A stretch of 37,401 bases of DNA from Desulfovibrionaceae bacterium (GTDB lineage: Bacteria; Desulfobacterota; Desulfovibrionia; Desulfovibrionales; Desulfovibrionaceae), in assembly GCA_015709205.1 (NCBI GenBank), contig JACCQO010000031.1, forward strand, positions 1 to 37,401, written 5' to 3'. A model generated the notes under the pieces. The model was not told the DNA's origin. It ran no database searches and saw nothing but the letters and a program-made list of their open reading frames with translations. Positions within the stretch are counted from its first letter, which is position 1; each line of letters opens with the position of its first letter. Of the stretch, positions 1-37,401 are shown in pieces. The position numbers and the translations under genes are program-made.

Positions 1-2
1 GC

Positions 3-45
3 ACCCCCCTCCACCCCACCTCTCCCCTAAAAACTGCTGGTTGGA
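3..45 (+). repeat. Direct repeat shared with 37353-37395
   Basis: The two copies share ACCCCCCTCCACCCC, then an 11-nt C/T-rich spacer of equal length but different sequence, then AAAAACTGCTGGTTGGA. They align without gaps over 43 nt and have the same orientation. It is probably a dispersed intergenic element, since both copies lie outside genes; the window was not necessarily cut at a mobile element. Confidence 0.7.
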
Positions 46-151
46 GTGTCGGAAGGAATTGTGACGCGGACGCCCCCGCGACTGCAGAACACTCGGAAAC
101 GCGGAGGAGGCGAGCGCGGAAGACGCGAGCGGGTGGAAAGAGAGAGGACGC

Positions 152-192
152 GCCGGGCTGCCGCCGCCTTTGGCGGCGGATGCGCCCTGGGG
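152..192 (+). repeat. Short GC-rich dispersed repeat, copy 1
   Basis: The segment starts GCCGGGCTGCCGCCGCCTT, contains an inverted repeat (CCGCCGCC / GGCGGCGG) and ends GGATGCGCCC followed by a G tract. A near-identical copy lies at 26068-26106. Both copies stand upstream of, and in the same orientation as, a copy of the long composite hairpin repeat. Confidence 0.65.
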
Positions 193-202
193 GGGGATGG
201 GG

Positions 203-226
203 AGGAGCCTGGCGGCTCCTTTTTTT
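203..226 (+). terminator. Rho-independent terminator-like hairpin
   Basis: The stem AGGAGCC / GGCTCCT with loop TGGC is followed at once by a run of T residues. No gene in the window reads into it, so it either ends a transcript from upstream of the window or is part of the repeat mosaic. Confidence 0.5.
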
Positions 227-360
227 GCGCATACGGACGGATCACTCCGGCACCGATTCCCCACTGGCCCGCATGCGGCGCAGCCGCGAGGGCGGCGCGC
301 CTACGTCCTCCCGACCCTTCTCTCGTCCTGCGCGTCCGCACCTGTCCATCCCACAATGCC

Positions 361-675
361 CCTTCGACCCTGTGCCGCGCAGCGCAGCGGAGCGGCACGC
401 GGCGACGTGCGAGCGTTCCGGGTCGGGGGCGGGGTGGTTCGGGGAGGAGGCCGTCTTCGGCCTCACGCCCGAACCACCCCGCTCCCGACCCGGGACTGTT
501 CGTGCGCCGGAGTAAACCCAGGCCAACGCACCCACCCTCGCGCCCCCCCGACCGGGGGGCCCGGGGGGGATGATCCCCCCCGGCGGGGTCCGGGGCAGCG
601 CCCCGGCAGGGTCTGGGACAGCGTCCCAGCGGGGTGTGGGGCGGAGCCCCACCGGGGTTCGGGGCAGCGCCCCGA
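361..675 (+). repeat. Composite hairpin repeat, copy A (most complete)
   Basis: Copy A opens with CCTTCGACCCTGTGCCGCGC and runs through GCACGCGGCGACGTGCGAGC. It continues to a GGGGGGATGATCCCCCC palindrome (about 563-580) and ends with four tandem units at 590, 613, 636 and 659. Each unit is a 17-nt palindrome (7-bp arms, 3-nt loop) plus a 6-nt spacer (CAGGGT or CGGGGT). The arms differ between units, but base pairing is kept by compensating changes (GGGGC/GCCCC against GGGAC/GTCCC). Other copies lie at 9952, 17324 and 26655. Confidence 0.8.
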
Positions 676-758
676 CGTCGCCCCAGCGCGCGACGATCTT
701 GCTTCGGGGTCGGATAGGGGCTACGACCGTTCGGAAAACCTGGAATCGGGGGAGTTGC

Positions 759-1649
759 ATGCGTCTTTTGTTCGCGATTTGCCACTACTATCATCCGGAA
801 GGCGGCAAGTACGCGTCGTTGCGGAAGAATCCGAAGCCGCGCATTGCGGCGCTGACGCGCCAGATTCTGGCGCTGCATCAGTTGTTCGGGCCGCGGCGGT
901 GCATGCTGGACATCGGTGCGCGCTTGGCGGTGCCTGCGGGGCAGGCGCTGGCGGCGGAGGTGGGGGTCGTGGTGTGCACGACGAAGGGGCGCCATCTGCT
1001 GGAGCAGCTGCCGTTGCCGGAGGGCATGTACGAGCACGTGGCCACGGACGCGGAGCCGACGGCGCTGGGCTACGAGTGCCATGCGGCGCTGGCCGAGCGG
1101 TTGGGCACGTGGGACTACTATTGCTATCTGGAGGACGACCTGATCCTGCACGATCCGATGTTTTTCCTGAAGCAGGCGTGGTTCAACCGCAACGTGGGAA
1201 ACATCGGAATGCTGCAGCCGTGCCGGTACGAGGTGACGGCCAAGGGGCCGTTCCATCGGGTGTATGTGGACGGCGAATTGGCCCCGGAGGTGACGGCGGA
1301 GTATCAGGACGTGTCCGAGGCGGCGGTGGTGCAGGGCCGGGTGTTGGGCATGCCGGTGCGGTTCGGGCGCGCACGCAACCCGCATGCGGGGTGTTTTTTC
1401 CTGACGCAGGACCAGATGCGGCATTTTGCGGGACGGCCGTATTTCCTGGACCGGTCCGCGGCGTTCGTGGGTCCGCTGGAGAGCGCGGCGACGCTGGGGG
1501 TGATGCGCACGTTCCGGGTCTACAAGCCCGCGGCGCCGTTTGCGCCATTTTTGGAGATCGAGCATGCGGGCACGGCGTACGCGTCGCTGATCGGCTCGGT
1601 GGTCAAGGTGGGGCCGCAGTTCGGGACGGCGGACGTCTCGATCTCCTGA
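759..1649 (+). CDS. GT-A-like glycosyltransferase-type protein
   Basis: This 296-residue protein has no signal peptide or membrane segment. Residues about 125-140 read DYYCYLEDDLILHDP, which resembles the metal-binding acidic motif of GT-A nucleotide-sugar transferases; an aromatic-rich segment (GCFFLTQDQMRHF) follows near residue 210. ATG 759 was chosen because a GGGGGAG ribosome site lies just upstream; the frame stays open to 570, but that part is repeat DNA. The gene converges on the GT4 gene at 1736 and shares a terminator with it. Its location beside a GT4 gene fits a role in surface polysaccharide or glycan synthesis, but the donor and acceptor are unknown. It could also be an uncharacterised conserved protein with only a GT-A fold. 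Confidence 0.7.
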   Translation: MRLLFAICHYYHPEGGKYASLRKNPKPRIAALTRQILALHQLFGPRRCMLDIGARLAVPAGQALAAEVGVVVCTTKGRHLLEQLPLPEGMYEHVATDAEPTALGYECHAALAERLGTWDYYCYLEDDLILHDPMFFLKQAWFNRNVGNIGMLQPCRYEVTAKGPFHRVYVDGELAPEVTAEYQDVSEAAVVQGRVLGMPVRFGRARNPHAGCFFLTQDQMRHFAGRPYFLDRSAAFVGPLESAATLGVMRTFRVYKPAAPFAPFLEIEHAGTAYASLIGSVVKVGPQFGTADVSIS

Positions 1650-1678
1650 CGCGGCGAGCGGGGTTGGGGAAAATGTTT

Positions 1679-1709
1679 CGGCCCGGCGGAGCGTTGCTCC
1701 GCCGGGCCG
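1679..1709. terminator. Bidirectional terminator between convergent genes
   Basis: A perfect 14-bp stem, CGGCCCGGCGGAGC paired with its complement across a GTT loop, sits midway between the stop codons of the convergent genes at 1649 and 1736. It is followed by a short T-rich run on the plus strand. Confidence 0.8.
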
Positions 1710-1735
1710 TTGTCGTCAAGGGATGCCCGAAGCGG

Positions 1736-3028
1736 TCAGCCGAAGAGGTTGCCGGAGCGGCGGTCGAAGTTGACGTCGGGCGGCGCGGACACGGCCACGC
1801 CTTCGAGGGGATGGCGGTGCGCGGCGAGGTTGGCGACCAGGCGCAGGTGGCCGGGCAGCAGTTGCGCGAGGTCGTAGCGCCGGAGCACGGTTGCGCGGGC
1901 CGCGGCGCGCAGGGATTCGAACTCGCGGCGGCGCTCCAGGGCCTCGTCCACGCGATCGGCGATGGCCTGGGCCGAGAAGAAGTCGGTGAGCAGGCCGTTG
2001 ACGCCGTCGCGGACGACCTCGCGCACGGGCGGGGTGTCGGAGCTGACCACGAGGCAGCCGCAGGCCATGGCTTCGAGCAGGGACCAGGAGAGCACGAAGG
2101 GCCGCGTGAGGTAGACATGCACGGTGGAGGCCTGGAGCAGGGTCCGGTAGTGGCGGTAGGCCAGGGGGCCGGTGAAGTGCACGCGGGCGGGGTCGAGCTT
2201 GAGTCGTTCCAGGGCGGCCTGCTTGTAGGTCTTGCCGTCGGCGCGTTTCTTTCCGTAGCAGACGCGGTCCTCTCCGGCGACGACCACGTGCAGGTTGGGG
2301 CGGCGCTCCAGGAGCAGTTCCACGGCCTGCATGAACTGGGGGAAGCCGCGGTAGGGCTCCATGCCGCGCGTGGCGTAGGTGACGATCTCGTCCTCCAGGG
2401 AGAGGTCCAGGCCCGGGAGCACGAGGCGCTGGTGCGGGTCCGGGACGAAAAAGCGGGTGTCGATGCCGTCGTGGCGCACGGTGATGCGCGGCCGGAAGGG
2501 TTGGGGGAGCTGGCGGTGCTGCCAGAAGGTGGGGCAGTAGCCGAAGTCGCAGGCCTCCATGTCCACGAGGATGGGGATGTTCTTGGTGCGCAGGGAGACG
2601 CGGCCCTGGGCGCTCAGCGGGTCGGCCGGGTCGAAGTTCACGTCCGCGCCCTCGGCGCGGTAGAACCATTCGAAGTAGCAGAGCATGGGCGTGCGGGGAA
2701 AGGCGTCCTTGAGGAACATGGTCGTGCCCCAGCCCGAGTGGCCGACCACGACGTCGGGGGTGAAGCCGTTCTTTTGCAGTTCGCGGGCCAGGAAGTAGGC
2801 GGCCTCGCCCTTCATGGCGGCCTCCTGGAAGGGAGCGGCGAGGAAGTGCGCGCCCTCGGGCGGCTTGGCCTTGAGGCCGAAGACGGCCTTGCGCACGCCG
2901 GGGATCTTCCATTCCGGGCGTTCGTTCATGGTCGCGAAGACGACCTGGTTCCGGGCGTTCGCGCCCAGGGCGGCGGCCATGTGCCGGAACTGGGCCGGAA
3001 AGTTGGGATGGATGAAGAGGACTCGCAT
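1736..3028 (-). CDS. GT4-family glycosyltransferase (GT-B fold)
   Basis: This 430-residue protein begins MRVLFIHPNFPAQFRHMA, a typical N-terminal Rossmann start of family 4 glycosyltransferases. The C-terminal domain carries the donor-binding E-x7-E-type segment (SLLEAMACGCLVVSSDTPPVRE, around residues 325-350). It probably transfers a sugar from a nucleotide donor during cell-surface polysaccharide or glycoprotein synthesis. It lies 131 nt downstream of the HlyD-like gene on the same strand and may be co-transcribed with the secretion genes, which would fit glycosylation of a secreted product. The nearest GGAG is about 24 nt upstream of the ATG, so the translation signal is weak. Substrate cannot be read from sequence. 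Confidence 0.85.
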   Translation of the reverse strand: MRVLFIHPNFPAQFRHMAAALGANARNQVVFATMNERPEWKIPGVRKAVFGLKAKPPEGAHFLAAPFQEAAMKGEAAYFLARELQKNGFTPDVVVGHSGWGTTMFLKDAFPRTPMLCYFEWFYRAEGADVNFDPADPLSAQGRVSLRTKNIPILVDMEACDFGYCPTFWQHRQLPQPFRPRITVRHDGIDTRFFVPDPHQRLVLPGLDLSLEDEIVTYATRGMEPYRGFPQFMQAVELLLERRPNLHVVVAGEDRVCYGKKRADGKTYKQAALERLKLDPARVHFTGPLAYRHYRTLLQASTVHVYLTRPFVLSWSLLEAMACGCLVVSSDTPPVREVVRDGVNGLLTDFFSAQAIADRVDEALERRREFESLRAAARATVLRRYDLAQLLPGHLRLVANLAAHRHPLEGVAVSAPPDVNFDRRSGNLFG

Positions 3029-3159
3029 GGGCTGGTGGTCGGCGGGGCCGCGTCTCCTAAGGTGGTGTCGTTGCGGGGAATCGTGCCACAGTTGCGCTGC
3101 GCGCTCAAGGGGCCCGATCCGGTGCGCCGGTCCGGTGCGCCGGGCGGGCCGGGGCCGGA

Positions 3160-4452
3160 TCAGCGTTCGTGCAGGGCCACGGACAGGGATTCGGCCAGGG
3201 GCGAGAACACGGACTCCCAGACCGTGCGCTTGCCGGTGTGGATGTAGGCCAGCAGCTTCATGCCCGGGTAGAGCCTGTAGGTCGCGCCGCGGCCCTCGAA
3301 GACGTCCTTGGTGGTCACGATGCGCACGGCGTAGTAGGTGCGGCCCTGCTCGTTGGTGAAGGTGTCGGGGCTGATGTTGTCCACCACGCCGTCGAGCTGG
3401 CCGAAACGGCGCGCGTCGCGGGTGGGCAGCTTGACGATGGCGCGCTGGCCCTTCTGCACGTAGCCGATGTCCTGGATGGGCAGGTGGGCCTGGATCACGA
3501 GGCGTTCGTCCGAGGGCACGACCTCGAGCAGGGTGCCGCCGGGCTTGACGACCTCGCCGGGGCTGGCCACGGCCAGGGCCTTGACCACGCCGTCCACGGG
3601 CGAGCGGATCACGGTGCGCTCCAGGGAGTCGGAATACTTGCGTTCGCGCTGGCGGAATTCGTCGAGCTCCTGGACGACCTTCTTGTGCTCGTCGCGCGCG
3701 TCCTCGCCAAAGACGCTGGTCAGGCGCGTGAGCTTTTCGCGGCCCTCCTGCAGGGCGGCGCGGGCCCGGGCCAGGGCGGCCTGGTCCTCGCCGATGCGGC
3801 CGCGCAGGTTGGCGGCCTCGCGCAGGAGCTGGAGGTGCTTGACCTCGGTGGTCAGGTTCTCCTTGCGCAGCTCCACGCTGATGGCCAGTTCCTTTTCCAG
3901 GAGCGTGAGCGCGTCGCGCGAGTTGCTCAGGCGCGCGGAGATCTTCTCGATGTCCTTGGTGCGGGCCTCGATGTCCGCGCGCTGCCCGGCGAGCTCGTTC
4001 CGCAGGCGGCTCTGGCGAACGCCGTAGAGCTTCATGGCCTGGGTCACGAGGTCCGGGCGGCGCTCGGCCACGTCGGGCGGAAATTCGGGCGCGCGGCCCT
4101 CGGCCTCGGCCTCCAGGCGCGCGGCCTCCACGGCCAGCGAATCCATCCGCACCTGGACCTCCTGCAGCGAGGAGCCCTGGATGGTCTCCTCGAGCACGAC
4201 CAGGGGCTGGTCGCGGCGCACGGTGTCGCCCTCGCGCACCAGGATCTCGCGCACGATGCCGCCCTCCAGGTGGTCCACGGGCTTGACCTTGCCCGAGGGC
4301 ACGACCTCCCCGTCCACGGTGCTGACCACGTCGATCTCGCCGTACCAGGCCCAGACGCAGAAGAGCGCGGTCATGGCCAGGAGCAGGGCCAGGAAGAGCT
4401 GCATGGCGCGCGAGACGATGCGCTGGGTCTGCTGGTCGGCGGAGGGCTGCAT
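3160..4452 (-). CDS. HlyD-family membrane fusion protein of a type I secretion system
   Basis: This is the periplasmic adaptor linking the inner-membrane ABC exporter to the TolC-like pore. The 430 residues show a short cytoplasmic N terminus, one transmembrane helix (about 17-37) and a biotinyl-lipoyl-like half (DHLEGGIVREILVREGDTV, about 60-78). A long coiled-coil region follows (about 95-280), then the second lipoyl half (VIRSPVDGVVKALAV) and a beta-barrel region ending near residue 400. Length and layout match PrtE/HlyD/LapC-type adaptors. The ATG is 4 nt after the ABC gene's stop, with GGGAAG upstream that overlaps the end of that gene, so the pair is translationally linked. The exported substrate is not in the window. 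Confidence 0.92.
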   Translation of the reverse strand: MQPSADQQTQRIVSRAMQLFLALLLAMTALFCVWAWYGEIDVVSTVDGEVVPSGKVKPVDHLEGGIVREILVREGDTVRRDQPLVVLEETIQGSSLQEVQVRMDSLAVEAARLEAEAEGRAPEFPPDVAERRPDLVTQAMKLYGVRQSRLRNELAGQRADIEARTKDIEKISARLSNSRDALTLLEKELAISVELRKENLTTEVKHLQLLREAANLRGRIGEDQAALARARAALQEGREKLTRLTSVFGEDARDEHKKVVQELDEFRQRERKYSDSLERTVIRSPVDGVVKALAVASPGEVVKPGGTLLEVVPSDERLVIQAHLPIQDIGYVQKGQRAIVKLPTRDARRFGQLDGVVDNISPDTFTNEQGRTYYAVRIVTTKDVFEGRGATYRLYPGMKLLAYIHTGKRTVWESVFSPLAESLSVALHER

Positions 4453-4456
4453 GGGG

Positions 4457-6196
4457 CTATCTTCCCAGGGGCGCGGACGCGAGGAGCGGACCGGCGGCAG
4501 CGTTCGTACCGGGCGAGCCCTGCGATCCCGCCGCGCCGCTCATCGCGGGCCGCAGCTGCTCGATCTGGGGCACGGGCTTGCGGTTGAGGTTGATGCGCAG
4601 CCCCGCGCCCTTGACGATGTTCGGGTCGTGGGTGGCGGCCAGGATGGTGCGGCCCTCGCGCGCCAGCCGGTTGAGCAGCGCGTACATGGCCCGGCAGCCG
4701 TCGGCGTCCAACCCCTCGGTGGGCTCGTCCAGGAGCACGAGGCGGCCGTCGGTGGCCAGGGCGCGGGCCAGGGCCAGCCTGCGGCGCACGCCCAGGGACA
4801 GGGTCCGGCCCGAGTCCGTGACCGGCGTGTCCAGCCCATCGGGCCGGGAATGCAGGAAGCGGCCCAGGTCGGCCTCGTTGACGATGCGGTTGAGCCGTTC
4901 GTCGCCCAGCTCCGGGTTGGCGGCCAGGATGTTCTCGCGCATGGTCGCGTTGAGAAAGGCCGGTTCCTGCGGCATGTAGACGAACTGCTTGCGCCACCAG
5001 GCCGGGTCGAGCTGGCGCACGTTGACGCCGTCGGCCAGGATCTCGCCGCGGTCCGGGTCGATGAGCCCCGTGACCAGGCGCATGAGCGAGGTCTTGCCCG
5101 CGCCGTTGTGCCCGGCGACCACGACCACGCTGCCGGGCTCCAGGTGCACGCTCAGGTTCTCGTAGAGCGGCCCCGTGGCCCCGGGAAAGGCGAGGCTCAC
5201 GTCCTTGAAGGTCAGGCGGCCGAGGTATTCGCGCAGCACGGTGCCCTCTTCCGTTTCCACGGGCAGGGTCGTGAACTCGTGCAGTTCGGCCAGGGCCTCG
5301 TCCGCGCGCTTGAGCTGGGTGTAGGTCATCACGAAGCGCGAGATGGTCTGCATGGCGCGGCCCACGAGGATGTTCACGCCGATGAGCGCGCCCATGGACA
5401 GGGTTCCGGAGACCACCTCGCGCGCGCCCAGGGCGTAGATGAGCACGCTCATGCCGATGATCACGGTCTGGGAGACGTTCTGGAACAGGCCGCGGTTCTC
5501 GGCCATGCGCATGCGCAGGTCCGTGAAGCGCAGCACCTGCCGCCCCCACAGGGCGCGCAGCATGGACTCCCCGCGAAAGGCGCGCACGGTGTCCACGCCG
5601 TAGAGTGCGCCCAGGGCCTGGGCGCGCTGCTCGGCCGCGGCCAGGCGCACGTCCTTGAGCAACCGGCGCGAGGAGCCCAGGGCCAGCCAGCCCGAGCCGA
5701 GCATCAGCCCCATGCCCACGAGCCCCACGATGGCCAGCCCCGGCGAAAGCAGCAGCGCCGCGATCACGTAGAGCATGGAGAACGGCGCGTCGAGCACCGA
5801 GGTGACGTTCTGGGCCTCGTAGCCGGTCTGCACGTGCTGCAGTTGCTGCGGCAGCTCCTGCACGCGGGTCTTGGTCACGTGGTCCAGGGCCTGGGACCTG
5901 ACCCGGGTCATGGACCGGTAGACCTCCTCGGCCAGCTCCTGGTCCGGGATCACGCTCACGGCCAGGGCCAGCTTGGTGCGCACCATCAGGAACCCGAGCA
6001 GCAGCGCCAGGGCGATGCACATGCCCACGGTCAGGGTCAGCAGGGTGCCGTCGAGCCCGAAGGTGACGTAGAGGTTGAGCACCTGGATGACGAACAGCGG
6101 CGAGGCGAGGTTGAGGAACGTCACCACCAGGGTGGCGGTGAGCAGCTGCGCCGCCAGGAGCGGCCGCAGGGTCAGGCGGCGGAAGAGTTCCTTCAT
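4457..6196 (-). CDS. Type I secretion ABC permease/ATPase
   Basis: This 579-residue half-transporter has an N-terminal six-helix membrane domain (about 1-310) and a C-terminal nucleotide-binding domain. The Walker A motif is GHNGAGKTS (Lys368), Walker B is LVLLDEP (Asp490, Glu491) and the H-loop is in ILAATHDPN. There is no N-terminal C39 peptidase domain, so it resembles PrtD/LapB-type exporters of unprocessed proteins. The signature motif reads LSLGV where LSGGQ is usual. ATG 6196 is chosen because it precedes the membrane domain; the longer frame upstream has low-complexity, non-conserved sequence that includes the terminator region. It powers export together with the HlyD-like and TolC-like proteins. 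Confidence 0.9.
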   Translation of the reverse strand: MKELFRRLTLRPLLAAQLLTATLVVTFLNLASPLFVIQVLNLYVTFGLDGTLLTLTVGMCIALALLLGFLMVRTKLALAVSVIPDQELAEEVYRSMTRVRSQALDHVTKTRVQELPQQLQHVQTGYEAQNVTSVLDAPFSMLYVIAALLLSPGLAIVGLVGMGLMLGSGWLALGSSRRLLKDVRLAAAEQRAQALGALYGVDTVRAFRGESMLRALWGRQVLRFTDLRMRMAENRGLFQNVSQTVIIGMSVLIYALGAREVVSGTLSMGALIGVNILVGRAMQTISRFVMTYTQLKRADEALAELHEFTTLPVETEEGTVLREYLGRLTFKDVSLAFPGATGPLYENLSVHLEPGSVVVVAGHNGAGKTSLMRLVTGLIDPDRGEILADGVNVRQLDPAWWRKQFVYMPQEPAFLNATMRENILAANPELGDERLNRIVNEADLGRFLHSRPDGLDTPVTDSGRTLSLGVRRRLALARALATDGRLVLLDEPTEGLDADGCRAMYALLNRLAREGRTILAATHDPNIVKGAGLRINLNRKPVPQIEQLRPAMSGAAGSQGSPGTNAAAGPLLASAPLGR

Positions 6197-6371
6197 GGGA
6201 ATGCGGGGTCCTTGGGACAGTCCTTGGGACAGCCGGGCCTTGCGCGGCCGGTCATCGGTGGGCCGGAGCGGGGCCGCAAGGTCTCGTGGTTCTACCGCAT
6301 CGCCACGGCCATTGCAACGCGCCGCGCGCGGCGGCGGCCCTCTCCGCTCCGCCGTTGCTCCCGGCGCGCGC

Positions 6372-6403
6372 AAAAAAAGCGCGCCGCCCGGGGGGCGGCG
6401 CGC
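6372..6403 (-). terminator. Rho-independent terminator after the TolC-like gene
   Basis: Read on the minus strand, GCGCGCCGCCC pairs perfectly with GGGCGGCGCGC across a CCC loop and is followed by seven T residues. It lies between the TolC-like stop and the ABC start, so full-length secretion mRNA would need readthrough or a second promoter. Confidence 0.88.
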
Positions 6404-6440
6404 CGTCATGCGTCGTTCGAAATCCCGAAACGTCCCGCGG

Positions 6441-7748
6441 CTACTTGAACATCCCCACGTTCAGGCCGCTGGTGGTGCGCAGCAGGGTGTAGGCCGCGAG
6501 CATGGTGTCCACCTCGGCGGAGATGGCGTCGCTCTCGGCGTTGATGGAATCGACCTCGCCGATCAAGATGTTCAGCAGGGTGGTGGAGCCGCCCAGCTTG
6601 CGGTCCTTGCGGGCCAGCTCCAGGAACGCGGCCTGCAGGTCGGCCTGGTTGCGCAGGAATTCGGCGTTGGCGCGGAAGGTGATCAGGTTCTGCCAGGCCA
6701 CGCGGACCTGCTCCTCCACGGTGCGGCGCTGGTCGAAGAGCGTGAACTTGGCCTGCTGCAGGCCGACCTTGGCGGCCTTGTAGGCGGCGGTGTCGCCGCC
6801 GCCCGCGTAGGGCACCCAGGTCACGCGCACGCCCTCGGTATTCTCGTCGCGCACGCCGGAGGTGCCGGCGTCGTTCTCCTTGCGTTTGACGTCGGTGTAC
6901 AGCGAGAAGGAGGGATAGAAGCGCGCGTCGGTCTGGGCGATGACCTGTTCGGCGATGTCCAGGTTCAGCTTGGCCAGTTTGAGCTGGTTGTTGCCGGCCA
7001 GGGCCTCGTTCACGGCCGCGTCCAGGCTGGCGGGCAGCTTGGCGAAGGGCGCGGGCGGCCGCACGAAGGTCTTGGCCTCCTGCTCGCTCACGCCGGAGCC
7101 GAATACGGCCTGGAAGCGGTTGCCCGCGTTGGCCAGTTCGCCCTCGCTGGTGATCCGCCGCGCGCTGGCCTGGGACAGCTTGGCCTTGGCCTGGAGCACG
7201 TCCTGGCTCAGCCCGGCGCCGCGCTCGACCATGGCCTCTTCAATGCCGGTCTGGCGCTTGAAATTCTCCTCGGACTTGCGCGCGTAGGACAGCTTCTCGT
7301 AGGCGCGCAGGGTGTTCAGGTAGGCGGTCACGCCTTCGAGGATGATGGCCTGCCTGGTGTCGTCCAGAGACACGGCGGCCTGGTCGCGGGCCCGCTTGGC
7401 CTGCTCCGCCGTGGCCTCCTGCAGGCCAAAATCGTAGAGCATCTGGGTCAGGGACAGGGTCTGCGTATTCTTGACCGTGTCGTACTGGTCCGGATTGCTG
7501 TTGTTGTTGGGCTTGTTGATCTCCTCGCGCGCGCCCTCGCCCGTGAAGCTCACGGTGGGGAACCACCCGGCCCGGGCCTGGCGGACCGAATGCTCGGCGA
7601 CCTCCAAGGCACTCTGCGCGGCCTTGATCCGGTCGTGCGACGTGAGCAGGTCGGGAAGCAGCTCTCCCAGCGTCTTGGCCTGCCCGACCGCTGCGCCGGC
7701 GAGCAGTATCCCCCCGATAACCAATGCAAGAAGGCCATGCCTCTTCAA
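6441..7748 (-). CDS. TolC-family outer-membrane efflux protein
   Basis: This 435-residue protein has a signal peptide ([18 protein letters not shown], processed after about residue 24, GQA) and two OEP repeats rich in heptad-like Ala/Gln/Leu helices. It would form the trimeric outer-membrane and periplasmic tunnel for the type I exporter encoded downstream. The start is taken as TTG at 7748: GGGAG stands 8 nt upstream and the signal peptide follows directly. The frame continues to 7991, but that part lacks typical protein character. A strong terminator follows the gene, so it may be expressed at a different level from the ABC and HlyD genes. AT-rich DNA upstream (TAGAAT on the minus strand near 7770) may be the promoter. 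Confidence 0.88.
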
Positions 7749-8017
7749 GGTCTTTTCTCCCTTTGCATGTGAATATTCTACCACGCTGTACTGGTCCTGT
7801 CCCCCAAAGTCAACAATTCGGCTTCTTGGCAGGGTACTTTTTTTCGCTTCCTTTGAGGACTGGCGCGACTTTCCGGCGCCCCGCCCCCACGGCGCGCGCG
7901 CCCGGACCCCACGGGTCCGTCCGCTTGAAAAACGCGGCCCAATTCCGTATCCTCCCGTCCGGAATACACGGGCAACACGCCCGTATAGCAAACAATCGCC
8001 TTCCGAAGCGAGGCCAC

Positions 8018-9952
8018 ATGTCGGCGGTCAACATTCTGGTGGTCGATGACGAGCACATCGTCGCCCTGGATATCCGTAATACTCTCGAACGGTTGGGCTA
8101 CTCCGTCTGCGAAGTGGCCGCCACCGGGGAGGCCGCCGTGGCCGCGGCCGAGCGCCACGCCCCCGACCTCGTGCTCATGGACATCAAGCTCAAGGGCGGT
8201 ATGGACGGCATCCAGGCCGCCCAACGCATCAACGAGCAGCGGCCCACCCCCGTCGTCTACCTCACCGCCTTTTCCGACGACGGCACCCTGGGCCGTGCCA
8301 AGGCCTCCGGTCCCTTCGGCTACCTCATCAAGCCCTTCGAGGAACGCGAACTCCACTCCACCATCGAGATCGCCCTCTACAAGTTCCGCAGCGAAAAGGA
8401 ACTGCGCAGCGCCAAGCGCGCCGCCGAAGAGGCCAGCGTGGCCAAGTCCCTCTTCCTCGCGAACATGAGCCACGAGATCCGCACGAGCATGAACGGCATC
8501 ATCGGCATGACCGAGCTCACCCTGGAGACCAAACTCGACGACGAACAGCGCGACTACCTGGAAACCGTGCGCCAGTCCGCCGACACCCTGCTGGAGATCA
8601 TCAACGACATCCTCGACTTCTCCAAGATCGAGGCGCGCAAGCTGCGCCTGGCCGAACGCGACTTCGACCCGCGCCAGGTCGTGGGCAAGGTCGTCAAGTC
8701 CCTCTCGCCCGTGGCGCGGCGCAAGGGGCTCACCCTCTCCCACTTCGTCAGCCCCTCCGTGCCCGACCGCTTGCGCGGCGACCCGAACCGCCTCGGCCAG
8801 GTCCTCTCCAACCTCGTGGGCAACGCCATCAAGTTCACGGACTCCGGCAGCGTGGAGGTGGAGGCCAACCTCGTCGGCACCGAGGAAAACGGCACCCCGC
8901 CCGCGGCGCGCCTGCTCTTCTCCGTGCGCGACAACGGCTGCGGCATCGCCGAGGAAGACCAGCAGCGCATCTTCGAGACCTACCGCCAGGTCGATTTCCT
9001 CGACGAAAAAAACCCCGGCGGCACCGGACTCGGCCTGACCATCTGCCGCGAACTCGTCGCCCTCATGAACGGTTCCATCTGGGTGCGCAGCCGCCTGGGC
9101 CAGGGCGCCACCTTCCACTTCACCGCCTCCTTCCGCCAACTCCCGGCCCAGGACGCCTTCGCCGCGGCAGCCGCCACGCCCGAACGCCTCCCGCGCAAAA
9201 AACTCAAGGTCCTTGTGGCCGAAGACAACCTCATCAGCCAGAAGCTCGCCGTGCGCCTGCTCGAAAAGCAGGGCCACGAAACCGTCTGCGTGATCGACGG
9301 CGCCCAGGCCCTGGAACAACTCGCCGCCCGGCCCTACGACCTCGTGCTCATGAACATCCAGATGCGCGGCATGGGCGGCGTGGAGGCCGTGCACGCCATC
9401 CGCCGGGGCAGCGACGTGCTCGATCCCTCCGTGCCCGTCATCGCCATGACCGCCCACGCCCTCAAGGGCGACCGCCAACGCTTCCTCGACGCGGGCATGG
9501 ACGGCTTCATCCCCAAGCCCATCAACTCCATCATCTTCCAGCGCGCCATCACCCGCGCCGTCGAACACTCCCCGCAGGATCCCGTGCCCGCCCCCGGCGA
9601 CCCCGCTCCCGGCGACCACCCCCTGCTCGACCCCCAGGAGGCCCTGGCCCGCCTCGAAGGCGACCTCGGCCTGCTGCACGAGGTCTGGACCGCCTACCTG
9701 GACACCATCCCCGCAGACCTGAACGGCCTGCAGTCCGCCCTGGCCGCGGACGACCGCGACGCCGCCTACCGCCACGCGCACACCATCAAGGGCGCCTCCG
9801 CCAACATCGGCGCCAAGGCCGCCCAGGCCCTCGCCGCGCACGTCGAACGCGCCGTGCTGCGCAACGATCCCCCGACCGCCGCCGCCCTGCTCGCCACCCT
9901 GCGCGACTGCGTCGCCCACACCTGCGCCGCCCTGCGCGCCGCCGACGCGTAG
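8018..9952 (+). CDS. Hybrid sensor histidine kinase: REC - HisKA - HATPase - REC(Asn) - HPt
   Basis: This 644-residue soluble phosphorelay protein has no membrane segment. An N-terminal receiver (Asp55 in [10 protein letters not shown]) precedes a HisKA domain (His152 in [11 protein letters not shown]) and an HATPase (N box [24 protein letters not shown]). A second receiver at about 395-515 and a C-terminal HPt (His588 in [11 protein letters not shown]) follow. In the second receiver the phosphoacceptor Asp is Asn446 ([10 protein letters not shown]), while the upstream acidic residues (AEDN) and the switch Thr/Lys region are kept. The start at 8018 begins the receiver fold exactly. Input probably reaches the N-terminal receiver from another kinase. 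The stop codon overlaps a copy of the hairpin repeat. It lies just upstream of a second kinase and a NtrC-type regulator that may act in the same pathway. Confidence 0.92.
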
Positions 9953-10026
9953 CGGGGCTCCGCCCCGCACCCCGCTGGGGCGCTGCCCCAGACCCTGCCG
10001 GGGGGGATCATCCCCCCCGGGCCCCC
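9952..10026 (-). repeat. Composite hairpin repeat, copy B (short)
   Basis: On the minus strand this reads GGGGGGATGATCCCCCC followed by two 23-bp-period units with palindromes CTGGGGCAGCGCCCCAG (9975-9991) and GCGGGGCGGAGCCCCGC (9952-9968). It begins at the last base of the hybrid-kinase stop codon and could act as its transcription terminator. The long tail found in copies A, C and D is missing. Confidence 0.8.
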
Positions 10027-10118
10027 TGTTTCGGGCGCGCACGGGGCAGGGCCCGGACGCCGGGGCCGTTGACCTTGTGTGCGAAAACGAACATAGTGGC
10101 CGCAACCCCGAAGCCACC

Positions 10119-12017
10119 ATGAGCGACACCCCCAACGAAATCGCCACGCCGCCGCCCGGCGCCACCGTCCTCGAACGCGCCTTCCTCGGCCGCAACGAAG
10201 CCGTGGTGGCCGCCTCGGGCCGCTCCGGGCACTGGGCCTGGAATCCCCGCGACGGCTCCTTCCTGCTCGACGATGTGCTCCGCTCCCTGCTCGGGCCGCC
10301 GGACGCCGAACTCCCCGACACCGCCGCCGGGCTCCTGGAACTCATCGCCCCCCGGGACCGCCGCCGCGTGGAACGCGAATTCCTGCGCCTGCTCTCCGGA
10401 CAGGTCTCCACCCTGGAGGTCGAGCACCAGGCCCTGACCCTGCGCGACGAGGAACTCTGGGTCCTCACGCGCGGCGCGGTGCTGCGCGCCCCGGGCCCCG
10501 GCCCCAGCCTGGTCATCGGCACCTGCGTGGACATCACCGCGCGCCACGCCGCCGAAACCGTGCTCCGCGCCGAACGCGACCGCCTCTACTCCGTGCTCGA
10601 CCGGTTGCCCGTATTCCTCGCGCTCATCGCGCCCGACCACACCCTGCGCTTCACCAACCACCTCTTTCGCGAGGAATTCGGCGCAACGCAGCCCGAAACC
10701 TGCCACTTCGCCCTGCACCGCCGCCGCACGCCCTGCGAGGTCTGCCCCACCTTCGACGTCTTCGAGACCAAGAGCCTCACCGTCTGGGACACCGCCATCC
10801 GCGGCAGGCACTACCAGATCTTCGACTACCCCTTCCAGGACGGCGACGGTTCGCCCCTGGTCCTACAGCTCGGCTTCGACGTCACCCGCATGTACAAGGC
10901 CCAGCGCGCCATGCAGGCCAGCGAGGAACGCTACCGCTCGATCACCGACAACCTCGCCCTGGGCATCGCGGTGCTCGGGCCGGACCTGCGCGTCCAGGCC
11001 GCCAACCCCAAGATGCGCCAGTGGTTCGACGTGGAACCCGCGCACGAGCCCCTGTGCCACGAGGCCACCCGTTTCTGCGTCGCGCCCGGCCCGTGCCAGG
11101 GCTGCCCCTGCCTGCTCAGCTTCGTGGACGGCGCCATCCACGAAACCCTTTTCGAGAACGTCGGCCCCGAGGGCCGCAGCTACCGCGTGGTCGCCTGCCC
11201 CATCTTCGGCGAGGCCGCCGACGGCACGGCCAAGGGCCGCGTGGACGCGGTCATCGAGATGGTCGACGACGTCACCGAAAAGCTCGAAGTCCAGTCGCGC
11301 CTGCGCCTGGCCGAAAAGGTCCAGGCCCTGGGCACCCTGGCGGGCGGCCTGGCCCACGAGATCAACCAGCCCCTCAACGCCCTGCACCTCTACGCCTCGG
11401 GCCTGGAAATGCTCCTGGAAAAGGACGTGGGACCGGACCGCCAGACCCTGCGCACGCGCATCGGCTGGATCGTCAGCGAGACCGAGAAGATCCGCCAGAC
11501 CATCACGCACATGCGCGCCCTGGCGCGCGACGGCGAGGTCACCGTCGGCCCCACCAACCTCAACGCCGCGGTAATGCGCTCGCTCAAGCTCATCTCCGCC
11601 CAGCTCGAGGCCCACGGCACCGGCCTGGACCTGGACCTGGACCCCGACCTGCCCCGCGTGGCCGCCAACCCCGTGCAGCTCGAACAGGTCCTGCTCAACC
11701 TCGTCATCAACGCCATGCACGCCCTGGACGACATGGAGCACCGCGACAAGCGCGTGACCATCAGCGCCGCCCCGGACCCCGGCGCCCCCTCGCGCGTGCT
11801 CCTCGTGGTCGCGGACAACGGCCCCGGCCTCGGCGGCCGCGCCGACCGCATCTTCGACCCATTCTACACCACCAAGGACGCCGGCCGCGGCATGGGTCTG
11901 GGCCTGTCCCTGGTGCACACCTTCGTCACCTCCTGGGGCGGCTCGGTGACCGCCCGCGACCGCGCCGAGGGCGGCGCGGTGTTCACCGTGCGCCTCGCCG
12001 CCACGGCCGACGACTGA
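10119..12017 (+). CDS. PAS-PAS-PAS sensor histidine kinase
   Basis: This 632-residue kinase has three PAS-like segments (about 30-145, 155-270 and 275-395), then HisKA (His413 in GLAHEINQPLNAL) and HATPase (LNLVINAMHAL, DNGPGLGG, GMGLGLSLVHTF). The HEINQPL motif places it with NtrB/DctB-type kinases that partner sigma-54 activators. No membrane helix is visible, so it senses a cytoplasmic signal. PAS2 and PAS3 each have a cysteine cluster (CHFALHRRRTPCEVC and CHEATRFCVAPGPCQGCPC) that could bind a metal, cluster or haem or be redox-active. ATG 10119 is preferred over GTG 10077, because the sequence between them overlaps the repeat-adjacent leader. It lies 41 nt upstream of the response regulator and is its likely partner. 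Confidence 0.9.
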   Translation: MSDTPNEIATPPPGATVLERAFLGRNEAVVAASGRSGHWAWNPRDGSFLLDDVLRSLLGPPDAELPDTAAGLLELIAPRDRRRVEREFLRLLSGQVSTLEVEHQALTLRDEELWVLTRGAVLRAPGPGPSLVIGTCVDITARHAAETVLRAERDRLYSVLDRLPVFLALIAPDHTLRFTNHLFREEFGATQPETCHFALHRRRTPCEVCPTFDVFETKSLTVWDTAIRGRHYQIFDYPFQDGDGSPLVLQLGFDVTRMYKAQRAMQASEERYRSITDNLALGIAVLGPDLRVQAANPKMRQWFDVEPAHEPLCHEATRFCVAPGPCQGCPCLLSFVDGAIHETLFENVGPEGRSYRVVACPIFGEAADGTAKGRVDAVIEMVDDVTEKLEVQSRLRLAEKVQALGTLAGGLAHEINQPLNALHLYASGLEMLLEKDVGPDRQTLRTRIGWIVSETEKIRQTITHMRALARDGEVTVGPTNLNAAVMRSLKLISAQLEAHGTGLDLDLDPDLPRVAANPVQLEQVLLNLVINAMHALDDMEHRDKRVTISAAPDPGAPSRVLLVVADNGPGLGGRADRIFDPFYTTKDAGRGMGLGLSLVHTFVTSWGGSVTARDRAEGGAVFTVRLAATADD

Positions 12018-12058
12018 ACCGCGGCGCGACCGCCGCGCCGCACAACGGACACCGAAGC

Positions 12059-13504
12059 ATGCGCATCCTCATCGTGGACGACAGCGAAAACAGCCTCCAG
12101 GGCCTCGGCGTGGTGCTCCAGGACCTGGGCTACGACCCCGTGCCCTGCCGCAGCGCCGAAGAGGCCCTGGAGGCCGCGGAGCGCGAGGCCTTTCCCCTGG
12201 TCATCACCGACATCCGCATGCCCGGCATGGACGGCATCGAACTGCTCGCGCGGCTCAAGGCCGACGAGCGCTCGCGCCTGTCCGACATCGTCATCATCAC
12301 CGGCCACGGCGACATGGAAACCGCCATCGAGGCCCTGCGCAAGGGGGCCTACGACTACCTCAACAAGCCCATCAACGCCCGCGAGCTGGCCGCCATCGTG
12401 CGCCGCAGCGCCGAACACCAGGCCCTGCTGCGCGAAAACCGCGACTGGCGCAAGCGCTTCACCCGCCGCGTGGACGAGGCCACCGAGGAGGTCCGCCGCG
12501 ACCTCGACCGGGTGCGCGACCAACTGCGCTCCGCCACCGGCATCGGCAGCATCGTGGCCCAGTCCCAGGCCATGCGCCGCCTGGTGGAGGAAACCCGCCT
12601 CTACCACTCGAACCCCGAGGTTCCCGTGCTCCTGGAGGGCGAAACCGGCACCGGCAAGGAAGTCCTGGCCCGCCTGATCCACTTCGGCGAGCGCGGCAAC
12701 GACGCCCCCTTCGTGGCCATCAACTGCTCCGCCATCCCCGCCAATCTCTTCGAGAGCGAGCTCTTCGGCCACGCGCCCGGGGCCTACACCGGCAGCACCC
12801 GCAAGGGCGCGCAGGGCAAGCTCGAACTGGCGGGCACCGGCACCCTCTTCCTCGACGAAGTCGCGGAAATGCCCCTGGAACTGCAGCCCAAGCTCCTGCG
12901 CGTGCTCGAATCCCGGCGCTTCTTCCGCGTCGGCGGCGTGCGCGAAGTCGAGTTTCAGGCCCGCGTCATCTGCGCCGCCAACCGCAACCTCGACGAACTC
13001 GTGACCAAGGGGAGCTTCCGCCGCGACCTCTACCACCGCCTCAAGGTCGGGCACATGGTCATCCCGCCCCTGCGCCAGCGCACCGAAGACCTGGCCCCCC
13101 TGGCCCAGAACTTCCTGGAACGCGAGGCCGTACGCAAGCGCAAGCGCTTTCAGGCCATCTCCCTGGAAGCCCTGCACCTGCTCGCCGCCCACGATTGGCC
13201 CGGCAACGTGCGCGAACTCGAAAACACCATCGAACGCGCCGTGCTCACCTGCGACGACGTGGAGCTCAAGCCCGAACACGTCGCCTTCCTGACCCGCGAC
13301 TCCGCCGCCGCACCTCCAGCCGCGGCCCCCTCCCTGGCCCCGGGCCGCATGACCCTGCCCGACGACAGGCTCGATCTCGAGGAACTCATCGACACCGTGG
13401 TGCGCCTGGCCCTGGAAAAATGCCGCGGCAACAAGAGCCGCACCGCCGAATACCTCGGCATCTCCCGCTTCGCCCTGCACCGCCGCCTGCAAAAGGACCG
13501 CTGA
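12059..13504 (+). CDS. Sigma-54-dependent NtrC-family response regulator
   Basis: This 481-residue protein has a receiver (Asp51 in VITDIRMPGMDG) and a coiled linker (about 125-165). An AAA+ sigma-54 activation domain follows (Walker A GETGTGKE at about 194-201, Walker B GTLFLDEVAEMP), then a Fis-type helix-turn-helix (KCRGNKSRTAEYLGISRFAL). The sigma-54 contact loop reads GAYTGS (241-246) instead of the usual GA(F/Y)TGA. It would activate sigma-54 promoters after phosphorylation by the kinase immediately upstream. The spacing (41 nt) and shared strand support a two-component operon. No clear -24/-12 site is seen nearby, so its targets are probably elsewhere. Confidence 0.93.
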   Translation: MRILIVDDSENSLQGLGVVLQDLGYDPVPCRSAEEALEAAEREAFPLVITDIRMPGMDGIELLARLKADERSRLSDIVIITGHGDMETAIEALRKGAYDYLNKPINARELAAIVRRSAEHQALLRENRDWRKRFTRRVDEATEEVRRDLDRVRDQLRSATGIGSIVAQSQAMRRLVEETRLYHSNPEVPVLLEGETGTGKEVLARLIHFGERGNDAPFVAINCSAIPANLFESELFGHAPGAYTGSTRKGAQGKLELAGTGTLFLDEVAEMPLELQPKLLRVLESRRFFRVGGVREVEFQARVICAANRNLDELVTKGSFRRDLYHRLKVGHMVIPPLRQRTEDLAPLAQNFLEREAVRKRKRFQAISLEALHLLAAHDWPGNVRELENTIERAVLTCDDVELKPEHVAFLTRDSAAAPPAAAPSLAPGRMTLPDDRLDLEELIDTVVRLALEKCRGNKSRTAEYLGISRFALHRRLQKDR

Positions 13505-13602
13505 CGTCGGCGGGGCAACGCCCGCCCCACGCGGCCCGACGCGACGGGCCGGGAAGGGAGGGACGCGGCCGGGGAGCCCGGAAAGCAGATCCTCTCCCGA
13601 AT

Positions 13603-14097
13603 TCAGAGTTCCCGCTGGCAGTACACCACGTCGAACAGCGTGCCGTTCTTCTCCCCGACCCGCTCCAGCCGACCGCATTGCCGGAAGCCGTTCTTCAGGT
13701 GAAACCGGATGCTGCCCTCGTTCAGGGAGGAGATGCAGGCCAGCACCATGGCGATGCCCGCCTCGCGCGCCCGGGCGAGAAGATGCGCCAGAAGTCGGCC
13801 GCCCAGCCCCAGGCCGGTCTCCCCGGGCGCGATGAAGTACGCGACCTCGGCGGTCCGCGCAAAGGTCGGGATGGGGTTGTAGGGCCGCAGCAGGCCGAAC
13901 CCGACGACCTCGCCCGCGCCGTTCCTGACGGTCGCCGAGGGAAAGCGCCGACAGATTTCCAGGAACGTTGCAAAGGCTTCCTCCGGGAGCCGCTTTTCCG
14001 GGAAGGCCGCAAAGCCGTTTTCGATGTAGTGGTTGAAGATGGCCATGATCGGCCCCGCGTCCCCGGGGCCGATGGGCGTGAAGGTGTCGTCGCGCAT
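13603..14097 (-). CDS. GNAT-family N-acetyltransferase (Pat-like)
   Basis: This 164-residue acetyl-CoA-dependent acyltransferase has the acetyl-CoA binding loop GETGLGLGGRLLAHLL (about 99-114) and the C-terminal SIRFHLKNGFRQCG segment typical of phosphinothricin-type acetyltransferases. The early FNHYIENGFAAF segment also fits that subfamily, whose members acetylate amino acids or their analogues. The ATG has AAGGAA 7 nt upstream. It lies 29 nt downstream of the TetR gene on the same strand and is probably controlled by it, which suggests a detoxification or stress role. The true substrate is not predictable. Confidence 0.87.
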   Translation of the reverse strand: MRDDTFTPIGPGDAGPIMAIFNHYIENGFAAFPEKRLPEEAFATFLEICRRFPSATVRNGAGEVVGFGLLRPYNPIPTFARTAEVAYFIAPGETGLGLGGRLLAHLLARAREAGIAMVLACISSLNEGSIRFHLKNGFRQCGRLERVGEKNGTLFDVVYCQREL

Positions 14098-14126
14098 CAC
14101 GGTTCCTTGTTGTCGCCCCTTGGTTG

Positions 14127-14744
14127 TCAGGGTCCCTTGGTTATCAGGGTTCTGAAGACGTTCCAGGTCGCCCGCACCCGGTCCTGCATGTCGGCCGCGG
14201 TGCAGGAACTGCGGCACTCGAGGATCTCGGTGAGGAAGATCCCCATGAACAGCCGGACCAGCACATCGCGGTCGTGCGCCCCCCCGAGACGTCCCTCGCG
14301 CTGCGCTTCCGCAAGAAGGGCCGCGACCGCATTGCGCAGGGGCAGCGTGTTCCGCAGGATCCGCGCCTTCTTCTCCGGATGTCGCGAAAGGATCTCCAGG
14401 GTGACGAAATGCCTGCCCGCCCCGAGACGTTCCACCAGAAAGGCGACATGCGCCATGAGGACGGCCTCCAGTTTTTCCAGCGGATCGCCCGGCCCGGCGC
14501 AGATCGCGTCCAGACCGGCCTGCAGGGCCTCGCCCACGAGGTCGAGGACGGCGTCCACGATCTCCTCCTTGCCGGCGAAATGCCGGTAGGCCGCGGACGG
14601 GGTCGTGCCGATGGCGGCTGCCACCTTGCGGAGGGTCAGTCCGTCGATGCCCTCCCGCGCGATGAGCGCAAGCCCGGCCTCCGCGATCTGCTCCCTCCGG
14701 GCTGCGCCCGATGCGTAAGGCCTTTTCGCGACCTTCCTTGTCAC
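14127..14744 (-). CDS. TetR-family transcriptional regulator
   Basis: This 205-residue protein has an N-terminal TetR helix-turn-helix (RREQIAEAGLALIAREGIDG, then TLRKVAAAIGTTPSAAYRHFAGKEE, about residues 15-60) and an all-helical ligand-binding C-terminal domain. The start is GTG 14744, supported by GGGAGG 8 nt upstream; the open frame extends to 14822 but without conserved sequence. It precedes the GNAT gene and probably represses this two-gene operon. An imperfect 20-bp palindrome in its own leader (14771-14790) is a candidate operator, placed just downstream of a possible promoter. The inducing ligand is unknown. Confidence 0.88.
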   Translation of the reverse strand: MTRKVAKRPYASGAARREQIAEAGLALIAREGIDGLTLRKVAAAIGTTPSAAYRHFAGKEEIVDAVLDLVGEALQAGLDAICAGPGDPLEKLEAVLMAHVAFLVERLGAGRHFVTLEILSRHPEKKARILRNTLPLRNAVAALLAEAQREGRLGGAHDRDVLVRLFMGIFLTEILECRSSCTAADMQDRVRATWNVFRTLITKGP

Positions 14745-14770
14745 GCGGTCTCCCTCCCGGATCTCCTCAA

Positions 14771-14790
14771 AAGTAGACTGCTGTTCACTT
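14771..14790. promoter_or_regulatory. Candidate TetR operator
   Basis: AAGTAGACTG/CTGTTCACTT is an imperfect 20-bp palindrome (7 of 10 positions symmetric) lying 26-46 nt upstream of the tetR GTG. Its position just past the candidate -10 element would let bound repressor block transcription. Confidence 0.4.
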
Positions 14791-14793
14791 CTT

Positions 14794-14822
14794 CCCCTAC
14801 CGCCCCGGGCCAATGCCGTCAA
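14794..14822 (-). promoter_or_regulatory. Candidate sigma-70 promoter for tetR-GNAT
   Basis: On the minus strand TTGACG (14822-14817) is separated by 17 nt from TAGGGG (14799-14794). The -35 is good and the -10 weak. Confidence 0.3.
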
Positions 14823-14999
14823 TCGCCCACCGCCATGGATCGGGCGGATTCCGTGCCCGCCCCTGTCCCGCGGCCCAGTCCCGCAGCCCGGCCCGGGTGA
14901 CGAACCAGTTAAATCTTCTATACGTTTTAGCGCTCGGTATCGGATTGCTTGCTATCCGGAATATTTCCTAGTAACTAATCCTTCAACGCAGCAATGCCC

Positions 15000-15020
15000 G
15001 AATTCCCGTCCTGGGAATTC
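15000..15020. repeat. Perfect inverted repeat upstream of the chemoreceptor gene
   Basis: GAATTCCC and GGGAATTC are separated by 5 nt. The element lies about 75 nt before the GTG start, so it could be an operator or a leader-RNA hairpin. Confidence 0.5.
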
Positions 15021-15095
15021 AACACGTTGGGCCCGCCGAGAATCTCCCATCGAAGATTCCCGAGACTCTACATAAAACCTAATGAGGAAACGAAC

Positions 15096-16898
15096 GTGGG
15101 TACTCTGTCCATCCGCGGGAAACTGCTCGTCCTGTTTTTCATCGCCTGTTTCGTCACCGTGGCCATCATCGGCATCGGCGTCTTCTTTTCCTACAAGCTG
15201 ACGGACCTGGAAGTGGCCAAGGCCCAGGAGCTCATGCTCGAGGGCCAGCGCGAAAAGATCCGCGTGGCCACGGACTCCATGGCCGAGGCCCTGTCCAAGG
15301 CCGTGGCCGACGCGCCGGACGACGCCGCCAGGATCGAAACGATCCGCCGGCTGATCAAGGACGCCTTCTTCGAGAAGGACCGCTCCGGCTACTACTACGT
15401 CTACCGGGGCACCACCAACGTGGCGCACCCGGTCAAGCCCGCCCTGCAGGGCAAGGACCTGAACGACCTCAAGGGCAAGGACGGCGTGTACTCGGTGCGC
15501 GAGCTGGCCCGCAAGGCGCAGTCCGGCGGCGGATTCGTGGACTTCGTGTGGGACAAGCCCGGCAAGGACAAGCCCATGCCCAAGCTCGGCTACGCCGCCA
15601 TGATCCCGGGCACCCCCTTCTGGGTCGGCACCGGGGTCTACGTGGACAACATCGACGAGCGCGCCGCCGCGATCCGCCGGGAGATGATGCAGACGAGCAA
15701 CGCGAACGTCATGATCCAGGTCGGGGCCGCCGTGGCCCTGATCCTGCTCCTGCTGCTGCCCTTCAGCCTGGTCGTCTCCCGCAACATCATCAATCCGCTG
15801 CGCAGGACCAAGCAGGCCGCGCAGCAGATCGCCTCCGGCGACATGAACGTGGTCCTGGAGGCCGAGCACCGGGACGAAATCGGCGAGCTGCAGCAGGCGC
15901 TGTCCGTGATGGCCGAAGAATTGCGCCGGAACATGGCCGAGATGGCCGCAAAGGGACAGGAGGCCGCGCGCAAGGCCGAAGAGGCCGAGCGCGCCAGCCG
16001 CGAGGCCCAGGCGGCGAACCAGCGGGCGGAGTCCCAGACCGCGGAGCTGCTCGAGGCCGCCGCGCGGCTCGATCAGGTGGTGGTCTCGGTCACGGCGGCC
16101 TCGGAAAGCCTCATGGTCCAGATCGAGCAGTCCAGCGCCGGAGCCTCGGAGCAGTCCCAGCGGGTGGACGAGACGGCCACGGCCATGGAGCAGATGAGCG
16201 CCACGGTCCTGGAGGTGGCCTCCAACGCGTCGCACGCTTCGGAGGCCGTGTCCCGGGCCCGGGACAGGGCCGAGGCGGGCGCCGACGTGGTCAACCGCGC
16301 CGTGGCCGCCATCGAGCAGGTCTCGGGCCAGTCCCGGCAGCTCATGGCCGACATGAACGCCCTGGGCGGCCAGGCCGAGGGCATCGGCCGGATCATGGAC
16401 GTGATCAACGACATCGCGGACCAGACCAACCTCTTGGCCCTCAACGCCGCCATCGAGGCCGCCCGCGCGGGCGAGGCGGGCCGGGGCTTCGCCGTGGTGG
16501 CCGACGAGGTGCGCCGGTTGGCGGAAAAGACCATGACAGCCACCCGCGACGTGGCCAGCGCCATCAAGGCCATCCAGGACGGCACGCGCAAGAACATCGA
16601 CAACACGGTCCACTCCGTGGAGACCATCGAACAGGCCACGACGCTGGCCGGCGAGTCCGGGGATTCGCTGCGCCGGATCGTGGCGCTGGTGGGCGACGCC
16701 GCGGGCCAGGTCCAGTCCATCGCCGCCGCCGCGGAGGAGCAGTCCGCGGCGTCGGAGGAGATCGGCCGCAGCATCGATGGCATCAACGGCATCTCCGGCG
16801 AGACCGCCCGGGCCATGGAATCCTCGCGGCGGGTGGTGGCCGACCTGACCGAGCAGATCAGGACGCTGCACGAGCTGACCGAGCGGATGAAGTCGTAG
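15096..16898 (+). CDS. Methyl-accepting chemotaxis protein with periplasmic sCache domain
   Basis: This 600-residue chemoreceptor has a first transmembrane helix (about 8-30) and a periplasmic single-Cache domain (about 35-195). The Cache domain includes [16 protein letters not shown] and [14 protein letters not shown], typical of sCache_2. A second helix (about 208-230), a HAMP domain, a coiled coil and the kinase-control hairpin tip ([20 protein letters not shown]) follow. It would signal to CheA/CheW; small carboxylates are common ligands of this Cache class. The start is GTG 15096, which directly precedes the first helix, with a TGAGGAAA ribosome site upstream. No other chemotaxis gene is nearby. 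The 3' flank carries a structured region. Confidence 0.93.
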
Positions 16899-16914
16899 GA
16901 GGGACAAAAAATAA

Positions 16915-17066
16915 GGAAGCCGCCCTGTGGCTTCCGATTGAAAGCGGCCAGTGCGCGAAGGTCCGGGGGGGGTGGCCCTTCGGGCACATGGCCGCTTTCG
17001 AAAGCCGCAGGGCGGCTACCCTGCATGGTGATCATGGCAGCGGGGGGGGGGTGTAGCCGAAGCTAC
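16915..17066 (+). other. Densely structured intergenic element, possible RNA
   Basis: Successive hairpins can form. They are GGAAGCC/GGCTTCC (16915-16935), GAAAGCGGCCA/TGGCCGCTTTC (16940-16999, enclosing GCCC-TTC-GGGC), AGCCG/CGGCT (about 17003-17017), CTGCATG/CATGGCAG (about 17021-17040) and GTAGC-CGAA-GCTAC (17053-17066). In addition, the segment 16918-16950 can pair as a whole with 16989-17017, which would exclude the first and third hairpins. Runs of 8 and 10 G residues (16965-16972, 17042-17051) interrupt it. It follows the chemoreceptor stop by 17 nt, so it could be a complex terminator, a 3'-UTR-derived RNA or a switchable structure. I cannot assign an Rfam class. Confidence 0.45.
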
Positions 17067-17323
17067 GTCCGCCATGAACGCGCTGTAGTTAGCAAGCTAT
17101 GTGCCGTTCCACCCTGCGGCGTCGTTTCATACCGCATCTCTTTGATTTGGCAGACGATCATTGCCACAACTCCGTAACGTTCCGAAAAGGTTCCGTCGGC
17201 TTTACGTGCGACTTCGCGCGAACGATCGTGCGTTATCGCACGCACCTCTTCGGGCCCGAGCGCGGAACCTCCCCAATCGTGAGGCTCCGCAGCCCCGCGG
17301 CGCTCTTCCCCTCTCCCCTCTCC

Positions 17324-17435
17324 CCTTCCACCCTGTGCCGCGTAGCGGCACGCGGCGGCGAGCGAGCGTTCCGGGTCCCCCGACCAGGGGGCCCTGGGAG
17401 GGTGATCCCCCGGCGGGGTCTGGGACGGAGCCCCA
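17324..17435 (+). repeat. Composite hairpin repeat, copy C
   Basis: It shares the CCTTC-ACCCTGTGCCGCG start, the GGCACGCGGCG and GAGCGTTCCGG segments, a degenerate GGAGGGTGATCCCCC palindrome and one imperfect 17-nt hairpin (17419-17435) with copies A and D. Read from comF, it begins 15 nt after the stop codon, in the same gene-relative orientation as copies B and D. Confidence 0.75.
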
Positions 17436-17450
17436 GCCGCCCCACCGGCC

Positions 17451-18506
17451 TCAGCGGCGGTCCTGGGTGCGGGCGAGGACCAGGGCGTCGACGCGGGCGG
17501 CCCCGGCGCGCAGCAGGGTACGGGCGGTTTCGTGCAGGGTGGAGCAGGTGGTGGCCACGTCGTCCACCACGAGGATGCGCTTGCCGCGCAGGGCGGAGGG
17601 GTCGGTGGCGGCAAAGGCGTTCTTGAGGTTGGTCTGGCGTTCGGCCAGGGGCAGGTTGGTCTGCGGCGTGGTGTGGCGCACGCGGGCGAGCAGGTGCGGC
17701 GCGAGCCGCGACAGGGGCGGAGACGGCAGGGGCGCTCGGGCGCCGTCGGGGTGGCGGCGCGCCGTGGCGGCCAGGACGCGGAGCATGGTGCGCGCGAGCT
17801 CGAGGCTCTGGTTGAAGCCGCGCCAGCGCAGGCGCGCTGCGTGCAGCGGCACGGGCACGACCAGGTCGTGGACCAAGGGAGCCCCGGCGACGTCCGGTTC
17901 GGGCCCGATCGCCCCCGGCAAGGGGGGCACGGCGAAAAAGGCGCGCGCGTAGGCGTCGGCGAGGAGCGCGCCGAGCAGGTGCTGGCGGCCCAGGTCGCGG
18001 TGGAGCTTGAAAAGCAGGATGTGCTCGCGCAGGTCGCCGTCGTAGGGGCCGTGGAAGGCCAGACGCGTCCAGGGCCGGGGCGCGAGGCGGCAGGGCCCGC
18101 AGAGATGTGCGCTTTCGCACGCGGCGACATCGAAAAGGACGCCGGGCCATGCGGCCGCCGGGCCGGGAGCGGGCTCACCGACGGGAGCGCAAGTCGTGGC
18201 CGGGCCGGGCGCGCCGAAAGTCCCTGGAGCCGCGCCCGCATCGGCCTCCGGATCCGGAGCCGGGTCCGGAGCCGGGGCCGTGCCCTCCTCGGCCGCTCCA
18301 CGCGGCGCGTAGGCCGACGAATAGCGCGCGCCGCACATGGGACAGCAGCCCTGCGCGTCGGGGGCCAGGGCGCGGGCGCAGTCCGGGCAGAGCGCGCCGC
18401 CCTCGGCCAGGGCGTGGCCGCAGGCCGGGCAGCGGCGGCGGTCGGCGCCCACGGCGCGGGCCAGGGCGGCGAGCAGGGAGCGCGGAAAGGCGGTGGCGGC
18501 GGACAT
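17451..18506 (-). CDS. ComF-family phosphoribosyltransferase-like protein
   Basis: This 351-residue protein has an N-terminal zinc-ribbon region (CPACGHALAEGGALCPDC, then CPMC and, further on, a CGPC). The C-terminal phosphoribosyltransferase fold carries the PRPP loop ILVVDDVATTCST (about 312-324). ComF proteins are needed for DNA uptake in naturally competent bacteria, but the family is widespread and its role in most species is unknown. Between the second zinc knuckle and the core, residues about 65-115 form an Ala/Pro/Gly-rich insert that lengthens it well beyond the common 220-250 residues. It lies 51 nt after the flavoprotein gene on the same strand. Confidence 0.88.
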   Translation of the reverse strand: MSAATAFPRSLLAALARAVGADRRRCPACGHALAEGGALCPDCARALAPDAQGCCPMCGARYSSAYAPRGAAEEGTAPAPDPAPDPEADAGAAPGTFGAPGPATTCAPVGEPAPGPAAAWPGVLFDVAACESAHLCGPCRLAPRPWTRLAFHGPYDGDLREHILLFKLHRDLGRQHLLGALLADAYARAFFAVPPLPGAIGPEPDVAGAPLVHDLVVPVPLHAARLRWRGFNQSLELARTMLRVLAATARRHPDGARAPLPSPPLSRLAPHLLARVRHTTPQTNLPLAERQTNLKNAFAATDPSALRGKRILVVDDVATTCSTLHETARTLLRAGAARVDALVLARTQDRR

Positions 18507-18557
18507 GGCGCTGGGTCTTGCGAGGATCGGGACGGATCGAGGATCGCCGGGCGGGCA

Positions 18558-19199
18558 TCAGGGCCGGGCGGCGGCCTCGCGAGCTGCGAGACTGCCGCTG
18601 GCTTCGAGCTGCTCGCACGCGGCCTCCAGGGCGCCCAGGTCGCCGGGCTCGTCCACGCCGCGGTAGAGATGGGTTCCGGCCAGTTCCAGATTGAAGGGTT
18701 CGAGGAAGTACTTGAGGGTCAACACCGCTCCGTCGAAAAGGCGCTCGCCCGCCGGACGCCCGGCCACCAGGGCAACCCAGGCCTTGCGGCGCGGCAGGGC
18801 GGCCAGGACGGCGTCGCCCGCGCGGCGGCGCTGGTAGAAGCTCTGGCCGCGATCGATGAAGGCCTTGAGGTGCGCGGGCAGGTGGTAGAAGAAGATCGGC
18901 GCGGCGAAGCAGACGAACGGGGCGCGGCACAGGGCGTCGAACAGGGGCGCGCTCTGGTCGCGGAGCGCGAGGGGGCAGCGGCCGTCCGGATCGTCGGCGC
19001 AGCAGGAGCAGGCCAGGCAGGGCAGCACCTGGTGGTCGCGCAGGTGGATGACGTGCGCCGCGGCCCCGGCCCGGACCGCGCCGCGGGCGAAGTGTTCGGC
19101 GGCGGCGTCCGAATTGCCGCCCGCGCGCGGGCTGCAGGCAAAGACCGCGCCGGTGCGGGCCCAGTCCACCTGGGCGGCGTCGATGCGCGTGTCGGGCAT
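18558..19199 (-). CDS. Flavodoxin-fold NAD(P)H:FMN reductase, iron-sulfur-flavoprotein-like
   Basis: This 213-residue protein has the FMN phosphate-binding loop CSPRAGGNSD (about 20-29) of the NADPH-dependent FMN reductase family. After the second strand comes a cysteine cluster, PCLACSCCADDPDGRC, whose C-x2-C-x2-C spacing plus a later Cys resembles the compact 4Fe-4S motif of archaeal and anaerobe iron-sulfur flavoproteins. It would move electrons from a reduced carrier to FMN and on to a small acceptor. ATG 19199 has AAAGGA 5 nt upstream, so the longer open frame to 19406 is not used. It follows the selenoprotein operon after a 286-nt gap and may have its own promoter. Confidence 0.85.
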   Translation of the reverse strand: MPDTRIDAAQVDWARTGAVFACSPRAGGNSDAAAEHFARGAVRAGAAAHVIHLRDHQVLPCLACSCCADDPDGRCPLALRDQSAPLFDALCRAPFVCFAAPIFFYHLPAHLKAFIDRGQSFYQRRRAGDAVLAALPRRKAWVALVAGRPAGERLFDGAVLTLKYFLEPFNLELAGTHLYRGVDEPGDLGALEAACEQLEASGSLAAREAAARP

Positions 19200-19485
19200 G
19201 CGATTCCTTTGGTTGCGGTGGCGCGCCGGCGGGCGCGGCGGAGGACGGCCAGCCCACCCGACGCCGGACGGGACCGTCCATCCAAAGAGTATAGCAGGAA
19301 GGGCGCGTTCCGGGAAGCCGGAACGCCATTTCGGAAAACCGCGCGCCCGGGGGCGCGCCGGTCGCGGTGCGCGCTCCCCTCCCCGACCCTGCCCGGCGTC
19401 CGTCAAAGGCGGCTCCGGGCCGGTTCCGGGCCAGTTTCAGGGCAGCCTCGGGGCACCTCGGGACAGCCTCGGGCCAGTCCGGTCC

Positions 19486-19722
19486 CTACTTGCGGGTGAA
19501 GCGGGCCAGCAGGCCGCCGCCCGCGTCGTCGGCCGGACCGGTGCTCATGCGCCAGTCCGTCTCCACGTAGAGCATGTGTTCGAGCTGGTCCAGGGAGCTT
19601 TCCTTGACCAGGGCCTCGACCACGTCACGCCGCCCGAATCGGAGGTACCAACTTACCTCCATGCCCACGCCTCAACACTTGTCGCGCAGGTCCACCCGCA
19701 AGGGTTCCGGTGTCCGGCTCAT
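19486..19722 (-). CDS. TusA/SirA-like selenoprotein (UGA = selenocysteine at codon 17)
   Basis: The reading frame starts at ATG 19722, which overlaps the stop of the metallo-beta-lactamase gene as ATGA. It runs MSRTPEPLRVDLRDKC, meets TGA at 19674-19672, and continues in the same frame to TAG for 78 residues. TusA-type sulfur carriers begin with a short strand, then DLRG-x-x-C-P-x-P-(V/L/M); here DLRDKC-U-GVGME puts selenocysteine exactly at the catalytic cysteine, preceded by an ordinary Cys. The length (78), the mid-protein helix-strand content and the C-terminal LLARFTRK also fit the family. A perfect stem-loop follows the TGA (see 19641-19660). Ordinary gene calling gives only a 60-residue fragment from GTG 19668 that lacks the active site. 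Its function is probably a redox-active chalcogen carrier. A readthrough-independent fragment is the alternative. Confidence 0.85.
19641..19660 (-). promoter_or_regulatory. Candidate bacterial SECIS stem-loop
   Basis: On the minus strand GGAGGTA pairs perfectly with TACCTCC around the loop AGTTGG. The stem starts 11 nt and the loop 18 nt after the in-frame TGA, inside the distance range known for bacterial SECIS elements. A G lies within the first two loop bases, as SelB recognition usually requires. The codons here (GTA, AGT, CGA) are rare elsewhere in this GC-rich window, which suggests selection on RNA structure. Confidence 0.8.
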
Positions 19723-20357
19723 AGATCGTTCCTGCTCATGAACTGGGTGAAGAAGGGGTTGTGCAGCCGCTCCTCGTGCACCGTGGTGGCCGGGCCGTGG
19801 CCGGAATGGAGCGCGGTTTCGCCCGGCAGGGTGAAGATGCGCTCGCGCACCGAGGCCAGCAGGTCCTCCAGGCTGCCGCCGGGAAAGTCCGTGCGGCCGA
19901 TGGACTGGCGGAAGATGAGGTCGCCCACGAAGGCCACGGCCGCGTCCGGAAAGTGGAAGGTCAGGCTCCCGGGCGTGTGCCCGGGCGTGGGCAGCACGTC
20001 GCAGGGTTGGCCCAGGAACTCGGTGCGGCCCGGGGCCAGGGGTTGCCAGTCGAAGGGCTCCACGCGCGGCGTGCCCATGAACCCGCCCATGCCCAGTTCG
20101 TTCTCCAGGAGGAAGGCGTCGTCCTGCGGGCCCAGGATGGGCGCGGACGTGGCCGCGGCCAGGGCGCGGCAGCCGTAGACGTGGTCGAAGTGGAAGTGGG
20201 TCACGAGGATGTGCGTCAGGCCCAGGCCGTTGGCCTTGAGGTGCCTGAGGACCGGCGCGGGGTCGCCCCCGGGGTCCACGACCACGGCGCCTTCATCCTG
20301 GCTGGCCACGAAACAGTTGGTCTGCAGCGGACCGATGGAAAAGACGGCGACCTTCAT
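19719..20357 (-). CDS. Metallo-beta-lactamase-fold hydrolase (glyoxalase II-like)
   Basis: This 212-residue enzyme has the metal motif THFHFDH (His54, His56, Asp58, His59), then His128 (TPGHTPGS), Asp147 (FVGDLIF) and His188 (HSGHGP), the full two-metal set of the GloB-like family. Related enzymes hydrolyse thioesters or oxidise persulfides. ATG 20357 is preferred; a TTG two codons upstream is closer to the AAGGAG site and remains possible. It starts 21 nt after the nitroreductase stop, and its own stop overlaps the selenoprotein start as ATGA, so translation of the two is coupled. That pairing suggests a shared thiol, persulfide or selenol substrate. Confidence 0.9.
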   Translation of the reverse strand: MKVAVFSIGPLQTNCFVASQDEGAVVVDPGGDPAPVLRHLKANGLGLTHILVTHFHFDHVYGCRALAAATSAPILGPQDDAFLLENELGMGGFMGTPRVEPFDWQPLAPGRTEFLGQPCDVLPTPGHTPGSLTFHFPDAAVAFVGDLIFRQSIGRTDFPGGSLEDLLASVRERIFTLPGETALHSGHGPATTVHEERLHNPFFTQFMSRNDL

Positions 20358-20378
20358 GCGCAACGGGCTCCTTGCGGG

Positions 20379-20900
20379 CTAGAATTGTTCGAGCAGGAAT
20401 TCGGAGAAGTCGCGCCGCGAGGACGCGCCCTTGGCCGCGGGGCGGCCCATGGCCACCACGGCCTGCAACTCGTAGCGCTCCGCGTCCAGGCCGAGGTCGG
20501 CGAGGACCTCCTTCTCGCGGGCCAGGATCTCGCCGATCCAGACCGCGCCGTAGCCCAGGGAGTGGGCGGCGAGCAGGATGTTCTGCAGGCACGCGCCCGC
20601 GGACTGGTGGTCCTTGCGCGTGTCGTAGGTCAGGGTGTTGTCCAGGAACACGCAGATGAGCGCGGCGGCGTTCTCGAGCATGGCCGTGTACTTGGTGCGC
20701 GAGGCCACGGTCTTCTTGCGCTCGTCCCCGGCGAAAAGCACCTGGAACTTCAGGGGCTGGTTGTTCTTGCCCGTGGGGGCCCAGCGCCCGGCGTCGAGGA
20801 TGCGGAGCATGTCGTCGCGGGAAACGGATTCGTCGGTGAACTTGCGGATCGAGCGCCGCTCGTGGATGGCGGCGAGCACGGGGGTGGGCTGGGTGGTCAT
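20379..20900 (-). CDS. Nitroreductase-family FMN oxidoreductase
   Basis: This 173-residue protein begins with the family motif ERRSIRKFTDESVSRDDM and has GRWAPTGKNNQPLKFQV and, later, GACLQNILLAAHSLGYGAVWIG, the conserved FMN-binding and dimer segments. It would reduce nitro, quinone or enone compounds with NAD(P)H and act as a homodimer. The ATG has GGAG 5 nt upstream. It is first in a tightly spaced operon with the metallo-beta-lactamase gene and the TusA-like selenoprotein, and a candidate promoter lies at 20988-21016. The natural substrate is unknown. Confidence 0.9.
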   Translation of the reverse strand: MTTQPTPVLAAIHERRSIRKFTDESVSRDDMLRILDAGRWAPTGKNNQPLKFQVLFAGDERKKTVASRTKYTAMLENAAALICVFLDNTLTYDTRKDHQSAGACLQNILLAAHSLGYGAVWIGEILAREKEVLADLGLDAERYELQAVVAMGRPAAKGASSRRDFSEFLLEQF

Positions 20901-20987
20901 TGCGTCTCCGGGGTTCTGTTGGCGGACGCCGCGAAAAAGGGACCTGCGCCGGATACGGTGGACGCGGGCGCGCGGCGCTGTCCCAAA

Positions 20988-21016
20988 GGGATAAAACACC
21001 GGTGCGGCCCTGGCAA
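20988..21016 (-). promoter_or_regulatory. Candidate promoter of the nitroreductase-MBL-selenoprotein operon
   Basis: On the minus strand TTGCCA (21016-21011) and TATCCC (20993-20988) are 17 nt apart, about 90 nt upstream of the nitroreductase ATG. A TTTTAT variant of the -10 overlaps it. The evidence is base matches only. Confidence 0.3.
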
Positions 21017-21199
21017 GGCCATGCGGACCTGGCGAAAATCGCGCGCGGGGCGACAGCCCGGGGCCAGGTCGGGACTGCGCGCCGACGGGGACGGGCCCGG
21101 GCCGGGGGCGGCCCGGACGGCGACGCCCCGGAGCCCGCGCGCGGCCCCATGCAGTTTGGCGGTTGTGCAAATCCGTCACTGACGATATGACATCCCTCC

Positions 21200-23608
21200 A
21201 TGAAGGCCGCCAAGGACATCTTCTTCAGTCCCAAGGTAACGCTGACCCGGCGCGACCTCATCGACTTCGAGCCCGTGCTCGAGGACGCCATGGCCGGGTT
21301 TCTTCCCTTCGAGACCTACAGTCTGTACTTCCCGCAGACCCTGGAGGGCCAGGAGCTGGCCCCGGACCGCGCCGTGCTGCTGCCGGACGAGCGCAAGGCC
21401 CTGGTGCCCTTGACCCTGGACGCCGAGCTCATGGGCGTGTTCGTGGCCCGCGGGGCGCACGTGCAGGCCCCGCGCACCATGGAGCGCCTCCTGCCCCAGG
21501 TGGCCACCCTGTGCCTGGAGAAGCTGCTGCTCTACAAGATGGGCATCACCGACCCGCTGACCGGGCTGGCCAACGGCCGCCGCCTGCTGGAGACCCTGGC
21601 CCGGGAGATCCGCATCGTGCGCGATTGCCTGCGCCCCGCGTCGCGCCCGGGCACGGCGGAGCTGCCCGAGCCCTGCTACCGCGCGCGGCTCGCCGTGGCC
21701 CTGCTGCGACTGGACAACCTGGAGCGCGTGAACCACGCGCACGGCTTTCCCCTGGGCGACGCGCTCATCGCGCGCACGGCCGAGGCGCTGGCCCCGCACC
21801 TGCCCCCCCAGGCCGTGGCCGGGCGCAAGGACGACTGCTTTGTGGTCTGCCTGCCGGACGGATCGCCGGGCCAGGCGCGCAGGCTGCTGGAGGCGGCCAT
21901 GGCCGACATGGCCGAGGTGCGCCTGGCGGACACGCTCACGGGCGAGCGCGTGCGCGCGGACATTTCCGGCGGCTTCGCGGCCTACCCGCGGGACATGGAG
22001 GGCCGCCTCTTCGAGCGGCCCGTGGCCGAACAGGCGCGCATGCTCCTGCGCAAGGCCAAGAAGGCCGCGCAGGTCTGCCGCGAAAACGGCGGCCGCCAGC
22101 CCTTCGGCTTCAGCCAGATCCTGGGCGAGGGCGGCAAGGTGGTGGAATCGCTCCCGGCCGAACGGCTGGTGGTCAACCTGGGCCGCGAGGTGGACGTGCG
22201 CGAGGGCCAGCGCTTCCTGGCCTGGTCGCCGGACGCGGACCCGGCCGGGACCAACGGCGACCGCCGCTCCCCGGCCTACAAGGGCGAACTCATCGTCATG
22301 GAGACGGGCGAGCGCCAGTCCCTGGCCGAAATCATCCACCACGCGGACCCGGCCTGGCCCATCGGGCCCGGCGACCGGCTGACCCTGCTTTCCGAGCGCG
22401 GCGGCCAGGCCGACCCGGCCGCGCGCGACGCCGGGGCCAACGGCGACGAGGCCAAGCGCGACCCGCTCACCGGGCTCTACTCCTACCGCGCCTTCCTGCG
22501 CCGCTGGACGCGCGAGCGGGAGAACTGCGCGCGGTTCGCCCTGGCCCTGGTGCGCCTGGAGGGCGACGTGGCCGGGGCCGACGACGTCCACGCCAACGCC
22601 GGGCAGCGCGCGGCCGAGGCCGCGGACCTGGCCGCGCGCGTGCTGGGCGAAAAGGCGCTCGGCGGCCGCCACGGCCTGGGCAGCCTGATCTATTTCGTGC
22701 CCGACGCGGACCAGGCCGGGGCCATGCGCGCCTTCAACGAGCTGCACCGGCGCATCGGCGAGGAGTTGGGCGTGGAGGCCGTGATCGGCGCGTACTGCCA
22801 CCCGTTCCTCAACTACCGCATGGCCGACGCGCCGGACAACGCGCGCAAGGCCCTGGAATACGCCGCGCTGCTGCCGCCGCCGCGCGTGGGGCTGTTCGAC
22901 TCGCTGGCCGTGACCATCAGCGCGGACCGGCTCTTCAGCCGGGGCGACCTCTACGGGGCCATCGAGGAGTACAAGATCGCCCTGCTGGCCGATGAGGGCA
23001 ACAACCTGGCGCGCAACTCCCTGGGCATCTGCCAGGCGCGCCTGGGCCGCCTGCTGGAGGCGCGCAACCTCTTCGAGGAGGCCGTGCGCCGCGACCCAGC
23101 GGACGTCATGGCCCTGTACAACCTGGGCTTCGCCTGCCACAAGCTGGCCGAGGACGACGAGGCCCGCGCGGCCTACCTGCGCTGCCTGGAACTGCAGCCC
23201 GGACACCTTTTCGCCCACATCCGCCTGGGCCGCCTGGCCGAGCGCGCCGGGGACCTCCCGGCCGCGCGCCGGCGCTACGAGACCGCGGCGGCCATCGAGG
23301 GCGGCCAGGGCATCACGCGGCGCTACCTGGCGCGCCTGGCCCTGCTGGAAGGCGACGCCGAGGGCGCGCGCGAGCTGCTGCACCAAGCCCTGATCCACGA
23401 TCCGCGCGACGCGGCCAGCCTGCACCTGATGGCCAAGATCTGCCTGGACGCGGGCGACGACCCCGAAGTGGCCGAGGCCTTCGCGCGCCAGAGCGCGGCG
23501 CTGAGCCCGGCGAACAAGGCCTTCTGGCTGGAGCTGGCCCGGGCCTGCGAGGCCACGGGCAAGACCGCCGACGCCTCCGCCGCCATGGCCAAGGCCATGG
23601 CCCTGTAA
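21200..23608 (+). CDS. Two degenerate GGDEF domains fused to TPR repeats
   Basis: This 802-residue cytoplasmic protein has a first GGDEF-like domain at about 115-290 (DPLTGLANGRRLLETL, with GRKDD where GG(D/E)EF belongs). A second lies at about 420-570 (DPLTGLYSYRAFLRRW, with no recognisable active-site motif), followed by at least five TPR-like repeats from about 575 to the end. Lacking both active sites, it is unlikely to make cyclic di-GMP; it may bind a nucleotide or act as a scaffold through its TPRs. The start MKAAKDIFF is the first ATG in the frame, but its ribosome site is weak. It reads towards the acetolactate decarboxylase gene 40 nt downstream and may be in one operon with it. Confidence 0.83.
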   Translation: MKAAKDIFFSPKVTLTRRDLIDFEPVLEDAMAGFLPFETYSLYFPQTLEGQELAPDRAVLLPDERKALVPLTLDAELMGVFVARGAHVQAPRTMERLLPQVATLCLEKLLLYKMGITDPLTGLANGRRLLETLAREIRIVRDCLRPASRPGTAELPEPCYRARLAVALLRLDNLERVNHAHGFPLGDALIARTAEALAPHLPPQAVAGRKDDCFVVCLPDGSPGQARRLLEAAMADMAEVRLADTLTGERVRADISGGFAAYPRDMEGRLFERPVAEQARMLLRKAKKAAQVCRENGGRQPFGFSQILGEGGKVVESLPAERLVVNLGREVDVREGQRFLAWSPDADPAGTNGDRRSPAYKGELIVMETGERQSLAEIIHHADPAWPIGPGDRLTLLSERGGQADPAARDAGANGDEAKRDPLTGLYSYRAFLRRWTRERENCARFALALVRLEGDVAGADDVHANAGQRAAEAADLAARVLGEKALGGRHGLGSLIYFVPDADQAGAMRAFNELHRRIGEELGVEAVIGAYCHPFLNYRMADAPDNARKALEYAALLPPPRVGLFDSLAVTISADRLFSRGDLYGAIEEYKIALLADEGNNLARNSLGICQARLGRLLEARNLFEEAVRRDPADVMALYNLGFACHKLAEDDEARAAYLRCLELQPGHLFAHIRLGRLAERAGDLPAARRRYETAAAIEGGQGITRRYLARLALLEGDAEGARELLHQALIHDPRDAASLHLMAKICLDAGDDPEVAEAFARQSAALSPANKAFWLELARACEATGKTADASAAMAKAMAL

Positions 23609-23648
23609 CCGGTTTCCGGCCCCTCAACCCCCAACCCCAGGAACCGTC

Positions 23649-24494
23649 ATGCGCCTGCTCATCGCCGTGCTCGTGGCCTTGCTGCTCTCCCCGCTGGCCT
23701 TTGCCGACAACGAAACCGCGGTCCCGGACACCCCGGCCGCGCCCCAGGCCGCGACCGCGCAGGCCGACGGAACGCCCCCCGTTCCGGCGGACAAGGACCT
23801 GCTCTGGCAGGTCTCGACCATCGACGCCCTGCTCTCCGGGGTCTACGACGGGCACACGACCTTTGCCGAACTGGCCCGACACGGCGGCTTCGGCATCGGC
23901 ACCTTCGACGCGCTGGACGGCGAGATGGTCGCCACCGGCGGCAAGTTCTTCCAGGTGCGCGCCGACGGCCGCGCCAGCCTGGTGGACATGAAGCAGACCA
24001 CGCCCTTTGCCTGCGTCACGCACTTCGACCCGGAAATCTTCATCGCCGTGGACAAGGTCGAAAGCCTGAAGGACCTGCTCGCGCGCATCGATCCCTACCT
24101 GCCGGGCCGGAACATGTTCTACGCCATCAAGGTCACCGGGGCCTTCGACCACGTGAAGACGCGCTCGGTGCCGCGCCAGGAGAAGCCCTACCCGCCGCTG
24201 GCCGAGGTGACCAAGCACCAGCCCGAGTTCGAGATCGAGAACCGCGGCGGCGACATCGTGGGCATCTTCTCTCCGCCGTTCGTCAAGCAGATCGGCGTGC
24301 CCGGCTACCACCTGCACTACATCACCGAGGACAGGCTCGCGGGCGGGCACCTGCTGGACGTGCGCGGCCACGACCTGGTGGTCGCCGTGGACGTGACCCC
24401 GCGCTTCACCCTGGTGCTGCCGGACCAGGAACAGTTCCAGAAGGTGGACTATTCCAAGGACAAGAGCGAGGAGCTCAAGAAGGTCGAAAAGTAG
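23649..24494 (+). CDS. budA: Alpha-acetolactate decarboxylase, exported
   Basis: This enzyme converts (S)-2-acetolactate to (R)-acetoin and CO2. The 281-residue protein has a clear signal peptide (RLLIAVLVALLLSPLAFA, cleaved before DNET), a short Ala/Pro linker and a full BudA/AlsD domain from about residue 55. The zinc ligands are present with the family spacing: H-x-H-x10-H in GYHLHYITEDRLAGGHLLD. It would act in the periplasm, unlike the cytoplasmic enzyme of enterobacteria. No acetolactate synthase is nearby, so its substrate must be exported or supplied from outside. A strong terminator follows. The symbol names the family; the physiological role here is open. Confidence 0.9.
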   Translation: MRLLIAVLVALLLSPLAFADNETAVPDTPAAPQAATAQADGTPPVPADKDLLWQVSTIDALLSGVYDGHTTFAELARHGGFGIGTFDALDGEMVATGGKFFQVRADGRASLVDMKQTTPFACVTHFDPEIFIAVDKVESLKDLLARIDPYLPGRNMFYAIKVTGAFDHVKTRSVPRQEKPYPPLAEVTKHQPEFEIENRGGDIVGIFSPPFVKQIGVPGYHLHYITEDRLAGGHLLDVRGHDLVVAVDVTPRFTLVLPDQEQFQKVDYSKDKSEELKKVEK

Positions 24495-24528
24495 CGGTCG
24501 GCCCCGGTCGGAATCGTCAAAAAATGCA

Positions 24529-24564
24529 GGGCGCGCCCGGCCGGACCGGACGCGCCCTTTTTTT
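24529..24564. terminator. Bidirectional rho-independent terminator
   Basis: GGGCGCG and CGCGCCC pair around a GC-rich loop that contains a CCGG/CCGG pairing, and seven T residues follow on the plus strand. On the other side an A tract (24519-24524) gives a T tract for the convergent marR transcript. Confidence 0.85.
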
Positions 24565-24594
24565 CGGCGCGAAGATCGAGGCGCGGACCGGACG

Positions 24595-25119
24595 TCAGAG
24601 CGCGCGCACGGCCTTGGCCAGCAGCGCGGCCAGGATCGCCGCCTCGCCGGGCTCCAGGGCCGCGGTGATCTCCGCGGTCAACCGGCGGTGCTGACGGTCG
24701 TGCTCGGCGAAATACTCGCTCCCGCGCGCCGTGAGCTCCACGAAGACCACGCGCCGGTCGCGCGCGTCGCGCCTGCGCTCGGCCAGGCCGCGCGCCTCCA
24801 GCTTATCCACGACCACGGTCATGGTCCCGGTGGTCACGCCCATGCGCCCGGCCAGTTCCTTCATGCGCAGCGGCCCCTGCGCGCCCAGGATCTCCACCGC
24901 GTGCATCTGCGGCAGGGTCACGCCCTTGCCGCGCACCACCCCGTGCTCCCACGACGACAGCTTCTCATAGAACTCCACAAGCACGTCCGTAAGGACGCGA
25001 TCGGCCCCGGCGTCGAGCTGCGCGCCCTCCGGCCCGGAGGCGTTGCTACGCCCGGTGGATTCAGGGTATCCCGTCGCTACCGCGGGGGCCAGCCCCGCGC
25101 GTCCGTCCTCTCGTCTCAT
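24595..25119 (-). CDS. MarR-family transcriptional regulator
   Basis: This 174-residue protein has a winged helix-turn-helix at about 70-135 (PLRMKELAGRMGVTTGTMTVVVDKLEARGLAERRRDARDRR, with the DxRxR wing) and helical dimerisation ends. The first about 35 residues are poorly conserved in look; ATG 25119 with a GAGGGA site is used, though a later start is possible. It lies 59 nt downstream of the His-rich transporter gene on the same strand and probably regulates it. A palindrome overlapping the transporter promoter (25960-25972) is a candidate binding site. The ligand is unknown; metal, phenolic compounds or oxidants are typical for the family. Confidence 0.87.
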   Translation of the reverse strand: MRREDGRAGLAPAVATGYPESTGRSNASGPEGAQLDAGADRVLTDVLVEFYEKLSSWEHGVVRGKGVTLPQMHAVEILGAQGPLRMKELAGRMGVTTGTMTVVVDKLEARGLAERRRDARDRRVVFVELTARGSEYFAEHDRQHRRLTAEITAALEPGEAAILAALLAKAVRAL

Positions 25120-25178
25120 GTCCCGTCCCTCGTGTTGCGGCCGCCGCGCCGGGCGGGCGGCGGCCCGTCGGTCCGCGT

Positions 25179-25913
25179 TCAGGCCAGATCGGCAAGCAGC
25201 GAATACACGCCAAAGCCCACGGTCAGCAACCCCACCACGCGCATGATCACTGCCTCGACCCACTCGCCCCGCAGCCGGCGCACCAGCGCCACGGCGCCGA
25301 ACAGGGCCCAGATCACCCCGCCCACGGCCAGGGCCGTGGTCAGCGCATAGGCCCCGAACACCGCCGTGCCGCGCCACGCGCTGCCCGACTCCACGGCATA
25401 GGAATACATCATCGCCAGCGTGGGGCACGGCACGATCATGTTCACGAACCCGAGCACCAGCAGCCCGCCCGCCGTGGCCCGCGTCCAGGGCCCGCCCGGG
25501 CCGTGCACCGCCCCCCCGCACGACGGGCCGTGGTCCTCATGGGCATGGTCATGCTCGTGGTCATGGTCATGCTCGCGATCGTGGTCATGGGAATGCAGCA
25601 GCCCCGGCCGCACCACGAGCACCAACCCGAGCAAAATGATCACGCCGTTGGCGATCGCGTCGGCCCAGCGGCGCACCTCCTCGGTGAACAGGGCCGAAAC
25701 CGCGCCCAGGCTCATGCCGATGAGCAGACAGGCCGCGGCCGTGCCCGCCAGAAACGCGCCGGTCAGCAGGGCCACCCGCGCCCCGCGCCGCTCGCCGGAA
25801 ACGAACGGCGCAAGCATCAGCCACGAATGCCCACACGGATTGACCCCGTGCAGCACCCCGAGCGCCAACCCGCTCTGCACAGCCACCCAAAACACCTGAT
25901 CCGTCGTCTGCAT
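25179..25913 (-). CDS. UreH/CcdA-like membrane transporter with His/Asp-rich loop
   Basis: This 244-residue integral membrane protein has about six helices. Helix 1 carries GVNPCGHSWL and helix 4 NMIVPCPTLAM, the paired proline-cysteine signatures of the DsbD/CcdA-UreH superfamily. The loop after helix 3 is a His/Asp/Glu-rich metal-binding tract (about residues 107-130, nine or more His). Proteins of this type include nickel/cobalt exporters and sulfite-exporter-like proteins, so efflux or uptake of Ni, Co or Zn is the likely role. The ATG has AAGGACGGAAG upstream. The gene is followed by marR and preceded by an AT-rich promoter region. Confidence 0.82.
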   Translation of the reverse strand: MQTTDQVFWVAVQSGLALGVLHGVNPCGHSWLMLAPFVSGERRGARVALLTGAFLAGTAAACLLIGMSLGAVSALFTEEVRRWADAIANGVIILLGLVLVVRPGLLHSHDHDREHDHDHEHDHAHEDHGPSCGGAVHGPGGPWTRATAGGLLVLGFVNMIVPCPTLAMMYSYAVESGSAWRGTAVFGAYALTTALAVGGVIWALFGAVALVRRLRGEWVEAVIMRVVGLLTVGFGVYSLLADLA

Positions 25914-25941
25914 CTTCCGTCCTTTATTTCGTGTCTCAAAC

Positions 25942-25971
25942 TACCTACTCAACGAATATTTTGAATGTCAA
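25942..25971 (-). promoter_or_regulatory. Sigma-70 promoter with overlapping MarR-type operator
   Basis: On the minus strand a consensus TTGACA (25971-25966) is separated by 18 nt from TAGGTA (25947-25942). The palindrome TTTGA-ATG-TCAAA (25960-25972) covers the -35, the expected position for a MarR repressor. This is one of the few AT-rich spots in the window. Confidence 0.55.
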
Positions 25972-26067
25972 ATAAAATTCCGCACGAGACGGCGTGAGGA
26001 AAGAGGGCGAAGAGCCGGGGGGGTCCGGCGCCGGGCGCTCGGGAACGGTTGAGATGGAACCGGGCTT

Positions 26068-26106
26068 GCCGGGCTGCCGCCGCCTTGCGGCGGATGCGCC
26101 CGGGGG
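26068..26106 (+). repeat. Short GC-rich dispersed repeat, copy 2
   Basis: It matches 152-192 from GCCGGGCTGCCGCCGCCTT through GGCGGATGCGCCC, with a slightly shorter inner palindrome. As in the first copy, a composite hairpin repeat follows downstream in the same orientation. Confidence 0.65.
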
Positions 26107-26258
26107 AAGCAAGGAAAAAGAGGTGACGGATACGACGTGACGGAGCCGGACGCGGGCGGTGGAACGCTGAAACTGCCACCACGACATGCGATGCCCACTA
26201 AAAAGCGGAACAGCATTGGTTCCGAACGGGCTGGCAGCATTGCGCCCCGCTACGGGGG

Positions 26259-26337
26259 GGCTCTTTTCGTGGCTGGTCGATCGAGACGGGACGGCGGCAC
26301 CGGACCCGCCTCGGTCGAAACGCCTGCGAAAAGAGCC
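26259..26337. repeat. Inverted repeat with 11-bp perfect arms
   Basis: GGCTCTTTTCG (26259-26269) and CGAAAAGAGCC (26327-26337) flank 57 nt of GC-rich DNA that contains the self-complementary GTCGATCGAGAC-like segment. No gene lies next to it. Confidence 0.5.
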
Positions 26338-26654
26338 TCCCTCCACTGGTCGCGGTTGCGCGCCGGGAGGGAGACGGACTGAACGCGAAGAACGTGGCGA
26401 CGGTGCAGAGTTGATGGTGCTGGCGCGGCGAGCGCGGGTAGGCGGACGCCCAGTGGCGCTTCAGGCGGGCTGCTTTCGTAGCGCCCGCCCAGGGCAGTGC
26501 TGAAAAGAAAAAGAGATGAGGGATGTCGGTTACGCAAAAGGAACCATGCACTGGCCGTGAATGGCCCCTCCTCCGATGCGGCCTCTCAAACCGCAATCCC
26601 CTCCGGCCACCGACGGCCCGCCCGAACCCGGCGCCATCCTGCTCCCACGATTCC

Positions 26655-26852
26655 CCTTCGACCCTGTGCCGCGCAGCGAAGCGAAGCGGCACGCGGCGAC
26701 GTGCGAGCGTTCCGGGGCGGGGCGGGGCGGTTCGTGCGTCGGAGTAGATCCGGCCCACGGGCCCCCACCCCGAGCAGGGGGCCGGGGGGGGGATGATCCT
26801 CCCCGGCAGGGTCCGGGACGGCGTCCCGGCGGGGTGTGGGGCAGCGCCCCAC
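26655..26852 (+). repeat. Composite hairpin repeat, copy D
   Basis: It carries the full tail (CCTTCGACCCTGTGCCGCGC ... GCACGCGGCGACGTGCGAGC), a GGGGATGATCCTCCCC palindrome and two 17-nt hairpins at 26813-26829 and 26836-26852 with the 6-nt CGGGGT spacer. The last hairpin abuts the asnB stop codon (26853-26855). Confidence 0.8.
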
Positions 26853-28817
26853 CTACGGGCGCTGGTGCCGCAGCCAGGCCTGGAACATGAGCACGTCCCA
26901 GAGGACGTGTTTCCAGTCGCGGCCGCCGGAGACGTGTTCGCGCCAGCGGGTGAGGATGGGGGTGGGCCGCAGGAAGCCGTCTTCGCGCAGGCGGCGTTCG
27001 TCGAGCAGGTCTTCGGCCCAGTCGCGCAGGGGACCGCGCAGCCAGTCGGCGAGGGGCACGGTGAAGCCCATCTTGGGCCGGTCCACGAGTTCGCGGGGCA
27101 CGTGGCGGTAGAGCAGGCGGCGCAGGACCTGTTTGCCGTCGTTGTCCGCGTCGCCGGCGACCTTGAGGTTCAGGGGCAGCCGCCAGGCGAATTCCACGAC
27201 GCGGTGGTCGATGAGCGGGGCGCGCGATTCCAGGGACACGGCCATGGCGGCGCGGTCCACCTTGGCGAGGATGTCGTCGGGCAGGTAGCGCACGCTGTCG
27301 CAGTATTGCAGGCGCGGGATGTAGTGGTCGAAGGCCGGGGTCTCGTCGGGAAAGGCGTAGGGCATGGACGGGTCCGGCGCTTCGCCGCCGAGCACGAGAG
27401 CGCCGGGTTTGCGCCAGTGGCCGGTGAGGCGCACGAAGAGTTCCTCGGGGGTCTGGGCGCGCAGGACCTCGGCGAGCAGGTGCACGCGGTGGCCGGTGCG
27501 GCGGCCGCCGCCAAAGGGCGCGCCCAGGGCGTCCCAGGCGCGGGGGGGCAGCAGCTTGAGCAGGGCGAAGGCGCGGCGCGCGGGCGCGGGCAGCGCGCCG
27601 ATGCGCCGCCAGAGGGCGCGCACCCAGAAGTAGGAGCGGTACCCGGCGAAGAATTCGTCGCCGCCGTCGGCCGAGAGGCTGACGGTGACGTGCCTGCGCG
27701 TGAGCGCGGCCACGAGGTGCGTGGGAATGGCCGAGTAGTCGGCGAAGGGCTCGTCCCAGATGCGCGGCAGGTCGGGGATGAGGCGCAGGGCGTCGTCGGG
27801 CGTGGCGGTGAGGTCGGTGTGCGCCGTGCCCAGGTGGCGGGCCACGGCGCGGGCGTGTTCGGCCTCGTTGAACTCCTTTTCGCCGAAGCCCACGGTGAAG
27901 GTGCGCACGGGGCGGGCGGAGCGGGCCTGCATGAGCGCGACCACGGTGGAGGAGTCGATGCCGCCGGAGAGGAACGCGCCCAGGGGCACGTCGGCGATCA
28001 TCTGCTCCTCGACCACGCGGGAGAGGATGCGTTCGAGTTCGTCGGCGGCCTCGTCCATGGAGCCGGTGAAGGGATCGTCGCGCCCGGCGATGGCGGCCGC
28101 GCGCATGGACCAGTAGACCGTGGGCCGGGGCAGCGGCCCGGCGAGGTCCGCGGCGCGCAGGGTCAGGAAGGTGGCGGGCGGCAGCTTGAAGACGTGTTCG
28201 TGGATGGACAGGGGCGCGGGGATGTAGCCCAGGCCGAAGTAGGCGGAAAGCGCGCGGCGGTCCAGGGGGCGGTCGAAGGCCGGGTGGGCGCGCAGGGCCT
28301 TGAGTTCGGAGCCGAAGAGCAGCGCGCGGGCGTCGCCCGCGCCGCAGACGCCGAAGTAGAGGGGCTTTTCGCCCACGCGGTCGCGCGCCAGGGTCAGGGT
28401 GCGTTCGGTGCGGTCCCAGAGGGCGAAGGCGAACATGCCCGCGGCGCGGTGCAGGGTCTCCTCCAGCCCCCAGGCCTCGATGGCCTCCAGGAGCACGGCG
28501 GTGTCCGAGCCGCCGCGCACGGGACGGCCCTCGCGGTCCAGGGCGCGGCGCAGTTCCCGGAAGTTGTAGATTTCGCCGTTGTAGACGATGACGAGTCGCC
28601 CGGAGGCGGAGTGCATGGGCTGCGCCCCGGCCTCGGTGAGGTCGATGATGGCCAGGCGGCGGTGCGCCAGGGCGATTCCGGCCTCGACGTCGGCCCAGGC
28701 GCGGCCGTCGTCGGGCCCGCGGTGGCGCAGGGCGTCGGCCATGGCCGTGGCGCGCGCGGTCAATTCGCCTGTAGAATCAGCGCGTGAAAACGTCAATATC
28801 CCCGCGATTCCGCACAT
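26853..28817 (-). CDS. asnB: Asparagine synthetase (glutamine-hydrolysing) / amidotransferase
   Basis: This 654-residue enzyme starts MCGIAG, so Cys2 is the class II glutamine amidotransferase nucleophile; RRLAIIDL and NGEIYNFRELR follow. The synthetase domain carries the ATP loop LSGGIDSSTVVALM (about 325-340) and DGGDEFFAGY. It transfers ammonia from glutamine to an adenylated carboxylate, normally aspartate. As the last gene of an operon with two glycosyltransferases, it more likely amidates a sugar acid or a lipid-linked intermediate in polysaccharide synthesis, as many AsnB paralogues in such clusters are thought to do. Its ATG follows the previous stop directly (TGA-ATG). Confidence 0.9.
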   Translation of the reverse strand: MCGIAGILTFSRADSTGELTARATAMADALRHRGPDDGRAWADVEAGIALAHRRLAIIDLTEAGAQPMHSASGRLVIVYNGEIYNFRELRRALDREGRPVRGGSDTAVLLEAIEAWGLEETLHRAAGMFAFALWDRTERTLTLARDRVGEKPLYFGVCGAGDARALLFGSELKALRAHPAFDRPLDRRALSAYFGLGYIPAPLSIHEHVFKLPPATFLTLRAADLAGPLPRPTVYWSMRAAAIAGRDDPFTGSMDEAADELERILSRVVEEQMIADVPLGAFLSGGIDSSTVVALMQARSARPVRTFTVGFGEKEFNEAEHARAVARHLGTAHTDLTATPDDALRLIPDLPRIWDEPFADYSAIPTHLVAALTRRHVTVSLSADGGDEFFAGYRSYFWVRALWRRIGALPAPARRAFALLKLLPPRAWDALGAPFGGGRRTGHRVHLLAEVLRAQTPEELFVRLTGHWRKPGALVLGGEAPDPSMPYAFPDETPAFDHYIPRLQYCDSVRYLPDDILAKVDRAAMAVSLESRAPLIDHRVVEFAWRLPLNLKVAGDADNDGKQVLRRLLYRHVPRELVDRPKMGFTVPLADWLRGPLRDWAEDLLDERRLREDGFLRPTPILTRWREHVSGGRDWKHVLWDVLMFQAWLRHQRP

Positions 28818-30263
28818 TCAATTGCTCGAAACAAGCTGTGAAAGGATCTTTTCCGTGTCCGCTATCAGTCGGTCGAGGCTGAAGCGCGCAAGGATGCGCC
28901 CGCGGGCGGCCTCGCCGGGGCCGGGATGGTGGTCGACGCGCGCATCGTACACCCGCGCGGCGGTTTCCAGGATGGCCACGGCCAGGGCCTGGGTGTCGCC
29001 CGGCGAGGCAACCACGCCGGTGGCGCCGACGAGGTGCGCGGAGTCGCCCACGTCGGTCACGGCACAGGGCACGCCGCAGGCCATGGCCTCGGCCAGGGCG
29101 TTGGAGAACCCCTCGCCGCGCGAGGAGGAGCAGGCCACGTCCAGCGCCGAATAGGCGGCGCGCATGTCGCGCACCTCCCCGGCCCAGACGAGCTTGTCCG
29201 CCAGGCCCAGGTCGCGGGCCATGAAGGCGAGCCGTTCGGCGTACTCCGCCGGGCCGCCGCCGATACAGACGAACCGCAGGCGCTCGTCGTCGCGCGCTGC
29301 GCGCGCCGCGGCGCGCAGAAAGGCGGGATGGTCCTTCATGGCGTCCAGCCGCCCCACGAGCCCCACGAGCACCACGGGCTCGGGCCGGGGCGCGACGGCG
29401 GCCGGGGCCTTGGCCGGGTTCCCGTCCGCGTCGACGCAGGGACAGCCTTCACCCGCCGCGCATGCGGTGGCGCCGCGCCGCCCGGCGCCACCGCGCCCCG
29501 TGTTGCTGCGCCCCGGCTTGCCGCGCTCCGGATTGCCGCGCTCCGGATTGCCGCGCTCCGGATTGCCGCGGGCGCGGCCCTGCTCCGTGGCCACGGGCGG
29601 CGCCGCGCCGGGATCGCAGGCGGACGGCGCGCCCAAGGCGCCGGAAAGGTCGTCGGAAAGATCGCCGGGGAGTCCGTAGGGCGCGCCCACGCCCCATTGG
29701 GCGCGCAGCTGCGCGCCCGCCTCGGGGTCGGGATAGAAGCGCGTGGTATCGATGCCGTTGCGCACCACGGCCATGACCTCCGAACGCATGCCGCGGCGGC
29801 GCGCCTCGCGCAGCCCGGCCTCGGAGTTGGCGATGATCGCGTGCGCCAGGGGCGAAAGCTTGGTCTCCAGCCAATAGCACAAACGCGAGGCCGCGCCGTA
29901 GCGCGAAAGATCCATGAACGAGGCGCGCACGCCGAGCACCACGCGCGTGGGGTGCACGAAGGAGGCGATCATGCAGCAGAGCGCGTTGGGCACCGGCAGG
30001 TAGCCGTGCAGCACGTCGGGCCGCTCGCGCCGCGTCCAGGCCGCGAGCCGCAACAGCGCCAGGGGCAGCCCCAGCCGCCCGCGCTTGTCCAGGCGCACCA
30101 GACGCACGCCCGAGTTTGCCAGGTCCGCCTCCAGCGCGCCGCCCGCGGCGAACACGAGCACGGACACGCCGTGCCCCCGCCGGGCCAGCCCCCCGGCCAG
30201 GGCCGCGAGCTGCCGCTCTGCCCCGCCGGTGTGCAGGGAGGGGATCACAAAGGCGATGTTCAT
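28818..30263 (-). CDS. GT4-family glycosyltransferase with a repetitive linker insert
   Basis: This 481-residue GT-B enzyme begins MNIAFVIPSLHTGGAERQL and has the C-terminal donor motif SRGEGFSNALAEAMACGVPCAVTD. Between the two Rossmann domains, residues about 205-300 form a disordered-looking insert with GNPERGNPERGNPER and Arg/Gly/Ala-rich sequence, encoded by 15-bp tandem repeats (29515-29571). Such an insert is absent from typical GT4 proteins of about 370-400 residues. ATG 30263 overlaps the upstream stop as ATGA. It probably adds a sugar in lipopolysaccharide or exopolysaccharide synthesis together with the GT4 upstream and AsnB downstream. Confidence 0.87.
   Translation of the reverse strand: MNIAFVIPSLHTGGAERQLAALAGGLARRGHGVSVLVFAAGGALEADLANSGVRLVRLDKRGRLGLPLALLRLAAWTRRERPDVLHGYLPVPNALCCMIASFVHPTRVVLGVRASFMDLSRYGAASRLCYWLETKLSPLAHAIIANSEAGLREARRRGMRSEVMAVVRNGIDTTRFYPDPEAGAQLRAQWGVGAPYGLPGDLSDDLSGALGAPSACDPGAAPPVATEQGRARGNPERGNPERGNPERGKPGRSNTGRGGAGRRGATACAAGEGCPCVDADGNPAKAPAAVAPRPEPVVLVGLVGRLDAMKDHPAFLRAAARAARDDERLRFVCIGGGPAEYAERLAFMARDLGLADKLVWAGEVRDMRAAYSALDVACSSSRGEGFSNALAEAMACGVPCAVTDVGDSAHLVGATGVVASPGDTQALAVAILETAARVYDARVDHHPGPGEAARGRILARFSLDRLIADTEKILSQLVSSN
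29515..29571. repeat. 15-bp tandem repeat inside a glycosyltransferase gene
   Basis: About 3.8 copies of GGATTGCCGCGCTCC (first copy GGCTTG...) encode NPERG units in frame on the minus strand. A length change by whole units would keep the reading frame. Confidence 0.85.
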
Positions 30264-31498
30264 GCGCGCCCCCCGTCGTTTTCGCCCGATGCGCCCGCCC
30301 CGCCCGGCGCCCCCGGCCCACCGGTCCCATCCGCCGAGCGCCCGGCCAAGTCCTCGTAGAGCGCCATGTACCGCGCGGCCATGGCTTCCAGGGAATATTC
30401 CGCCTTGGCGCGCTCGCGCGCCGCGCGGCCCAGGCGTTCGCGCTCCGCGCCTTCCAGCGACGCCAGCGCGACCATGGCCTCGGCCAGGGCCGCCGGATCG
30501 CGCACGGGCACCACGCGGCCCGTGTCGCCGACCATGAGCGCGGCGTCGCCCACGTCGGTCACGGCGCAGGGCACGCCGCAGGCCATGGCCTCCACCACCA
30601 CGTTGGGAAAGCTCTCGCCGTGCGAGGACAGGCAGGCCACGTCCAGGGCCGCGGTCACGCGGTTCACGTCCACGCGGCGGCCCAGCAGCCGGCAGCGGTC
30701 GCGCACCCCGGCCTCGATGCTGAGCCGCGCGAGCCGGGCATTGTCGCGGTCCGCGCCCTCGCCGCAGAGCACGAAGAGCGCGCGCGGCATGCGCTCCAGC
30801 ACGCGCCGCGCCGCGCGGAAGAACACGTCGTGGCCCTTCATATGGTCCCAGCGGGCCACCAGGCCGAAGACCGGATCGCCCTCCTCCGCGCCCCATTCCG
30901 CGCGCAACGCGCACCGCGCCTCGGCATCGGGCCTGAACTCGGCACTGTCCACGCCGTTGGGGATGACCTCGAAGCGCCGCGCGCGGTAGCCCAGGGCGCG
31001 GTGGTAGTCCACCGCGGCGCGCGAATTGGAGACGACGGCCGCCGGAAAGCGCGAGAGCAGCGCGCAGGCCGAACGCACCCGCCGGGTCATGGGGCTGTAG
31101 TGCTCCAGCTCCATGGACGAGCAGCGCAGGTTCCAGACCACGCGCCGCGCGCCGTTGCAGCACCCGGCCAGCAGGCCGAGCAGGTCGGCGTGGTACATCC
31201 AGGTCTGGAGGATGTCCGCCTTCCAGGAGCGCAGGTGGGAACGGAAGAAGAGCAGGGCCGAAAGCGAAGGCGTGGAGCGCGTCAGGCCGAGGTCGTCCAC
31301 GGGCACGCGCAGGGAGCGGATGCGCGGGGCGAGTTGGCCGTCGGGCGTCAGGCTGGTCACGCGGCAGGCGAACCTGCCCCGGTCCAACCGTTTCAACAGC
31401 CTGTAGAGCGAAGTCTCGGCCCCGCCCGCCCCCAGGCCGGTGATGAGATGGTGCACGCGGATCAGCCCGTCGGGATCGCGTGCCGCGCGTTTGGCCAT
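30260..31498 (-). CDS. GT4-family glycosyltransferase
   Basis: This 412-residue GT-B enzyme begins with VHHLITGLGAGGAETSLYRLL, the nucleotide-sugar transferase glycine loop. It has the C-terminal donor motif SHGESFPNVVVEAMACGVPCAVTDVGD (about 300-326, E-x7-E). It is first of three same-strand genes (GT4, GT4, asnB) joined by ATGA and TGA-ATG junctions, so they form one operon for surface glycan assembly. ATG 31498 is used; a perfect TTGACA lies about 30 nt upstream on the minus strand but has no good -10. The C terminus ends in a short Gly/Ala/Asp-rich tail. The sugar specificity is unknown. Confidence 0.88.
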   Translation of the reverse strand: MAKRAARDPDGLIRVHHLITGLGAGGAETSLYRLLKRLDRGRFACRVTSLTPDGQLAPRIRSLRVPVDDLGLTRSTPSLSALLFFRSHLRSWKADILQTWMYHADLLGLLAGCCNGARRVVWNLRCSSMELEHYSPMTRRVRSACALLSRFPAAVVSNSRAAVDYHRALGYRARRFEVIPNGVDSAEFRPDAEARCALRAEWGAEEGDPVFGLVARWDHMKGHDVFFRAARRVLERMPRALFVLCGEGADRDNARLARLSIEAGVRDRCRLLGRRVDVNRVTAALDVACLSSHGESFPNVVVEAMACGVPCAVTDVGDAALMVGDTGRVVPVRDPAALAEAMVALASLEGAERERLGRAARERAKAEYSLEAMAARYMALYEDLAGRSADGTGGPGAPGGAGASGENDGGRA

Positions 31499-31611
31499 GG
31501 CCGGAGAATCCGTTATCGCCGTGGGGATGTCAACGTTGGAACGCAACGCGCGCACCACGCGCGGAAGGGGAAAACGGCTGCAAGCAAGGCAGGTTGCGGA
31601 TGCACGGTCGC

Positions 31612-31634
31612 AAAGAAAAGAGCGCCCGGGGCGC
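31612..31634 (-). terminator. Possible terminator after nth
   Basis: On the minus strand a short GCGCCC/GGGCGC stem is followed by TCTTTTCTTT. It lies 140 nt past the nth stop, and the stem has almost no loop, so it is a weak candidate. Confidence 0.35.
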
Positions 31635-31773
31635 ACGCAACACGTTGCACGGCGGCGCAACGCGACGATAAACGCGACGGTGCGCGGGCGGCAATCGGCA
31701 AAACCCGGGCCGCAGCGGGACGCCGGTGCCGGTCCCGGACCGGACGCATCGTCCCACGGGTTCCTGCGCCGCC

Positions 31774-32583
31774 CTACCTCACCCCGCGACGGGGACAGAC
31801 GTCGGCCAGCTCGCACGCGCCGCAGAGCGGCTTGCGCGCCGCGCAGACCTCGCGCCCGAAAAAGACCAGATAATGGTTCACGTCGCCCCAGCGCTCGCGC
31901 GCGAAGAGCGGCATGAGGTCGCGCTCGATGACCAGCGGATCCTCGGAATCCGTGAGCCCGAGGCGGAAGGAGATGCGCTTGACGTGGGTGTCCACGGCTA
32001 TGCCCTCGTGCACGCCGAAGGCGTTGGAAAGCACGATGTTGGCCGTCTTGCGCGCCACGCCGGGCAGGGCCGTGAGCTCCTCCATGGTCCGGGGCACCGC
32101 GCCGCCGTGGCGCTCCATGATCAGCCGCGCCGCGCCGATCAGGTTCCTGGCCTTGTTGCGGAAAAAGCCCGTGGAGCGCACGGCCTCCTCCATGTCCGCC
32201 TGCGCGGCGCGCGCGGTCTCGGCCGGGCCGGGCCAGCGCGCGAAGACCCCGGGCGTGACCTTGTTCACGCGCTCGTCCGTGCACTGGGCCGAGAGCACCG
32301 TGGCCACGAGCAGTTCCCACGGGTCGCGCCAGTGCAGCGCGGGCCCCACCTGCGGATAGCGCGCGGCCAGCCGCCCGGCCACCACGTCGGCGCGCGCGGC
32401 CCGCTCCGGCGACGGCGCGGCGGACGCGGAGTTCGGCGCGGCCTTGGCCTTCGGGCCGTTTTTGGACGCTGTCTTGGGCGCTGTCTTGGGCGCGGTCTTG
32501 GGCCGTGCGGCCTTGGCCTGCGTTCCTGCCGTCGTCCCTGCCTTCGCCCCTGCCGTCTTGGGTCCGGTCTTGCTGGTGCTCAT
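31774..32583 (-). CDS. nth: Endonuclease III (DNA glycosylase/AP lyase)
   Basis: This base-excision repair enzyme removes oxidised pyrimidines and cuts at the abasic site. The 269 residues contain the helix-hairpin-helix LPGVARKTANIVLSNAFG with the catalytic Lys, then the catalytic Asp in VDTHVKRIS. The C-terminal 4Fe-4S cluster has the usual spacing C-x6-C-x2-C-x5-C (CAARKPLCGACELADVC). The first about 55 residues are a Lys/Ala/Pro/Thr-rich tail with repeated KTAP units, encoded by a 12-bp tandem repeat (about 32464-32510). Typical bacterial Nth is about 210 residues, so the tail is an addition that may bind DNA non-specifically. It is divergent from cutA. Confidence 0.93.
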   Translation of the reverse strand: MSTSKTGPKTAGAKAGTTAGTQAKAARPKTAPKTAPKTASKNGPKAKAAPNSASAAPSPERAARADVVAGRLAARYPQVGPALHWRDPWELLVATVLSAQCTDERVNKVTPGVFARWPGPAETARAAQADMEEAVRSTGFFRNKARNLIGAARLIMERHGGAVPRTMEELTALPGVARKTANIVLSNAFGVHEGIAVDTHVKRISFRLGLTDSEDPLVIERDLMPLFARERWGDVNHYLVFFGREVCAARKPLCGACELADVCPRRGVR

Positions 32584-32721
32584 GACCGCGAGGTAGCCCA
32601 CACCGCGCCGGAAGACAAGCGCGCGCTTTTGGGGTAAGCAAGACCCGCGCCGTGCGCGGGAAGCCGCAGGATTCCCCGACGCCGCGCACGAAAAGCGGAC
32701 CGCGCGCCCACGAACGACTCC

Positions 32722-33123
32722 ATGACCCACTGCATCGTCTACATGACCGCCGCCTCCGAGGCCGAGGCTGAACGCATCTGCCGCACCCTGGTGGACGCGC
32801 GCCTGGCCGCCTGCGCCAACATCCTCGGCCCGATCCGCTCCTTTTTCCGCTGGAAGGGCGCGGTGCACGACGAGCCCGAAATCGCGTTCATCGCCAAGAC
32901 CACGGCCGAGCGCTTCCCCGCCCTGGCCGCCGAGGCGCGCCGCCTGCATTCCTACGAGGTTCCGTGCATCGTGGCCCTGCCCCTTTGCGACGGCGACCCG
33001 GACTTTCTGGCCTGGATCGCCGCCGAGACCGGGGTCGAGGCCCCGGGCGCCCCCGCAGCCGCCTCGCCCGAAACCGGCGCACCGCAAACCGACTCTCCCC
33101 AAAACAACGCCCCCAAGGAGTAG
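32722..33123 (+). CDS. cutA: CutA1 divalent-cation tolerance protein
   Basis: This 133-residue protein has a complete CutA ferredoxin-like fold in the first about 105 residues. Family motifs are ARLAACANILGPIRSFFRWKG and, later, HSYEVPCIVALPL, where the conserved tryptophan and tyrosine form the trimer interface. It is linked to tolerance of copper and other divalent metals, though the molecular role is unsettled. A Pro/Ala/Ser/Gln-rich tail (about 107-133) is added. Its last codons carry the ribosome site of the PfkB gene, which starts 6 nt downstream, so the two are coupled. Confidence 0.92.
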   Translation: MTHCIVYMTAASEAEAERICRTLVDARLAACANILGPIRSFFRWKGAVHDEPEIAFIAKTTAERFPALAAEARRLHSYEVPCIVALPLCDGDPDFLAWIAAETGVEAPGAPAAASPETGAPQTDSPQNNAPKE

Positions 33124-33129
33124 CCCCGC

Positions 33130-34059
33130 ATGAACATCTTCGTCTCCGGCTCCCTGGCCTTCGACCGGATCATGACCTTTCCCGGCAAGTTCTCCGACCA
33201 CATCCTGCCGGACAAGATCCACATCCTCAACGTCTGCTTCCTGGTCGACGGCATGGACGAGAAGTTCGGCGGAACCGCCGGCAACATCGCCTACAACCTC
33301 GCCCTGCTCGGCGAAAAGCCGCTGATCCTCAGCGCCGTGGGCAGGGACTTCGCCCGCTACGAGCAGCGCTTGCGCAAACTCGGCCTCTCCCTGGAGGGCA
33401 TCCGCACCATCGAGAACGAATTCACCGCCGGGGCCTACATCACCACGGACAAGTCCGACAACCAGATCACCGGCTTCAACCCCGGGGCCATGCGCCAGCC
33501 CTCGAACTTCGCCTTCGACCGCATGCACCCCGCCGACGCCGCCCTGGCCGTGATCGCGCCCGGCAACGTGGAGGACATGCTCGGCTACGCCGCCAGGTAC
33601 CGCGAGCTGGGCATCCCCTACATCTTCGACCCCGGCCAGCAGATCACCGCGCTCAGCGGCGAGCAGATGGTCGCGGCCTTCACCGGCTCCAAGATCCTCA
33701 TCTCCAACGACTACGAGCTGGAACTGATCATGAACGCCACGTCCATGACCAAGCCCGAGATCATGAACCGCACCGGCGCGCTGATCACCACCCTGGGCGA
33801 GAACGGCTCCGTGGTCGCCAACGGCGGCGGCGAAACGCGCATCCCCGCCGCACGCATCTCCCGCGCCGTGGACCCCACGGGCGCGGGCGACGCCTACCGC
33901 TCCGGGCTGATCAAGGGCCTGTCCCAGGGCCGCGACCTGGTGGAAAGCGCCAAGGTCGGCGCCACCTGCGCGGCCTACTGCGTGGAATCCCACGGCACCC
34001 AGGACCACGCCTTCACCGAGGAGGAGTTCTGGGCCCGACACACCGAGAACTTCGGCTAA
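33130..34059 (+). CDS. PfkB-family sugar/nucleoside kinase
   Basis: This 309-residue ribokinase-superfamily enzyme has the N-terminal GG motif (FGGTAGNIAYNLALLG) and the C-terminal DPTGAGDAYRSG anion hole with the catalytic base Asp254. The sequence pattern (HILNVCFLVDGMDEKFGGTAGN) resembles bacterial adenosine/sugar kinases annotated as carbohydrate kinases in sulfate reducers. It phosphorylates a hydroxymethyl group with ATP. It follows cutA by 6 nt with AAGGAG at the cutA stop. The sugar or nucleoside substrate is not clear from sequence. Confidence 0.9.
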   Translation: MNIFVSGSLAFDRIMTFPGKFSDHILPDKIHILNVCFLVDGMDEKFGGTAGNIAYNLALLGEKPLILSAVGRDFARYEQRLRKLGLSLEGIRTIENEFTAGAYITTDKSDNQITGFNPGAMRQPSNFAFDRMHPADAALAVIAPGNVEDMLGYAARYRELGIPYIFDPGQQITALSGEQMVAAFTGSKILISNDYELELIMNATSMTKPEIMNRTGALITTLGENGSVVANGGGETRIPAARISRAVDPTGAGDAYRSGLIKGLSQGRDLVESAKVGATCAAYCVESHGTQDHAFTEEEFWARHTENFG

Positions 34060-34090
34060 CCGGCCCCGAGCCCGCACCCCAGGAGCGCCC

Positions 34091-34579
34091 ATGAGCACCC
34101 CGGAACATCCCGACGGCCCCGAAACCACCCCCGAGCGCGCGGACGAGACCGCCGCGTCCTCCTTTGCGCGCTCCGCGCCCGGCCCCGGCGGCCGCGTGCT
34201 CTGGATCGCCGGCCCGGACGCGGCCAACCGCGACGCCCTGGCCGAGGCCCTGGCCGCCGTGCTCGCGGAGCAGGGGGCCATGGTCCTGCTCCTGCCCGAC
34301 GCGGGCGAGACGCCCGCCGAGCCCGAACTGGCCAAGGCCGCGGCCCAGGCCGCCGCGAACGGCATCAGCGCCGTGGTGCGCTGCGCGGGCGCGGACCCCG
34401 CCGCCCTGGAAAGCCTGCGCAAGGCCGCCAAGGGCGTGGTCGTCGCGCGCGTCTACGACTCCGCCCAGGGCCAGGATCCGGACCACGCCGCGGCCATCGA
34501 CATCCGCCTGGACAGCGCCGTGCTCGACGGCGCGAGCGCCTGCGAACTCTGCCTGGCCTACCTGGATTCCTGGAAATGA
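34091..34579 (+). CDS. CysC-like protein without a P-loop
   Basis: This 162-residue protein has an N-terminal Pro/Glu/Ala-rich part (1-35), then a Rossmann-like domain. GRVLWIAGPDAANRDALAEAL lines up with the Walker A strand and helix of adenylylsulfate kinase (VLWFTG-x-S-GAGKST), but glycine-rich GxxGxGKS is replaced by GPDAANRD. The C-terminal IDIRLDSA-x4-GASACELCLAYLDS resembles the CysC ending. ATP binding is therefore unlikely. It is probably a degenerate kinase-fold protein with a regulatory or structural role, or a distant look-alike. A good AGGAG ribosome site and its position in a same-strand run suggest a real, expressed gene. Confidence 0.6.
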   Translation: MSTPEHPDGPETTPERADETAASSFARSAPGPGGRVLWIAGPDAANRDALAEALAAVLAEQGAMVLLLPDAGETPAEPELAKAAAQAAANGISAVVRCAGADPAALESLRKAAKGVVVARVYDSAQGQDPDHAAAIDIRLDSAVLDGASACELCLAYLDSWK

Positions 34580-34691
34580 TCCCCGCGCGCCCGGCCCCGG
34601 CCGGGCGCGCGATCAACCCCTCGCCCGCGCCCCGGCCCGGCTCCGCCAGGCCCGCCTGACCGCCGCCCGGCCCCGGACGCGCCCCGAACGC

Positions 34692-36053
34692 ATGAACTTC
34701 CACATCGTCACCTTCGGCTGCCAGATGAACGCCAACGACTCGGACTGGCTGGCACGCGCGCTCATCGAGCGCGGCTTCACGCCCACCGGCCCGGAAGACG
34801 CCGACGTCGTCATCCTGAACACCTGCTCGGTGCGCGAAAAGCCCGAACTCAAGGTCTACAGCGAACTCGGGCGCATCAAGCGCTTCCTGGACGAACGGCC
34901 CGGCGCGTTCGCCGCCGTGGGCGGGTGCGTGGCGCAGCAGATCGGCGCGGGCTTCTTCGGCCGCTTCCCCTTCGTGCGCCTGGTCTTCGGCACGGACGGA
35001 ACCGCCCACGCCCCCCGGGCCATCGAACGCCTGCTCCAGGAGCGCGACCTGCGCATCAGCCTCATCGACTTCACCGCCGCCTACCCCGAACGCGACCCGG
35101 CCCTGGACACCGCGCCCGCGCCCGGCGCGCAGGCCTTCGTGACCATCATGCAGGGCTGCGACAACTACTGCGCCTACTGCATCGTGCCCTACACGCGCGG
35201 CCGCCAGAAGTCGCGCGCCGCCGCCGCCGTGCTCGCCGAATGCCGCCGCCTCGTGGAGCTCGGCGCGCGCCAGATCACCCTGCTCGGCCAGAACGTCAAC
35301 TCCTACGGCCTGGACAAGCACGGCGACGGCACGACCTTCGCCGAACTGCTGCGCGGCGTGGCGGCCATCGACGGCCTCGACCGGCTGCGCTTCACCACCT
35401 CGCACCCCAAGGACATCGCCGACGAGGTCATCGCCGCCTTCGGCGAGTTGCCCACCCTCTGCCCGCACCTGCACCTGCCGCTGCAGTCCGGCTCCGACCG
35501 CATCCTGAAAGCCATGGGCCGCAGGTACGACATGGCCCGCTACCTCTCCATCGTCGAACGGTTGCGCGCCGCCCGGCCGGACATCGCCCTGGGCACGGAC
35601 CTCATCGTCGGCTTCCCCGGCGAGACCGACGCCGACTTCGAACAAACCCTGGACGCCATGCGCACCGTGCGCTTCGAATCCTCCTTCTCCTTCCGCTACT
35701 CCGACCGCCCCGGCACCCGCGCCGCGCGGCTGCCCGTCAAGGTGCCCGAGGAGGTGGCCGCCGACCGCCTCCTGCGCCTCCAGGCCCTGCAGGACGGCTT
35801 CACTTCCGAGGCGCTCGCGCATATGGTAGGCAGAGACATAGCCGTCCTCGTGGAAGGGCCCAGCAAGAAGAGCGCGCCGAACATTCACGGCCGCGCCGCC
35901 GCAACGGGCGGAGCGACGTCCTGGCGCGGGCACGACCCCTACAACCACGTGGTCAACGTCGTCTGCGCCGCGTCCGGCGACCGCACCGGGACCACCGTGC
36001 GCGCACACGTCCGGGAGGCCAAGAAGCACTCCCTCCTGGCAACCGAGAGGTGA
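34692..36053 (+). CDS. miaB: tRNA-2-methylthio-N6-dimethylallyladenosine synthase
   Basis: MiaB is a radical-SAM methylthiotransferase that adds the 2-methylthio group to i6A37 in tRNAs reading U-starting codons. The 453 residues have the UPF0004 domain with three cysteines starting at Cys10 (FGCQMNANDSDW), then the radical-SAM motif C-x3-C-x2-C (Cys156, Cys160, Cys163 in GCDNYCAYC). A C-terminal TRAM domain follows. Length and motifs fit MiaB rather than MtaB or RimO. ATG 34692 begins the conserved N terminus. The DUF151 nuclease gene starts 3 nt downstream, with its ribosome site inside the end of miaB. Confidence 0.95.
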   Translation: MNFHIVTFGCQMNANDSDWLARALIERGFTPTGPEDADVVILNTCSVREKPELKVYSELGRIKRFLDERPGAFAAVGGCVAQQIGAGFFGRFPFVRLVFGTDGTAHAPRAIERLLQERDLRISLIDFTAAYPERDPALDTAPAPGAQAFVTIMQGCDNYCAYCIVPYTRGRQKSRAAAAVLAECRRLVELGARQITLLGQNVNSYGLDKHGDGTTFAELLRGVAAIDGLDRLRFTTSHPKDIADEVIAAFGELPTLCPHLHLPLQSGSDRILKAMGRRYDMARYLSIVERLRAARPDIALGTDLIVGFPGETDADFEQTLDAMRTVRFESSFSFRYSDRPGTRAARLPVKVPEEVAADRLLRLQALQDGFTSEALAHMVGRDIAVLVEGPSKKSAPNIHGRAAATGGATSWRGHDPYNHVVNVVCAASGDRTGTTVRAHVREAKKHSLLATER

Positions 36054-36056
36054 ACC

Positions 36057-36560
36057 ATGACCACCATGCTGCCCATGAAGGTGTTCGGACTGGCGATGGA
36101 CGAGGATACCCAGGTCCCCGTGCTCATCCTCAAGGACGAGGAGGAAAAGACCGTCCTGCCCATCTGGATCGGGGCCATGGAGGCCATGGCCATCTCCCTG
36201 GCCCTCAACGGCGTGGAACTCCCCCGCCCCATGACCCACGACCTGCTGCTCAAGGCCATCGACACCCTGGACTCCAAGGTCCTCGCCGTCCAGGTCGTGG
36301 ACCTCAAGGACGGCACCTACTACGCGGAAATCGAAGTGGCCCAGGGCGAGAAGACCAAGCGCATCGACTGCCGCCCCTCCGACGCCATCGCCCTGGCCCT
36401 GCGCGCCCAGGCCCCCATCTCCGTGAGCCAGGAGGTCATCGACATGGCCCACGCCTCGCCCAGGCCGCGCACCTCCCCCGTGATCCCCGGCGAACAGGCC
36501 GACAAATGGGCCGACCTGCTCGAAGACCTCTCCCCCGACGACCTCAAATACAAGATGTGA
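36057..36560 (+). CDS. Bifunctional nuclease family protein (DUF151)
   Basis: This 167-residue protein has a full DUF151 domain (VPVLILKDEEEKTVLPIWIGAMEAMAI, then RPMTHDLLLKAID and RPSDAIALALRAQAPI). Plant members with this domain have DNase/RNase activity; the bacterial role is unresolved. A UvrB/UvrC-like tail found in longer members is missing. The start is 3 nt after the miaB stop, with GAGGTGA overlapping that stop, so the two are co-translated. Association of this family with miaB is frequent in the group, which suggests a link to tRNA or RNA maintenance. Confidence 0.9.
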   Translation: MTTMLPMKVFGLAMDEDTQVPVLILKDEEEKTVLPIWIGAMEAMAISLALNGVELPRPMTHDLLLKAIDTLDSKVLAVQVVDLKDGTYYAEIEVAQGEKTKRIDCRPSDAIALALRAQAPISVSQEVIDMAHASPRPRTSPVIPGEQADKWADLLEDLSPDDLKYKM

Positions 36561-36588
36561 GCCCGAAGGCCACACGCACGCCACCCCC

Positions 36589-37248
36589 ATGATCGACCTG
36601 CACACCCACACCACCTTCAGCGACGGCGTGCTCATCCCCGCGGAATCCGCCCGCCGCGCCAAACAGGCCGGCTACGAGGCCATCGCCTTCACCGACCACG
36701 CCGACCACTCCAACCTGCACCTCATCCTCGACAACGTCCGCAAGGTCGCCGACGCCTACTCGCCCTACGCGAACATCGACCTCTTCCACGGCGTGGAGAT
36801 CACCCACGTGCCCGCCGGGCTCATCGCCGACCTCACCGCCCGCGCCCGCCGCGCCGGGGCGCAGCTCGTGGTGGTCCACGGCGAAACCCCGGTCGAACCC
36901 GTGGAGCCCGGCACCAACCTCGCGGCCATCAACGCGGGCGTGAACATCCTCGCCCACCCCGGCCTGATCACCGCCGACGAAACGCGCTTGGCCGCCGAAC
37001 GCGGCGTGTACCTGGAGATCACCACCCGCAAGGGCCACAGCCTGACCAACGGCCACGTGGCCAAGATGGCGCGCGAATACGGGGCCAAGCTCGTCATCAA
37101 CAACGACTTCCACGAACCCGGCGACTACGTGTCCAAGGAACTGCGCAAGACCGTGGCCCTCGGCGCGGGCCTGACCCCCGAGGAATACCTCCAGGCCGAA
37201 GCCAACTCCCGCGCCATCCTCCAGTCCCTCATCAGCCTGGTGGCGTAG
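36589..37248 (+). CDS. PHP-domain metal-dependent phosphoesterase (histidinol-phosphatase-like)
   Basis: This 219-residue PHP domain has the metal ligands in DLHTHTTFSDG (about 3-13), FTDHADHSN, the VHGE segment, LAHPGLI and the C-terminal NNDFHEPGD. These would bind three metal ions and hydrolyse a phosphate ester. The short length and single domain match the PHP family that includes histidinol phosphatases and RNase-like phosphoesterases, but no histidine-biosynthesis gene is nearby. The gene follows the DUF151 gene by 28 nt and ends the operon before a strong hairpin. Confidence 0.9.
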   Translation: MIDLHTHTTFSDGVLIPAESARRAKQAGYEAIAFTDHADHSNLHLILDNVRKVADAYSPYANIDLFHGVEITHVPAGLIADLTARARRAGAQLVVVHGETPVEPVEPGTNLAAINAGVNILAHPGLITADETRLAAERGVYLEITTRKGHSLTNGHVAKMAREYGAKLVINNDFHEPGDYVSKELRKTVALGAGLTPEEYLQAEANSRAILQSLISLVA

Positions 37249-37280
37249 CGGGCGGGAGGAGGAGGCGAAGAGGCGAAGAG

Positions 37281-37352
37281 CCGGGGGGAGGCGGGGAGAG
37301 GCGGAACCTTTTTCGGCGAAAAAAGGTTCCGCCTCTCCCCGCCTCCCCCCGG
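37281..37352. terminator. Long perfect hairpin after the PHP gene
   Basis: A stem of about 34 bp runs from CCGGGGGGAGGCGGGGAGAG to AACCTTTTTC and back, with one bulged A and a 3-nt loop. It is far longer than an ordinary terminator. The inner A/T block would give poly-U on either strand only inside the stem, so it may instead be a repeat-derived element that serves as a terminator. Confidence 0.65.
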
Positions 37353-37395
37353 ACCCCCCTCCACCCCTCTCCACCTCCAAAAACTGCTGGTTGGA
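37353..37395 (+). repeat. Direct repeat shared with 3-45
   Basis: This is the second copy of the 43-nt element described at 3-45. It follows the long hairpin directly, so the hairpin plus this element may be one repeat unit. Confidence 0.7.
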
Positions 37396-37401
37396 TGAGG
37401 G

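Follow-up and report, generated by a model that had tools for sequence, protein, structure and literature searches.

The Locus and Its Reading Frame

The minus strand of the window (the whole stretch of DNA analyzed, 37,401 nucleotides from a Desulfovibrionaceae bacterium) carries a small gene at 19486..19722, made up of 78 codons and a TAG stop and encoding a protein predicted to fold in the order β-α-β-α-β-β. It starts with the ATG at 19722-19720, which shares the sequence ATGA with the stop of an upstream gene for a glyoxalase II-like MBL-fold hydrolase (19719..20357, minus strand), and its frame ends at the TAG at 19488-19486. Within the frame lies a UGA (19672..19674, minus strand), read here as selenocysteine 17 (Sec17), which aligns with the invariant Cys of a set of paralogs and shows a weak alignment to TusA's catalytic Cys. 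It is preceded by a TGT codon (19675..19677, minus strand) for Cys16, the vicinal partner of Sec, and Cys stands at this position in 117 of the 118 loci fetched from related genomes, two non-UGA loci included. The joined product is MSRTPEPLRVDLRDKC-U-GVGMEVSWYLRF...LARFTRK, in which U is followed by GVGME and the C-terminus reads RFTRK. Annotation splits the gene in two because of the in-frame “stop”; the visible 60-residue ORF (19486-19668) is just the portion 3′ of the UGA. A sequence-only reading that preceded this analysis had joined the frame across a TGA at 19674-19672 and begun it within the ATGA overlap, and on re-reading its coordinates, overlap and joined frame were all exact.

Other genes on the same strand flank this pair. 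A nitroreductase-family gene (20379..20900, minus strand; start judged by eye) lies upstream of the MBL gene, and downstream of the selenoprotein are an NADPH-dependent FMN reductase-like gene (18558..19199, minus strand) and a ComF-type phosphoribosyltransferase (17451..18506, minus strand).

Conservation of the UGA Codon

A search with the window protein that read through stops, over 199 genomes sampled from the order, gave 118 matches in 117 genomes, and all 118 loci were examined. A profile search found family matches in 122 of the 199 genomes; among the matches listed, the UGA form occurs in 118 of the 199 (two copies look decayed), and the 32 non-UGA matches are one copy with a CPC motif and 31 Cys paralogs. 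Two UGA copies added by the profile search (L248 and L249) were checked. In the 118 fetched loci the codon at the Sec column is TGA in 116, TGC in one (a paralog) and CCA in one, the last being the inserted Pro of the CPC version; neither TAA nor TAG occurs there. The 116 TGA loci end in TGA (70), TAA (26) or TAG (20), and the bias toward TGA at the Sec column lies far outside chance. Readthrough of the UGA as Trp, or a reassigned code, was considered and rejected, because UGA is also the terminator of 70 of the 116 ORFs and homologs have Cys at the column.

The seven codons 5′ of the UGA show coding periodicity, with entropies of 0.87, 0.49, and 1.31 at codon positions 1-3 (decayed-looking L046 and L047 excluded). 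Among 112 distinct sequences, the residues before the UGA include D(-6) in all 112, R(-4) in 109 and C(-1) in 111. The sequence-only reading had looked to homologs for U or Cys at the UGA column and for conserved residues upstream of it; both were found, the residues at -6, -4 and -1 being nearly fixed. Among 116 UGA-form sequences, 115 have Cys directly before Sec. In the other, L052 (genome G129), the residue before Sec is Gly, so the neighboring Cys can go while Sec stays.

The two decayed-looking copies are L046 (G197), which has an extra in-frame TAA, and L047 (G164), which is divergent; each of these genomes also has a Cys paralog (L222 and L223). Both copies were left out of the tree and of the protein alignment, the latter comprising 66 sequences picked by eye for diversity from the window and 115 protein references, with L043 and L044 as the non-UGA rows.

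A Hairpin Follows the UGA

Downstream of the UGA, a bacterial SECIS-type hairpin can be drawn at 19640..19661 (minus strand), with stem TGGAGGTA / TACCTCCG and the loop AGTTGG, whose six bases begin 19 nt 3′ of the UGA. Its energy alone is unremarkable (z -0.84 for 73 nt). The comparative evidence comes from a DNA alignment of 66 sequences, picked by eye for diversity from the window and 113 DNA references, in which 91.5% of cells pair and the covariation score is 0.196, compared with 0.113 for shuffled data (reached in 0 of 500 shuffles). Slid pairings score below the true pairing, and four of the five measures stand out, the exception being the count of further pair types (107 of 500 shuffles). 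Codon choice points the same way. With hairpin codons taken from 102 distinct sequences and downstream codons from all 116 loci, Val is written GTA in 39 of 57 hairpin codons vs. 38 of 549 downstream, and Ile is written ATA in 27 of 30 vs. 45 of 194; the use of otherwise rare synonymous codons within the hairpin therefore indicates selection on the RNA. A wobble base also tends to pair with the first base of the Tyr or His codon three codons on: the combinations among 102 sequences are A-T (65), G-C (8), and G-T (1), and the unpaired ones C-C (20), C-T (6), and A-C (2).

Minimum free energy folding gave a hairpin of at least five pairs in 97 of 116 Sec loci, compared with 6 of 30 Cys paralogs and 17 of 116 control stretches. 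A covariance model made from the sequences of 65 other genomes, with the window left out, found the UGA site in the window at 65.4 bits (E 1.2e-18), its sole other match at E ≤ 1 scoring 6.9 bits (E 0.85). Applied to 33 further loci, the model found Sec locus L248 (E 7.7e-6) and missed Sec locus L249; in the paralog loci it gave two weak matches (E 0.12 and 0.4), both off the active-site codon, and there was no match at the active site in the 30 paralog loci or in L043. A search of the window with Rfam returned nothing at gathering scores.

The Selenocysteine Machinery

The sequence-only reading had made its proposal depend on selA, selB, selC, and selD, and the window genome has all four: selA (E 1.1e-170), selB (346 bits), a tRNA-Sec (80.7 bits) on the same contig as selB, and selD (333 bits; L216, G000:C18:26262-27182). 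An in-frame TGA lies inside the selD match, and SelD is therefore probably Sec-containing itself. Of the 199 order genomes, 180 have selA (179 over the cut-off) and 188 have a tRNA-Sec over the cut-off. A match to selA or selB is present in all 118 genomes that have the UGA form. The only two of these without a selA match are the incomplete G069 (77% complete; tRNA-Sec 82 bits) and G081 (63% complete; tRNA-Sec 86 bits); G066 (82% complete) has a weak selA match and no tRNA-Sec over the cut-off, and selB is over the cut-off in all three. In G079 (77% complete) the search for tRNA-Sec gave nothing beyond weak matches, and selA matches at E 3.0e-184.

Could the UGA nevertheless be an ordinary stop, either because it ends a brief leader peptide ahead of an independent second ORF or because the gene has decayed? 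The standard code does close the frame at this codon, and two copies elsewhere look decayed. Against this stand the UGA itself, conserved in 116 loci that never show TAA or TAG, the Cys at the same column in the paralogs, the covarying hairpin, the coding periodicity before the UGA and the co-occurrence with the Sec machinery, and we give the ordinary stop almost no credence. These comparisons make it nearly certain that 19486..19722 encodes a genuine selenoprotein.

Relation to the TusA Fold

AlphaFold predicts the strand and helix order of TusA for the window protein (pLDDT 91.7). The structure list returned by VIA is headed by SirA/YeeD; Foldseek gave no significant match for the same model, and the top-ranked match differs between the two. 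Sequence searches are quieter. No Pfam family matches the window protein at E ≤ 1, PF01206 is absent from the Pfam matches of 66 members at E ≤ 0.1, and NCBIfam at the same threshold returned three families for those members, each for one member (best 0.026), none of them a selenoprotein family. Profile searches of the PDB with the Sec family or with the paralogs gave weak unrelated matches only; the same search with a TusA alignment recovered TusA chains. A profile alignment with TusA, made with 19 of 30 TusA loci at first and 29 of 30 later, places Sec at the register of the TusA catalytic Cys, albeit weakly.

The protein resembles members of the TusA/SirA family (PF01206; E. coli TusA and the SirA-like 3hz7) in its length of about 80 residues and its predicted β-α-β-α-β-β order, and in the model the reactive residue likewise follows a D-x-R strand and directly precedes helix 1. 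It differs from them in having Sec in place of Cys and a Cys before it, in going unrecognized by Pfam and in lacking CPxP, the motif of the TusA family according to PMC11073785. In the Sec family this motif is absent: the residue after Sec in 116 sequences is G (97), H (14), R (3), A (1), or K (1), and no Pro occurs at +3 in the 113 of them listed. YeeD (TsuB), the TusA-family partner of the thiosulfate transporter YeeE, has the CPxP that the Sec family lacks, and no yeeE was recognized among the conserved neighbors that were identified. The Cys-Sec pair and bacterial UGA decoding are shared with the CU-motif selenoproteins (KCU-star/DUF466 NF033934, SaoC, SaoL, HgcA, and MbdU; names and motifs as in the accessible rows of Table 1 of PMC13188914), from which the Sec family differs in having no credible NCBIfam model match. 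The label “TusA/SirA-like” attached by the sequence-only reading thus holds for the predicted fold and the active-site position and fails as a family assignment, with no membership of PF01206, no CPxP and no match to a TusA model. Judged by the model, the product very probably has a TusA-like fold with a TusA-like active-site position, and the family looks like a remote relative of the sulfur-carrier protein TusA rather than a member of its family.

Cysteine-Containing Relatives

One member of the Sec group has exchanged its selenocysteine. The copy in G070 (L043, G070:C7:10374-10592) reads DLRQACPCTL, with C-P-C replacing C-U, lacks the UGA, is not matched by the hairpin model, and clusters in the tree with two UGA copies from the same genus (support 0.978). 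Its genome (85% complete) has no selA match, no selB over the cut-off and a tRNA-Sec match of 46.8 bits against a cut-off of 47. We interpret these search results as a natural replacement of Sec by Cys accompanied by loss of the machinery, the only such conversion seen within the Sec group. A 26-residue selB-like stretch is also present in this genome (G070:C13:21655-21732, 26.7 bits) and may be a remnant of the machinery.

The Cys paralogs form a group of their own. Their 31 loci (L218-L247 and L044) encode proteins of 85 residues with the pattern DLRxVTCGLVPxI...W...LNxVxY, constitute a single clade (0.999), and match the Sec-family profile over 77 columns (98.7%, E 3.6e-16). All 31 were aligned, and L044 was excluded from the neighbor, hairpin and model counts, which therefore refer to 30 loci. 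Cys occupies the Sec column in 31 of 31 paralogs and in the CPC copy; the residue before it in the paralogs is T (17), C (4), S (4), V (3), A (2), or Y (1), and since this residue varies, the Cys-Sec pair is a feature of the Sec form. The paralogs are like the Sec family in their homology over the 77 profile columns, in the invariant Cys at the Sec column and in a similar predicted fold, albeit of lower confidence (pLDDT 77.9). They are unlike it in having no UGA, a hairpin that is mostly missing, a Pro at +4 and a C-terminal tail, and in adjoining mnmE rather than the MBL gene: an mnmE ORF (named from one scanned representative) is upstream in 22 of 30. The active site lies about 3 kb into most of the paralog loci. 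Neither Pfam nor NCBIfam gave the paralog a credible match, and it is a second unnamed family.

Genomic Neighbors and Distribution

Of the 118 family loci, 95 have the MBL match upstream in the same orientation. From its stop to the nearest in-frame ATG, the median distance in the 87 loci measured is 13 nt, with at most 40 nt in 63 and more than 1 kb in few. The best solved relatives of the MBL gene are 7ev5, 2zwr, 7l0b, and 2xf4, with ETHE1 at 5e-20, and no NCBIfam cut-off was reached. Although 30 of the 118 loci are covered by flanks of only 1.5 kb, 66 of the 118 have a nitroreductase upstream and 95 have the ComF-type gene downstream in the same orientation. In 22 Sec loci without an MBL match, the upstream genes include GDT1 (12), MoeA (9), and Aat (5), each neighbor cluster being named from one scanned representative. 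Neighbors thus vary from locus to locus, and none of them points to a pathway.

A phylum sample of 148 genomes gave two matches, both in the window's own family, and none outside it. The single window protein found no match when searched against named genome contigs. A DNA pattern of the UGA and hairpin, which favors close relatives, matched 52 contigs, taken as untranslated DNA matches; 47 carry names that we take as Desulfovibrionales, and five are labeled only Proteobacteria or Deltaproteobacteria. At finer scale, the selenoprotein occurs in all eight sampled genomes of a genus that includes Desulfovibrio sp. A2 (G083), and one genus, g3, has no genome among the 122 with a family match despite selA in many of its genomes. 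Because mnmE adjoins the Cys paralog, tRNA selenation by SelU/MnmH was considered as a general role. The SelU/MnmH model TIGR03167 is over its cut-off in 12 of 199 order genomes, none of which has a family match, and conversely in none of the 122 family genomes; weak matches that fell below the cut-off elsewhere, including in the window's own genome, were taken as unrelated. As SelU over its cut-off and the family were not found together in any sampled genome, this role is unlikely as a general explanation and was rejected.

Possible Functions of the Selenoprotein

What might a selenoprotein of this shape do? SelB would recognize the hairpin 3′ of the UGA and Sec would be inserted at position 17, giving a 78-residue product predicted to fold as a TusA-like β-α-β-α-β-β domain. 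By the register of the profile alignment, Sec17 would lie in the loop before helix 1, where TusA has its sulfur-accepting Cys. The selenolate could then be the nucleophile. It would take up either a selenium atom or sulfane sulfur (from a persulfide, polysulfide, or thiosulfate), and would pass the sulfur or selenium on or release it as sulfide. Adjacent Cys16 might resolve the adduct through a Cys-Sec bond, and the paralogs, with their single conserved Cys, would act as plain one-Cys carriers. As a whole, a TusA-fold protein with a Sec nucleophile, working in sulfur/selenium or thiol chemistry, is the likely description. That it handles sulfane sulfur or selenium in particular is close to an even call, and a resolving role for Cys16 is a more tentative proposal.

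The strongest alternative is a small redox protein of the selenylsulfide type, whose Cys-Sec pair would shuttle electrons or repair thiols and carry no sulfur or selenium atom. Such a protein would explain why Cys precedes Sec in 115 of 116 UGA forms and why the convertant keeps two Cys as CPC, and the reductase-type neighbors (the nitroreductase and, in the window, the FMN reductase) would fit. However, the paralogs have one conserved Cys and the Sec copy L052 has Gly before Sec, so the Cys-Sec pair is not essential to the chemistry of the fold, and the predicted fold is not thioredoxin-like; we regard a plain redox role as rather unlikely. The fold itself is common to Alba, Smr, and the IF3 C-terminal domain, which would allow a domain that binds RNA or DNA. 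This is highly improbable given the conserved Sec/Cys at the start of helix 1, which is the TusA arrangement and for which we know of no role in Alba or Smr.

Carriage of sulfane sulfur has also to be weighed against a carrier specific for selenium, which would deliver selenide, in a cytoplasm rich in sulfide, to SelD or some other acceptor. The TusA-like predicted fold and the selA or selB match in all 118 UGA-form genomes agree with this, as do the links that PMC2432076 reports between selD and SirA-like proteins in the genomes of other bacteria. Yet selD is not among the conserved neighbors identified, co-occurrence with the Sec machinery is demanded by the Sec codon itself, and genus g3, absent from the 122 matching genomes, has selA in many of its own without the family, so that the Sec pathway has no general need of this protein. 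A dedicated selenium carrier is accordingly improbable, and sulfur/selenium or thiol chemistry at a Sec nucleophile remains the preferred reading.

Implications

No description of the Sec family was found in the open-access PMC literature (preprints not covered). The accessible rows of Table 1 in PMC13188914 (2026), a table of 119 selenoprotein families and subfamilies, hold no TusA/SirA entry, and “TusA” and “SirA” occur zero times in that paper's text. The family is not among the D. vulgaris selenoproteins named in the available sections of PMC1794560 and PMC1914089, and SirA and TusA go unmentioned in PMC9312934. The deep-Sep paper, in its accessible portions, states that families without Cys homologs may be filtered out and lists zero new selenoproteins in Desulfomicrobium orale and Salidesulfovibrio onnuriiensis. 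The genome taken as that of D. orale (G052) has an intact selenoprotein copy, and that taken as S. onnuriiensis (G197) has the decayed-looking L046. Methods that require Cys homologs can miss the Sec family, and standard annotation is likely to miss a selenoprotein gene present in about three-fifths of the sampled order genomes (118 of 199), because the UGA splits the gene and no Pfam or NCBIfam model matches it.

The family may be the first selenoprotein on a TusA-type fold, an instance of Sec-based transfer of sulfane sulfur or selenium kept across much of the Desulfovibrionales, although we put this forward as a possibility somewhat short of even. If TusA-like chemistry is right, it would place selenium in sulfur trafficking, and the advantage of Sec under abundant sulfide would become testable, with the Cys paralogs as a natural control for the Sec family. 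Were it true, it would suggest that high-sulfide life favors selenolate over thiolate for transfer chemistry.
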